This document shows, piece after piece, positions 1 through 54,423 of a stretch of 54,423 bases of DNA. Position 1 is the stretch's first letter. Each line of letters opens with the position of its first letter. The position numbers and the translations under genes were made by a program. The DNA is taken from positions 1 through 54,423 of the forward strand of contig JADLFU010000143.1 of the NCBI GenBank assembly GCA_020849655.1, in the 5' to 3' direction. Under the pieces are notes generated by a model. It was not told the DNA's origin. It was given only the letters and a program-made list of their open reading frames with translations, and ran no database searches. Source of the DNA: Polyangiaceae bacterium. GTDB lineage: Bacteria; Myxococcota_A; Polyangia; Polyangiales; Polyangiaceae.

Positions 1-1509
<1,509 letters not shown>

Positions 1510-1735
1510 CGCCGCCCTCGAATCCGGGCCTCGGAGCCCGCTGAGAATTGCCACCATCCGACCACCGCCCCGCGCCTCGGGCATCCCGTCCGGGGAGCGA
1601 CCACGGGGTCGCGCGCTGAAGAAAGCACTGAACAAGAGACGGAACCGCGCCACCCTCGACGCCTGAAAACCCCCTCCACCGGAGGACGCCCCCCAGGTTG
1701 TCCCCAGGCTTGTCGAGGGTCTCTCCCCACGCACT

Positions 1736-1789
1736 CCACAACCTGTGGTGTCCGTGCGGCGAGGGAGACACCTTTACTAGTGGTGCTAG
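1736..1789 (-). promoter_or_regulatory. Two palindromes, candidate operators for nrdJ
   Basis: CCACA-ACC-TGTGG (1736-1748) and CTAG-TGGTG-CTAG (1777-1789) are perfect inverted repeats whose centres are about 41 bases apart, close to four helical turns. A TAGTAA hexamer that could act as a -10 element lies within the second palindrome on the minus strand. Paired sites upstream of nrd genes are usually NrdR boxes, but these do not match the AT-rich NrdR consensus well and the spacing is larger than the usual three turns. This is a site prediction only. Confidence 0.3.
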
Positions 1790-1879
1790 ACGTTCGTCCA
1801 GGGCTTCTTGCGCCACGAAGGAGGCGCAGGCGGAGAGGCACGCCCCGAACGGCGCGAATGTTCACGGCAATTCCGTTCA

Positions 1880-1902
1880 CTGAACAAACCTGGCTTGCCA
1901 GG
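1880..1902 (-). terminator. Probable intrinsic terminator after the zinc-ribbon gene
   Basis: On the minus strand a perfect CCTGGC-AA-GCCAGG hairpin is followed directly by TTTGTTC. It sits about 50 bases after the stop codon of the zinc-ribbon gene, which is where the transcript of the 6055-1951 gene group should end before the nrdJ promoter. The U-tract is short and interrupted, so efficiency is uncertain. Confidence 0.5.
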
Positions 1903-1950
1903 CACCCCGAAATGAGACAGGCGAGCGCGCGGCGGCCCCGCTCGGCGCGG

Positions 1951-2493
1951 TCAGTCGAACCAGCCGCCGCCGTCGCTCGACGAGAACGCGTCCGAGACCG
2001 ACTCGAACACCGATCCGCCGTCGTCGCCTCCCGCGTCGTACGAGCCGGTCGCGCCGTCGTCCTGCCAGTCGTGGTGCTCGTGGTGGTGGTGCCCGCCCGA
2101 GCCGAGGTAGGCGCCGGCGACGGAGCCGAGGAACGACGCGCCGACGGGGCCCCACGCGCCGACGGTCTGCAGCGTGCGCTGCCGGGAGACCTCGGCGTCT
2201 CGCGCGGCCTTGCGCGCCTGCATCCCCTGGAACGCCTCGCCGCACGCGAGGCAGCCGGAGACGGTGTGAGGGGAGACGTTGTTGCAGAAGAGGCACTGCA
2301 CGACGATCCACTCGCGGCAGCGGACGCACCGGCTCTGCCCCCACGCGGACAGCTCGCCGCATTTCTTGCACGGGATGGCGTGCCGCGCCGCCTGCTCGGA
2401 GTACGCGGCCCGGCAGAACGGGCAGAGCGCATACCCGGGCTTCTGCGGGGCGCCGCAGCGCGGGCAGGTCGGTGATTCGTGCGCGTCGCTCAT
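1951..2493 (-). CDS. Multi-zinc-ribbon protein with Gly/His-rich C-terminus
   Basis: 180-residue protein of unknown function. The first 85 residues hold six CxxC pairs (Cys 10/13, 24/27, 42/45, 56/59, 67/70, 81/84), enough for three zinc ribbons, arranged like bacterial double-zinc-ribbon proteins. Residues 95-125 contain a Gly/Ala-rich hydrophobic stretch (VGASFLGSVAGAYLG) followed by a histidine cluster (HHHHEHH) and an acidic, Gly/Ser-rich tail ending in WFD. The His cluster could bind metal, or the protein could be a membrane-associated adaptor. It is the last gene of a minus-strand group with the membrane protein and the receiver-DUF4388 protein. No enzymatic motif is visible. Confidence 0.85.
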   Translation of the reverse strand: MSDAHESPTCPRCGAPQKPGYALCPFCRAAYSEQAARHAIPCKKCGELSAWGQSRCVRCREWIVVQCLFCNNVSPHTVSGCLACGEAFQGMQARKAARDAEVSRQRTLQTVGAWGPVGASFLGSVAGAYLGSGGHHHHEHHDWQDDGATGSYDAGGDDGGSVFESVSDAFSSSDGGGWFD

Positions 2494-2530
2494 GGTGTCG
2501 CCTCCGCGGCGCGGACACGAGCCAGCGCCG

Positions 2531-3607
2531 TCAGCGCACCGTAGCAGCGAACCCGAGCGCCTGCGCCTGCTCGGGGCCGGTGGCGCCGCGACGCCAGAGG
2601 ACGGCGTCCAGCACGTAGTGCACCGACTGCGGCAAGGTGAGCGCCGGCACGATCAGCCAGAGCGCCGACGAGGCGTCCAGCTCGGGCAGCCAGCCGAACA
2701 GCTCCGCGTGGTCACGCCAGACGAGCCGGTCCCAGGCGGCCTCCTCCACGACTGCGATCACGAGCAGCACGCCGACGAACGCGACCACGCCCCGGCGGCT
2801 GATCGCGGCGACGAGCGATCGGGGCCGCGTGCCCGACCTGGCCGTCGCGTACGCGTGGAGCAGCACGAAATAAGGCACGCCGTGCGGCAGCACGTTCAGC
2901 GCCGTGAAGCCCAGATCGTGATCGACCAGCTCGATGCCGACGACCCACGAGACGGCGGTCGACGTGACGACCGCGACCTTCCCGGCGCTCACCGGGAGCC
3001 CGGCGCGCGCGCGCCACAGCTGCCTCACGCCCCACGCCGCGAGCGTGATCGCGAGCGACACCCACCCGGCGACCACGACGATCCGCGGCGCCGGGATAGA
3101 GACGAAGTCCCCCTCGACGAACCACGCGAACGGCCTCGGCAACGACGCGTGCCACGCGAGCAGCGGGACAGCGGTCGAGAGGTAGATCGCCGCGTCGTCG
3201 AGCGCGCGGTCGAGCGGCGTCGAGGGGCCCGACTTCGCGCGGTAGATCGCGACCCACCCCGCCTGCTGACGCACGAAGTGAAACACGGCGACGTAGGCGA
3301 GCACGCGCCAGAACACCGCCGAGCCCGCCAGGTACAAGGCGACGCCCGCGGCGAGGCACGCGGCGGGCACGAGCGCGTAGAGGAGCGGGCGACGCCGCAG
3401 CTCCTCCGCGTCGAGGTACGTGCGAAACAGCGTCGAGTGGACGTGGGCGACGTCGACCGACACGACGAGCGCGACCCACGCCCACGTCGGGAGCTTGCCG
3501 GGGGACACCACGCCGAGCGGGACGAGCGCGGCGAGCGCGAGCCCGGCGAGCGTCGGGCCTACGAAGACCGCGAGGTCCGCGCGCCGCCCGAAGATCCAGG
3601 GGTTCAT
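2531..3607 (-). CDS. Multi-pass membrane protein with conserved histidines
   Basis: 358 residues with about eight to ten hydrophobic segments. Histidines sit at regular places near membrane boundaries: DVAHVHSTLFRTYLD, FHFVRQQAGW, LPHGVPYFVLLH, SVHYVLDAVLWRR. Such His clusters resemble those of membrane-bound di-iron or haem-type oxidoreductases, but I do not recognise a named family and will not assign a reaction. The start ATG 3607 gives an N-terminus directly before the first transmembrane helix. It lies 6 bases after the stop of the receiver-DUF4388 gene, so the two are almost certainly co-transcribed. Confidence 0.8.
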   Translation of the reverse strand: MNPWIFGRRADLAVFVGPTLAGLALAALVPLGVVSPGKLPTWAWVALVVSVDVAHVHSTLFRTYLDAEELRRRPLLYALVPAACLAAGVALYLAGSAVFWRVLAYVAVFHFVRQQAGWVAIYRAKSGPSTPLDRALDDAAIYLSTAVPLLAWHASLPRPFAWFVEGDFVSIPAPRIVVVAGWVSLAITLAAWGVRQLWRARAGLPVSAGKVAVVTSTAVSWVVGIELVDHDLGFTALNVLPHGVPYFVLLHAYATARSGTRPRSLVAAISRRGVVAFVGVLLVIAVVEEAAWDRLVWRDHAELFGWLPELDASSALWLIVPALTLPQSVHYVLDAVLWRRGATGPEQAQALGFAATVR

Positions 3608-3613
3608 CGCGGC

Positions 3614-6055
3614 TCAGGGCAGCGGCTTCGCCTTGGGCGCGAAGGGCCTGCACTCGTGCATCGGGCCCGTCTTGGCCAGCTCGACGCAGCGGGTGAACAC
3701 CTCCACGGACTCCGGGCGCTTGCCGAGGCTGAGGAGCGCCGTGCCCCAGTAGAGGTACCCGTTGGCGTCGCGGGGATCGGCCGCCACCGCGAGCTTCGCG
3801 GCTTCGATCGCGTCGGGGAACTTGCCGCGCTCGAGCAGCCCGAGCGCGCGCTTCGCGTGCTCCTTGGCCTTCGCCGGATCGACCTCGGCGCTCGACGTCG
3901 GCGCCGCGCTCGGCGTGGGAGGCGCGCTCGACGACGCAGGGGGCGCGGGCGTGGTGGGGACCGACGCGGGCGGCGCGGCGTGCGTGGTGGCAGGTGCGGT
4001 CGCGGTCGCGCGCTCGGGCGCGCGCGTCGGCGTCACGGCCGCAACCGGGGGCGGCGCGGGCGGCTCGGCCGTCTTCGAGCGCCACAGCGCGAACCCAACG
4101 AGACACACAGCCGCCGCCAGCGCGATCCAGACGACGTTCGTCAGCTGCTTCCTCCGCGCCTCGCGCTGGCGGAGCATCGCCGGGTCGGGCCGCGACTCCT
4201 CGTGCAGATCGTCGAACGCGTCGACGTGCGCGGGCTCCCGGGCGGCGTCGAAGAAGGCGCCGGAGATCTCGCTCTCCTCGTGCGCGGCGGCCTTCTGCTT
4301 GCCCACCGACGCGGGCGCCGCTGCTCGCTGCCTGCCCGCTGACACCGGGGCCGCCGCCCTCTCCTTGCCCGTCGAGGCCGGCGCGGACGCCTTCTCCTTC
4401 GCCGTCGACGCCGGCGCAGGCGCGGGCTCCGTGACCTCGGAGGACGCGGAGAGGCTCGCCGGAAGCGCGCTCGTGTCGATGATCTGCGTGCCCGAGGGGC
4501 CGGTGACGCCCTGCGCGTGCGCTGCCGCCGCCTTCAGATCACCGGACGGCATCGTGCGCGCCTGGCGAGGCTTCTTCTTCGACAGGGCCACGGGCTCCGT
4601 CGCGGCCTCCGGCAGCGCCGCCGCGGCCACCTCGGGCGGGACGCTGAGCGGCTGCGTCGTCCGACCGTCCTTCGACGTCCTGTCCGCCGGGGGCGCGTCG
4701 GGCAGCGGAGGGCCCGGCTCACCCAGCCCGGGGATGGTGTGGATGGGCGCGGAGAGCTCCTCGTCGGACTGCTTCGCGAGGGGCGTCGCGGCCACCGTCG
4801 ACGGGGCCTCCTCGCCCAGCTGCGGAGGGGGCGTCGCGGGGAGCGGGTGGTCGGAGGCGCGCTTCGCCATCGGCGTCTCGTCGAGCGTCGACGGCGCCTC
4901 GACGGACGACACGACGTCGCGCTTCGCCTGCGGCGTCTCGAGGCGGGTCGAGGGCCCCAGGTCGCTCAGCTGCGGCGCCTCGGTGGAGAACGCCTCGGGC
5001 GGGACGCTCGCGCGCATCGGGGGCCTGGACGGGCGCGGCTCGGGCTCGGCGCGCGGCGGCTCCTCGATCGAAGGGACGATGGCCGAGCTGCTGTCGTCCT
5101 CCTCGCTCCGCTCGAGGATCGTGAGCAGCCCCTCGAAGTAGAGCTTCGAGATCGTCGTCAGCGTGGAGAGGTCCTCGAAGGGCGACGCGTCGACGACCTG
5201 CAGCAGCGTGCGCTGGCCGTTGAACAGCCGCAGGATGCCGTTCAGCTCGTCGGGGATCTCCGGCAGCCGCTCGAGCAGCGCGGCGTGGTCGACCTCGAAC
5301 ACGGTGACGAGCGGCGGCAGCTGCTCGAGCAGCCTCCCCCACTCGTCGACGCGGCGCATGCCTTCCATCAGCAGGCCCTGCGTCGAGGTCTCGATGATGT
5401 CCTCGTTGTTGATCTGCGTGAAGTGGACCTCGAACTGGCCGTCGTTCCACAGCAGGGTGCGGTAGACGGCCTCCTCGCCGCGCAGCCGCGACAGCTCGGC
5501 GTCGATGACCTTGCCCTCGCGGAAGAACACCTTCGCCGACTGCTCCTCGTGCGTGAGCAGGACGAAGCCCGTCTTGCGGCTGACCTCGAAGGTCTGCAGC
5601 AGATCGATCACGGCCATGTCCTCGAGCGATCCCGAGAACCTCGTGCGGCTGCCGACCTTGCTGTTCGCGAGCCCCTCGGCCGTCCTCCGCGCGAGCAGGA
5701 GGTTCACCCGGGCGAGCAGATCGCGCACGAAGATCGGCTTCGTGAGGTAGTCCTCGACGCCGAGCTCGAGGCCGCGGATCTTGTCCTCGACGGTGCGCTG
5801 GCTGGTGAGGAAGACGACGGGCACCGCCGCGAGCTCGGGCGACTCCTTCATCTTCTTCACGAGCGCGTGGCCGTCGAGCGTCGGGAGGCGCGTATCGGCG
5901 ATCACGAGGTCGGGCGCGGACAGCTCGAGGCGCTCCCACGCCTCCTGCCCGTCCGACGCCGTCGAGACGACGTAGCCCGCGTTGCGGAGGCTGACCTCGA
6001 GCACCCGCACGCTTCTCGGATCCGCGTCGACGAGGAGGAGCTGGAGCTTGGCCAC
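3614..6055 (-). CDS. Receiver-DUF4388 response regulator with transmembrane anchor and TPR-like tail
   Basis: 813 residues. Residues 1-120 are a canonical receiver domain: acidic pocket near Asp10/Asp12, phospho-acceptor Asp54 (VIADTRLP), Thr84 and Lys106 (LTKP). Residues about 130-330 form a DUF4388/PATAN-like module ([23 protein letters not shown]). A long Pro/Ala/Thr-rich disordered segment follows (about 335-630), with repeated patterns such as TPLAKQ, TPMAKR and TPQAKR. A single hydrophobic helix near residue 645 precedes a C-terminal TPR-like pair ([20 protein letters not shown]). A receiver on one side of a membrane and a TPR on the other is unusual for a response regulator. It starts the gene group with the membrane and zinc-ribbon proteins, and no cognate kinase is nearby. 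Confidence 0.9.
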
Positions 6056-6134
6056 GGGCAGGGCCTACCTAGACCCCAAACCGAGCCTGCCGCAACTTCC
6101 TCTCGGGGGAGGTTCGGGTATACATGCGGGCGCC

Positions 6135-6938
6135 TTGTCCGCCGCGTCCTCCGCCGATCCCGCCCCGTCCCCAGGGTTGTTGCACGGCCTCGGCGAGGGC
6201 CTGCTCGAGATGGCCCAGACGGCGGGCGGGATGACCCTGCTGCTCTTCAAGGTGCTCTCCCGCCTGCTGCGCCTGCAGTTCGACCGGCAGGAGCTGATGC
6301 GAAACCTCTACAAGATGGGCGTCAAATCGATCCCCATCGTGATCGTGACGTCGCTGTTCACGGGCGGCATCATGGTCATCCAGGCGGCGCCCATCGTGAA
6401 GCGCTACGCCGCGCAGGGGCTGCTCGGCTGGGCGGCCGGGTTCGGCACGCTGCGCGAGATCGGCCCGCTCTTGACGGCGCTGATGCTGTCCGGACGCGTC
6501 GGCGCGAACAACACGGCGGAGCTCGGCACGATGGTCGTGACCGAGCAGATCGACGCGCTGCGCGCGCTCGCGATCGATCCCATCGGGTTCCTCATCACGC
6601 CGCGGGTGATCGCGTTCGTGACGACGTTGTTCCTCGCCACCTTGTACGCCGACGCGCTCGCGCTCTTCGGCGCCGCGTACGCGGGGTACGGCCTGCTCGA
6701 CGTCGAGCCGCGCGTCTTCTACAACGGCCTGACGTCGGGGCTGCTGACCCTCTCGGACGTCGGCGTGGGCCTCGTGAAGAGCGTCGTGTTCGGCATCGTG
6801 ATGTCGCTCGCCTCGTGCCACTACGGCCTGTCGGTGCAGGGCGGCGCGCCGGGCGTCGGTCGCGCCGTCAACGCGACGGTCGTCGCGAGCGCCGCGGGGA
6901 TCTTCGTCCTCGACTACTTCGTCAGCTTCAGCCTCTAG
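6135..6938 (+). CDS. MlaE-family ABC transporter permease
   Basis: Integral membrane subunit of an MCE/Mla-type lipid ABC transporter. The body (FTGGIMVIQAAPIVKRYAAQG, LREIGPLLTALMLSGRVGANNTAELGTM, EQIDALRALAIDP) matches the MlaE/TRIGALACTOSYLDIACYLGLYCEROL1 family throughout, with four to five membrane segments. The open frame extends upstream to 5982, but that part is antisense to the start of the receiver gene, so TTG 6135 (267 residues) is proposed; ATG 6210 is an alternative but would cut into the conserved N-terminal amphipathic region. The ATPase gene follows after one base. No MlaD (MCE-domain) gene follows, which is atypical for a complete system. Confidence 0.85.
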   Translation: MSAASSADPAPSPGLLHGLGEGLLEMAQTAGGMTLLLFKVLSRLLRLQFDRQELMRNLYKMGVKSIPIVIVTSLFTGGIMVIQAAPIVKRYAAQGLLGWAAGFGTLREIGPLLTALMLSGRVGANNTAELGTMVVTEQIDALRALAIDPIGFLITPRVIAFVTTLFLATLYADALALFGAAYAGYGLLDVEPRVFYNGLTSGLLTLSDVGVGLVKSVVFGIVMSLASCHYGLSVQGGAPGVGRAVNATVVASAAGIFVLDYFVSFSL

Positions 6939-6939
6939 G

Positions 6940-7683
6940 GTGATCTCGTTCCGCAACGTCAAGAAGTCGTTCGGCCCGAAGTCGGTGCTGAAGGGCGTCA
7001 GCTTCGACGTGCAGGACGGCGAGGTGTTCTTCATCATCGGCGCGTCGGGCGTCGGCAAGAGCGTGCTCATCAAGCACCTCATCGGCCTCCTCTACCCCGA
7101 CGACGGCGAGATCTACCTGGACGGCGAGGAGGTCAGCCGGTTCGACGAGGCCCGCATGTACCCGGTGCGGAAGAAGTGCGCGATGGTGTTCCAGCACTCG
7201 ACGCTCTTCGACAGCATGTCGTGCATCGAGAACGTCATGCTGCCGCTGAAGAAGCACAAGGGCATGACCGACAAGGAGGCCCGCGCCGACGCGCTGCAGC
7301 GGCTCACGCAGGTGCACATGCGCGAGTTCGCCGACAGGTTCCCCTCCGAGCTCGGCGACGGCATGCGCAAGCGCGTCGCCATCGCGCGCGCGCTCACGCT
7401 CGATCCGAGCTACGTGCTCTTCGACGAGCCGACGACCAGCCTCGATCCGGTGAGCGCGCGGCGCGTCGACCACCTCATCCGCGAGCTGTCCGACACGGTC
7501 GGCGTCACGAGCATCGTCGTGTCGCACGATCTCGTCAGCATCTTCTCGATCGCCGACCGCATCGTGATGCTCTACCAGGGCCAGGTGAAGCTGCTGGGGA
7601 CGAAGGCCGACTTCCGCAGCACGCCCGATCCCATCATCCAGCAGTTCATCAACGGGCGCGCCGAGGGCCCGATGGAGACCTGA
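6940..7683 (+). CDS. MlaF-family ABC transporter ATP-binding protein
   Basis: 247-residue ATPase partner of the preceding permease. Walker A is GASGVGKSVL (about residues 32-41), the signature loop is LGDGMRKRVAIARAL, and Walker B is VLFDEPTTSLDP, where DEPTTSLDP and the MRKR signature are typical of MlaF rather than of general importers. It begins with GTG 6940, one base after the permease stop, so translation is probably coupled. Together the pair should move lipids between inner and outer membrane; the substrate-binding MCE protein must be encoded elsewhere. The gene converges with the HMG-CoA reductase gene, 27 bases away. Confidence 0.93.
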   Translation: MISFRNVKKSFGPKSVLKGVSFDVQDGEVFFIIGASGVGKSVLIKHLIGLLYPDDGEIYLDGEEVSRFDEARMYPVRKKCAMVFQHSTLFDSMSCIENVMLPLKKHKGMTDKEARADALQRLTQVHMREFADRFPSELGDGMRKRVAIARALTLDPSYVLFDEPTTSLDPVSARRVDHLIRELSDTVGVTSIVVSHDLVSIFSIADRIVMLYQGQVKLLGTKADFRSTPDPIIQQFINGRAEGPMET

Positions 7684-7710
7684 GCGGGCCCGGCGTGCGT
7701 CGCAGGGCCG

Positions 7711-9018
<1,308 letters not shown>

Positions 9019-9148
9019 GCGACGCAACCTGTGACAGCGCCGCGGGCGCGTGTCTTGGGAGGCTCGGAGGAGGTTCGCGCGCGCCGCACCGCGACGGCGG
9101 GATCACGCGAGGGCCCCCGCGTCCTCGTCGCGCCACGGCATTCACGGG

Positions 9149-9165
9149 TTGGCATCGCGCTCGCA
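9149..9165 (+). promoter_or_regulatory. Candidate sigma-54 (-24/-12) promoter
   Basis: TTGGCAT at 9149-9155 and TCGCA at 9161-9165 place GG and GC exactly ten bases apart, as in the -24/-12 consensus TGGCAC-N5-TTGCA with two mismatches in the flanks. It lies about 70 bases before the start codon of the small gene at 9232. Myxobacteria use many sigma-54 promoters, but a single such match in GC-rich DNA can arise by chance. Confidence 0.3.
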
Positions 9166-9231
9166 AGGGCGGCTGCGAGGAACTTTGCCGTCCCGTCAGA
9201 CGTCGAAGAGAACACCGACACGAGGCCCCAG

Positions 9232-9531
9232 ATGTCCACCGCAGTCGTCCACGAACGCTTCTTGACCCTGGTCGCACAGGCGCGGCGCCTCCACCGCAAG
9301 GGGGAGCGCAAGAAGGAGCTGACGGCGCTGCGGCAAGCCTGCCTGCTCGAGGAAGACTGCGCCTCCGCCTGGACGCTGTACGCGGCGCGCCTCGCCGACG
9401 CCGGGCGGAGGGAGGACGCGGCCCAGGCGTTTCGGCACGCGATCTGGCTGCGGCACCGCGACGGCGACCTCGCCCGCGAGCGCGCGACCGTCACTGTGGC
9501 CGCGCGACGCGGTGTGCCGCTCGCGGCTTGA
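9232..9531 (+). CDS. Small TPR-like helical protein
   Basis: 99 residues from ATG 9232. The sequence (HERFLTLVAQARRLHRKGERKK, then ALRQACLLEEDCASAWTLYAARLADAGRREDAAQAFRHAIWLRHRDGD) has the helix-turn-helix rhythm and small-residue pattern of one to two tetratricopeptide repeats, so a protein-protein interaction role is likely. It is easily missed because the same frame stays open far upstream, antisense to the HMG-CoA reductase gene; that upstream part has no coding character. A hairpin (GTCGCC-TCC-GGCGAC, 9533-9547) directly follows the stop. Function unknown. Confidence 0.65.
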   Translation: MSTAVVHERFLTLVAQARRLHRKGERKKELTALRQACLLEEDCASAWTLYAARLADAGRREDAAQAFRHAIWLRHRDGDLARERATVTVAARRGVPLAA

Positions 9532-9622
9532 GGTCGCCTCCGGCGACGCGGCGTGAGCGTCGGTCTCGGGGCTCTCCGGCGCTCTGGCTGGAGCGTCGGT
9601 GTCGCGGTTGGGCTCCGGCCGG

Positions 9623-9835
9623 TCAGGAGGGCGGGAGCTGAAGGTGGGCTTCCGGGAGCGGGGTGCCGGTGGCCCTCGGGGGCGTTCGGCCGAGCGACAG
9701 GGTCGCGAAGAAGATACCGACGGTTACGGCAAGGATGGCTGCGTGAGCGACGAAAGCACCGGTGATCCCCCCCAGTACACCGAGTGGCGCCATGGTCGCG
9801 AGCGCTGCCAGACACCAAGGACTCAGCTTCTTCAT
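9623..9835 (-). CDS. Small membrane protein
   Basis: 70 residues, MKKLSPWCLAALATM... with two hydrophobic helices (about residues 7-22 and 26-46) separated by a short glycine turn, then a Pro-rich tail. A clear ribosome-binding site (GGAGG) sits five bases before ATG 9835, which is the main evidence that this is a real gene. The first helix could also act as a signal peptide. No family is recognised. The upstream 265-base gap contains an AT-richer segment (about 9900-9930) that may hold its promoter. Confidence 0.55.
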   Translation of the reverse strand: MKKLSPWCLAALATMAPLGVLGGITGAFVAHAAILAVTVGIFFATLSLGRTPPRATGTPLPEAHLQLPPS

Positions 9836-9981
9836 AGAACCTCCGAGTGTGGTCTTTGTCGGGACGAAGGGGCTCGCCGGTGCTCAGGCGGCCACTTCGG
9901 CCTACATGTAAGATAAGCTGCCACAAGCGGTACGAAGGGCCAAGAAACTGAGTCGGTGACCTGGCGCGCCGCCGAGAGGGG

Positions 9982-9998
9982 ACGGACCGTCGGTCCGT
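9982..9998. repeat. Perfect inverted repeat (hairpin)
   Basis: ACGGACC-GTC-GGTCCGT, a 7-base stem with 3-base loop, lies between the end of the 10101-10463 gene and the small membrane protein gene, both on the minus strand. No T-tract follows on either side, so it is either a weak terminator or a protein-binding site. The rest of 9836-10100 holds nothing else recognisable. Confidence 0.4.
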
Positions 9999-10100
9999 GG
10001 GAGCCGCGAAGTAGTCAGAGCGCGGCACCTATACAAGTGAAAAACGCTTCATCAGGGCAACGCTCGTTCAGTGTTCCCGGATTCCTGCAGCGCCAGGCGC

Positions 10101-10463
10101 TCAATCCAGCGGAATTTCTGCGGTCGCGCGGCCTTCGCCGATCTCCACGCGGACGGGGACCGTGATCGTTTTGTCAGAGCGCTCGAGGCGTGCGGAGGCC
10201 TCCCAGACGCCCCTGACGAGGCTGGGGCGCATCGTCACGGCGGGCGGCGCTCCCCCGGGGAACGCCCAGCGAGCCCCCGCGACCTCCTCCCTCGTGGACG
10301 TCACGAACTTGATCTCCATCGCTCGAAGATCGGATCGATCTCCTCGAAATTTCAGGACAACCTCCCGCTCGAAAGGCCACGAGCTCCGCGCGACCAGGAG
10401 CGCCACGAGCAGGCCGAGGAGGAGGCAGGCGCCGGCGAGGCGACGCTGGAGCGCCAGGCTCAC
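10101..10463 (-). CDS. Small membrane-anchored protein, partner of cytochrome c lipoprotein
   Basis: 120 residues starting at GTG 10463, whose bases overlap the TGA of the upstream cytochrome c gene (GTGA), so translation is probably coupled. Residues 8-26 form one hydrophobic helix (LAGACLLLGLLVALLVA); the remainder is a beta-rich periplasmic domain (FEREVVLKFRGD, PVRVEIGEGRATAEIPLD). The alternating hydrophobic pattern suggests a small immunoglobulin-like or FixH-type fold, but no family is recognised. Pairing with a cytochrome c suggests an electron-transfer or cytochrome-assembly role. Confidence 0.65.
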   Translation of the reverse strand: MSLALQRRLAGACLLLGLLVALLVARSSWPFEREVVLKFRGDRSDLRAMEIKFVTSTREEVAGARWAFPGGAPPAVTMRPSLVRGVWEASARLERSDKTITVPVRVEIGEGRATAEIPLD

Positions 10464-10864
10464 GGCGCGCGCCTGGCCCGGATGCGCTTGACGAGCCCGT
10501 CGACGAGCGGCGGGGGCAGCTCGAAGCGCGGCATCCTCCCCTTGCCGCCGGTGATCGCCGCCGACATCTGCGCGTCGGAGGTGCGCGCCTGCCAGGCCGC
10601 GTCGGTGAGGTTGGCGGCCTGGGTCTGCGCGCCCTGGGGACCGTCTCCCCTGCCCTCTCGGCCGTGGCACGACGCGCACTGGCGCTGCCAGGTGAGCTCG
10701 ACCATCTCCGCCTGGGCGTCGACGCTCGCGGAGGACTGTGACGGGCGGCTCGGCGCCGCGGCCGCGTTCGGAGGGAGATCGTGGTCGGCAGGCGTCCACT
10801 CGCGGACGGCGTCGTTCCGGCACCCGGAGAGGCACAGCAGCGCGGCGGCGAGGAGCTTCTGCAC
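10460..10864 (-). CDS. Cytochrome c family lipoprotein
   Basis: 134 residues from GTG 10864. A lipoprotein signal (QKLLAAALLCLSGC) is followed by a low-complexity linker and a class I cytochrome c domain with haem motif CASCHGREGRGDGP and a distal Met in GGKGRMPRFELPPPLVDGLVKRI. A longer in-frame start (GTG 10909) would begin inside the terminator hairpin of the upstream gene and add residues before the lipobox, so the shorter start is preferred. It shares GTGA with the next gene. The protein probably donates or accepts electrons at the outer face of the inner membrane or on the outer membrane. Confidence 0.8.
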   Translation of the reverse strand: MQKLLAAALLCLSGCRNDAVREWTPADHDLPPNAAAAPSRPSQSSASVDAQAEMVELTWQRQCASCHGREGRGDGPQGAQTQAANLTDAAWQARTSDAQMSAAITGGKGRMPRFELPPPLVDGLVKRIRARRAP

Positions 10865-10890
10865 GGCGCGCGGCCATACCCGCCCGCCGG

Positions 10891-10928
10891 ACAAAAGCAA
10901 AGAGGGCACGCCTCGAGGCGCGCCCTCT
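10891..10928 (-). terminator. Strong intrinsic terminator after the OmpA-like gene
   Basis: On the minus strand a 26-base hairpin (10902-10927; GAGGGC at the base, CCTCGAGG at the tip, one G-U pair) is followed by TTTGCTTTTG. This is the clearest rho-independent terminator of the window. It lies within the still-open reading frame of the OmpA-like gene, so a transcript ending here would carry no in-frame stop codon. Confidence 0.85.
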
Positions 10929-10949
10929 CTCGGACGGAGTCCGCTTCGA

Positions 10950-11561
10950 TAACTTGAAGACGGTGCCGCCGCCGTCCGCCGGGCGACCGAGGAACGAGCC
11001 CTTGCCGTTGAGGCCGGCGATGTGGAACTCGGTGCGGCGGTTCTGCTCCTTGTTGGCCGGGGTGTCGTTCGGGCCGACCGGCTTCGTCTCGCCGAAGCCC
11101 ACCGCGATGAGGCGGCCGCGGTCGATGCCGTTCTTCACGAGCCAGTTGACGCACGCGAGGGCGCGCTCGCCAGAGAGCTTCAGGTTCATCGCGTCGTCGC
11201 CGTCGCTGTCGGTGTGGCCCTCGATGCGGAGCGTCGTCACCTGCGTGTTGTCGAGCAGGAACTGCTTCAGCTGCGTCAGCGTCGGCTCGGACTCGGGCTT
11301 GATGGTCGACTTGCCCGTGTCGTAGACGATGTGGCCGGGGATGTTCACGCGGCTGCCGTTGACGTCGCCCTTGAAGCCCTTCTTCTCGGCGGGGGGCGGG
11401 TCGGCGGGCGGCGGCGGCGCCGCGGTGGTCGCCGGGGGCGGCGGCGGGGGCGGCGGGGGCGTCGTACCACCACCGGCGTTCATCGAGGCCGAAGCCTGAC
11501 AGCCGGCGAGCGCGCCGACGAAGAGAGCCATCGAAACAGCCGAATGAAGGTTACGCGTCAT
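10950..11561 (-). CDS. OmpA-family (Pal-like) lipoprotein lacking its own stop codon
   Basis: Starts at ATG 11561 behind a good GAGGAGG site. Signal peptide with lipobox ALFVGALAGC, a Pro/Ala linker, then an OmpA-C peptidoglycan-binding domain from about residue 75 to 195 (IVYDTGKSTIKPESEP, LRIEGHTDSDGDDAMN, LSGERALACVNWLVKNGID, NRRTEFHI). The natural C-terminus is probably near GGGTVFKL; the next codon is TCG (10949-10947), one base change from TAG. The frame then stays open through the terminator and the cytochrome c gene, in a different frame from it, to 10101. The coordinates given end at the inferred C-terminus. It tethers the outer membrane to peptidoglycan. The 147-base upstream gap contains an AT-rich stretch (11662-11702) likely to hold its promoter. 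Confidence 0.75.
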
Positions 11562-11708
11562 GAGTAGAGTCCTCCTCAACAGGTCGGCGCCCCCGTGGTG
11601 GAGCGCCTCGGTAGTTCGTCCCTTGGACGGGTTTGGTCCCCGGAACTTCAACCCGACCGGCGTGATATTCGTTTTTTCTGGAGCCTGGAAGCGAAAAAAA
11701 ATGCTCGT

Positions 11709-13220
11709 TCAGGCGGGCGTGCGCGCGAAAGTGGACGTCAGCGAGCGGAGCCTCGCCCCGAGCGCGGCGTCGATCTGGCCGGGGAGCGCTCGGTACGACC
11801 AGTTGCCGTCCGTCGTCCCGGGGGTGTTCATCCGGGCCTCGGCGCCCTGCCCGAGCAGATCCTGGAGCGGGACGATCGCGGAGCGCGCGTGGGAGGCGTG
11901 GGCGAGGCGGACGAGATCCCACGCCGTCGGCCGAGCGCGGTCGAGGTACGCGCGCACGTAGTCGAGCTGCTCGCGGGCGGCGTCGTCGCGCGCTGCCCTG
12001 CGGTGGAGATCGGCGAGCCAGCCCTCGACGGTGTCGTTGTCGTGCGTGCCGGTGTAGACGACGGTGTCGACCCCGCACGCGTGGGGCAGCGTGTCGCGCG
12101 CGTCGACGCCGGGGTTGAACGAGAACTCGAGCACCTGCATCCCCGGAAACCCGTACCGCTGGCGGAGCGCCGTCACCTCGGGCGTGACGACGCCGAGATC
12201 CTCCGCGATCACCGGGAGCGGCCCGAGCGCGGAGATCACGGCGTCGAACAGGGCCGCGCCCGGGCTCGGCTCGTAGCGCCCGGCGCGGGCGGTCGCCGCG
12301 GCGCGCGGGATCGCCCAGGTGCGGTGGAACCCGATGAAGTGATCGACGCGGACGGCGTCGAAGCGCGCGAGGATGGAGCGGAAGCGCGCCCGCCACCACG
12401 CGAAGCCGTCACGCTCGTGCGCGGCCCAGTCGTAGAGGGCGTTGCCCCAGCGCTGGCCGTCCTCGCTGAAATAGTCGGGGGGGACGCCGGCGACGACCGT
12501 GGGCTCGCCGTCGGCGTCGAGCTGGAAGAGCTGGCGGTGCTGCCAGACGTCCGCGCTGTCGTGGCCGACGAAGATCGGCAGATCGCCGATGAGGGAGACG
12601 CCGCGCTCGCGAGCGTGGGCGCGCAGGGCCGCCCACTGCGTATCGAACAAGTACTGGTCGTACTGGTGCGCCCGGATGGAAGGCATCAGGCGCTCGCGCG
12701 CGGCCGAGAGGGCGCGCGGCTCGCGATCGCGGAGCGGCGTGGGGAAGGCCGTCCACGCCGCGCCGCCGTGCTCCTGCTTCAGCGCCGCGTAGAGGGCGTA
12801 GTCCTCCAGCCACGCGGCCTCTCGCGCACAGTACGCGAGGAAGGGCTCGAGCCCGTCGGCGCCGCGCGCCTGCTCGAAGCTGCGCCTCCGCACCTCGGAC
12901 CGAAACGCGGCGGTCGCGGCGAAGTCGACGCGATCGACGGGCAGCCGGGGCGCCGGCGTCGACGGGAGGCCCGGCAGGTCGGCGAGCGCGACGAGGCCGG
13001 GATCCCCCGCGAACGCCGACGACGACTGGTACGGAGAGTGCCCTCCAGCCGGCGGGACCACGGGCAGCATCTGCCAGTAGCTCTGGCCCGCGTCGGCGAG
13101 CCAGTCGATGAACGCGTGGGCCTCGGACCCGAGATCGCCCGAGCCGTGCGGGCCGGGCAGCGACGTCGGGTGGAGCAGCACGCCGGCGCGGCGAGCCTCG
13201 AAGGGTCGCATGCTGGTCAC
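11709..13220 (-). CDS. malQ: 4-alpha-glucanotransferase (amylomaltase)
   Basis: 503-residue GH77 enzyme that transfers glucan chains between maltodextrins or glycogen intermediates. The N-terminus GVLLHPTSLPGPHGSGDLG, the substrate loop LPVVPPAGGHSPYQSSSAFAGDP, the nucleophile Asp in VRVDHFIGF, the acid Glu in VIAEDLGVV and the third carboxylate in YTGTHDNDT are all present. The GTG start at 13220 overlaps the stop of fhs (GTGA) and ATG 13211 is an equally good alternative. It is the last gene of a minus-strand run beginning with pstS; coupling to one-carbon metabolism is probably positional only. Confidence 0.95.
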   Translation of the reverse strand: MTSMRPFEARRAGVLLHPTSLPGPHGSGDLGSEAHAFIDWLADAGQSYWQMLPVVPPAGGHSPYQSSSAFAGDPGLVALADLPGLPSTPAPRLPVDRVDFAATAAFRSEVRRRSFEQARGADGLEPFLAYCAREAAWLEDYALYAALKQEHGGAAWTAFPTPLRDREPRALSAARERLMPSIRAHQYDQYLFDTQWAALRAHARERGVSLIGDLPIFVGHDSADVWQHRQLFQLDADGEPTVVAGVPPDYFSEDGQRWGNALYDWAAHERDGFAWWRARFRSILARFDAVRVDHFIGFHRTWAIPRAAATARAGRYEPSPGAALFDAVISALGPLPVIAEDLGVVTPEVTALRQRYGFPGMQVLEFSFNPGVDARDTLPHACGVDTVVYTGTHDNDTVEGWLADLHRRAARDDAAREQLDYVRAYLDRARPTAWDLVRLAHASHARSAIVPLQDLLGQGAEARMNTPGTTDGNWSYRALPGQIDAALGARLRSLTSTFARTPA

Positions 13221-14896
13221 TCGTTCTGCATGAGCCCGACGATGCGACCGTCGGGGAGGAGCTTGACGCGCGACGCGGCGGGCTCGCGCGGCAGGCCTGG
13301 CATCGTCATGATCTCGCCGGTGAGCGCCACCGCGAAGCCCGCGCCGGCGGAGAGCCGCACCTCGCGCACGGTGAGCGTGAAGCCGCGAGGCCGCCCGGGG
13401 CGCGACGGATCGTCCGAGAGAGAGAGGTGCGTCTTCGCCATGCAGATGGGCACGCCCGAGAACCCGAGCGCCTCGATGCGGGCGATGTCCGCGCGCGCGG
13501 TGCCGGCGAACGCGACGTCATCGGCGCCGTAGACGGCGCGCGCGATCGCCCTGATCTTGTCGGGGATCGCCGCCTCGAGCGCGTAGATGAACCTCGGGGC
13601 GGGCGGCGCTCCGTCGGTCGCGTCGACGACGCGCCTGACCGTGTCGGCGAGCTCGAGGCCGCCCTCCCCTCCCCGCGCGAACACGTCGGCGAGCGCGAGC
13701 GTCGCGCCCATGCGCGAGACGTGCTCCGACACGAGCGAGAGCTCGTCGTCGCGGTCGTCCGGGAAGCGGTTGATCGCGACGACGACCGGCAGGCCGAACG
13801 CCGCGGCGGTCTCGAGGTGCTTCGACAGGTGCTCGACGCCGCCGAGCAGCGCCTCCGCGTTCGGCTGCGAGGCCAGCTTCACGGGCGCGCCGCCGTGCAT
13901 CTTCAGCGCGCGCAACGTCGCCACCAGCACGAGCGCCCGCGGGAACACGCCCGCCACGCGGCACTTGATGTCGAGGAATTTCTCCCCGCCGAGGTCGAGC
14001 CCGAACCCCGCCTCGGTCACGGTGTAGTCGGCGAGGTGCAGCCCGAGGCGCGTCGCGAGCACGGAGTTGCAGCCGTGGGCGATGTTCCCGAACGGGCCGG
14101 CGTGCACGATCGCGGGCCCGCCCTCGGCCGTCTGCACCAGGTTGGGGAGCAGCGCGTCGCGCAGGAGCGCCGTCATCGCGCCCGCGGCGCCGAGCTCGCG
14201 CGCGAACACGGGCTCCTTCTTGGTCGTCTCGCCGACGAGGATGGCGCCTAGGCGCGCCTCGAGGTCGGCGTGGCTCGCGGAGAGCGCGACGATCGCCATG
14301 ACCTCACTCGCCGCGGTGATGTCGAAGCGCGCCTCGCGCGGCACGCCGCCGTTGACGCCGCCGAGCCCGACGACGACGTCGCGCAGGCTGCGATCGTTCA
14401 TGTCGAGCGCGCGGCCCCAGCGGATACGCCGCGGATCGAGCGGGCCCTTGTCGCCGACCTCGAGCCGAAAGTGCAGCGCGTTGTCCACGATCGCCGAGAG
14501 CAGGTTGTGCGCGCTCGTGATCGCGTGGATGTCGCCGGTGAAATGCAGGTTGATGTCGTCCGCGGGGACGAGCGTCGCCTTGCCGCCGCCGGTGCCGCCG
14601 CCCTTCACGCCGAACACCGGGCCGAGCGACGGCTCGCGCAGGCACAGGGCGACCTTCGCGCCGCGTCGGCGCATCGCCATCGCGAGGCCGACCGCGGTCG
14701 TCGTCTTGCCCTCGCCCGCAGGCGTGGGGTTGATCGCGGAGACCAGGATGAGGCGCCCCGCGCCACGCGCCGGGCCGTCGAACGCGGAGAGCTCGATCTT
14801 CGCCTTGTCACGGCCCCACACGGCGAAATCGGCGGCGGACAGGCCGAGCTCGCGGGCGACGTCTTCGATCGGCTGCTTCTCGAGTGCGAGGGTCAC
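13217..14896 (-). CDS. fhs: Formate-tetrahydrofolate ligase
   Basis: 559 residues, full family length. It activates formate with ATP onto tetrahydrofolate, feeding 10-formyl-THF into purine and one-carbon metabolism. The P-loop region NPTPAGEGKTTTAVGLAMAM, the CLREPSLGPVFGVKGGG segment, the FTGDIHAI motif and the VVVAINRFPDD segment are diagnostic. ATG 14896 is the first start in the frame. It lies 49 bases after phoU on the same strand and overlaps malQ by four bases, so it may be read from the pst promoter as well as its own. Confidence 0.96.
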   Translation of the reverse strand: MTLALEKQPIEDVARELGLSAADFAVWGRDKAKIELSAFDGPARGAGRLILVSAINPTPAGEGKTTTAVGLAMAMRRRGAKVALCLREPSLGPVFGVKGGGTGGGKATLVPADDINLHFTGDIHAITSAHNLLSAIVDNALHFRLEVGDKGPLDPRRIRWGRALDMNDRSLRDVVVGLGGVNGGVPREARFDITAASEVMAIVALSASHADLEARLGAILVGETTKKEPVFARELGAAGAMTALLRDALLPNLVQTAEGGPAIVHAGPFGNIAHGCNSVLATRLGLHLADYTVTEAGFGLDLGGEKFLDIKCRVAGVFPRALVLVATLRALKMHGGAPVKLASQPNAEALLGGVEHLSKHLETAAAFGLPVVVAINRFPDDRDDELSLVSEHVSRMGATLALADVFARGGEGGLELADTVRRVVDATDGAPPAPRFIYALEAAIPDKIRAIARAVYGADDVAFAGTARADIARIEALGFSGVPICMAKTHLSLSDDPSRPGRPRGFTLTVREVRLSAGAGFAVALTGEIMTMPGLPREPAASRVKLLPDGRIVGLMQNE

Positions 14897-14945
14897 CTGC
14901 GCATTGGCGCGAGGTGAGGCGCCGACGTCAAGCGATCTCCGCGCG

Positions 14946-15646
14946 TCAGCGCGGCCGCGGCGGGTCGTGGCGACGGGCGTGGCGGATATCCTCCCCGTCG
15001 ACCATGAACACCACCATCTCGGCGACGTTCGTCGCGCGGTCGCCGATGCGCTCGAGGTACCTCGCCACCGACTGGATGCGGGTGGCGCGGTAGATGTTGC
15101 CCGGATCCTCCATCATGTACGTCAGCAGCTCGCGGGACGTCTGATCGTACTGCGCGTCGAGCGCGTCGTCGCGCAGGAGCACACGCCGGGCGCGCGCGGC
15201 GTCTCGCTCGACGAAGGCGTCGAGCGCCTCGCGCACCATCTCGTGCGCGACGTCGGCCATGCTCACGAGGTCGCCGTAGGGTCGGAGCGGCGCCTCTTCG
15301 TTCAGCTCCATCGCGCGCTCGCAGATGTTGACGCCGAGGTCGGCCATGCGCTCGAGATCGGTGACGATCTTCAGCGACGTCGCGATGAACCGAAGGTCGG
15401 ACGCGACGGGCTGGCGCCGCGCGAGCACCCGCAGGCACAGCTCGTCGACGAGAGCTCCAGCTCGTCGATCTCGCGGTCTGACTCCAGCGTCGCGTGCGAG
15501 AGATCGCTGTCTCGCTCGACCAGCGCGCGCATGCTCGCCGAGATGAGCCCCTCGACATGCGCGCCCATCAGCAGGACGTGGTCGCGTACCTCGGCGAGCT
15601 CGCTCTCGAAGGCGTGGTCGGTGTGCCCCATCGCGGGCGCGCTCAC
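14946..15646 (-). pseudogene. phoU: phoU, phosphate-signalling protein, split by a frameshift
   Basis: PhoU couples PstB to the PhoR/PhoB sensor pathway and dampens phosphate uptake. The first frame starts at GTG 15646 (overlapping the pstB stop as GTGA) and encodes the first PhoU helical repeat up to DREIDELEL near 15450. The family then continues in another frame with VDELCLRVLARRQPVASDLRFIATSLKIVTDLERMADL, and the second repeat runs to 14946 (ARYLERIGDRATNVAEMVVFMVDGEDIRH). Comparison with the usual LEVEIDEL pattern indicates one missing base near 15449. The rest of both halves is well conserved, so either the lesion is recent or it is a sequencing error. Confidence 0.9.
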
Positions 15647-16428
15647 CCGAACCTCCCGCTGATGTAGTCCTCGGTGCGCTGGTGCCGCGGCTTCGTGAAC
15701 AGGCGATCCGTCAGGTCGTGCTCGACGAGCTCGCCTTGGTAGAGGAACGCGGTCGTGTCCGAGACACGCGCCGCCTGCTGCATGTTATGGGTCACGATCG
15801 CGATCGTGTACCGCTCCGAGAGCTCGTGGATCAGCTCCTCGATCTTCGCGGTCGCGATGGGGTCGAGCGCGGAGCACGGCTCGTCCATCAGGATGACGTC
15901 CGGCGCGAGCGCGAGGCATCGCGCGACGCACAGGCGCTGCTGCTGGCCGCCCGACAGGCTGACCCCGGACCTGTCGAGCGTGTCCTTCACCTCGTCCCAG
16001 AGCGCGGCCTGGCGCAGGCAGGTCTCGACGAGCTCCGCGGGCCGATCGGGCCGCTGCCCGACGAGCCGCAAGCCCGCGAGGACGTTGTCGCGGATCGACA
16101 TCGTGGGGAACGGATTCGGCTTCTGGAACACCATGCCGACGCGGCGCCGCAGCATCACCGGGTTGACGCCCGGCGCGTAGACATCCTTGCCGTCGAGGGT
16201 GACCTCCCCGTCGACGCGCGCGCCGGGGATGACCTCGTGCATGCGGTTGAGGCAGCGCACGAAGGTGGATTTTCCGCAGCCGGACGGGCCGATGATGGCG
16301 GTGACCTCGCGCTCGTGGAGGTCGAGCGAGATGCCCTTCACCGCCAGCGAGTCGCCGAACCAGGCGCGCACGCCAGCGGCGGCCATCTTCACCGGCCGCG
16401 CCCCCCGGCCCTCTCGCGCCGCGGTCAC
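15643..16428 (-). CDS. pstB: Phosphate ABC transporter ATP-binding protein
   Basis: 261 residues. Walker [31 protein letters not shown] is the PstB-specific form, followed by [14 protein letters not shown], the signature [16 protein letters not shown] and Walker [14 protein letters not shown], and the C-terminal [30 protein letters not shown]. The start GTG 16428 overlaps the pstA stop and gives a normal N-terminal length; ATG 16386 would be 14 residues shorter. It energises phosphate import with PstC and PstA and contacts PhoU. Confidence 0.96.
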
Positions 16429-17336
16429 GCGCGTCTCCCCAGCCGGACGCGGAGCCAGATGCAGAGACCGTTGAGCGCGCCCGTCAGCGCGAGGAGCACG
16501 ACGACGCCCGCCGCAGCGTTCGCGCGGAACTCGGCCTGCGGGCGCGAGACCCAGTTGAAGATCTGGATGGGGATCGCGGTGAAGGCGCTGCCGAGCGAGT
16601 CGGGCAGCACCGCGACGTAGGTCAGCGCGCCGATCGTCACGAGCGGCGCGGTCTCCCCTACTGCGCGCGCCAGCGAGAGAATCACGCCGGTGAGGATCCC
16701 GGGCAGGCACGAAGGCAGGATGACGCAGCGAAGGGTCGTCCAGCGGTCCGCGCCGAGCGCGTAGCACGCCTCGCGCAGCGAGCTGGGCACCGTGCGGAGC
16801 GCCTCTCGGGAGGTCATGATCACCATCGGCAGCACCAGCAGCGCGAGCGTCGCCGCTCCCGAGATCAGGCTGCGCCCGAGCCCGAGCGCGCGGACGAACA
16901 CCTCCAGACCGAGCAGGCCGTACAGGATCGAGGGCACGCCCGCGAGGTTCGAGATATTGACCTCGATGAGAGACGTCAGGCGATTCGGGCGAGCGTACTC
17001 CTCGAGGTAGATGGCGGCGCCCACGCCCAGCGGTACGGCGAGCCCGGCGGTGAGCGTCAGCAGGGCCGCGCTGCCCGCGAGCGCGGGGAGGATGCCGGCG
17101 GAGGTGGCGTGCCGCGACGGATACCCCGTGAGGAACTCCCATCCGAGCCGCGGCGCCGACACGTGGAGCGCCGACGCCAGCAGGAGGCCGAGCACCGCGA
17201 GCGGTACGATCAGCGCGAGCACGCACAGGGCGAGGAAGAGCGCGTGACGCGCCGGCCGGACGCCCTCGAGCTCGCCCGCGCGCGGGATCCCCGAGGCGCG
17301 GGGAGGCGCGGTCACGGGCAAGGACTCCTGGCTCAT
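16425..17336 (-). CDS. pstA: Phosphate ABC transporter permease PstA
   Basis: 303 residues with six predicted membrane segments. The typical motif region ([73 protein letters not shown]) identifies PstA. The start ATG 17336 overlaps the pstC stop (ATGA). An open frame extends upstream to 18059 but there it is a shadow of pstC. It forms the membrane channel with PstC. Confidence 0.96.
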
Positions 17337-18244
17337 CGTCGCGCCGCTCCGGTGACGACGCCGCGAACTCTCTGCGAGATCACGTTCAGCGCGAGCGTGA
17401 GCAGGAACAGCGACAAGCCGACGGCGAAGATGGTCTGGTATTCGAGCGTCCCGCTCGGGGTGTCGCCGAGGCTCACCTGCACGATGTAGGCGGTCATCGT
17501 CTCGATGGGGACGCGCGGGTCGAGCGTCAGCCGGGGCTGCTGCCCCGCCGCGACGGCGACGATCATCGTCTCGCCGACCGCGCGTGAGACGGCGAGGATC
17601 ACGGCCGCGGTGATGCCCGAGAACGCGGACGGCACGACGACCTTCACGATGGTCGTGACGCGGCTGCCCCCGAGCGCGAGGGCCGCCTCCCGCAGCGTCG
17701 GGGGGACGGAGGAGAGCGCGTCTTCGCTGATCGACGCGATGATCGGGAAGATCATGATGCCCATCACGATGCCGGCGCCGAGCGCGTTGAAGCCAGAGAG
17801 CCCCGGGACCACGCGCTGCAGCAGCGGGGTGACGACGGTGAGGGCGAAGGTGCCGTAGACGACCGTCGGCACGCCGGCCAGCACCTCGACGACGGGCTTC
17901 AGCACGCGGCGCGCGCGCGGCGACGCAAACTCGGCGAGGCAGATCGCGGCCAGAACGCCCAGCGGGAGCCCGACCGCGACCGCGATGGCCGTCGTCAGCA
18001 GCGTGCCTGACAGAAGCGGCCAGATGCCGAAGTGCTTGTCGGCGAACAGCGGCGTCCACTGGGTGTCACCGAGGAAGGCCGCGAGCGGGACCGCGCGGAA
18101 GAACGAGAGCGACTGCTTCAGCAGCACGACGACGATCCCCACGGTCGTGAGCACCGAGACGAGCGCCGTTGCGAGCAGCAGCCCGGAGGCGACCCGCTCG
18201 GACAGCGGACGCTTGGCGAACAGATCCGCGTGGCCGCCGCTCAC
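17333..18244 (-). CDS. pstC: Phosphate ABC transporter permease PstC
   Basis: 303 residues, six membrane segments. Recognisable PstC elements are the [19 protein letters not shown] helix, [31 protein letters not shown] and [19 protein letters not shown]. The GTG start at 18244 overlaps the pstS stop (GTGA). It works with PstA as the transmembrane pathway for phosphate delivered by PstS. Confidence 0.96.
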
Positions 18245-19254
18245 CTGCCCGCCCCTTGCTGACGCTCGAGCATCGCCTCGATCGACACGCCGACCTGCGA
18301 GCCCTTGCCCTGGAACAGCGAGCCTGTCACCCGGCGGTCGACGCGCGCCGCGAGCAGCGGGTACGCACGCTCCGGGAGCGGGATGTAGCCGACCTCGGCG
18401 ATGAGCTTCTTCTGCCCCTCGCGCAGGTAGAACTGCACGAACTCGGCGACGTCCGCGCGCTCCAGCGAGCGCTTCGACACGTAGATGAAGATGGGCCTAG
18501 ACAGCGGCTGGTACGTGCCGTCGCGCACCGTCGTCGCGGACGGCGAGATCGGCCCCGCGCCGTTGTCAGCCTTGTCGTCGTCGATCGGGACGACCTTCAG
18601 CTTGTCCCGGTTGTGCTCGTAGTACGCGAGCCCGAAGAACCCGAGCGCGAGCTCGTCGCCGGCGACGCCTGACACGAGCACGTTGTCGTCCTCGCTCGAC
18701 GTGAAGTCGCCCCGGCTCGCGCGCTCCTCGTGAATGATCGCCTCGGTGAAGTAGTCGTACGTACCCGAGTCGACACCCGCGCCGAACAGGCGCAGTTCCT
18801 TCTCGGGCCAGCCCTTGCGGACGTCGCTCCACCGCTTGACCCTGCCCTGCGCGGCGGGCTCCCACATGGTCTTCAGCTCGGACGTCGTCAGCCGGTCGAC
18901 CCAGGCGTTCTTCGGGTGCACGACCACGGCGATCCCGTCGAACGCGAGGGGCAACTCGACGTACTCGACGCCGTTCTTCGCGCAGAGGTCGACCTCGGTC
19001 TTCTTGATCGGCCGCGACGCATCGGAGATGTCTGTCTCCCGCGCGCAGAACCGCTTGAACCCGCCGCCGGTGCCCGAGATCCCGACGGTGACCTGGGTCG
19101 GGTGGACCTTCTTCCACTCCTCGGCGACGGCCTCGCTGATCGGGTACACGGTGCTGGATCCGTCTGCCTTGATCGGCGGCGGCCTCGGCGCGGACCTCGA
19201 GCAAGCAGCGGTGAGAGCGGCGGCGGCAAAGAGGTACGAGGCGGCGTGGCGCAT
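18241..19254 (-). CDS. pstS: Phosphate-binding lipoprotein PstS
   Basis: 337 residues from ATG 19254. A signal peptide ends in a lipobox (AALTAAC), then comes the periplasmic binding fold with phosphate-contact loops [35 protein letters not shown] and [10 protein letters not shown]. An in-frame ATG at 19296 is rejected because it lies inside the Pho box. It belongs to the PstS subfamily common in marine and soil bacteria, in which a Gly-rich GTGGGFKRF loop is conserved. First gene of the pst operon. Confidence 0.95.
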
Positions 19255-19571
19255 GGGACCTGGCTCGAGAGGGCTTGTCCCCGCGCGGTGTGACATCGGC
19301 GTGACAACTCAGCCTCAACTCCGCGCGCGCAGCCGATGGGCACCCTCTCGGTGCGCGCGCCAGAGCCAGGGGCCTCACATGGGTTCTGCAGGCCGCGCTC
19401 GACGGGATCGTGGGTTCTCGATCATCGTCCGCCACGAGCACGATCTCGCGTGGGGTGGTCACTCCCGCGGGCACCTGACGGATCGTCACGCCTCGGCAGA
19501 GCGCCGAAGACGTCGCGCAGAGGGCAGCCTCCTCCCCACCTCGTCGAGCTGTCGCATCGTGGCGACTGGGT
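19255..19571. other. 317-base intergenic region upstream of pstS
   Basis: Contains the Pho box next to pstS (19290-19307). The rest, toward the end of the chromo-barrel lipoprotein gene at 19572, shows no convincing gene; an open frame starting near 19489 (minus) is a shadow that overlaps pstS in another frame. No terminator with a T-tract was seen for the upstream gene. Confidence 0.5.
19290..19307 (-). promoter_or_regulatory. Pho box (PhoB-binding site) of the pst operon
   Basis: On the minus strand TTGTCAC-GCCG-ATGTCAC gives two TGTCAC direct repeats 11 bases apart, matching the PhoB consensus CTGTCAT-N4-CTGTCAT in sequence and period. It lies 36 bases upstream of the pstS start codon at 19254, about where the -35 region should be. 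Position and spacing make this a confident call. Confidence 0.8.
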
Positions 19572-20039
19572 TCACTTCCGCAGGATGCGGGTGCCGTCGA
19601 CGTTCTCCTCCCAGTTGGCGTCGTAGCCCTCGTAGTGCACGCGGTACCGCTCGCTGCCGAGCACGAGCATGATGACCGCCGGGTAGTAGGCGCCCTTCCA
19701 GTCGACCTTCACGCGGTCGCCGACCTTGAAGGTGCTCTGGCTCTGCTTGTTCCCGGCGGCCATGCGCGCGCGCACCTTGGCGGGGGGCGGCGGCACCTGG
19801 ATGCGGTCGGTGTCGTGGATCTTCCGGCGGATGCGCAGCAACGGGACGCTCTCGTCCCACATCTGCTCGTAGCCCTCGAAGTGCACCTTGTAGCGAGCGG
19901 GCCCCTCGACGGCGACGACCGCCGCCGGGTAGTCGGCGCCGTCCCAGTCGACGAGGACGCGGTCGCCCACGCGGTAGCTCTTCGAGCACCCGGCGAGCGC
20001 GATCGCCGCGACGAGCACGAGCGGCCTCGCCGCCTTCAC
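19572..20039 (-). CDS. Lipoprotein with two chromo-barrel/Tudor-knot-like repeats
   Basis: 155 residues from GTG 20039, which overlaps the stop of the patatin-like gene (GTGA). A lipoprotein signal (LVLVAAIALAGC) is followed by two copies of a 45-residue module: YRVGDRVLVDWDGADYPAAV... YKVHFEGYEQMWDESV (about 22-65), and FKVGDRVKVDWKGAYYPAVI... YRVHYEGYDANWEENV (about 105-148). This pattern (GDxVxVxWxGxxYPA, YxVHYEGYxxxWdE) is that of chromo-barrel/Tudor-knot domains, better known from eukaryotic chromatin proteins. Here it is extracytoplasmic and lipid-anchored, so peptide or polymer binding is more plausible than histone reading. Function unknown. Confidence 0.85.
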   Translation of the reverse strand: MKAARPLVLVAAIALAGCSKSYRVGDRVLVDWDGADYPAAVVAVEGPARYKVHFEGYEQMWDESVPLLRIRRKIHDTDRIQVPPPPAKVRARMAAGNKQSQSTFKVGDRVKVDWKGAYYPAVIMLVLGSERYRVHYEGYDANWEENVDGTRILRK

Positions 20040-21109
20040 CGCGGCGCCTCCCGCGACGACAGCGGCAGGAGCGAGGCGACCGCGGGCGCGCTCGAGAGGG
20101 TCTCGGGCAGCCGCGCGCGGGTGCCGCGGTACACGGCCTCGAGCAGGCCGCGTCGGCTCCGCGCGCTGCCCGGGTGGTTCAAGAAGAGCGGGGTCTCCTC
20201 GGGCCGCGGGGCGATCACGACGATCCGCGACGCGGCCTCCCCGAGCAGGCCGAGGCGCTCGTCGAACCGGCGCGCCGCGGCGATGCGCGAGGCCTGCTCG
20301 TGGATCCAGATGAGCCCCTTGTCGCGCAGGCTGTGGCGCGGACCGTGCCCCGTCGGCACCGCGCCGGGCGCGCGGATCGTCACGAGCGGGTTCACGACGA
20401 TGACGGCGTCGACGCCCTCCGCGAGCGCGACGTCGACGTGCGCGACGGCGCCCACCGAGCCGGACAGGTAGTGACGATCTCCGATGCGCACGGGGGAGTA
20501 GAAGGGCGGCGTCGCCATCGACGCCGCGCAGGCGCGCGCGACCGGCACGTCGGGGGCGCCCGGGGCCCCGAACACGACGCGCTCGCCCGAGTCGAGATCG
20601 TACGCGGGCACGCGCAGCGCGCGCGGCATCGCGCGGAATTGGTTCGGGACGTCGCGGCGAAAGAACGCCTCCTCGAGCAGGTGCTCGAACGCGTCGAGCG
20701 TGAAGACGCCGGCCGGCAGCGAGTCGTTGAACCTGTCGAGCTGCTCCAGGAGATCGCCGCGCTCGGGCGGGCGCGACGCGAGCGCCAGCGCGCCCGCGCG
20801 GATGGCCGACAGCGCGCTCGTGATCGTGCGGCGCCACTCGTCGAGATCCATCTTCAGCAGGTGGCCCCGCTGGAGCGGGAAGTAGTCGTCCGCGGGATCG
20901 AGGAAGGTGCGGTAGAGCCGCTGCACGCTCGCGCCGCCCGCGAGCGCCGCCGCGATGGGCGCTCCGGCGCCGACGCCGACGTAGGCCGCGCACCCGCTCG
21001 CAGAGAAGCCGTCGACGGCGTCCTCGAGCGCGGCGAGCGCGGCGATCTGGTACATCGCGCCGGTCAGGCCGCCGCCGGTCAGACAGAGTGCGATTCGGGG
21101 GGACGTCAC
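20036..21109 (-). CDS. Patatin-like protein with both catalytic residues replaced
   Basis: 357 residues from GTG 21109 (another GTG at 21127 is possible). The oxyanion-hole motif is intact (LTGGGLTGAMYQIAALAAL), but where patatins have GxSxG the sequence is GVGAGAP, with Gly in place of the nucleophile Ser. Where the catalytic Asp should be (DGG/DGA) it reads YLSGSVGAVAHVDVAL. Later strands (VDAVIVVNPLV) follow the family. It is therefore expected to lack phospholipase activity and may bind lipid or acyl-CoA, or regulate. It begins 54 bases after boxD on the same strand and overlaps the chromo-barrel lipoprotein gene, so it is probably part of the box transcript. Confidence 0.8.
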   Translation of the reverse strand: MTSPRIALCLTGGGLTGAMYQIAALAALEDAVDGFSASGCAAYVGVGAGAPIAAALAGGASVQRLYRTFLDPADDYFPLQRGHLLKMDLDEWRRTITSALSAIRAGALALASRPPERGDLLEQLDRFNDSLPAGVFTLDAFEHLLEEAFFRRDVPNQFRAMPRALRVPAYDLDSGERVVFGAPGAPDVPVARACAASMATPPFYSPVRIGDRHYLSGSVGAVAHVDVALAEGVDAVIVVNPLVTIRAPGAVPTGHGPRHSLRDKGLIWIHEQASRIAAARRFDERLGLLGEAASRIVVIAPRPEETPLFLNHPGSARSRRGLLEAVYRGTRARLPETLSSAPAVASLLPLSSREAPR

Positions 21110-21163
21110 GCGGCCCCGTCTTCGCACATTCCCGGCCGCGACGCCCTAGCCGACGCGCGAAGC

Positions 21164-22738
21164 TCACACCCGCTTCGCGCCGGCGACGAGGCCGTCGACC
21201 AGCGGGCCGTAGCCCTGGATCGCCGTCCGCTGCAGGTACAGCGACAGCCCGCGGAGGCCGCCCAGCTCCTCGCCGCCGCCCGCGCGACCGGGGCCGCCGT
21301 GCACCATCTGAGGCAGCACGGTGCCGGGGCCGAGCGACGCGCCCGCCATCTTGGCCGAGCCGATGTACACGCGGCCGTGGTGCGGGGCGAGCCCGAGCGC
21401 GGCGGCCTTCGCCCACGCCTTGTCGTCGGTGTAGACGCTGGTGACGAGCCCGCCCTGCCCGAGGCGCACAATCCCAACAGCGTCCGCGGCGGTGCCGTCG
21501 TACGGCATCAGCGTCGTCGAGGGCCCGAACACCTCGTGGTCGTGCACGGCGCCGGCCGCGCGCGCGGCCTTCGCGAGCAGCAGCGTGGGCGCGACGAAGA
21601 AGCCCCGGTCGCCGAGCGCCGCGTCGAGCTTCGGGCGCGACGAGCCCCCGACGACGACCTCGACGCTCCCGGCCGAGGCGAGCTTGTCGATGCCCGCGCG
21701 GACGTCGCGCAGCTGGTCGCGCGTCGCGACGGGCCCGGTCTGCGTCGTGTCGCTCGAGGGATCGCCGACGACGATCGACGACAGCCGGTCGGCGAGATCC
21801 TCGCGCACCGCGCCGAGCATCGCGGCCGGCACGAGCACGCGGCGGATGGCGGTGCACTTCTGCCCCGCCTTCTGCGTCGCGTCGCGCACCACGTCGGCGA
21901 GGAAGAGCTCGTACGTCTCGCTGCCGCGCGTGACGTCGGGCCCGAGCACGGCCGCGTTCAGGCTGTCGGCCTCGACGTTCACGCGCACGGCCATCGAGAG
22001 CATGTTGTCGCCGCCGCGCAGCTTCGTCCCTGTCGCGCTGCCGCCCGTGAACGCGAGCGCGTCCTGCGGCCCGAGGCGAGCCAGCAGATCGCCCGCGGAG
22101 CCCACGAGCAGCGACAGCGCACCCGGCGGCAGGATCTTCGCCTCGTCGAGGCGCTCGACGAGCCGCGCCGTCATCCAGGCGGTCGCCGTGGCCGGCTTCG
22201 CGATCACCGGCACCCCGGCGAGCCAGGCGCCCGCGAGCTTCTCCGCGAGCCCCCACGCGGGGAAATTGAAGGCGTTGACGTGCACCGCGACGCCCTCGCG
22301 CGGCACGAGCACGTGCTGGCCGCTCAGCCTGGACGAGCGCCCGAACGCGATCGGCTCGCCCTCGGCGAAGTAGCTCGCGTCGCCGAGCTCCTTGCCGAGA
22401 TCCGCGTAGGCCATCAGCGTGCCCGACGCGCCGTCGACGTCGAACTTCGCGTCGCCGCGCGTGTTGCCGGCGTTCGCGATGCCGATCTCGATCAGCTCCT
22501 CGCGCGCCGCGTGGACCGCCTTGCTGGCCGCCCGCAAGAGCTCGCCGCGCTCGGCGAACGTCATCGCGCGGAGCGCCGGGCCGCCGCGCTCGGTCGCGAA
22601 CGCGAGCGCCTCGCCCATGTCGATCCCCGCCGTGCTCGCCTCGGCGACGGGCTCCTCGGTCGTGGGGTTCACGAGCGCGGCGTGCGCGCCCTGCCCCTCG
22701 ACCCACCGCCCGCCGACGAGGCTCTTCAGGCGCAGCAT
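21164..22738 (-). CDS. boxD: 3,4-dehydroadipyl-CoA semialdehyde dehydrogenase
   Basis: 524 residues, aldehyde dehydrogenase superfamily close to the N-terminal half of PaaZ. It oxidises the ring-cleaved semialdehyde of the box pathway to the free acid. NVHVNAFNFP-type segment (AVHVNAFNFPAWGLAEKLAGAWLAGVPVIAKPATATAW is the region), FTGGSATGTKL, the NVEADSLNAAVLGPD segment with catalytic Glu, and KAGQKCTAIRRVLVP with the catalytic Cys are present. The ATG start at 22738 shares a base with the boxB stop (TGATG). Placement directly after boxC-boxB supports BoxD over other aldehyde dehydrogenases. Confidence 0.9.
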   Translation of the reverse strand: MLRLKSLVGGRWVEGQGAHAALVNPTTEEPVAEASTAGIDMGEALAFATERGGPALRAMTFAERGELLRAASKAVHAAREELIEIGIANAGNTRGDAKFDVDGASGTLMAYADLGKELGDASYFAEGEPIAFGRSSRLSGQHVLVPREGVAVHVNAFNFPAWGLAEKLAGAWLAGVPVIAKPATATAWMTARLVERLDEAKILPPGALSLLVGSAGDLLARLGPQDALAFTGGSATGTKLRGGDNMLSMAVRVNVEADSLNAAVLGPDVTRGSETYELFLADVVRDATQKAGQKCTAIRRVLVPAAMLGAVREDLADRLSSIVVGDPSSDTTQTGPVATRDQLRDVRAGIDKLASAGSVEVVVGGSSRPKLDAALGDRGFFVAPTLLLAKAARAAGAVHDHEVFGPSTTLMPYDGTAADAVGIVRLGQGGLVTSVYTDDKAWAKAAALGLAPHHGRVYIGSAKMAGASLGPGTVLPQMVHGGPGRAGGGEELGGLRGLSLYLQRTAIQGYGPLVDGLVAGAKRV

Positions 22739-24174
22739 CACGCCACCCCCCGCCGGACGCGGTCGACGCCCTCGCCCTTCACGTACTCGAACTCGAGCGG
22801 CGTGCCCTCCACGCCCTTCGCCGGCGGCGAGATCCAGTGCGCGCACGCGCCGGGCTCGACCGCGGGCTTCATCAGGCTCTTCACGTACGCGCGGTCCTCC
22901 GCCGTCGGCAGCCACTCCCCGCGGCGCGCCTCGAGCTGCTCCTTCGTGATGAGCCGCCCGGCGGGATCGAAGGCGAGCCCGGCGTAGATGCCCATCGATC
23001 GGTTGAACTTGCGATCGGGCAGCGACAGCTCGAACGTGACCCCCTCCGCGGCGAGGGTGCGGTTCCACTTGCGGACCGCGCGCTCGCAGTCGGCGACGTA
23101 CTCGTCGCGCAGCACCTCGTTGATGGCGTTGCGGAGCGCGACCTCCTGCTTCTTCACGGCGCCGTCCTCGACCACGTCCATCAGGTAGACGTCCTTGAGC
23201 GCCGTGTGCTCGGCCTGCTTCTCCTCCTTGTAGCGGCCCTTCAGCCCGGTGCCGAAGAAGTCGGCCGCGTTGTTCGAGATCTCGCCGCCGAACAGCTCGA
23301 CCGCGCTCGAGAACCAGAAGTTGATGTACTTCTGCAGCGTCGGGAGATCGACGCCGCCCTGCGCGCGCGCGTCGCCGTTCGGGTCGAGCTTCGTCAGCTG
23401 GGCCGAGCGCCTGGCGACGCGGTCGAGGCCCGTCTCGCCGACGAACAGGTGGAACGCCTCCTCGGTGAGCATGAACCGCGTCGCCCTGGACAGCGGATCG
23501 AAGCCCGACTCGGCGAGCGACGCGAGCTGGTACTTGCCGTCGCGGTCGGTGAACATCGTGAAGCAGAAGAACGAGAGCCAGTCGCTCGTGTCCTCGTTGA
23601 ACGTCGACAGGATGCGAGGCTTGTCAGGATTGCCGGAGCGCCGCAGCAGCAGCTGCTCGGCCTCCTCGCGGCCGTCTCGCCCGAAGAACTGGTGGAGCAG
23701 GTGCACCATCGCCCACAGGTGCCGCCCCTCCTCGACGTTGACCTGGAACAGGTTGCGCAGATCGTACAGCGACGGCGCGCTCTTCCCGAGGTGCCGCTGC
23801 TGCTCCACGCTCGCGGGCTCGGTGTCGGCCTGCGTGACGATGATGCGCCGCAGGATGTTGCGCAGCTCGCCCGGCACGTCCTGCCAGACGGCCTCGCCGA
23901 TGTGATCGCCGAACCCGATGGTGCGGTCCTGCTCGGGCGGGGCGAGGAAAATGCCCCACCGGTAGTCGGGCATCTTCACGTAGTCGTAGTGCGCCCAGCC
24001 CGACGGATCGACGCTGATGGCCGTGCGCAGGTAGACCTGATCCTCCTGGAACCCGGCGGGGCCCATGTCGTTCCACCAGCTGATGAAGTCGGGCTGCCAG
24101 GTCTCGAGCGCGCGCATCAGGCGCTTGTCGGAGGAGAGGCTGACGTTGTTCGGGATCTTGTCGTCGAGGGACAT
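22738..24174 (-). CDS. boxB: Benzoyl-CoA 2,3-epoxidase, oxygenase subunit
   Basis: 478 residues. BoxB is the di-iron component that epoxidises benzoyl-CoA using O2 and electrons from BoxA. The start SLDDKIPNNVSLSSDKRL, WNDMGPAGFQEDQVYLRTAI, the helical region NVEEGRHLWAMVHLLHQFFG with iron-ligand Glu/His (EExxH type), FMLTEEAFHLFVGETGL with the second Glu/His set, and the C-terminus match the family along its full length. ATG 24174 follows boxC by 20 bases. The reductase gene boxA is not in the window. Confidence 0.95.
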   Translation of the reverse strand: MSLDDKIPNNVSLSSDKRLMRALETWQPDFISWWNDMGPAGFQEDQVYLRTAISVDPSGWAHYDYVKMPDYRWGIFLAPPEQDRTIGFGDHIGEAVWQDVPGELRNILRRIIVTQADTEPASVEQQRHLGKSAPSLYDLRNLFQVNVEEGRHLWAMVHLLHQFFGRDGREEAEQLLLRRSGNPDKPRILSTFNEDTSDWLSFFCFTMFTDRDGKYQLASLAESGFDPLSRATRFMLTEEAFHLFVGETGLDRVARRSAQLTKLDPNGDARAQGGVDLPTLQKYINFWFSSAVELFGGEISNNAADFFGTGLKGRYKEEKQAEHTALKDVYLMDVVEDGAVKKQEVALRNAINEVLRDEYVADCERAVRKWNRTLAAEGVTFELSLPDRKFNRSMGIYAGLAFDPAGRLITKEQLEARRGEWLPTAEDRAYVKSLMKPAVEPGACAHWISPPAKGVEGTPLEFEYVKGEGVDRVRRGVA

Positions 24175-24194
24175 GCGGGGCTCCAGGGCGTGGT

Positions 24195-25832
24195 TCAGCA
24201 GCGGCGGGTGTCGAACACGGGGCGGGTGGGCTTGCCGTACAGCGAGAGCGCGCCGGTCTCGCCGACGGCGTTCGGGCGCTGGAAGATCCAGTTCTGCCAG
24301 GCGGACAGGCGCCCGAAGATCTTCGTGTCGCAGCTCTCCGGGCCCGCGAAGCGCAGCGACGCTTCCATGCCCGTGAGCGCGTCGGGCGACAGGCTCACGC
24401 GCTCCTCGACGGCGACGCGCAGCTCGTCGTCCCAGTCGAGATCGTCGGGCGCGAGGGTCACCAACCCGGCCTCGTCGGCGGCCTCGGTGTCGAGCGGCGC
24501 GCGCTGCTGGAGGAGGCGCGTCGCGCGCGACGGATCGGCGAGGAACCGGCTGTGCAGGCGGGACTGGCCGCTCGACATCGGGTGCGCGCCCGCGTTCGCG
24601 GACGAGACGGCGACGTGCACCGGGCGAGCCGGATCGGCCAGCATGTAGACGCGGTCGCTCGCGAGCGCGAGCTCGAGCAGGACGCCCGCGAAGCAGCTGC
24701 CCGGCTCGACGACGGCGAAGAGGCTCTTCGCGCTCGTCTCGACGCGGCGGAGCACCCGCGACTGCAGCGCGAGGATCTCGTTCGCCAGCCAGTGATCCTT
24801 CGACGCCGCGAGCCCCTCGTCGCTCTCGCGGACGACCTCGAGATCGCCCTCGGTCTTCAGGATCAAGAGGCCGACCGACAGGTGGTGGAACCGCAGGCGC
24901 AGGATGGCGTCGTCGAGCTCGCGGAACGCGCGGAGCGACCACTGCGACGATCCCGCCGCCTGGATCTGCTCGCCCGTCCTCGGCTGCGGGCCGCTCGGCC
25001 CCCGGACGGTGACGGTGGCGGTGCGCTGCTTCTCGTCGATCCTGGCCGACACCCACGTGTACTCGAGCGACCCCTCGCCGACCCTCGGAGACAGCGGCTC
25101 GAGCTCCACGCCGGGCCCCCCCTTCGCGGGCGACGCCGCGGCGAGCCTCTTCGCGCGCTCGGCGACCGCGGCGTCGAAGCGGCTGCGCGGCGCGAGGGCG
25201 TCGACGAGACCCCACTCGACCGCCCGCTTGCCCTTGATGCCCTCCGCGACCGTGCAGAACACGTCGGCGCGATCGCGGCGCACCTTGCGCTTGTCGACGA
25301 CCCGCGTGAGCCCGCCGGTGCCCGGCAGGACGCCGAGCAGCGGCACCTCCGGGAGCGACACGGCGCTGTTGCCGTCGTCCACGAGCACGATGTCGTCGCA
25401 CGCGAGCGCGAGCTCGTACCCGCCGCCCGCCGTCGTGCCGTTGAGGGCGGCGACGAACCTGAGGCCCGAGCGCGCGCTCGCGTCCTCGATCGAGAGGCGC
25501 GTCTCGTTCGTGAACTTGCAGAAGTTGACCTTCCACGCGTGCGTCGACGCGCCGAGCATCGTGATGTTCGCGCCGGCGCAGAACACCTTCGGGTTGTCGC
25601 TCGTCACGACGCACGCGCGGACCTCGGGGTGCTCGAAGCGCAGGCGCGTGAGCGCGTCGGCGAGCTCGATGTCGACGCCGAGATCGTAGCTGTTCAGCTT
25701 CAGCACGTAGCCGGGGACGAGCCCGCCCTCCTCGTCCACCGCCATCGCGAGGCGCGCGACGTCGCCGTCGAACGTGAGCCTCCAGTGGCGGTACCGATCC
25801 GGGTGCGTCTCGAACGTGAACGTCGCCGTCAT
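24195..25832 (-). CDS. boxC: 2,3-epoxybenzoyl-CoA dihydrolase
   Basis: 545 residues, enoyl-CoA hydratase superfamily, larger than ordinary crotonases as expected for BoxC. It hydrolytically opens the epoxidised ring to 3,4-dehydroadipyl-CoA semialdehyde and formate. Crotonase features are FCAGANITMLGAS (oxyanion hole), NGTTAGGGYELALACD and SLPEVPLLGVLPGTGGLTRVVDKR. A second crotonase-like half follows (SCFAGVLLELALASDRVYML). ATG 25832 is chosen because the open frame upstream reads through the operator region to 25922. First gene of the box operon. The formate released could be used by Fhs encoded 10 kb away (inference). Confidence 0.95.
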   Translation of the reverse strand: MTATFTFETHPDRYRHWRLTFDGDVARLAMAVDEEGGLVPGYVLKLNSYDLGVDIELADALTRLRFEHPEVRACVVTSDNPKVFCAGANITMLGASTHAWKVNFCKFTNETRLSIEDASARSGLRFVAALNGTTAGGGYELALACDDIVLVDDGNSAVSLPEVPLLGVLPGTGGLTRVVDKRKVRRDRADVFCTVAEGIKGKRAVEWGLVDALAPRSRFDAAVAERAKRLAAASPAKGGPGVELEPLSPRVGEGSLEYTWVSARIDEKQRTATVTVRGPSGPQPRTGEQIQAAGSSQWSLRAFRELDDAILRLRFHHLSVGLLILKTEGDLEVVRESDEGLAASKDHWLANEILALQSRVLRRVETSAKSLFAVVEPGSCFAGVLLELALASDRVYMLADPARPVHVAVSSANAGAHPMSSGQSRLHSRFLADPSRATRLLQQRAPLDTEAADEAGLVTLAPDDLDWDDELRVAVEERVSLSPDALTGMEASLRFAGPESCDTKIFGRLSAWQNWIFQRPNAVGETGALSLYGKPTRPVFDTRRC

Positions 25833-25868
25833 GGGGGCTCGTCTACCGAACCCCTTGCGCGTCATCAA

Positions 25869-25923
25869 GCAATATATTGCACAACTTTCGCTGGCGCTCC
25901 CTTGGTACGCAATATAATGCACA
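25869..25923. promoter_or_regulatory. Two palindromic operators between boxC and boxR (predicted BoxR sites)
   Basis: GCAATATATTGCACA (25869-25883) and GCAATATAATGCACA (25909-25923) are near-identical 15-mers 40 bases apart, start to start. Each has a GCAATAT/ATATTGC-type palindrome and a TGCA core, like the TGCA-containing operators known for BzdR/BoxR. They are the only AT-rich DNA in the neighbourhood. Possible -10 elements lie inside both: TATATT for boxC (minus strand, 25876-25871) and TATAAT for boxR (25913-25918, plus strand). Binding would therefore block both promoters. TATAAT ends nine bases before the boxR start, so boxR mRNA may be leaderless. Confidence 0.75.
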
Positions 25924-25927
25924 TCGG

Positions 25928-26827
25928 ATGCAAGACCGCCTGCTGGTGGACGTCGGGCGCCGCGTGCGCGAGCTGCGCGCGGGGGCCGGGCTCACGCAGG
26001 CCGCGCTCGCCGACCGCACGGGGCTGAGCCTGCGGTTCCTCGGGCAGATCGAGGCGGGCGCAGGCAACGTGTCGCTGGAGCGGCTGGCGGCGGTCGCGCG
26101 CGCGCTCGGCGTCAGCGTCGGCGCGCTCGTGGGCGGCACGTCCGACGACGACGATCCGGCCGTCGCGCTCGCGCGCGAGGTGCTCCAGGGGCGCACGGCA
26201 GGAGAGGCCCGCGAGCTGTTGCGCCTGGCCCGGGCGCTCGGCGGCGCGGCGGGCGGGCGCCGCGGGGGCCGCGTGGCGCTGCTCGGGATCCGAGGCGCGG
26301 GCAAGAGCGCCGTCGGGGCGCGGCTCGCGCGGGCGCGCGGCGTCCCGTTCGTCGAGCTCGACGGCCTCGTGGAGGAGCAGGCCGGGATGCCGCTCGCTGC
26401 GATCTTCGAGGTGCACGGCGAGGCCTATTTTCACGACACCGAGCGCCAGGCGCTCGCCCGGCTGCTCGCGGACGACGGCGATTTCGTCGTCGCGACGGGC
26501 GGCTCGCTCGTCACCCAGCCGGAGCTCTACGAGGCGCTCGCGCGCGCCTGCGTGACGGTCTGGCTGAAGGCGACGCCGGAGGACCACTGGCGCCGGGTCG
26601 TCGCCCAGGGCGACGCGCGCCCGATGCGCGAGAACCCCCGCGCGATGGACCAGCTGCGCTCGCTGTGGTCCCAGCGCGCGCCGCTCTACGCGGCGGCGGA
26701 CGTGGTGGTCGACACGACGGGCGCGTCACCGGCCGCCGTCGCGCGCGCGGTCGCGGCGCGGCTCCCCTCGCCCACGCCGAGAGCGCGCGCAGCCCCCCGG
26801 CGAGGAGGCCGACCGCGCGAGCGCTGA
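25928..26827 (+). CDS. boxR: XRE-family transcriptional regulator with shikimate-kinase-like domain
   Basis: 299 residues from ATG 25928; the open frame goes further up but through the operators. Residues 1-65 are an XRE helix-turn-helix (LRAGAGLTQAALADRTGLSLRFLGQIEAGAGNVSLERL). Residues about 115-290 are a shikimate-kinase-like domain with P-loop GIRGAGKSAVGARLA, FVELDGLVEEQAGMPLAAIFEVHGEAYF and VVATGGSLV. This fusion is the hallmark of BoxR/BzdR, which sense benzoyl-CoA and repress the benzoate genes. Divergent to boxC with two operators between them. It should also repress itself. Confidence 0.93.
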   Translation: MQDRLLVDVGRRVRELRAGAGLTQAALADRTGLSLRFLGQIEAGAGNVSLERLAAVARALGVSVGALVGGTSDDDDPAVALAREVLQGRTAGEARELLRLARALGGAAGGRRGGRVALLGIRGAGKSAVGARLARARGVPFVELDGLVEEQAGMPLAAIFEVHGEAYFHDTERQALARLLADDGDFVVATGGSLVTQPELYEALARACVTVWLKATPEDHWRRVVAQGDARPMRENPRAMDQLRSLWSQRAPLYAAADVVVDTTGASPAAVARAVAARLPSPTPRARAAPRRGGRPRER

Positions 26828-26974
26828 CGGATCAGCGTGGATTTCGGGAGCCCGAACCGCGAGTGCCGGAGTCCGAATCGGAAGTCGAGCCGGATTGGGC
26901 TCAAACCGCGCGCAGGCGTGGCCGTGCCACGTCGAGCACGGGTTCACCCGAGGCGGCCGAAACCCATGCTGAGC

Positions 26975-27739
26975 TCAGTACGCCTCGATGACGATCGCGG
27001 TGATGTTGTCGCGACCGCCGCGCGAGTTCGCGAGATCCATCAGCGTGAGCGGGGTGTCCTCGGAGGGGGCGCGCAGCAGCGCGGGGATCTCCTCCTGCCG
27101 CAGGTACCCGTGGAGGCCGTCGCTGCAGAGCAGGTAGCAGTCTCCCGCCACGAGCTCGACGATCCCGGTGTCGACCTGCACGTAGTCGCGGTTGCCGACG
27201 GCGCGCGTGATGACGTTGCGGTGCGGCGAGCGGTCGGCCTCCTCCTGCGTGATGAGGCCCTGCTTCAGCTGCCAGCCGACGAGGGTGTGATCCTCCGTGA
27301 TCTGCGAGACCTCGTCGCCGCGGACGCGGTAGATGCGGCTGTCGCCCACCTGGCCGAAGATCGCGTAGTGGCCGAGCATGATCAGGCTCGTGATGGTCGT
27401 GCCCATGCCGGACTTGTTGCGATCGAGCTCGGCCATCGCGAACACGATGTACGTCGCGGCCTGGATGGCGCCCTCGGCCATGCGGCACGCGGCGCGCACG
27501 CGGTCGTCGGTCGCCGGGCCGCGCAGCTCGGGCATCGACGCGAGCCCCTTCTTCACCATCCCGTAGATCGTCTCGACGGCCTCCTGGCTCGCGACCTCGC
27601 CGGCGGCGTGCCCGCCCATCCCGTCGGCGACGACGTAGAGGCCGAGCCCGTCGTCGGCGAGGAAGGCGTCCTGGTTGGTCGAGCGGCGACGGCCCACGTG
27701 CGTAGCCGCGAACGACCGGGCGCGGAGGGGTTCTCCCAT
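26975..27739 (-). CDS. PP2C-family serine/threonine phosphatase
   Basis: 254 residues, one compact PP2C catalytic domain with the metal-binding aspartates in STNQDAF, VVADGMGGHAAGEVAS, VGDSRIYRVRG, SDGLHGYL and GGRDNITAIVIEAY. Stp1-type, metal-dependent, probably reversing kinase signalling in the cytoplasm. It lies 32 bases after the PPDK-like lipoprotein gene on the same strand, so the two may share a transcript. The 147-base gap to boxR (26828-26974) contains nothing recognised beyond a small CGTGGC-CGT-GCCACG hairpin. Confidence 0.93.
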   Translation of the reverse strand: MGEPLRARSFAATHVGRRRSTNQDAFLADDGLGLYVVADGMGGHAAGEVASQEAVETIYGMVKKGLASMPELRGPATDDRVRAACRMAEGAIQAATYIVFAMAELDRNKSGMGTTITSLIMLGHYAIFGQVGDSRIYRVRGDEVSQITEDHTLVGWQLKQGLITQEEADRSPHRNVITRAVGNRDYVQVDTGIVELVAGDCYLLCSDGLHGYLRQEEIPALLRAPSEDTPLTLMDLANSRGGRDNITAIVIEAY

Positions 27740-27771
27740 GTACGAACGCCGATCCTACACGGTTCCCGGCG

Positions 27772-29820
27772 TCAGCGGGGGCGCGGCGCGAGGGGCTGCC
27801 CGCTGTCGTCGAGCCAGCGCCGCTCCTTCACCCACTCGACCTGGTACGGCCGCGCCTGCACGATCACGACCTCGCGGCGGGGCCCGGCGATCAAGAACTC
27901 GACGTCGGCGGCCTTGCCGCTCATGCCGTAGGTGTCGCCGGTGAACCCCTCGTGGATGGCGGCGAGCGCCGCGCGCAGGCGCGTCAGATCCTCCGCCGAG
28001 AGGAGCGGCCTGCCCCCGGCCCGTGACGACGCGCTCATGCGCTCGACGCCGTTGCCGTCCTCGTAGTGGTAGAGCATCACCTGCTCGGGGATCTCGTTGC
28101 CGCGGGCGCCCGTCACGCTGCCCTCTCCCCGGGAGAGCTGCGCGTTCACGAAGAACCCCGGCTGCCCCTGGCTGAAGGGGTTCGCCGTGATCGCGACGCC
28201 GTTGATGACGTCGTCGTCGACGCTCTCCTGCACGAGGATGGCCATGCCGACGGTCGCCGAGTCGATGCGGTAGTAGCGGCGCTCCTCCTCGGCGCCGAGC
28301 AGCCACACGCTCGACCACACCTTCTTCAGCCCCCGCTCCACGTCCGCGCGATCGGCCGGATCGACGCGCGTCGAGCGGTAGAGGCCCGCGCCGTTGAACC
28401 CCGGCAGATCCTCGCTGTTGGTCGACGAGCGCAGGCGCACCTTGCCGGGCGGGAGCGTCTCGGCGATCCGGCGGGACAGCCCGTCGACGATCGACGCCGG
28501 CACCGGCGCGGCCTCCATCGCGGCGCGCAGGTCGTCGAGGGCGCGCTTGCGCGCGGCCGGATCACGCGCGAACGCGGGCTCCCGTAGCATCGCCTCGACG
28601 CGGCGATCGAGGCCGTTCGCCCTCAGGAACTCCGCGTACGCGCTCATCGGCAGCGCGAAGCCCCTGGGCACGCGGAACCTCCCGCGCCCGAGCTGCGTGA
28701 CGAGGCCCAGCTGCGCCGCCTTCGCGCCGACGCGGGGGACGTCGCCGAGCGTGAGCGCCTCGAGCCCCGGCATCCCGACGTCCCGATCGTCGCGCGCCGG
28801 CCGCGTGATCTCCTTCGGGCGCGATCGCTCCCACCCCGCCTCCGCCTCCGCCTGCGTCGCGGGCGTCAGCGTGAACCCGAGCGGCGTCACCACGAGCTTC
28901 GCGAGCTTGCCCTCGAGCCCGCGCACGTCGTCGCGGGACGTCGCCGCCTTCGCGTAGAGGTTCGGGGTCTTGCGGTTGTGGCAGAGCACGTTGATGTGCC
29001 CGAGCGGCGCCTGGATCTCCTCCGAGATCACGCCCGCGACGACCGGCAGATCCTCGGGCAGCGTGCCGAGCACGACCAGATCGAAGGGCCGCAGCTCCCC
29101 CGCCGCTGGCACCCTCCCCGGCGGGAACACCCGCACGTAGCCGTACGCCGTCCCGAGCTCGAGCGGCTGGAACGTGACCTTCGAGAACAGCTCGCTCGAC
29201 TCGACCACCGGCAGGAGCGCGCGCGTCCGCGGATCACCGTCGTGCGCGAGCGGCACCGGGCGATAGCGCAGCTCGCGCGAGAAGAAGACGCGGTCGCGCA
29301 CGAGCTGGAACGCCCTCGCCGTCTCGTCGAGCGACAGCTCGTCTCCCGCGTACAGCTCGAAGGCCCACACGTCGCCCGGGTAGCGGCTGAGCGACCCGAG
29401 CACGAACCGCCGGTCGGGCCGGTGGTACTCGCGCCGGTTGAACACCACCTCGTCGCCCACGGGGTGCGCGGCCGTCGAGAGGAACCTCCGCGCGAAAAAA
29501 TAGTGGATCGGCCAGCGCTCGCTCTGCAGGAAATAGGTCTGCCCGTCGCTTCGATCGTGGACGATCTTCACGACCTCGGTGCCCGGGAGCGCGGCGGTGG
29601 GCGACCGGAACGCGAGCGCGTCCCACACGGCCTGCGACCGGACGGCGTTCGCGTAGTCGCCGTCCCGGGTCGGCGCGCGCGCGCTCGACGAGCCGACCGG
29701 GCCGGCGTCGATCGCGACGGGGCGCGGCGGGGCGCCGGCGCACGCGCCGAAGAGGAGCGACGCCGAGACGAGCGAGGCGGCCACGCGCGACGAGAGAGGC
29801 ACGCACGCAAGCCTACCCAC
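27772..29820 (-). CDS. Lipid-anchored PEP-synthase/PPDK-like protein
   Basis: 682 residues. A signal peptide with lipobox (ASLLFGACAG) indicates export and lipid anchoring. After an uncharacterised N-terminal region (60-240), residues about 250-320 resemble the swivelling phosphohistidine segment of PEP-utilising enzymes (EIQAPLGHINVLCHNRKTPN), and residues about 360-660 resemble the ATP-grasp PEP/pyruvate-binding domain (GAKAAQLGLV, KVRLRSSTNSEDLPGFNGAGLYRS, VGMAILVQES, GVAITANPF, EFLIAGPRREVVIVQARPYQ). The order is reversed compared with PPDK. ATP is not expected outside the cytoplasm, so either the signal call is wrong or the domain has a non-catalytic or unusual role. Followed by a PP2C gene. 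Confidence 0.8.
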   Translation of the reverse strand: MGRLACVPLSSRVAASLVSASLLFGACAGAPPRPVAIDAGPVGSSSARAPTRDGDYANAVRSQAVWDALAFRSPTAALPGTEVVKIVHDRSDGQTYFLQSERWPIHYFFARRFLSTAAHPVGDEVVFNRREYHRPDRRFVLGSLSRYPGDVWAFELYAGDELSLDETARAFQLVRDRVFFSRELRYRPVPLAHDGDPRTRALLPVVESSELFSKVTFQPLELGTAYGYVRVFPPGRVPAAGELRPFDLVVLGTLPEDLPVVAGVISEEIQAPLGHINVLCHNRKTPNLYAKAATSRDDVRGLEGKLAKLVVTPLGFTLTPATQAEAEAGWERSRPKEITRPARDDRDVGMPGLEALTLGDVPRVGAKAAQLGLVTQLGRGRFRVPRGFALPMSAYAEFLRANGLDRRVEAMLREPAFARDPAARKRALDDLRAAMEAAPVPASIVDGLSRRIAETLPPGKVRLRSSTNSEDLPGFNGAGLYRSTRVDPADRADVERGLKKVWSSVWLLGAEEERRYYRIDSATVGMAILVQESVDDDVINGVAITANPFSQGQPGFFVNAQLSRGEGSVTGARGNEIPEQVMLYHYEDGNGVERMSASSRAGGRPLLSAEDLTRLRAALAAIHEGFTGDTYGMSGKAADVEFLIAGPRREVVIVQARPYQVEWVKERRWLDDSGQPLAPRPR

Positions 29821-29855
29821 GATCCACCCGACGGTGTACGGTCCCGCCCGTTCCC

Positions 29856-30419
29856 ATGGGCATGATCGAAGACGTCCACCAGGATCTGCGCGCCTCCATC
29901 GGCAAGGCGCACGAGGCGCTGAAGCGCGAGCTCGCGAAGGTGCGCACCGGGCGGGCCGCCGCGGCGATGCTCGACAGCGTGCGGGTCGACTACTACGGCA
30001 CGCCGACGCAGCTCTCGCAGATGGCGTCCATCAACGTCCCCGAGCCCCGGCTGCTCACCGTCAAGCCGTGGGACAAGACGGCCATCAAGCTCGTCGAGAA
30101 GGCGATCCGCGAGGCGGAGCTCGGGCTGAACCCCCAGCCCGACGGCGACCTCATCCGCGTCCCGGTGCCGGCGCTGACGGAGGAGCGCCGCAAGGAGCTC
30201 GTGAAGCTCGCGAAGAAGCAGGGCGAGGAGGCGAAGGTGGCCGTGCGCAACGCCCGCCGCGACGCGCTCGAGCTGCTCGGCGATCTCGCGAAGGACGGCG
30301 AGGCGAGCGAGGACGAGGTCGACCGCGCGAAGAAGAAGGCGGAGGATCTGGTCGCCGACGGCACGAAGCAGGTCGACTCTCTCGTCGGCGCGAAGGAGAA
30401 GGACATCCTCGACGTGTGA
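29856..30419 (+). CDS. frr: Ribosome recycling factor
   Basis: 187 residues, standard length. RRF splits post-termination ribosomes with EF-G. Typical blocks are LAKVRTGRAAAAMLDSVRVDYYGTPTQLSQMASINVPEPR, LTVKPWDKTAIKLVEKAI, GDLIRVPVPALTEERRKELVK and AKVAVRNARRDALE. Two in-frame ATGs (29856, 29862) are possible. In most bacteria frr follows pyrH and tsf; here its neighbours are signalling genes. Confidence 0.97.
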   Translation: MGMIEDVHQDLRASIGKAHEALKRELAKVRTGRAAAAMLDSVRVDYYGTPTQLSQMASINVPEPRLLTVKPWDKTAIKLVEKAIREAELGLNPQPDGDLIRVPVPALTEERRKELVKLAKKQGEEAKVAVRNARRDALELLGDLAKDGEASEDEVDRAKKKAEDLVADGTKQVDSLVGAKEKDILDV

Positions 30420-30432
30420 GGCCGCGCGCCGC

Positions 30433-30463
30433 TTGACAGTGAAGTTTCTCGCGTGACACCGTA
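30433..30463 (+). promoter_or_regulatory. Candidate promoter of the second PP2C gene
   Basis: A perfect -35 hexamer TTGACA (30433-30438) lies in the 77-base gap between frr and the PP2C gene. No good -10 element is seen at 17 bases; ACCGTA (30458-30463) at 19 bases is the closest. Weak prediction. Confidence 0.3.
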
Positions 30464-30496
30464 GTCCACTCGCGCAGCAAGGTCCGAGACGCCCGC

Positions 30497-31375
30497 ATGC
30501 CCGACTCCCCACGCCTCCGCGCCGTCGCCTACGGTCTGACCGACCGGGGGATGCAACGCGAGCACAACGAAGACTCGTTCGTGGTCCTCGATGATTTCAG
30601 CCTCTTCATCGTGGCCGACGGCATGGGCGGCCACCGCGCGGGCGACGTCGCCAGCAAGCTCGCGACGGAGACGATCGCCGAGTTCTTCCGATCGACGGCG
30701 AGCGAGGACGTCACCTGGCCCTTCCACTTCGACACGAGCCTGACCGAGGAGGAGAACCGCCTCGTCACCGGCATCCGCGTCGCCAACCGCCAGATCCTCG
30801 ACAAGAGCGAGCGCTCCCGCGACTGCCACGGGATGGGCACCACCGTGGTCGGCGCGATGTACTCGAGCTCGAAGAACCGCCTGTTCGTCGGGCACGTCGG
30901 CGACAGCCGCTGCTACCGCGTGCGCGAGGGCGAGATCAAGCTGCTCACGCGCGACCACTCGCTGCTCAACGACTACCTGCTCGCGATGCCGGACCTGACC
31001 GACGATCAGCGCGCCGAGCTCCCGAAGAACGTCATCACCCGCGCGCTCGGCATGCAGCGCGACGTCGTCGTCGACCTGCAGTCCGACGAGCCCAGGCTGG
31101 GTGACACGTACGTGCTCTGCTCCGACGGCCTGAACGGCATGCTCCAGGACGACGACATCCGTCGCCTCGTGTTCGACGACGACATCCAGTCGGGCGCGCG
31201 CAAGCTCATCGACAACGCGAACGCGAACGGCGGCGAGGACAACATCACGGTCGTGCTGATCCGGCTCGTCGAGGACACGGCCCCGCGCCACTCGTCGCCG
31301 TCGATCATCGAGGACGACACCATCTCGACGCGCGCGCCGACCGTCGACCCGCCGGCGCCGCTCTCCGAGCGCTGA
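30497..31375 (+). CDS. PP2C-family serine/threonine phosphatase with disordered tail
   Basis: 292 residues. The PP2C domain spans about 12-255 with REHNEDSF, IVADGMGGHRAGDVASKLA, GMGTTVVGAM, VGHVGDSRCYRVREGEI, CSDGLNGML and GGEDNITVVLIRL. An acidic, Ser/Thr/Pro-rich tail of about 35 residues (PSIIEDDTISTRAPTV) could be a phosphorylation or docking site. Second PP2C within 4 kb; the nearest kinase is at 33409. Its stop abuts the convergent HTTM-DCC gene. Confidence 0.95.
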   Translation: MPDSPRLRAVAYGLTDRGMQREHNEDSFVVLDDFSLFIVADGMGGHRAGDVASKLATETIAEFFRSTASEDVTWPFHFDTSLTEEENRLVTGIRVANRQILDKSERSRDCHGMGTTVVGAMYSSSKNRLFVGHVGDSRCYRVREGEIKLLTRDHSLLNDYLLAMPDLTDDQRAELPKNVITRALGMQRDVVVDLQSDEPRLGDTYVLCSDGLNGMLQDDDIRRLVFDDDIQSGARKLIDNANANGGEDNITVVLIRLVEDTAPRHSSPSIIEDDTISTRAPTVDPPAPLSER

Positions 31376-33346
31376 CTACCGCGCGTCGAGGCCGGGTGCC
31401 CGCGCCTCCATGAGCTTCTGGCGCCGCGTGGGCTCGCGCCGCACGATCCCGGGCGGCTGGATAGGACGCGACACCCACGAGAGCTCGAACGACACGAGGC
31501 GGTCCCGCTGGCGCCCCTCGAGCTCGTGCCAGCGGAAGAGATAGTCGCGCAGGTGGTCGCGGTAGCGCGCGTTGACGTCGCGGCGCATGCGGTCGTGGAG
31601 CTCGAACCAGAGCTGGCTGACGAGGAACCCTCGCTCGACCGGCGGCAGCGAGAAATCGACCGGCCCCCCGTCGCGGAGCGGATCGATGTGCCGCCCGTCG
31701 GCGGTGACGCCGTCGACGACCAGGCACCCATCCTCGAACGGGGGCACCGGCGCGAACATGCTCCAGCCCTGGAACATGCGCGGGTACTGCGCGATCGCGG
31801 CGAGCACCTTCGGCTGCGAGGCCGGGCGCGGCACCCACCACGGCAGGCCACGGTTCTCGGCGACGATCTGCGACGCGGACGCGAGCATCATCACGGCGAC
31901 CGCCGCGGTCGTGAGCGCCCCGGTCGCGCGCGCGCCGAGCAGCGGCTCTGGGCGCCGCGGCGCCTCCCTCGCCACGTCTCCTCCGACCGGGGGGAGCCCA
32001 CACGCGCCGAGGCCGAGCGCCACCGAGATCTCCCGGCGACGCGCCGCGAAGCGCTCGTATCCGCGCCGGGCGAGGCCGGAGACGAGCGGCAACTCGAGCA
32101 CCTTCGCGGCGACGACGCCGTACGGGAGCGCGACGAGGGTCTGTCGCACCGCCTGGGCCTCGGTGAAGTACGCGCCGTCGGGCCGCACCACGACGAGCGT
32201 GCGCTCCGTCATCGCGGGGTCGAGGCCCGGCGGTAGGGCGGCTTCGTCGTCGCTCGGGCGGAGCGAGACCTTGCCCAGGTGGTCGAGGCGCGCGAGCACG
32301 CGCGCGAGCTGGAAGCACACCCCGCACGACGCGTCGTACAGCACCGTCCGCGACGGCAGGCGCGCCCGCATCCTCGCGGCGAGCGCTTCCCAGTCCTCGG
32401 GGCCGAGCAGCAGCACGGCGTGGAGCATCATCGCGAACGCGAAGAGGCCGTAGTTCCCCACGCTCTCCAGCCCGAGGTGCAGCACCAGCACCATGAACGC
32501 GGCGACCCGGCGGCACGAGCGCAGCCACAGCGGCGAGACGAGCAAGATCGTGATGCCGCGCTCGAGCACGAGCGCCCACACGGTGAGCGCCTGGTACAGC
32601 TCGAGCGGCGCGCGCAGGCGCAGCCACAGCCCCGTCGGCTCGAGGAGCCTGTCCGTCCAGAACACGTAGTGCACGGCGGTCAGGTCGCGCCACGGCGCCC
32701 CATCTTTGTGGACGACGTTGAAGTGGTAGATGACGACCAGGTTGAGCACGAGCGCGGCGAACGCGAGCGAGACCACGGGCCGGGTGTCGGCCGGCGGCCG
32801 CGGCCCCGCGAGGTCGGACGGGCGCGACTCGGGGCGCTCCGCGAGCGAGCGGCGGAGCGCGTCGACGGAGAACCTGCGCCCGAGCGGCAGGAACACCGTC
32901 CAGAGCGCGAGGAGGTTCATCACGACGTCGCCGCCGTTCTCCAGCATGATGTTGCGGCTGTGCAGGCTCGACACGCAGAGGAGCGCGAGCACCTGCATCA
33001 GCTTCGTGCGGTACCCGACCGCGTAGAGCAGGTAGACGATCGCCGTCAGCGCGAACGCGAACCGCACCTCTCCGGGCGTCCCGAACGCGTGGTACAGGCT
33101 GAACAGGTGGGCGCTCATCGGCCGGAAGATCGAGCCGTGGTTCGGGAGCATCCCGTCGTTCGAGTAGAAGAGGGCGACGTCGGGCACGCGCCGGTACAGA
33201 TCGACGAGCAGGAGCGCGCCGAACAGCACGCGAAAGAGGCCGAGCGTCCGCGGATCGGTCGTCGCGAACTCGGCGAGGAAGCCCCTCGCCGCCTCGCCCC
33301 GAGCCTCGACGTCGCGCGCGCGCATCGAGGCTGTCTCGTACCGCAT
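31376..33346 (-). CDS. HTTM (vitamin-K-carboxylase-like) membrane protein fused to a DCC/DUF393 domain
   Basis: 656 residues from ATG 33346 (TTG 33379 and ATG 33325 are alternatives). The N-terminal about 330 residues form a multi-pass HTTM-type region (FRVLFGALLLVDLYRR, NDGMLPNHGSI, MLENGGDVVMNLLALWTVFLPLG, HFNVVHKDGAPWRDL). A DCC thiol-disulfide-oxidoreductase-like domain begins at VLYDASCGVCFQLARVLARLD with its CxxC. After two more membrane helices (about 480-520), a soluble C-terminal domain shows carboxylase-like sequence (WSMFAPVPPFEDGCLVVDGVTADGRHIDP). Its function is unknown; redox chemistry on a membrane substrate is plausible. Confidence 0.85.
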   Translation of the reverse strand: MRYETASMRARDVEARGEAARGFLAEFATTDPRTLGLFRVLFGALLLVDLYRRVPDVALFYSNDGMLPNHGSIFRPMSAHLFSLYHAFGTPGEVRFAFALTAIVYLLYAVGYRTKLMQVLALLCVSSLHSRNIMLENGGDVVMNLLALWTVFLPLGRRFSVDALRRSLAERPESRPSDLAGPRPPADTRPVVSLAFAALVLNLVVIYHFNVVHKDGAPWRDLTAVHYVFWTDRLLEPTGLWLRLRAPLELYQALTVWALVLERGITILLVSPLWLRSCRRVAAFMVLVLHLGLESVGNYGLFAFAMMLHAVLLLGPEDWEALAARMRARLPSRTVLYDASCGVCFQLARVLARLDHLGKVSLRPSDDEAALPPGLDPAMTERTLVVVRPDGAYFTEAQAVRQTLVALPYGVVAAKVLELPLVSGLARRGYERFAARRREISVALGLGACGLPPVGGDVAREAPRRPEPLLGARATGALTTAAVAVMMLASASQIVAENRGLPWWVPRPASQPKVLAAIAQYPRMFQGWSMFAPVPPFEDGCLVVDGVTADGRHIDPLRDGGPVDFSLPPVERGFLVSQLWFELHDRMRRDVNARYRDHLRDYLFRWHELEGRQRDRLVSFELSWVSRPIQPPGIVRREPTRRQKLMEARAPGLDAR

Positions 33347-33408
33347 CACCGCGCGCGGCGGATCGTAGTTTTCCCCCAAAGGTAAACGTTGCTACGGTGC
33401 CCGCCGCA

Positions 33409-35097
33409 ATGGCCGAGGACCACTTCGGCATCGTCGGGACGGTGCAAGCGGGAGCTTACCGCGTCGAGGCGGTCGTCGCCGAAGGCGGCTTCGGCGTCGT
33501 GTACCGCGCGCACCACGACGCGTTCCAGGCGCCGGTCGCGCTGAAATGCCTGAAGATGCCGCAGCAGCTGTCGGCCGCGCACCAGCAGGAGTTCCTGGCG
33601 AAGTTTCGCGAGGAGGCGGCGCTGCTGTTCCGGCTCTCGGCGAGCATCCCGTCGGTCGTCCGGCCGCTGCACGTCGACCAGCTCGTCACGCCGGACAACC
33701 GCTTCGTGCCGTTCATGGCGCTCGAGTGGCTCGAGGGCGAGGGGCTCGACCAGCTGATCGCGCGGCGCGACGCCGAGGGCCGGCCGCCGCTGACGATGAA
33801 GCGCGCGGTGCGCCTGTTGACCCCGGTCGCGCGCGCGCTCGCCCGCGCGCACCACTTCCCGGCCGAGGGCGGGGCGATCTCGATCGTCCACCGCGATCTG
33901 AAGCCCGACAACATCTTCCTCGCGCGGGTCAACGGCGAGGAGGTGGTGAAGATCTTCGACTTCGGCATCGCGAAGGCGCGCAGCGTCGCGTCGCAGGTCG
34001 CCGGCCGGCTGTCGCAGGGCGACGCGATGACCGCGTTCACGCCCGGCTACGGCGCGCCCGAGCAGTGGCTGCCGAAGCGCTACGGGCAGACGGGCCCGTG
34101 GACCGACGTCTTCGGCCTCGCGCTCACGCTGCTCGAGCTGTGCCTCGGCCGCGCGGTGATCGACGGCGACACCGCCGCGATGATGGGAACGGCGTGCGAC
34201 GAGGCGCGCCGGCCGTCGCCGAGGACGGAGGGGCTCGAGGTCAGCGACGAGGTGGAGTCGGTGTTCCTCGGCGCGCTCGCGGTCGATCCGCGCAAGCGCT
34301 ACCTCGACGCGGGATCGTTCTGGGACGCGCTCGAGAGCTCGCTCGGCCTCGAGGTGTCGGCGACGCCGACCATCGCGGGCTCGATGCGCCGCGACGCGCG
34401 CGTGGACGGAGGCGCTGGCGGCCCGAGCGAGGAGCGCCTCTCGACGCGACCCCCGCCGCGCGTCGACAAGTTCGCGCCGACGCTCGACGCGGGCGACGCG
34501 CGCGCAGCGGCGAGCTCCGCGCCTCCGCCCGGCTCCTCTCCCGCCCCGAGCGTCCGCGCCCCGGCGCCCGCCGCGCCGCTCGTGCTGCCGAACATTCCTG
34601 ACATCGACATGTCCGCGCCGCCGCCGACTCCTCCGCCGCGGCGACCGTCCGGCGAGCGCGAGGCAGCTCCAGCCTCCGCGCCAGCCGCGCCCGTCAAGGG
34701 GCCCGACTTCGACGACGAGGAGGACGGCGCCATCGAGATCGCCGTCGACCTGAAGAAGAACGCCGACAAGGCGAAGGACGCGCCGCCGCTGCGCCTCACG
34801 GGCGGCGAGCCGCTCCCCACGCCGCGCGTGGCCCCTGCGGGCGCGTCGGGGCAGTTCCCCAAGCTCGAGCCCCAGCCGCTGCGGGTGGTGCCGAGGCAGT
34901 CCGCCGCCGCGAAGCTGAAGATCCCCTTCATCCTCGGCGGCTCGGGCCTGCTGCTGATGCTCCTCGAGCAGATCTACGTCGCGATGGTCGGCGGGCTGCT
35001 CGCGGTCGGCCCCATCAGGCTGACGTACGTCGCGGGGTTGCTCGTCGCCGCGGCGGTGGTGATGGTCGTCGCGCGGCTCGTGACGGATGATCGTTGA
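33409..35097 (+). CDS. Hanks-type serine/threonine protein kinase, membrane-anchored
   Basis: 562 residues from ATG 33409. The kinase domain covers about 10-300: glycine loop EGGFGVVYRA, ATP-binding Lys46, catalytic HRDLKPDN (Asp163), DFG, GYGAPEQW in the activation segment and DVFGLALTLLELCLG. All catalytic residues are present, so it should be active. A Pro/Ala-rich disordered region (about 320-500) follows, then two C-terminal helices (about 505-560) anchor it. The next gene overlaps by 11 bases and encodes a small membrane protein, a likely partner. Two PP2C genes lie within 6.5 kb. Confidence 0.95.
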   Translation: MAEDHFGIVGTVQAGAYRVEAVVAEGGFGVVYRAHHDAFQAPVALKCLKMPQQLSAAHQQEFLAKFREEAALLFRLSASIPSVVRPLHVDQLVTPDNRFVPFMALEWLEGEGLDQLIARRDAEGRPPLTMKRAVRLLTPVARALARAHHFPAEGGAISIVHRDLKPDNIFLARVNGEEVVKIFDFGIAKARSVASQVAGRLSQGDAMTAFTPGYGAPEQWLPKRYGQTGPWTDVFGLALTLLELCLGRAVIDGDTAAMMGTACDEARRPSPRTEGLEVSDEVESVFLGALAVDPRKRYLDAGSFWDALESSLGLEVSATPTIAGSMRRDARVDGGAGGPSEERLSTRPPPRVDKFAPTLDAGDARAAASSAPPPGSSPAPSVRAPAPAAPLVLPNIPDIDMSAPPPTPPPRRPSGEREAAPASAPAAPVKGPDFDDEEDGAIEIAVDLKKNADKAKDAPPLRLTGGEPLPTPRVAPAGASGQFPKLEPQPLRVVPRQSAAAKLKIPFILGGSGLLLMLLEQIYVAMVGGLLAVGPIRLTYVAGLLVAAAVVMVVARLVTDDR

Positions 35098-35707
35098 TCC
35101 TCGCCAGCGCGCCGACGAGAGCGTCGCGACGCGGTTCTCGCGCTCGATGAACGCGGCCACGTCGCCCTACGGCTACCTCACCGACATCGCGCTCGCGTCG
35201 GCGCTCTCGGCGCTGCCCGTCGTGCTGCTCGTGCGCCAGGCGAGCGACGGGGCGCTGCGTTCGCCGGTCACGGTCGCCCTCGGTCTGCTCGCGCTCGCGC
35301 CGGTGGCGATCGCGCTCGGCCTGTCGGCGACGCTGCGGGGGGCGCGCGAGCAGGTCGTCACCTGGCTCGCCTCGCTCCCGTTCGCGGTCGACAACGTCAA
35401 CGCGCTGCTCGTAGGGCTGACGGACGAGCTCGAGATCGCGGTCGACGACGCCGCCCCCGGGTACCGCGACGACGGCGCGACGGCCGACCGGCGCGCGCTG
35501 CAGCTCGACCTCGACCGCATCAGCGAGGACGCGCTCGTCACCCGCTGCGAGGACGGTCGCATCTGCGTGAAGCTCGGCGTCGTCGAGAGCAAGTGGCTCC
35601 CGCTGCGCACCTGTCACGCGCGCTGGGTGAGGTTCCAGCGGGTGATCACGGAGTTCGTGGTGCCGCTCTCCCGACGGGTGAAGATCACGGGCGTGCGGGT
35701 CTGCTGA
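35087..35707 (+). CDS. Membrane protein coupled to the kinase gene
   Basis: 206 residues, overlapping the end of the kinase gene by 11 bases, so the two are co-translated. Two hydrophobic helices (about 30-50 and 60-85) precede a soluble domain with an acidic middle (DELEIAVDDAAPGY) and a basic C-terminus (WVRFQRVITEFVVPLSRRVKITGVRVC). The layout, hydrophobic pair and cytoplasmic tail, suggests a membrane partner or substrate of the kinase. No family recognised. It ends 6 bases from the convergent lipoprotein gene. Confidence 0.75.
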   Translation: MIVDPRQRADESVATRFSRSMNAATSPYGYLTDIALASALSALPVVLLVRQASDGALRSPVTVALGLLALAPVAIALGLSATLRGAREQVVTWLASLPFAVDNVNALLVGLTDELEIAVDDAAPGYRDDGATADRRALQLDLDRISEDALVTRCEDGRICVKLGVVESKWLPLRTCHARWVRFQRVITEFVVPLSRRVKITGVRVC

Positions 35708-35713
35708 CGCCGC

Positions 35714-36670
35714 TCACGCCCCGCCGGTGGAGGGGACGGCGACGGGCGGGGCGGCGTTCACGATAAGGCACGAGACCTGCGTCGAGACGCGGGGCGCCGA
35801 CGCCTTCGCCCTCTGCGCGCGGAGCGTCGACGTGAGCGTCTCGACCGCGGCGGCGATCTCCGCGGCGCCCGCCGGGGTGACGGGCTGCCGGCTGGCCTCG
35901 ACGAGCCCGGCGGTCTCGATCTTCACGGTGGGCACCGTGCCGTCGGGGAAGTCGAGCCCGATCGACACGAGCACCCGGATGCTGCCGCCGGGCATGACGC
36001 CGAACGTGAGGGGCTTCCGCGCGAGTGGCCCGCACAGCCCCGGGCTGCCCGTCCCGCCCGGAGCGCCGAAATTCGAGCGCGACCACTGCACGACGTCGAC
36101 CGTGCCGAGCTCGTCGCCGCCCGTCGGCGGCCGGGAGACGACCGCGCACGTCATCGACTGCCGGTCGAGGTCCTGCCCGGGCGGGCACGTGGGGAGCTTG
36201 ACGCACGCGGCGCCGCTCCACGCCTCGTCCTTCGCGCAGGTCTGCTCGACGGGCACGCACGAGCTCTGGCCGTGCGTCACGACGAGCGCCGTGCCCGGCG
36301 CGCACCCGAGCGTCTGGCCCGGACCGACGCCCGCGGCGCGGTCGACGCTGCTCTTCGGGACGCAGGTGTCGTTCTCGAGATCGACGACGAACCCGGCGAC
36401 GCACGCGATGGGCGCGCAGCCGTTGGCGGTGAACATGCCGCCCTTGCCGCAGTGCTTGTTGGCCTCGAGCTGCGTCAGGCACTGGCCGCCGAGCGCGAGG
36501 TAGCCCTGCGCGCAGACGCAGCGCCTCTGCGCGTCGTGGAACACCTCGCGGCTGCCGCACGACGACACCTTGCACTGGCCGTTCACGGTCAGCAGGCACA
36601 TGTTGGACGGGCAGCCCGGCAGCGACGACAGCGACAGCGCCGCGAGCGCGCCGAGGACGAGGCGCTTCAT
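35714..36670 (-). CDS. Cysteine-rich lipoprotein
   Basis: 318 residues from ATG 36670. The signal peptide carries a lipobox (LSLSSLPGC). The first 170 mature residues contain about 20 cysteines in EGF-like or TIL-like spacing (CLLTVNGQCKVSSCGSRE, CVCAQGYLALGGQCL, CAPIACVAGFVVDLENDTC, CPPGQDLDRQSMTCAV). The C-terminal 120 residues are cysteine-poor and beta-rich. Probably a surface lipoprotein; such Cys-rich proteins are frequent in myxobacteria. Divergent from the MopE-repeat gene, with 108 bases between them. Confidence 0.85.
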   Translation of the reverse strand: MKRLVLGALAALSLSSLPGCPSNMCLLTVNGQCKVSSCGSREVFHDAQRRCVCAQGYLALGGQCLTQLEANKHCGKGGMFTANGCAPIACVAGFVVDLENDTCVPKSSVDRAAGVGPGQTLGCAPGTALVVTHGQSSCVPVEQTCAKDEAWSGAACVKLPTCPPGQDLDRQSMTCAVVSRPPTGGDELGTVDVVQWSRSNFGAPGGTGSPGLCGPLARKPLTFGVMPGGSIRVLVSIGLDFPDGTVPTVKIETAGLVEASRQPVTPAGAAEIAAAVETLTSTLRAQRAKASAPRVSTQVSCLIVNAAPPVAVPSTGGA

Positions 36671-36748
36671 CGCGGTCGAACGTAGCCGACGCTCGTCGCG
36701 CCGTCGCCACCCATCGCAAGATCCGCCGCGACATGATAAGGGCGTGCT

Positions 36749-36771
36749 CGGCGCTATCAGCGCCGGGGAGG
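36749..36771 (+). promoter_or_regulatory. Hairpin abutting the Shine-Dalgarno of the MopE-repeat gene
   Basis: CGGCGCT-ATC-AGCGCCG (36749-36765) forms a perfect 7-base stem whose last base is the first G of the GGGGAGG ribosome-binding site (36765-36771), eight bases before ATG 36779. In mRNA it could modulate initiation, or as DNA it could be an operator. Confidence 0.4.
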
Positions 36772-36778
36772 CACACAC

Positions 36779-39700
36779 ATGCGCAGCTTGGGTCTCGGTC
36801 TCGGTCTTGGTCTCGTGGTCTCGGTCGCGTTCACCGCCGCGTGCGGCGGCAGCTCGGACGACGCAGCGACGCCCCCCGCGGGCGCCGCAGGCGCGGGCGG
36901 AGGGGCGGCGGGCTCGTCGAGCGGCGGCAAGGCCGGATCGCCGACGGCCGGTAGCGGGGGCTCGACGACAGCCGGCAAGGGGGGCTCGACCGCCGCGGGC
37001 GCGGGCGGCGGGATCGCCGGAGCGGCCGGTGTCGGCGGCGGCAAGGCAGGCGCGGGCGGCGACGCCGGCGGCGCGGCAGGAGCCGGCGGCAGCAAGGCTG
37101 GTGCGGGCGGCAGCGCCTCGGGCGCCGGCGGCAACGCTGGCAAGGCAGGCGCCGGCGGCGCGGGGCAGTGCCAGATCGACTCGGACTGCGACGCGAAGGT
37201 GCCAGCGACGACCCCCGCGGGCTGCGCGCAGGCGTTCTGCGAGGGGGGCGCGTGCCGGTTCCGCGCGAGGGACGTCGACGGAGACGGGCACCGCGCGGCG
37301 AAGTGCGTCTCCGCGACGCCGAGCAGCGTCATCGAGGTGGGCGGCGACTGCAACGACGCCGAGGCGACCGTGAGCCCCGACGGGTGGGACGGCCCCAAGG
37401 GCGACGGACACCCCGACCGCTGCGACGGAGTCGACCAGGACTGCAGCGGCACCAACGACGACCAGAAGCTCACGAACGGCGCGACGTGCACCTGCACGCC
37501 CGGCGACGTCGCGTCGTGCAGCGAGCTCTCGAACGGGCAGCCGGTCGCCTTCCCCGGCGGCAAGCCCGTCGGCGCCTGCAAGGCAGGCTCGAAGACCTGC
37601 GGCAGCGACGGCAAGTGGGGGCCCTGCGGCGGGACCGTCGGCCCCATCACCGAGTCGTGCAACAGCCTCGACGATGACTGCGACGGATCGACCGACGAGG
37701 GCACGCCGGCCGACGCCCCCTACTGGTCGTACGACGGCGACGATGATCTGTTCGCCGCGAAGGGCTACAAGAAGGTGCAGGCGTGCGTCGTGCCCACGAA
37801 GCCGCCGGAGGAGTGTCCCACCTGTGATCCCGCCAAGTGGAAGCTCGGCAACCTCCCCTCCACCGACTGCGACGACACGAAGCTCGAGGTCAACCCCATC
37901 TCCATCGAGGTCTGCAACGGGATCGACGACGACTGTGACGGCGCGATCGACGACGCCGACCCCAGCGTCACCGGCCAGGTCGTCCGGTACTACGACGCGG
38001 ACGACGACAACCACGGCGACAAGTCGCTGGCAGGCATCAAGTCCTGCAGCGCCCCCGTGGCGCCCCCCGCGTGCCCCAGCTGCGACCCAGCCAAATGGAA
38101 GACCGCGCTCCCCAACGACGACTGCGACGACTCGGTGGCGAGCGTGTTCCCCGGCGCGACCGAGATCTGCGACGGCTACGACAACAATTGCAACGGCGGC
38201 GTCGACGAGAACGCGGCCGACGACGCCACCTGGTTCTACGACGCCGACGGTGACAACCACGGCGACGCGTCGATGGGGTCGAAGACGCAGTGCGCGAACC
38301 CAGGCCTCGACGTCGCCAACTGCGGGCCAGGCGCGGTGGCCGCCTGCCCCGGGCGCTGGAAGACCAACCTGGTCGCGGACGACTGCGACGACGGCGACGG
38401 CGCGCGCTACCCCGGCAAGGCCGAGGTGTGCGACGGCAAGGACAATGACTGCAATTCGCAGGTCGACGACAACGCCGCCAGCACTCCTCAGTGGTCATAC
38501 GACGAGGACGGCGACAGCCACGCGCCGCAGGGATCGGCCGCGCTCACCCAGTGTGACAACCCCGGCAACAGCGTCACCAACTGCCCCGGCGCGTCGGTGC
38601 CCTGCCCCGAGCGGTGGAAGCCCGCTGTCTTGCCGCCGACCGACTGCAACGACAAGGACGGCACGACGTTCCCGGCCGCGTGGGACGGCCCCGCGTCGAC
38701 GCCGCGGGCGTACGGCGTGAAGCCGCCCGGCTGGAGCGGCTACTACTTCTTCAACACGACGACCGGGATCCCGGCTTCGAACGGCGGCGCGACGCAGACA
38801 CTGACCAGCGTGAACGTGGTCGATCTGTCGTTCGGGACCGGCGGCGTCTCCACCGCCGTCGGCCGAGACGGCTTCGCGACGCGGTACGAGGGGACGCTGG
38901 TCGTGGAGACGGCCGGCGACCACACCTTCACGCTGGTGCTGACCGACGCGGCGGCGCGGGTGCGGGTCGATGGCGCGACCGTCATCGACCAGTTCGGCGC
39001 CCAGGCGACCGGCGAGTTCGCGAGCGGCGCGACGACGTTGACGGCCGGGGAGCACGCCATCGTGGTCGAGGCCTACGACGTGGCGGGCGCGTTCGGCCTC
39101 CGGCTCGACTGGCAGAGCGCCTCGTTCTCGCGGCGGCCTGTCGACCGCGTGTGGAACCCCGGGATCGGCGCGCAGCCGAACCGCTGCGGCGGCGATCAGA
39201 ACTGCAACGCCACGCCGGATGACAGCCTCGTGGTCGACGGAGACCTGACGCTGTCGTGCGGCAGCGTGTGCGAGCCTGGATCGTTCCGCCCCTGCGGGTC
39301 GGCGGTCGGCGAGTGCAAGGAGGGGGTCCAGCAGTGCACGAGCGCTGGCGTGTGGGACTCCACCTGCACGGGCGACGTCACATCGACCACCGAGACCTGC
39401 GACGCCAAGGACAACGACTGCGACGGCCAGGTCGACAACGGGATCACCTGCAACTGTACGGACGGCAACACCCAGCAGTGCGGGGTGTGCCTCGACGGCT
39501 CGCAGACGTGCGCCGGGGGCCAGTGGAGCGCCTGCACCGTCCCTGACTCGCGCGTGGAGCACTGCAAGGACTACGACGGCGACACATACTGCCTGCTGTC
39601 GGGCTGCACGATGTACTGCACGAACGCGAGCGCGCCCGCCGCGCAGAAGCCGCCCGCCGGGCAGGGCTGGAAGCCCAAGTCGAGCTGCGCGGCGACGTCG

Positions 39701-40336
39701 ACCACCGACTGCAACGACACCTCCGGCGCCGCCCGGCCTGGTGGCTTCAACGAGGAGGGGGCGTCCGGCGCGACGGCGGGCTACTGCGACAACCTCGACA
39801 ACGACTGCGACGGCGTCGTCGACGGCGGCAACGCCTGCATCGATCGCGTCTGCGTCGCGCCGGGCAACCCCGACATCCAGCTCTGGCCGCTGTCTCTCGA
39901 CCGGGGCGACTCGGATTTCTCCTCCAACGGCCCCAACGTGGTCATCTCCGCGAGGTACCAGATCTTCGCCGCGGGCCTGCTCATGAGCGCGCCGAAGGTG
40001 ACGATGACCGAGACGAAGTCGGACTGGACGACCGGACACTACAACGGGACCGACCTCGTCTCGTGGGTCACGGACTCGAGAAAATTCGTCGCGTCCACCG
40101 GCTGGAACATCCCCACCGGCTGCGCTGGCTCGCTCTCCGACTTCACCTGCACGGAGACGTACACGGACACGTCGAGCGGCAACATGGACTCCGGCTACGT
40201 GAACGAGGGGCTCCGCTACTCCTGCGTCGGGCAGACGTCGGGCGGAGACATCTGCACCGCCGATCCCGCTCAGCTCAGCTGCTCGGGCTGCACGCTGCAG
40301 ATGAGCTGCATCACGAAGGTGCGCGTGCTCCCCTGA
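36779..40336 (+). CDS. Large surface lipoprotein with MopE-type metal-binding repeats and an embedded PA14 domain
   Basis: 1185 residues. Lipobox AFTAACGG; residues about 25-130 are a Gly/Ala/Ser/Lys spacer. Then about eight MopE-like repeats follow, each built on DCND...PGA.E.CDG.DNDCDG..D (for example DCDDSVASVFPGATEICDGYDNNCNGGVDE), interleaved with DADGDNHGD-type calcium-like loops. At about 640-785 a PA14-like beta-sandwich (WSGYYFFNTTTGIP, GTLVVETAGDHTFTLVLTD, TTLTAGEHAIVVEAYDVAGAFGLRLDW) interrupts one repeat. The C-terminal 170 residues are unlike the repeats. MopE repeats bind copper or calcium in known proteins, and PA14 usually binds carbohydrate. Likely a cell-surface adhesin or metal-binding protein. 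Confidence 0.9.
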   Translation: MRSLGLGLGLGLVVSVAFTAACGGSSDDAATPPAGAAGAGGGAAGSSSGGKAGSPTAGSGGSTTAGKGGSTAAGAGGGIAGAAGVGGGKAGAGGDAGGAAGAGGSKAGAGGSASGAGGNAGKAGAGGAGQCQIDSDCDAKVPATTPAGCAQAFCEGGACRFRARDVDGDGHRAAKCVSATPSSVIEVGGDCNDAEATVSPDGWDGPKGDGHPDRCDGVDQDCSGTNDDQKLTNGATCTCTPGDVASCSELSNGQPVAFPGGKPVGACKAGSKTCGSDGKWGPCGGTVGPITESCNSLDDDCDGSTDEGTPADAPYWSYDGDDDLFAAKGYKKVQACVVPTKPPEECPTCDPAKWKLGNLPSTDCDDTKLEVNPISIEVCNGIDDDCDGAIDDADPSVTGQVVRYYDADDDNHGDKSLAGIKSCSAPVAPPACPSCDPAKWKTALPNDDCDDSVASVFPGATEICDGYDNNCNGGVDENAADDATWFYDADGDNHGDASMGSKTQCANPGLDVANCGPGAVAACPGRWKTNLVADDCDDGDGARYPGKAEVCDGKDNDCNSQVDDNAASTPQWSYDEDGDSHAPQGSAALTQCDNPGNSVTNCPGASVPCPERWKPAVLPPTDCNDKDGTTFPAAWDGPASTPRAYGVKPPGWSGYYFFNTTTGIPASNGGATQTLTSVNVVDLSFGTGGVSTAVGRDGFATRYEGTLVVETAGDHTFTLVLTDAAARVRVDGATVIDQFGAQATGEFASGATTLTAGEHAIVVEAYDVAGAFGLRLDWQSASFSRRPVDRVWNPGIGAQPNRCGGDQNCNATPDDSLVVDGDLTLSCGSVCEPGSFRPCGSAVGECKEGVQQCTSAGVWDSTCTGDVTSTTETCDAKDNDCDGQVDNGITCNCTDGNTQQCGVCLDGSQTCAGGQWSACTVPDSRVEHCKDYDGDTYCLLSGCTMYCTNASAPAAQKPPAGQGWKPKSSCAATSTTDCNDTSGAARPGGFNEEGASGATAGYCDNLDNDCDGVVDGGNACIDRVCVAPGNPDIQLWPLSLDRGDSDFSSNGPNVVISARYQIFAAGLLMSAPKVTMTETKSDWTTGHYNGTDLVSWVTDSRKFVASTGWNIPTGCAGSLSDFTCTETYTDTSSGNMDSGYVNEGLRYSCVGQTSGGDICTADPAQLSCSGCTLQMSCITKVRVLP
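36880..37165 (+). repeat. Low-complexity Gly/Ala/Ser coding repeat in the MopE-repeat gene
   Basis: Imperfect tandem GCGGGCGGC/GGCAAGGC-type units encode a spacer of AGAGG, SSGGKAG and GSTTAGKGG repeats. It acts as a flexible stalk after the lipid anchor and is prone to slippage, so length may vary between strains. Confidence 0.6.
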
Positions 40337-40372
40337 TCTCGCTGGCCCCGTTGCCCCAGGGGACCGCCGGCG

Positions 40373-41089
40373 TCACGCCACGCGCCGACGGACGAACCTC
40401 CCCAGCTCGTCGCACACGAGCTGGGGGATCTCGTGCTGCCCCCCGAACGGCGTGAACGTCGCGTCGACGCCGCGCTCGACGAGCGTCCGGTGCAGCGCCT
40501 CGGCGCCCGAGAACGGCAGCACCGGGTCACGCCGGCCGTGGCTCTGCATCACGTGGAGCGCGCCGCCTCGCGCGGCCGCGCCCTCGGCCCAGCGCTCCCT
40601 CGAGAGGAGCGTGCCGGAGAGCACCGCGAGGCCGGCGAACGATCGTTCGCCGAGCAGCGCGACCTCGGTCGTGAGCATCGCGCCCTGCGAGAAGCCGCCG
40701 ATGATGAGGCGCGCCGGATCGACGCCGTGGTCCGCGACGAGCGCGTCGACACAGGACTCGAGCGCCGCGCGGGCGTGCGCGAGCCCGTCGGGCGTCTCGC
40801 GCTCGAGATCCCGGAGCTCCCCCCGCATCATCGCGAGCTGCAGCGCCATCATGTCGATGTGCCACCACGCGCGCCCGCCCGACATCGGCCCGTCGAGCTC
40901 GTGCGGCGCCTCGGGGAAGAACCAGCGGACGCCCGGCCCCGCGTCGATCACGCGGTGGAGGCTGACGAGATCCGCGCCGGGCGCGCCGAAGCCGTGGCAG
41001 AGCAGCACGGCCGGGCCGTCTCCACCGCCGTCGCGATCCGCGCCGCCCGCCGCGTGCACGACGAGCGAGCCTGCGAGCAGCGTCTTCAC
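40373..41089 (-). CDS. Alpha/beta-hydrolase (phospholipase/carboxylesterase family)
   Basis: 238 residues from GTG 41089, overlapping the TPR gene stop (GTGA). The fold is the esterase type of YpfH/acyl-protein thioesterase: oxyanion region LLCHGFGAPGADL, nucleophile elbow GGFSQGAM, Asp in HGRRDPVLPF and His in GGQHEIPQL. It should hydrolyse short acyl esters or thioesters in the cytoplasm; no signal peptide is visible. The substrate is unknown. Confidence 0.9.
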   Translation of the reverse strand: MKTLLAGSLVVHAAGGADRDGGGDGPAVLLCHGFGAPGADLVSLHRVIDAGPGVRWFFPEAPHELDGPMSGGRAWWHIDMMALQLAMMRGELRDLERETPDGLAHARAALESCVDALVADHGVDPARLIIGGFSQGAMLTTEVALLGERSFAGLAVLSGTLLSRERWAEGAAARGGALHVMQSHGRRDPVLPFSGAEALHRTLVERGVDATFTPFGGQHEIPQLVCDELGRFVRRRVA

Positions 41090-41790
41090 TTCGAGCTCTC
41101 GTCGAGCATCTTCAGGTACGACGCGGCGCGCACGCTCTCGGGCTCGATGGAGAGCGCCTCCTCCCAGCTCTGGCGCGCGGAGGACTTGTCGCCGAGCGCG
41201 AGCTGGGTCGCGCCGAGCAGGATGTGCGCGCGGACGAAGCGCGGGCTCGCGTCGACCGCGGCCTGCAGCTCGAGGCGCGCGTACTCGTGGCGGCCGGCGT
41301 CGCGGTAGAACATCGCGAGCTTCACGCGGAGATCGGAGAAGCTCGGGCAGAGCCGCACGGCCTTCTCCATCTGCTCGATCGCCTCGTTCAGGTGCCCGAG
41401 ATCGGCGTACGCCTGCGCGAGCTCTGCGTGCATGTTCGCGATCTTGCCGCGCGCGAACGTCTCGATCACGGCGTCGTTCGTCGAGGTCTTCTTCCCGAGC
41501 CGCTCGAAGATCTGCCGCGCCTCGTCGTACTTGCGCAGCTCGTTCAGCGTGACGGCGAGGTTCAGGAGCGCGTCGGTGTAGCCGGGGTTCAGCTCGACCG
41601 CCTTGCGGAACCGCGCCTCGGCCATCGCGAGATCCCCGCGCTGGTGCGCGATCACGCCGAGCATGTCGTACACGTCGGCGAACGTCGTGCCCGCCTGCTC
41701 CAGCTGCGCGAGCACCGGCTCTGCGTTGAAGTGGTCGCGCGCCTCGTACAGCTCGCGGCCGCGCGCGAGCAGCTCCTTCTGATCGTCCAT
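41086..41790 (-). CDS. Tetratricopeptide-repeat protein
   Basis: 234 residues made of five to six TPR units (for example FADVYDMLGVIAHQRGDLAMAEARFRKAVELNPGYTDALLNLAV and FVRAHILLGATQLALGDKSSARQSWEEALSIEPESVRAASYL). No signal peptide or extra domain is seen, so a cytoplasmic scaffold is likely. It lies 38 bases after pheS and overlaps the esterase gene; the three are probably one transcript without an obvious shared pathway. Confidence 0.92.
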   Translation of the reverse strand: MDDQKELLARGRELYEARDHFNAEPVLAQLEQAGTTFADVYDMLGVIAHQRGDLAMAEARFRKAVELNPGYTDALLNLAVTLNELRKYDEARQIFERLGKKTSTNDAVIETFARGKIANMHAELAQAYADLGHLNEAIEQMEKAVRLCPSFSDLRVKLAMFYRDAGRHEYARLELQAAVDASPRFVRAHILLGATQLALGDKSSARQSWEEALSIEPESVRAASYLKMLDESSK

Positions 41791-41828
41791 CCCACGACTT
41801 CACCCGCGCGGCGGGCGGCTGGCAAGCC

Positions 41829-42884
41829 TCAAAACTGCGCGAGAAAGCGCGGATCGTTCTCGAACATCAGCCGGAGGTCGGGGACGCCGTAGCGCATCAT
41901 GGCCAGCCGCTCGACGCCGAGGCCGAACGCGAAGCCGGTGGTCTCCTCGGGATCGATGCCGCAGTGGGTGAACACCTCGGGGTGGATCATCCCGCAGCCG
42001 AGCACCTCGAGCCACCCGGTGCCCTTGCAGACGCGGCAGCCCGAGCCCGCGCAGAGCGCGCAGCTGAGGTCGACCTCGGCGCCCGGCTCGACGAACGGGA
42101 AGTAGCTCGGCCGCAGGCGGGTCTTCGTGCCGGGCCCGAAGAGCCGCTCGGCGAAGGCCGCGAGCACGCCCCGGAGATCGGCCATCGACACGCCGCGATC
42201 GACGAGGAACCCCTCGACCTGGTGGAACATCGGCGAGTGCGTCGCGTCGTCATCGCGGCGAAAGACGGCGCCCGGGCTGACGATGGCCATCGGCGGCGTG
42301 CGCCGCGACATCTCGCGCACCTGCACGCTGCTCGTGTGCGTGCGCAGGAGCGTGCGGGCGCCCGGCGGCGCGCCGGCGACGTCGACCCAGAACGTGTCCT
42401 GCATGTCGGTCGCGGGGTGATCGGGCGGGAACGCGAGCTTCGTGAAGTTGTTCTCCTCGAGCTCGACCAGCGGGCCCTCGACGACGACGAAGCCGAGGTC
42501 GCGGAAGATCCCGAGCAGATCGTCGATCACGAGCGAGATCGGGTGGCGGTGCCCGCGCGCCGGCGCGCGCCCCGGCAGCGAGAGATCGTACGGCCGCGCG
42601 GTGAGCTCGCGCGCGCGCGCCTCGGCGTGGAGCGCGCGGAGCCGCTCGTCGAACGCCGCGTCGACGGCCGCCTTCTCGGCGTTCACCCGCTCGCCGATGC
42701 GCTTGCGATCGGCCGCCGGCACCTTGCCCATCAGCTTCAGCGCCTCGGTGAGCGCGCCCTTCTTGCCGAGCAGCTGCGCCCGCTCGTCCCGCAGCGCCTG
42801 CTCGGTGCTCGCGGCCGCGAACGCGGCGAGGTACTGCCGGCCGAACGAGTCGAGCGCTTCCTCGATGGCCTGGGTGGGCTCCAT
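41829..42884 (-). CDS. pheS: Phenylalanine-tRNA ligase alpha subunit
   Basis: 351 residues from ATG 42884. The N-terminal coiled-coil (residues 1-95) is followed by the class II catalytic domain: GHRHPISLVIDDLLGIFRDLGF (motif 1 region), MQDTFWV, LLRTHTSSVQVREM and GAVFRRDDDATHSPMFHQVEGF (motif 2), and GFAFGLGVERLAMMRYGV (motif 3). An unusual CxxC pair (CALCAGSGCRVCKGTG) in the GWLEVLGCGM region suggests a zinc site, as found in some PheS. The beta subunit gene pheT, normally adjacent, is not in this window. Confidence 0.96.
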   Translation of the reverse strand: MEPTQAIEEALDSFGRQYLAAFAAASTEQALRDERAQLLGKKGALTEALKLMGKVPAADRKRIGERVNAEKAAVDAAFDERLRALHAEARARELTARPYDLSLPGRAPARGHRHPISLVIDDLLGIFRDLGFVVVEGPLVELEENNFTKLAFPPDHPATDMQDTFWVDVAGAPPGARTLLRTHTSSVQVREMSRRTPPMAIVSPGAVFRRDDDATHSPMFHQVEGFLVDRGVSMADLRGVLAAFAERLFGPGTKTRLRPSYFPFVEPGAEVDLSCALCAGSGCRVCKGTGWLEVLGCGMIHPEVFTHCGIDPEETTGFAFGLGVERLAMMRYGVPDLRLMFENDPRFLAQF

Positions 42885-43021
42885 GCTCGCCGCGCCTACC
42901 ACGGATGGCCCGCGCCGCGCCGCTGAACGAACGACGCCCGCGCGGCACCGAAAATCGGTGCATGACCCCTGAACCTGTGCGAAAAGACGGCAAATCCCGC
43001 TTCGGGGGAGGCACCACCACC

Positions 43022-43849
43022 ATGTCGATCCGCAAGACCGCCGCTCGCTCCCTGTTCGCCTCGACGCTCGCGCTCGGCGTCGTCGCCGCCCCGTCGATCG
43101 CGCGCGCGGACGGCGCGTCGTCCGGCTCGGGCAAGGGCATCGCGGGCGGCGCGATGCTGGGCGCCGAGCTCGTGGTCGGCGTCGAAGCGCTCGCGGGCGT
43201 GCAGCAGCAGTGGGCGTACGGCGCGGGCATCCTCGTGGGCGCGGCGGCCGGCGGCGTCGGCGGGTACTTCATCGAGCAGAGCGCCGATCGCAAGGTGCCG
43301 CTCTACATGCTCGCGGGCGGCGTGGCGCTCGCCATCCCCGCCGCGATCGTCGCGCTGAACGCGACCGCGTACCGCCCGCCGGCCGACTACCAGGAGGACA
43401 CCGGCCCGAAGGACGAGCCGGTCGCCGACCCCGCGAAGCGCACCAGCGAGGGCCCGCGCCGCGCGCCCATCCACCTCGCCGCGCGCACGTACGTGCCGCC
43501 GCCGACGCTGCAGTCGCCCGCGCTTCGTCGCGCCGCGCTGCCGACCTCGGTGCTGCAGCTGCAGCCCGAGGGCGTCCGGGTCGGGGTGCCCGCGGTCGAG
43601 CTGCGCCCCGTCTACACCGCGGTCGAGCAGCGGATGTACGGCGTCACGCAGCGCGAGGAGCTGCGCGTGCCGCTGTTCCACGCGTCGTTCTTAGCTGACC
43701 CGGGCCGAGCGAAGCGCGCCGTGGGCGGCGCGCCGCGGCTCAGAAGTCGGCCTTCACGCCGCTCTGCACCATCAGCGGCGCGTTGGGGCGCGCGCCGAGG
43801 GGGCGCCGCGCGACGAGGGCGCGCTGGTTCGTCAGGTTGCGGCCGTTGA
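43022..43849 (+). CDS. Exported protein of unknown function with probable lost stop codon
   Basis: Starts at ATG 43022 behind GGGGGAGG. Signal peptide with cleavage after SIARA (about residue 29), then two Gly-rich hydrophobic segments (about 40-60 and 62-82, 95-115) and a Pro-rich periplasmic tail. Coding character ends near LFHASF; just after it, a TAG occurs in the +1 frame (43692-43694), and the annotated frame continues into 160 bases with strong Arg/Ser bias, partly antisense to the TonB-receptor gene. A single extra T in TTCTTAG would explain it, so the genuine product probably ends near 43690. Function unknown. Confidence 0.6.
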   Translation: MSIRKTAARSLFASTLALGVVAAPSIARADGASSGSGKGIAGGAMLGAELVVGVEALAGVQQQWAYGAGILVGAAAGGVGGYFIEQSADRKVPLYMLAGGVALAIPAAIVALNATAYRPPADYQEDTGPKDEPVADPAKRTSEGPRRAPIHLAARTYVPPPTLQSPALRRAALPTSVLQLQPEGVRVGVPAVELRPVYTAVEQRMYGVTQREELRVPLFHASFLADPGRAKRAVGGAPRLRSRPSRRSAPSAARWGARRGGAARRGRAGSSGCGR

Positions 43850-45983
43850 CGTAGAGCGACACGCCGCGCGCGAGCCGGTAGTACGCGGACGCGTCGAGCT
43901 GCACCAGCCTGTCGGTGACGACGTCCGGGGTGGCGACGCCCTGCCCCGCCTTCTCGCGCATCTGCCCGACCATCAGGAGCGCGACGTTGACGCCCACCTG
44001 CCTGCGCTCTGCGCCGATGGACGCGGAGAGCTGCTGCTTCGGGACATACGGCAGGTAGTCGCCGTAGCGCACGGTGCCGAACGTCGGATCGCCCGACTGG
44101 AACGACGTGAGGAACCTCGCGTCCGTGTACGTGTACGCGAGGCGCCCCGGGACCGTCCAGCCGCGCCCCGCGCGCAGCTCGCTCTCGACGTACACCTCGA
44201 CGCCGCGGATGCGCGCCTTGCCCGCGTCGTACTGGCGATCGACCCCGTCCTGCGCGCAGCCGCTCGAGAAGGAGCAGACGCTGGTGAGGTTCTGGTAGGC
44301 GTTCCAGAACCCGATGATCTCCGCGCGAAAGCGCCTCGGCGCGTACCGCACGCCGACCTCGGTGTTCGTGCTGCGCTCGGGGCGGACCGCGGTCTGATCG
44401 GTCGGCGGCGCGGGGGTGAAGCCCTGGTGCACGCTCGCGAACGCGCCGAGCGCGTCGGTCGCCGCGACGAACGCGCCGACGCCGGGGAGGAACACCCGCT
44501 GCGAGATGCGCGTCTGATCGCCCGTCAAGGCGTCGTTGTATCGACCGCGGATGCTCTCGATGCGCGCGCCGGCCGTCAACGTCAGGCGCGACCACGTCAT
44601 CGCGTCCATCACGTACGCGGCGAGCGCGTCGGACTCGGCGTGGTTGCGCGCCGTCGTCTCGACGCCCGAGCCGAGGTCGTTGACCGCGCCGCCGTCGAGG
44701 CCGAACGCCTGCTGCGTGTGCAGGCGATCGATCTGGTCGTGGTGCAGCCGAAACCCTTGCTCGAGCCTGTGCTTGATGGGGCCGGTGACGGGCGACGCGC
44801 GGAGCGCGAACTGCAGGCCAGAGGCCGAAAATTCCCGATGATTGGGGCCGATCAGCAGGCTGTCGGTGCCGCCGATCGTCGCCGAGTCGCCGCGCAGCTC
44901 CGAGAGCACGAGCTGGTCGAACTCGGACGTCGGGCGCTTCAGGATCGAATAGAGATCGCCGCCGCGCAGGCCCTGGACGCGGTTCCAGTCGCGCTCGAAG
45001 TCGGCGCGGTAGAGCGTCGTCCTCAGCTCGACGCCCGACGACATCGTCGCCCGGTGCGTGAGCGCGAACGCCGTCCGCGACCACTTCATCTCGTCCGTCT
45101 GCGAGGCGGCGTAGCGGCGCTGCGGGTTGGCCCGGAAATCGGCGTCGGAGAGGCCGAGGTACGTCTCGTGGGAGTCCTCGCTCGAGTACGTCGCCTTCAG
45201 CTCGAGCTCGTGGGTCATGTCGCCGAGCGTGGGCAGCGCGCGGCGCAGCTTGCCGACCCACTCGTTCCGCGTGAACCCGGTGTCGCCGCCGACGACGTCG
45301 ATCGTCTTCCAGCCCGTCGACGAGAGGTGCACGCCCTCGATGAGCGCGCCCCACTTGTCGTCGGAGAGGCCGCCGCGGACGTGCGCTTTTCGGTAGCCGT
45401 ACTGGCCGACCGCGACGTCGACCATGCCGCGGCTCGCGTCCGGGATCGGCGCGCTGAGGAAGTCGACGGCGCCGCCCACCGTGTGCGGTCCGAACAGGAT
45501 GGCCGACGGGCCCTTCAGCACGCGCACGCCGGTCATGCGCGTGATCATCGGGAAATAGTAGGCCGCCGGCGCGGAGTACGGCGCGGGCGCGAACAGCACG
45601 CCGTCCTCCATCAGCGTGACCTTCTTGCTGCGATCGGAGGCCGCGCCGCGCATGCCGATGTTCGGGCGCAGGCCGTAGCCGTCCTCCTGGCGCACGTACA
45701 CGCCGGGCGCCGTCATCAGCACCTGGTTGGGATCGTCGTGCTTGAAGCGCTCGAGCTGCTTGCTCTTGATGATGAGGCCCGAGCCGCCCGTCTTGCTCTC
45801 CTTCGTCCCGACGACGAGGACGTCGCTCGAGGGAGGAGGCGGCGGCGGCGCGGACGGCGGATCGCTCGGCGCGGGCTCTGGCGGAGGGGAAGCTGGCGCG
45901 GCGGGCGGCGGATCGGCGGCGAGCGCGAGGCTGGACGACGCGAGCGCGGCGAGGGTGACGAACAGGAGCGGGCGGCGTGTCAT
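43740..45983 (-). CDS. TonB-dependent receptor, FecA-like
   Basis: 747 residues from ATG 45983, overlapping the upstream gene (ATGA). Signal peptide (LFVTLAALASSSLALAA), Pro-rich linker, plug domain about 50-175 (RQEDGYGLRPNIGMRGAASD, KKVTLMEDGVLF, GVRVLKGPSAILFGPHTVGGAVDFLS), then a 22-strand barrel ending in Phe (SGVKADF). The plug and barrel resemble Fe(III)-dicitrate-type receptors; there is no N-terminal signalling domain. It should import a ferric chelate, or another metal chelate, across the outer membrane. Confidence 0.93.
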   Translation of the reverse strand: MTRRPLLFVTLAALASSSLALAADPPPAAPASPPPEPAPSDPPSAPPPPPPSSDVLVVGTKESKTGGSGLIIKSKQLERFKHDDPNQVLMTAPGVYVRQEDGYGLRPNIGMRGAASDRSKKVTLMEDGVLFAPAPYSAPAAYYFPMITRMTGVRVLKGPSAILFGPHTVGGAVDFLSAPIPDASRGMVDVAVGQYGYRKAHVRGGLSDDKWGALIEGVHLSSTGWKTIDVVGGDTGFTRNEWVGKLRRALPTLGDMTHELELKATYSSEDSHETYLGLSDADFRANPQRRYAASQTDEMKWSRTAFALTHRATMSSGVELRTTLYRADFERDWNRVQGLRGGDLYSILKRPTSEFDQLVLSELRGDSATIGGTDSLLIGPNHREFSASGLQFALRASPVTGPIKHRLEQGFRLHHDQIDRLHTQQAFGLDGGAVNDLGSGVETTARNHAESDALAAYVMDAMTWSRLTLTAGARIESIRGRYNDALTGDQTRISQRVFLPGVGAFVAATDALGAFASVHQGFTPAPPTDQTAVRPERSTNTEVGVRYAPRRFRAEIIGFWNAYQNLTSVCSFSSGCAQDGVDRQYDAGKARIRGVEVYVESELRAGRGWTVPGRLAYTYTDARFLTSFQSGDPTFGTVRYGDYLPYVPKQQLSASIGAERRQVGVNVALLMVGQMREKAGQGVATPDVVTDRLVQLDASAYYRLARGVSLYVNGRNLTNQRALVARRPLGARPNAPLMVQSGVKADF

Positions 45984-47350
45984 CGGCTGGCGACGCGGGA
46001 GAAGCGCGCGGGGGGCTCCGTCGGCGCGGGGAGGATCCACGACGCGCGGCCCACGCCGTCCTCGACCGTGGCGAGGTCGACGCCGGGATCGATCAGCGGC
46101 GCCCCCGGGCGGCCGTTCCACGAGACGCGCGTGTCGGCGTAGACCGCGACGCGCTCGCCCTCGGCGCGCCGGTCGGCGGCGATCACGCGCGCGAGCTGCA
46201 GGATGAGGTCGGGCTGCGACGAGAACTCGCGCGCCTGTCGATCGGTGAGGTACCGACGCGGGTTGACCTCGGTGGTCCTGCCGGACGCGAGGTCGCGCAC
46301 GCGGTAGGTGACCGCGCCGTTCTTCTCGCGGAGCATCACGCGCCAGGAGAAGCGCATCCCCTGCTCGTGCCAGGCCACGTCGCCGCCGTAGAGGTGGCAG
46401 CGCAGCGGCATCAGCGTGTGGAACCCGACGAACAGGGAGAACGCCGCCGCGCCCGCCGCGAACCACCGCGGCGACACGGTGGGCACCGGCGGAGCGAGCT
46501 CACGCGCCGGGCCGAGCCACCTGCGCGGCCACGACGGCGAGAAGAACACGAGCGCCGAGCCGACCATGATGAACGGGAACATCCCGATCGGGAAGAGCGC
46601 GCGCGTCGCCACGTGGAAGCCCACGACCGCGAGGAACGCGTACGGCCGCGTCGGGCGCGCGAGCAGGAAGAACGCGATGGACGTGTCGTAGAGGAACCCC
46701 GCCCACGCCATCAGGTACGCGACCCACACCCGGTCGAGCAGCGGGCCGATGACGGGCGTCTCCGTGCGCGACGACAGCCAGATCTGCAGCGGCTGGGCGT
46801 GCAGCAGCCAGTCGGTGTTGAACTTCGCCATCCCCGCGTAGAAATAGACCGTGCCGACCATGAACCTGAGCGCCCAGGTGCACCACGCGGGCGCGTACGG
46901 CGCGAGGCGGAGCCTCCGCGCGTCGAGCGAGTAGGCCCGGTGCAACGGCAACGCCGCGCCGAGCAGGCAGAGCCAGGTCAGCAGGTAGTAGTGGTTCAGG
47001 TAGTTCGTGACGTCGGTCGTCTCGATGTAGACGAACGCGAGCGCGTACCCGACGATCGCCGGGCGGTAGAACAAACCCAGCGCGACCAGCGCGCCGCACA
47101 CGGCGACGGTGATCAGCGCCGCGTGCACGAGCGCGGGGGTCGGCGACGGCAGCCACTCGAACCCGTCGTAGCGAAACTGGACGCGCGCGCGGAAGAACAG
47201 ATCCTGCGTCCACCCGTAGGCGTAGATGCGCGTCACCGACACGACGCCGATGAGCCCGAGCACGACGCGGAACACCCCGAGCGCCGCCGCGTCGGTCGGC
47301 TGGAGCGCGGCGTCCCGGAGGCGCTCCCACCGCGTGGCCGCCTCAGTCAT
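45980..47350 (-). CDS. HTTM / vitamin-K-dependent gamma-carboxylase-like membrane protein
   Basis: 456 residues. About eight membrane helices (8-300) with HTTM signatures (FRVVLGLIGVVSVTRIY, WLCLLGAALPLHRAYSLD, YFYAGMAKFNTDWLLHAQPL, FLYDTSIAFFLLAR, FPFIMVGSALVFFSPSWPRRW). These are followed by a periplasmic-side domain that follows the carboxylase C-terminal pattern closely: MRFSWRVMLREKNG, NPRRYLTDRQAREFSSQPDLILQLARVI, VYADTRVSWNGRPGAPLIDPGVDL. It is a standalone protein, unlike the DCC fusion at 31376. It sits between the imelysin-like and TonB genes with overlaps on both sides. Known relatives carboxylate Glu in target proteins or are of unknown activity; its target here is unknown. Confidence 0.88.
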   Translation of the reverse strand: MTEAATRWERLRDAALQPTDAAALGVFRVVLGLIGVVSVTRIYAYGWTQDLFFRARVQFRYDGFEWLPSPTPALVHAALITVAVCGALVALGLFYRPAIVGYALAFVYIETTDVTNYLNHYYLLTWLCLLGAALPLHRAYSLDARRLRLAPYAPAWCTWALRFMVGTVYFYAGMAKFNTDWLLHAQPLQIWLSSRTETPVIGPLLDRVWVAYLMAWAGFLYDTSIAFFLLARPTRPYAFLAVVGFHVATRALFPIGMFPFIMVGSALVFFSPSWPRRWLGPARELAPPVPTVSPRWFAAGAAAFSLFVGFHTLMPLRCHLYGGDVAWHEQGMRFSWRVMLREKNGAVTYRVRDLASGRTTEVNPRRYLTDRQAREFSSQPDLILQLARVIAADRRAEGERVAVYADTRVSWNGRPGAPLIDPGVDLATVEDGVGRASWILPAPTEPPARFSRVASR

Positions 47351-48647
47351 TGTCGCCCTCCAGCGACTTCGGGGGCTCGAGATCGAGCAGCGTCAAGAAA
47401 TCGCTCTTCAGGAAATCCGTCAGGCGCTTCACCGCGTCGCGCGCGGCCGTCACCGTCGCGGGCTGCTGCGTGAGGGCCGTCGCGAGATCGTCGTACGGAA
47501 CGGCGTCGATCGCGCCGATCGCGTCCTGTACGGCGAAGCGGAGCCGGTCGGCCGCCGCCTGCTGCCCGAGCCCGAACAGCAGATCGTCGAACCCGACGCC
47601 CGCGCCCGCGTCGCCGCAGCCGGTCGCCAGCCTGCGGAACCCGAGCAGGTTGCGGCGCAGCGACTCGCGGGAGTGCCCGGCCCACGTGGACTCGACGGCC
47701 TCGGGGCACGTCGCCTTGCCGCAGTCGATGAGGCCGAGCGGCTGGCCGAGCTTGCGGTCCTTCACGCGCTGATCGAGGTGGAACATCGCGTCGCTGATGG
47801 CGTTGAGCGCGAGCTGATCGGACGCGTAGACGCCGCTGCCCTGCCCCGCGCCCGACAGCTGCGCGACGAAGTTGCCGCCCTTCGGGCTCCAGAGGTTCGC
47901 CAGCGCGCGCGCGCGAGCCGCCGTGTCGGCCGCGACCACCGCCGCGTACGCCGCGCGGCGCGCCCCGAGCTCCTCGGCCCCGAGCGCGCCGAACGGCCCC
48001 GCGATCGCGCTCGACGCGCCGCAGGCCTGGTCGGCGCCCGTATGGAAAGCGAGGTAGTCGAGCGCGGCGAGCGAGCGCATCGGCAGCAGCGTCGTCGTCG
48101 CGAAGCCTGGCGCGGCGTAGCCCTGCGAGACGATCACCTTCTCGATCTCACAGCGGCTGACGAGGGGCCAGCCGTAGATCGCGGGCCCGAGGTCTTGCCC
48201 GCCCGGCGTCGGCGCCGCGGACGACGCGCTCCCGCCAGCGGGGCCGAAGCTGACGACCTCGGCCTCGGACCACGCCTCGAGCGCAGCGCGGTAGTCGGCC
48301 TGCGACTTCGCCACGGCGCCGGCGTCGGACGGAGCGGCGCCGCGCGCTGCGCTCGACGACGACAGGGCCTCGAGCGCCGCGGCGGCCGCGTCGGTCACCT
48401 TCACGGCGCAGTCGCCGGCGGCGACGACGACGTCGTGCCTCGTCGCGGCGGTGAGCGCCCCGTACTCGGTCGGGGTCGAAGACGCGGACGTGCCGCCCGA
48501 GGGGTGAGGCACGCTGGTCGACCCACCCGCCGCCGAGGGCCCGCCCGCGCGCCCCGCGCGGCTCCACGTCTCCGTCCGCTCACACGCCGCCGCGAGCGGC
48601 AGCAGGCCGGAGAGGATCAGGCACGAAAACCAGCCAGCGCGCGTCAC
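47343..48647 (-). CDS. Imelysin-family lipoprotein with degenerate metal motif
   Basis: 434 residues from GTG 48647, which overlaps the delta-60 gene stop (GTGA). Lipobox LLPLAAAC. The helical imelysin fold is recognisable in VVAAGDCAVKVTDAAAAALEAL, ALEAWSEAEVVSFGPAG, IYGWPLVSRCEIEKVIV, the central MRSLAALDYLAFHTG and the C-terminal FLKSDFLTLLDLEPPKSLEGDND. The family GxHxxE motif aligns to SLAALD, with His and Glu both changed, so metal binding by that motif is unlikely. Imelysins are iron-regulated periplasmic or surface proteins often next to TonB receptors. Confidence 0.8.
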   Translation of the reverse strand: MTRAGWFSCLILSGLLPLAAACERTETWSRAGRAGGPSAAGGSTSVPHPSGGTSASSTPTEYGALTAATRHDVVVAAGDCAVKVTDAAAAALEALSSSSAARGAAPSDAGAVAKSQADYRAALEAWSEAEVVSFGPAGGSASSAAPTPGGQDLGPAIYGWPLVSRCEIEKVIVSQGYAAPGFATTTLLPMRSLAALDYLAFHTGADQACGASSAIAGPFGALGAEELGARRAAYAAVVAADTAARARALANLWSPKGGNFVAQLSGAGQGSGVYASDQLALNAISDAMFHLDQRVKDRKLGQPLGLIDCGKATCPEAVESTWAGHSRESLRRNLLGFRRLATGCGDAGAGVGFDDLLFGLGQQAAADRLRFAVQDAIGAIDAVPYDDLATALTQQPATVTAARDAVKRLTDFLKSDFLTLLDLEPPKSLEGDND

Positions 48648-50257
48648 GGGGTCGGGACGGATAGCACGGCCACGTCGTCGTGCGTGGCGCTGCTCCCCTT
48701 CACGCCGACGACCAGCAAGCGCTTCCCGTCCGGCGACAGCGCCGCGCCCCAGAACTGATCACCCGTGCCGCCGAGATCGAACACGACCTTGCCGCCGGTC
48801 CCGAACGTCGCGTCGAGCGCGCCGTCCTTCGTGAGGATGGCGATCATCGCGTCGCTCGTGTCGGCGCTCGAGCGCCCGCTGCCGACCAGGAGGACGCGCC
48901 CGTCCGGGAGCGTGAGCACCGCGCGCCCGTTGTCGTTGAACCCGGCCGCGTCCACGCGGACGGCGCCGTCGGTCCCGTACGACTTGTCGAGCTTGCCGTC
49001 CTTCGTGAGCCGCAGGGACACCCAGTCGAGCGCCTCGGCGTCCGCGCCCTTGCCATAGCCGACCGTGACGATGTGCTCTCCCTGCAGCGCGACGCCGTAT
49101 GCCTCCGTCGTGTGCGGCAGCACGACCTCGCTGAACAGCCCGCCGACGCCGAACCCGGCGTCGAGCGTCCCCGCGGGCGTGACCTTGTACACCACCGGCG
49201 AGACGACCTTCGCCGCGTCGCGCGTGTACCCGGACGCGAGCACCGCGCCGTCGGGGAGCACCGTGAGCCCGCGAGGATCGGCGTTCTGCTGGTTGACGTC
49301 GACGCACGCGAGGCCCGCCGCGCCGTACGTCGCGTCGAGCGCCCCCGCGGCCGTCACGCGCACGACGCAGTGGTCACGGTCCGCACGCCCGTCCGCCTTC
49401 TTCGCGGCGGCGACCAGGATCTTGCCGTCGGGCGCGAGACCCAGGCCCCACGCGGAGTCCGCCGTGTACGAGGTGTCGACGACCTCGCCGGGAGAGAGAT
49501 CCAGCGTGAGCACGCCGCCCGCGCCGAACGTGGCGTCGAGCTTGCCGTCCGGCGTGAGGCGCGCGACCGCGATGTCCCGGTCGCGCGCGTCGGCCGCGCC
49601 CGCGTGCTCCACCGTCGCCGCGATCACGATCTTGCCATCCGCCTGCACGGCGATCCCCCGCGCCGACTCGCCGCTCGTGCCCACGGCGAGGTTGTGGCGC
49701 GCGACGCCGTCGGTGCCGAAGCTCTTGTCGATCTTGCCGTCGGCGCCGAGCTTGACGACGATCGTCGCGACGTCGGCGGTCGACTCGGTCGTGTCGGAGA
49801 TCGTGCCGACGGCGAAGGCCGCGCCCGCCGCGCCGAACGCCACGCCGTACAGTCGGTCGTGGCCGAGCGAGGAGAGCGTGATCACCTCGGGGCTCATGCT
49901 CGGCGCGATCCCGCCCGCGCCCGCCGCTCCACCCGCGCCCGCAGACGCACCGCCCGCGCCCGCAGACGCACCGCCCGCGCCCGCAGACGCACCGCCCGAA
50001 CCCGCAGACGCACCGCCCGCGCCGGCCGAGGAGCCCCCCGCGCCCGCGGACGATCCGCCGGCACCCGCGAACGATCCGCCCGCGCCCGCAGACGCCCCGG
50101 CTGCGCCAGCGGACGAGCCGCCAGCGCCCGCGGACGAGCCGCCAGCGCCCGCTCCGCCAGGAGTCGCGCTGGTCTCGACGTCTTCGGCGCACGCGGCGAC
50201 CGCGAGCAGGGCGAGGATCGAGCAGATGGGGGCACACCAGGACTTGCTGAAGATCAT
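48644..50257 (-). CDS. Delta-60 repeat lipoprotein with Gly/Ala/Ser stalk
   Basis: 537 residues from ATG 50257 behind GGGAGG. Lipobox ALLAVAAC, then about 85 residues of AGAGGSS/GASAGAGG repeats, then six beta-propeller-like delta-60 repeats (DGKIDKSFGTDG, DGKLDATFGAGG, AGALDATYGAAG, AGTLDAGFGVGG, DGKLDKSYGTDG, DGALDATFGTGG). Such repeats are typical of surface proteins that bind ligands or partners. It is the first gene of the operon, so the Fur-like site controls it directly. Confidence 0.88.
   Translation of the reverse strand: MIFSKSWCAPICSILALLAVAACAEDVETSATPGGAGAGGSSAGAGGSSAGAAGASAGAGGSFAGAGGSSAGAGGSSAGAGGASAGSGGASAGAGGASAGAGGASAGAGGAAGAGGIAPSMSPEVITLSSLGHDRLYGVAFGAAGAAFAVGTISDTTESTADVATIVVKLGADGKIDKSFGTDGVARHNLAVGTSGESARGIAVQADGKIVIAATVEHAGAADARDRDIAVARLTPDGKLDATFGAGGVLTLDLSPGEVVDTSYTADSAWGLGLAPDGKILVAAAKKADGRADRDHCVVRVTAAGALDATYGAAGLACVDVNQQNADPRGLTVLPDGAVLASGYTRDAAKVVSPVVYKVTPAGTLDAGFGVGGLFSEVVLPHTTEAYGVALQGEHIVTVGYGKGADAEALDWVSLRLTKDGKLDKSYGTDGAVRVDAAGFNDNGRAVLTLPDGRVLLVGSGRSSADTSDAMIAILTKDGALDATFGTGGKVVFDLGGTGDQFWGAALSPDGKRLLVVGVKGSSATHDDVAVLSVPTP
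49938..50021 (-). repeat. 21-base tandem repeat within the delta-60 gene
   Basis: Four near-perfect copies of a 21-base unit (CCCGCAGACGCACCGCCCGC-G on the plus strand) begin at 49938, 49959, 49980 and 50001. They encode a 7-residue period of Ala-Gly-Gly-Ala-Ser-Ala-Gly. In-frame unit changes would lengthen or shorten the stalk without frameshift, so it may vary in length. Confidence 0.8.
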
Positions 50258-50271
50258 GGCCTCCCGATACA

Positions 50272-50290
50272 CACTTTGATTTTCATTTGC
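50272..50290 (-). promoter_or_regulatory. Candidate Fur box of the four-gene operon
   Basis: On the minus strand the 19-mer GCAAATGAAAATCAAAGTG contains AATGAAAATCA, one change from the Fur core AATGATAATCA, and matches the 19-base Fur consensus at about 12 positions. It lies in a small AT-rich island 14 to 33 bases before the start of the delta-60 gene, the first gene of an operon with a TonB receptor. No -35/-10 pair was clear. Confidence 0.45.
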
Positions 50291-50349
50291 AATAGAGATC
50301 GCCGCTTCTCTCGTCGATCTCCCTTCCAACGGCTGCTACCTCGAGCGAC

Positions 50350-51066
50350 ATGAATTTCCCCGCACGTGCCGCCGCCGCCCTCCTCGCGATCTCGTCGCTC
50401 GGCCTCGCCGACCCAGCGCCGCCGGTCACCGCGACCGCGGGCGCCGAGCTTCGCGAGCCGCGCGTGCGGCCGGGCGGACACCTGCACGACGGGTTCTTCC
50501 TGCGGCTCGGGACGGGCTTCGGCGCCTACCAGGAGCGGGTCTTCGCGAAGATGGGGCACGACGAGCCGCACAGCACCGTGACGGGCGTCGGCACCGCGAG
50601 CGAGCTGATGATCGGCGGGAACGTCTCGCGGCGCCTCGTGCTCGGCGGCGGCACGTGGGGCACGAGCGTGCTCGCCTCGGACGTCACGCTCGCGAAGGGC
50701 TCGGGCGGCGCGGCGCCGTCCGCGGCCGCGACCGATCTCTCGGGGACGCCGAGCCTCACGCTGCTCGGGCCGTTCCTCACGTACTACTTCGACCCGACAG
50801 GTGGCCTCTCGGTCTACGGCGCGCTCGGCCTCGCGTCGTCGCGCGCGATGGATCCGGCGGGTGGCAAGTTCGACCGAGAGGACATCGCGCGCGGCGCGGG
50901 CGCGGCGCTCGGCGTCTCGTATGACTGGTGGGTCGGCGAGGAGTGGAGCGTCGGCGTCTCCGCGCGCGCCGCGGGCGCGGCGACGTCGCGGAAGGTCGGC
51001 GACGAGCGCGCGTGGCACATGGTGGTGACGTCGCCGTCGGTGCTGTTCACCGTGACGTACCACTGA
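50350..51066 (+). CDS. Predicted outer-membrane beta-barrel protein
   Basis: 238 residues. A short signal peptide (ARAAAALLAISSLGLA) precedes a region of alternating hydrophobic residues and glycine typical of an eight-stranded barrel (GGHLHDGFFLRLGTGFGAYQ, SELMIGGNVSRRLVLGGGTWG, LTLLGPFLTYYFDPTGGLSVYGALGLA), ending with VLFTVTYH. The pattern resembles small OprF/OmpW-like porins, but no family is recognised. It is divergent from the iron operon, sharing a 92-base promoter region. Confidence 0.75.
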   Translation: MNFPARAAAALLAISSLGLADPAPPVTATAGAELREPRVRPGGHLHDGFFLRLGTGFGAYQERVFAKMGHDEPHSTVTGVGTASELMIGGNVSRRLVLGGGTWGTSVLASDVTLAKGSGGAAPSAAATDLSGTPSLTLLGPFLTYYFDPTGGLSVYGALGLASSRAMDPAGGKFDREDIARGAGAALGVSYDWWVGEEWSVGVSARAAGAATSRKVGDERAWHMVVTSPSVLFTVTYH

Positions 51067-51078
51067 CGCCCCGCGCGC

Positions 51079-52221
51079 TCACTCCCGCGACGGCAGCGTG
51101 ACGACCAGCGCGGCGCCGTCTCCGTCCGCGACGGCGCCGCCCCAGCGCGCGACGAGGAGCTCGAGCAGCGCGCGGGCCGCCGGCGCGCGTGACGCGAGCG
51201 GCCCGGAGGAGACGACGAGGGCCTGCTCCGTCCCCGAGAGCGAGAGCGTCGCGGGGGCCTCGCCGTGCTCGACGGCCGCGTGCGCGACGACCGCGACGAC
51301 CGCCTCGGCGAGGCGCCGCGGGACGAAGCACCGGCCCGACGCGCGCACCTCGAGCGGCGCGCCGACCGCCGCCGCCGCGTGCTTGCCGAGCGCGAGCGGG
51401 TCGGCCTCCGCGCTCGTCTCGTCGGGATCGAGCGCGGCGAACCTCGACAGCGACGCGGACAGCGCGCGGAGCCTGCCAGGATTGTGAGCCTCGGCCAGCG
51501 CGGACAGCTCGGCCGCGAGCTCGCCGGCGAGCCGCGCGAGGAGCAGGTAGGGCTCGGCTCCGGGAGGCGGCGGGATCGACGAGCGCGCGCGGGTGAAGAT
51601 CGACGCGAGCTCACGGGCGTACGCCTCTCCCTGCACCTGCGCCGCGGCCAGCTCCTTCTTGAGCTCCTCGACCTCCTCGCGATCGGCCGGATCGTCGGCG
51701 GGCAGCGAGAGCCAGATCATCCCCGCGTCGAGCGTGACCTCGCCGCCGTGGCGCACGGCCATCCGGTGGAGCCACGCGTGCTCGATGCGCGACGAGGCGC
51801 TGGCGTCGGGCCCGAGCGCCACGCCGACCCGCACGCGGGCGCCGTCGCGGATCACGCGGGCGGGCTCGCCGCCGGCGTGCGTCCCGAGATCCAGCATCAC
51901 CTGCATCACGCGCGTGAGCTCGGCGGGATCGGCCTGCACCGCCGTGCCGCTCCCGGGCTCGAGCGCGAGCTGCGCGCCGGGCGCGAGCTCGAGCAGCAGC
52001 GCCGCGACGTCCACCCTGCCCCGGCGCGCGTGGTGCATCGGGGCGCCGAGCGCGCGCACGGCGTCGTCGACGAGGTCGAGCGACGTCGCGACCTCGGCGG
52101 GGAACGCCACGCTCGCCTCGGCTTGACCGCCGACGCCCTTGCGCATGCGATCGGCCGCGCTCTTGGCCTCCTGCGAGAGCAACCATGAGAGCTCCTGCCG
52201 AGAGAGCCGTCCTTCCGCCAT
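51079..52221 (-). CDS. Histidine-kinase-like protein with two degenerate ATPase modules
   Basis: 380 residues from ATG 52221. Two regions resemble the GHKL ATP-binding domain of sensor kinases: about 40-190 (VDVAALLLELAPGAQLALEPG, VQADPAELTRVMQVMLDLGTHAG, RMAVRHGGEVTLDAGMIWLSLPAD) and about 285-380 (ADPLALGKHAAAAVGAPLEV, AEAVVAVVAHAAVEHGE, LLVARWGGAVADGDGAALVVTLP). A coiled helical segment lies between them. No H-box with a phosphorylatable histidine and no clean N, G1 or G2 box is visible, so kinase activity is doubtful. It might be a scaffold or an anti-sigma-like regulator. It ends 13 bases from the convergent barrel gene. Confidence 0.65.
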   Translation of the reverse strand: MAEGRLSRQELSWLLSQEAKSAADRMRKGVGGQAEASVAFPAEVATSLDLVDDAVRALGAPMHHARRGRVDVAALLLELAPGAQLALEPGSGTAVQADPAELTRVMQVMLDLGTHAGGEPARVIRDGARVRVGVALGPDASASSRIEHAWLHRMAVRHGGEVTLDAGMIWLSLPADDPADREEVEELKKELAAAQVQGEAYARELASIFTRARSSIPPPPGAEPYLLLARLAGELAAELSALAEAHNPGRLRALSASLSRFAALDPDETSAEADPLALGKHAAAAVGAPLEVRASGRCFVPRRLAEAVVAVVAHAAVEHGEAPATLSLSGTEQALVVSSGPLASRAPAARALLELLVARWGGAVADGDGAALVVTLPSRE

Positions 52222-52319
52222 GGGGCCGGCATCGTGCCACAGACCTCGACGCCGCGGGGGGTTCACGGCGTGGGGGCGCGCGCCTTGCCGCGCCGGGTGG
52301 CCCGTGGTCTGGCGCGGCG

Positions 52320-53459
52320 ATGGACTTCAACCTCTCCGACGAACAGAAGGCCCTGCGCGACACCGCGCGCCGCTTCGCGCGCGAGCGCATCATCCCGGTC
52401 GCGGCCGAGTGCGACCACCACTCGAAGCTGCCGATGGACGTGTTCCAGGCGGCGTGGGAGATCGGCCTCGTCAACCCGTGCGTCCCGCCCGAGTACGGCG
52501 GCGCGGGCATGGGCGAGCTCGAGAACACGATCCTCACGGAGGAGCTCGGCTACGGCTGCACCGGCATCCAGACGAGCATCACCGCCAACCAGCTCGCGCT
52601 CACGCCCATCAAGCTCGGCGGCACGGAGGAGCAGAAGAAGAAGTACCTCGGGATGCTCACCGCGGAGCCCATCATGGCGAGCTACGCGACGAGCGAGCCC
52701 GGCGCGGGGAGCGACGTCGCGGGGCTGTCGACGAGGTTCACCCAGCACGGCGACGACTTCGTGATCACCGGGCAAAAATGCTGGATCACGAACGCGAGCC
52801 ACGCGCGGTTCTACGTCGTGTTCGCGACGAAGGACCCGGCGCTCAAGCACAAGGGGATCGCGGCGTTCATCGTCGACCGCGACAGCGCGGGCCTGCGCGT
52901 CGGCAAGAAGGAGGACAAGCTCGGCCAGCGCGCGAGCGACACCGCCGTCTTGCACCTCGAGGAGGTCAAGGTGCCTCGCGCGAACGTGCTCGCGCCCGAG
53001 GGGCAAGGCTTCAAGCTGGCGATGGAGACGTTCAACCAGACGCGACCCGACATCGCCGCGGGCGCGACGGGCCTGATGCGCCGGTGCATCGACGAGTGCG
53101 TGGCGTACGCGAAGGAGCGCAGGACGTTCGGCGTGCCGATCGCGCAGCACCAGCTCGTCCAGGCGATGATCGCGGAGATGGTGATCCGCGAGCAGGCGAC
53201 GCGGCTCCTCTACATGAAGGCGGCGTGGGCGCTCGACCACGGCGTGCGCGATCCGCTGACCTCGTCGTGCTCGAAGGCGTTCGGCGCGGACGGCGCGATG
53301 GCCTCCGCGGTCGACGCGGTGCAGGTCTTCGGCGGCAACGGGTTCGTGAAGGACTACCCCGTCGAGAAGCTGATGCGCGACGCGAAGGTGCTGCAGATCT
53401 ACGAGGGGACGAGCCAGATCCAGCGCATGGTGATCGCCAAGTCCGTGCTCGTCGGCTGA
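52320..53459 (+). CDS. Acyl-CoA dehydrogenase
   Basis: 379 residues from ATG 52320, an ETF-linked FAD enzyme of the medium/short-chain class. N-terminal helical domain (MDFNLSDEQKALRDTARRFAR), middle beta domain (ATSEPGAGSDVAGL, ITGQKCWITNASHARFYVV), FGVPIAQHQLVQAMIAEM, VFGGNGFVKDYPVEKLMRDAKVL, and the catalytic Glu in YEGTSQIQRMVIAKSVL. It does the first step of fatty-acid beta-oxidation; substrate length cannot be told. The ATG is placed 98 bases from the divergent histidine-kinase-like gene. It could serve downstream of the box pathway but is not adjacent to it. Confidence 0.96.
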   Translation: MDFNLSDEQKALRDTARRFARERIIPVAAECDHHSKLPMDVFQAAWEIGLVNPCVPPEYGGAGMGELENTILTEELGYGCTGIQTSITANQLALTPIKLGGTEEQKKKYLGMLTAEPIMASYATSEPGAGSDVAGLSTRFTQHGDDFVITGQKCWITNASHARFYVVFATKDPALKHKGIAAFIVDRDSAGLRVGKKEDKLGQRASDTAVLHLEEVKVPRANVLAPEGQGFKLAMETFNQTRPDIAAGATGLMRRCIDECVAYAKERRTFGVPIAQHQLVQAMIAEMVIREQATRLLYMKAAWALDHGVRDPLTSSCSKAFGADGAMASAVDAVQVFGGNGFVKDYPVEKLMRDAKVLQIYEGTSQIQRMVIAKSVLVG

Positions 53460-53463
53460 GCGA

Positions 53464-53955
53464 TCACGGCGCCCACATCGACACCCGCTGGACGGGCGAG
53501 GGGCGCTTACCGGACGCGACCGTCGCCACGTCCCCGAAGGCGTGCGCGACGCTCGCGCCGAGCAGCGTGATCGAGAGCGCCGCCGCGAGGCCGACCACGA
53601 GCTCCCGCATCGAGGCCGAGGGGCGGCGCAGCGACGCGGGGGCGCGGACCGGCCCCGTCCACGCGGGCCTCGACGGGCGCGGCGACGACGGGCGCTCGGG
53701 CGGGAAGTAGCCGTTCCACCTGGGCGAGGGAGCGCGGAGCGCGTCGTAGCGGGCGCGCGCCCCCGGATCGAGCAGGATGGCGGCCGCGAGGTTCACGAGC
53801 TTCATCCGCTCCGCGGCCGCGTCGCCCGCGAGGTCGGGGTGGGTCGTGCGGGCGAGGCGCCGGTACGCGGCGCGCACCTCGGCCTGGGTCGCCACGCTCG
53901 TCACGCCGAGCACCGCGTACAGATCGAGCCTCGCCTCGCAGGGGCCTACGCGCAT
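53464..53955 (-). CDS. J-domain protein with C-terminal membrane helix
   Basis: 163 residues. Residues 10-75 are a J-domain (LYAVLGVTSVATQAEVRAAYRRLARTTHPDLAGDAAAERMKLVN) with the HPD tripeptide needed to stimulate DnaK. A Pro/Arg-rich linker and one hydrophobic helix (about 118-140, ELVVGLAAALSITLLGASVA) follow. It is thus a membrane-anchored co-chaperone, unlike soluble DnaJ, with no zinc or substrate domain. It converges with the acyl-CoA dehydrogenase gene, 4 bases apart. Confidence 0.88.
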   Translation of the reverse strand: MRVGPCEARLDLYAVLGVTSVATQAEVRAAYRRLARTTHPDLAGDAAAERMKLVNLAAAILLDPGARARYDALRAPSPRWNGYFPPERPSSPRPSRPAWTGPVRAPASLRRPSASMRELVVGLAAALSITLLGASVAHAFGDVATVASGKRPSPVQRVSMWAP

Positions 53956-53980
53956 GGGGGCTCCGACGTCACCTCGACGC

Positions 53981-53991
53981 GGGAAGTTCCC
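53981..53991. repeat. Perfect palindrome GGGAAGTTCCC
   Basis: An 11-base perfect palindrome lies in the divergent promoter region between the J-domain gene and argS. It is followed by an imperfect inverted repeat at about 54004-54020 (TTTCG...CGAAA). It could be an operator; no regulator can be named. Confidence 0.35.
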
Positions 53992-54074
53992 ACGACCTCG
54001 ATCTTTCGTCGACGTCGAAAAGCTACACTTTCACGCCTTCTCGCGCGCGCGGCGTGCTGGTAGCCGGCGCGGCC

Positions 54075-54423
54075 ATGACCACGGCCGTCGATCCGCAGCT
54101 CGTCCTCGCACCGCGCTTCCAGGCGGCGATCGCCGCCGCCTTCGGCGACGAGCACCGGGACGCCGACCCGATGCTGCGCGCGAGCGACAGAGCCGATCTC
54201 CAGGCCAACGTCGCGATGGGCCTCGCGAAGCGCGTCGGGCAGCCGCCGCGCAAGGTCGCGGAGGCCATCCTCTCCCGGCTCGACGCGGGCGACGTCCTCG
54301 AGCGGGTGGAGCTCGCGGGGCCGGGGTTCTTCAACCTCTGGCTCCGCGCCGACTGGCTCGCGGGCGCCGCGGCGCGCGCGCTCTCGAGCGAGCGGCTGGC
54401 CGTCGAGCCCGCGGCGGCGCCCG
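54075..54423 (+). CDS. argS: Arginine-tRNA ligase, N-terminal fragment
   Basis: Starts at ATG 54075 and runs off the right edge after about 116 codons. The visible part is the N-terminal additional domain of ArgRS (DRADLQANVAMGLAKRVGQPPRKVAEAILSRLD, VELAGPGFFNLWLRADWLA), which recognises the tRNA elbow. The catalytic HIGH and KMSKS motifs lie beyond the window. Confidence 0.88.
   Translation, partial: MTTAVDPQLVLAPRFQAAIAAAFGDEHRDADPMLRASDRADLQANVAMGLAKRVGQPPRKVAEAILSRLDAGDVLERVELAGPGFFNLWLRADWLAGAAARALSSERLAVEPAAAP

What the first reader, a model, noticed from the sequence alone, without database searches (positions are those of the whole stretch)
43740..50290. Putative Fur-controlled operon: delta-60 lipoprotein, imelysin-like lipoprotein, gamma-carboxylase-like membrane protein and TonB receptor
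Four genes overlap by four to eight bases and lie behind a candidate Fur box. Seen: a FecA-like receptor, an imelysin-like lipoprotein, and an HTTM protein whose C-terminal domain follows the vitamin-K-dependent gamma-carboxylase pattern. Known: imelysins and TonB receptors are often iron-regulated. Inference: the carboxylase-like protein may modify Glu residues (or another substrate) of the two surface lipoproteins, creating metal-binding sites before uptake. I do not know of a described bacterial metal-uptake system in which a carboxylase-like enzyme sits in this position.
Basis: partly seen in the sequence, partly recalled or inferred. Interest (0 to 1): 0.68.

Follow-up and report, generated by a model that had tools for sequence, protein, structure and literature searches.

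The report
Vitamin-K-carboxylase relative in iron-uptake operon
A bacterial relative of the human vitamin-K-dependent clotting-factor carboxylase, with its vitamin K pocket and catalytic lysine intact, sits in a probably iron-controlled uptake operon beside an imelysin, and the same pairing recurs in very different bacteria, which gives a concrete place to find out what bacterial copies of this enzyme do.

Summary
Four overlapping minus-strand genes (43740-50257) encode a delta-60 lipoprotein, an imelysin lipoprotein, a GGCX-family membrane protein and a TonB-dependent receptor. The best Fur-box matches in 15 kb (12/19) lie just upstream. The third protein is a homologue of the human gamma-glutamyl carboxylase GGCX along its whole length: E 2e-27 by sequence, structural Z 29.5. 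It keeps K218, N159, H160, H287 and most of the vitamin K pocket, but lacks GGCX's C-terminal propeptide-binding and arch parts. The neighbourhood is strongly conserved. In 282 Myxococcota genomes all 60 with this enzyme also have an imelysin (against 46 of 222 others), and 63 of 75 enzyme genes lie within 1 kb of one. It recurs in Bacteroidota and other phyla, with the GxxxxE-type imelysin. Fur-like boxes precede many copies (P 6e-20). In Riemerella all four genes respond to iron and Fur (published table). Best reading: an iron-starvation operon with a menahydroquinone-driven GGCX-type enzyme acting on or with the type-2 imelysin, an apparently undescribed variant of known imelysin systems.

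The parts
50266..50290 (-). two overlapping Fur-box-like 19-mers (GCAAATGAAAATCAAAGTG and GAAAATCAAAGTGTGTATC), just upstream of the first gene
   Evidence: 12/19 each to the E. coli consensus, best in the 15.4 kb around the operon; the same position is enriched in relatives, P 6e-20
48644..50257 (-). delta-60 repeat (DUF5122 beta-propeller) lipoprotein, 537 aa, lipobox VAAC, Gly/Ala/Ser-rich linker
   Evidence: TIGR02608 5.6e-66, PF17164 3.7e-22; ATG at 50257; recurrent accessory partner in Myxococcota
47343..48647 (-). imelysin-family lipoprotein of the GxxxxE/D type (here SLAALDYL), 434 aa, ends ...EGDND
   Evidence: PF09375 6.1e-24; predicted fold matches 3pf0, 4ecg and 7xrx; motif and tail
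45980..47350 (-). GGCX-family (vitamin K-dependent gamma-carboxylase-like) membrane protein, 456 aa; K176=K218, H120=H160, N119=N159, H246=H287 of human GGCX
   Evidence: HTTM 4.9e-67 plus VKGC_lumenal 5.4e-42; PDB phmmer 2.4e-27; AF2 pLDDT 87; Foldseek 1e-20 to GGCX only, VIA Z 29.5
43740..45983 (-). TonB-dependent receptor, 747 aa, ATGA overlap with the previous gene
   Evidence: Plug and barrel domains; nearest solved relative FecA; start; same receptor family next to VKGC in relatives

Best explanation
This is a Fur-repressed iron-acquisition operon of the imelysin type. When iron is short the cell makes an outer-membrane TonB-dependent receptor, a GxxxxE-type (PA4372/IPPA-like) imelysin lipoprotein, a beta-propeller lipoprotein, and an inner-membrane enzyme of the GGCX fold. 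That enzyme binds menahydroquinone at the periplasmic face, deprotonates it with Lys176 (K218 of GGCX) and uses the oxygenated quinone as a strong base. The base is most likely used on the partner imelysin, the only gene shared by the two main operon layouts, to carboxylate or otherwise modify an acidic residue and so tune its iron site. Shown: gene content, fold, conservation of catalytic and quinone-pocket residues, linkage to the type-2 imelysin, Fur-box enrichment. Published for the Riemerella equivalent: iron/Fur response. Inferred: enzymatic activity, quinone use, imelysin as the substrate, benefit to iron capture.
For: GGCX identity and fold. K218 114/114, N159 114/114, H160 112/114, H287 113/114; vitamin K pocket F286, F294, F299, V210, W223, A214, G259 kept in 96-100% of bacterial relatives (residue roles from PMC12589487). 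Linkage: 63/75 genes within 1 kb of an imelysin; 60/60 genomes with VKGC have an imelysin against 46/222 without, P 1.8e-32; 75/80 loci across phyla. The linked imelysin is of the GxxxxE/D type, not the GxHxxE one of the same operon. Enzyme and imelysin distance matrices agree, rho 0.81. Cofactor: MenD present. Fur. R. anatipestifer RAYM_09779-09794 (receptor, VKGC, imelysin, hypothetical) all listed as iron/Fur-regulated (PMC5609570).
Against: No Glu in imelysin or receptor is enriched in VKGC-bearing against VKGC-less Myxococcota operons. VKGC is gained or lost about 14 times on the imelysin tree and many receptor-imelysin operons lack it, so it is not essential to the system. N158, Y395 and R436 of the Glu pocket and the pocket residue M401 are replaced in the window protein. 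No activity has been measured here.
Confidence: 0.5

Rival explanations
1. The GGCX-like protein uses menahydroquinone as an electron donor rather than as a base: it acts as a periplasm-facing ferric reductase or quinone oxidase that serves imelysin-bound iron, and no protein is carboxylated.
For: The quinone pocket is conserved while several Glu-binding residues and the C-terminal propeptide-binding part are not. It takes the operon slot next to the imelysin in layouts that carry a di-haem oxidoreductase. No Gla-site signature was found.
Against: K218, N159, H160 and H287 are 98-100% conserved in bacteria; K218 is the base for carboxylation in GGCX (PMC12589487) and would not be needed for plain electron transfer.
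Confidence: 0.2
2. It carboxylates another substrate: the receptor, the delta-60 or DUF4856 lipoprotein, or a small iron chelator.
For: The receptor is present in most loci. A Bacteroidota locus carries a DUF4856 lipoprotein in front of the imelysin.
Against: The di-haem layout has the enzyme next to the imelysin, as a rule with no receptor of this family and no delta-60 protein nearby. Glu positions conserved in the receptors are about equally conserved in VKGC-less operons.
Confidence: 0.2
3. The enzyme is a catalytically dead or structural membrane partner (anchor or assembly factor) for the imelysin.
For: It occupies the position after imelysin-2 that DUF1513, a protein of unknown function, holds in Proteobacteria, so a non-enzymatic role cannot be excluded.
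Against: Near-invariant catalytic and quinone-pocket residues over several phyla argue for retained chemistry.
Confidence: 0.1

Closest known systems
Vitamin K-dependent gamma-carboxylase (human GGCX, PDB 9l6q, 9bvq and others)
   Same: Fold over 441 residues (Z 29.5), catalytic Lys and His, most of the quinone pocket
   Different: Ends at about GGCX residue 505-520: no second propeptide-binding lobe or arch domain. K217 is Ala, Y395 Met, R436 Glu, M401 Val. Encoded in an iron operon, substrate unknown
Riemerella anatipestifer RAYM_09779-09794
   Same: Receptor, VKGC, imelysin and one more gene in a row, listed as iron/Fur-regulated (PMC5609570)
   Different: Reported only as table rows; the conserved link was not drawn there. 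Fourth gene is called hypothetical (probably DUF4856 by analogy with a Bacteroidota locus) instead of delta-60
Pseudomonas PA4370-PA4373 type operon (imelysin, di-haem oxidoreductase, imelysin-2, DUF1513)
   Same: GxxxxE imelysin with D-x-D C-terminus; Fur-regulated iron operon (PMC3143127)
   Different: DUF1513 stands where Myxococcota and Chloroflexota operons have VKGC; the window operon has a TonB receptor and no di-haem protein
EfeUOB / EfeUOM iron transporter
   Same: Imelysin (M75) domain protein
   Different: No EfeB-like peroxidase found next to it and no adjacent ORF that looks like EfeU; window imelysin is of another subfamily
Leptospira VKGC homologue (from memory; paper not held in the library)
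   Same: Bacterial GGCX relative
   Different: Recalled as altered in activity; whether it lies near imelysins was not tested here

Membership tests
Vitamin K-dependent gamma-carboxylase family | HTTM membrane domain plus VKGC lumenal domain | tested here: met
   PF05090 4.9e-67 and PF22777 5.4e-42; Z 29.5 over 441-443 residues
Vitamin K-dependent gamma-carboxylase family | catalytic base K218 and H160 | tested here: met
   K176 and H120; 114/114 and 112/114 in bacterial relatives
Vitamin K-dependent gamma-carboxylase family | vitamin K hydroquinone pocket | tested here: met
   F286, F294, F299, H160, V210, W223, A214, G259 kept; M401 is Val, V255 Met, G258 Ala, N290 Thr
Vitamin K-dependent gamma-carboxylase family | full Glu-binding site and propeptide-binding lobes as in GGCX (animal-type enzyme) | tested here: not met
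   N158, Y395, R436 not kept in the window protein; protein ends at about GGCX 505-520
Vitamin K-dependent gamma-carboxylase family | vitamin K-dependent carboxylation of Glu | not testable with these tools
   needs enzyme assay or mass spectrometry
Imelysin superfamily (PF09375) | M75 profile and two four-helix-bundle fold | tested here: met
   6.1e-24, cut-off exceeded; AF2 model to 3pf0 TMt 0.81
GxxxxE (IPPA/PA4372) imelysins | loss of the His of GxHxxE | tested here: met
   window SLAALDYL, also E to D
TonB-dependent Fe(3+)-dicitrate receptor FecA | NCBI equivalog cut-off (NF041676, 1100 bits) | tested here: not met
   74 bits
EfeUOB transporter | EfeU permease and EfeB peroxidase encoded together with the imelysin | tested here: inconclusive
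   no EfeB/DHOR-like neighbour of the window imelysin and the adjacent ORFs do not look like EfeU, but EfeU was not searched for by profile
Delta-60 repeat proteins (TIGR02608) | curated profile cut-off 76.5 bits | tested here: met
   218 bits, 6 repeats

The most novel reading that the evidence does not exclude
Bacteria use menaquinone-driven gamma- (or beta-) carboxylation to build a high-affinity iron site on a surface imelysin under iron starvation: a prokaryotic vitamin-K-dependent protein modification whose ancestral role is metal capture, of which animal blood-clotting carboxylation would be a relative.
Probability: 0.25. Interest if true: 0.93.

Novelty: new variant of a known kind. 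Interest (0 to 1): 0.66.

Why it matters
GGCX was long studied as an animal enzyme, and the role of its bacterial relatives is unclear. Here the bacterial enzyme is tied, by conserved gene order across several phyla and by an intact catalytic lysine and quinone pocket, to one partner, the type-2 imelysin, and to probable Fur control. That narrows the question to a testable pair (enzyme plus imelysin) and to a growth condition (iron limitation). If carboxylation is shown, it would be a bacterial vitamin-K-dependent protein modification used for metal uptake, and it would bear on where the animal system came from.

Tried and rejected
1) Imelysin C-terminal D-[N/G]-D tail as the VKGC-specific substrate or tag: rejected as specific, because DUF1513-linked proteobacterial imelysins, PDB 3pf0 and VKGC-less Myxococcota imelysins have it too. 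The middle residue is more relaxed without VKGC (Fisher 8e-5), but tree-controlled pairs are not significant.
2) E319 of the imelysin (99% in VKGC-linked ones, His in GxHxxE ones; it appears to be the PIBO Glu137 position) as Gla site: also present in DUF1513-linked imelysins, so not specific.
3) Covariation of Glu in imelysin and receptor with VKGC presence: no gain found.
4) Separate small Gla peptide inside the operon: no room, as the genes overlap.
5) Futalosine menaquinone path in this genome: no MqnA/D; MenD found instead.
6) DUF1513 in this genome: none.
7) Alignment A2 was too diverse for the genome scan; A3 was used. A first alignment (A1) held one out-of-frame row (L004) and was not used further.
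9) The Leptospira VKGC paper is not held. No paper in the held library holds both imelysin and HTTM; only the Riemerella paper holds imelysin with gamma-carboxylase.

Full report
What is there. Four genes run on the minus strand from 50257 down to 43740 and overlap by 4, 8 and 4 bases: a delta-60 repeat lipoprotein, an imelysin lipoprotein, an HTTM protein and a TonB-dependent receptor. The window is contig C143 of a 6.56 Mb draft genome whose relatives are Myxococcota (inferred from the named loci). The neighbouring plus-strand genes (42905-43849 and 50350-51066) have no Pfam or NCBIfam match and no counterpart in the relatives examined.

The HTTM protein is a GGCX homologue, not just an HTTM protein. 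Beside HTTM it matches the vitamin K-dependent gamma-carboxylase lumenal domain at 5.4e-42. In the PDB its only sequence relatives at E 0.01 are GGCX entries (2.4e-27, residues 6-442 against GGCX 46-505). An AlphaFold2 model (pLDDT 87) finds only GGCX at significant E-values with Foldseek (E 1e-20, TM 0.8), and VIA-align gives Z 29.5, 3.3 A over 441-443 residues. An alignment of 114 bacterial relatives with GGCX shows K218 and N159 in all, H160 in 112 and H287 in 113. Pocket residues F286, F294, F299, V210, W223, A214 and G259 are kept in 96-100%. Residue roles are taken from the cryo-EM study PMC12589487: K218 is the base, N159/H160/Y395 hold the substrate Glu, and the phenylalanines and W223 hold the naphthoquinone. 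Not kept in the window protein: K217 (Ala), N158 (Leu), Y395 (Met), R436 (Glu) and M401 (Val). The protein also ends at about GGCX 505-520, so the second propeptide-binding lobe and the arch are missing. The chemistry is plausible; the mammalian way of recognising substrates is not.

Neighbourhood. In a sample of 282 Myxococcota genomes, 60 have a strong VKGC match (E <= 1e-50). All 60 also have an imelysin, against 46 of the other 222 (P 1.8e-32), and 63 of 75 VKGC genes lie within 1 kb of an imelysin. Of the 80 best loci from one genome scan, which also reach Bacteroidota, Chloroflexota and records titled Planctomycetota and Bdellovibrionaceae, 75 have an imelysin beside VKGC. Three of the five exceptions begin within 200 bases of a contig end, L137 has 1.7 kb upstream, and only L105 has ample room. 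Two main layouts recur: imelysin-VKGC-receptor (63 of 80, 16 of them with delta-60) and imelysin, di-haem oxidoreductase, imelysin-2, VKGC (7 of 80, and 7 of 40 in the Myxococcota loci). In both, the imelysin next to VKGC is of the GxxxxE/D type; the GxHxxE imelysin stands on the other side of the di-haem gene. In Proteobacteria the slot after imelysin-2 holds DUF1513. VKGC and imelysin distances agree (rho 0.81, permutation maximum 0.11), though shared descent alone can produce this. Caveat: the 80 loci are the best matches of a capped scan, and several related genomes are counted.

Regulation. The window's two overlapping 12/19 Fur-like sites (50266-50290) are the best in the surrounding 15.4 kb, though 12/19 occurs seven times in the 54 kb window. 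In relatives the upstream boxes reach 15-17/19, and the best box of a locus falls upstream of the operon in 27.7 of 69 loci where 2.8 are expected (P 6e-20; related loci are not independent). The genome has four Fur-family genes. In Riemerella anatipestifer the equivalent four-gene block RAYM_09779-09794 is listed among genes regulated by iron and Fur (PMC5609570). Leptospira lruB/di-haem/imelysin genes are induced by iron limitation (PMC13066512).

Substrate. The imelysin is the only partner shared by both layouts, so it is the leading candidate. Direct signs of a carboxylation site are lacking. Comparing 74 VKGC-linked with 39 VKGC-less imelysins (Bacteroidota left out), no Glu is gained with VKGC. 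The same is true for the receptors, 56 against 28. A near-invariant C-terminal D-[N/G]-D was found but is general to type-2 imelysins. A cofactor source is likely: MenD is present, and VKOR-like proteins exist in the genome.

What limits the claim. VKGC is accessory: receptor-imelysin operons without it are common in Myxococcota, and the label changes about 14 times on the imelysin tree (FastTree). Some loci counted as VKGC-less are second imelysins of genomes that have VKGC elsewhere. No activity, cofactor binding or modification has been measured. The literature check covers only openly licensed PubMed Central papers; in it, only the Riemerella table mentions both genes, and the 2011 imelysin survey (PMC3143127) links imelysins to EfeB-type proteins and does not mention a carboxylase.

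Verdict. I rate this a new variant of the known imelysin systems.

Noticed in passing
window 47346-47354 (imelysin C-terminus) and type-2 imelysins in L033-L152, L178-L218: Type-2 (GxxxxE) imelysins end in an almost invariant D-x-D (100 of 102 VKGC-linked), also without VKGC; GxHxxE imelysins lack it. Function unknown.
   Followed up: partly
L056-L058, L061-L063, L068, L109, L119, L128, L138, L141, L149 compared with L166, L167: VKGC sits directly after imelysin-2 where proteobacterial operons have DUF1513, suggesting alternative partners of the same imelysin.
   Followed up: partly
L173 4038-5126 and 9617-12310 (own genome, contig C18): A second, divergent HTTM-domain protein lies about 5 kb from an ORF with a weak VKOR match followed by a thioredoxin-like part.
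   Followed up: no
L174 5539-7865 (own genome, contig C109): A second imelysin (GVHAIE motif) overlaps a di-haem-oxidoreductase-like reading frame; possibly a separate imelysin-1/DHOR operon.
   Followed up: no
L065 6971-8629, L071 6854-8101: Divergent VKGC paralogues keep K218 but have Leu or Phe in place of H160, and have no imelysin neighbour.
   Followed up: no
L114 5525-6745: In a Bacteroidota locus (Aquimarina) a DUF4856 lipoprotein precedes the imelysin, in the place taken by the delta-60 lipoprotein here.
   Followed up: partly
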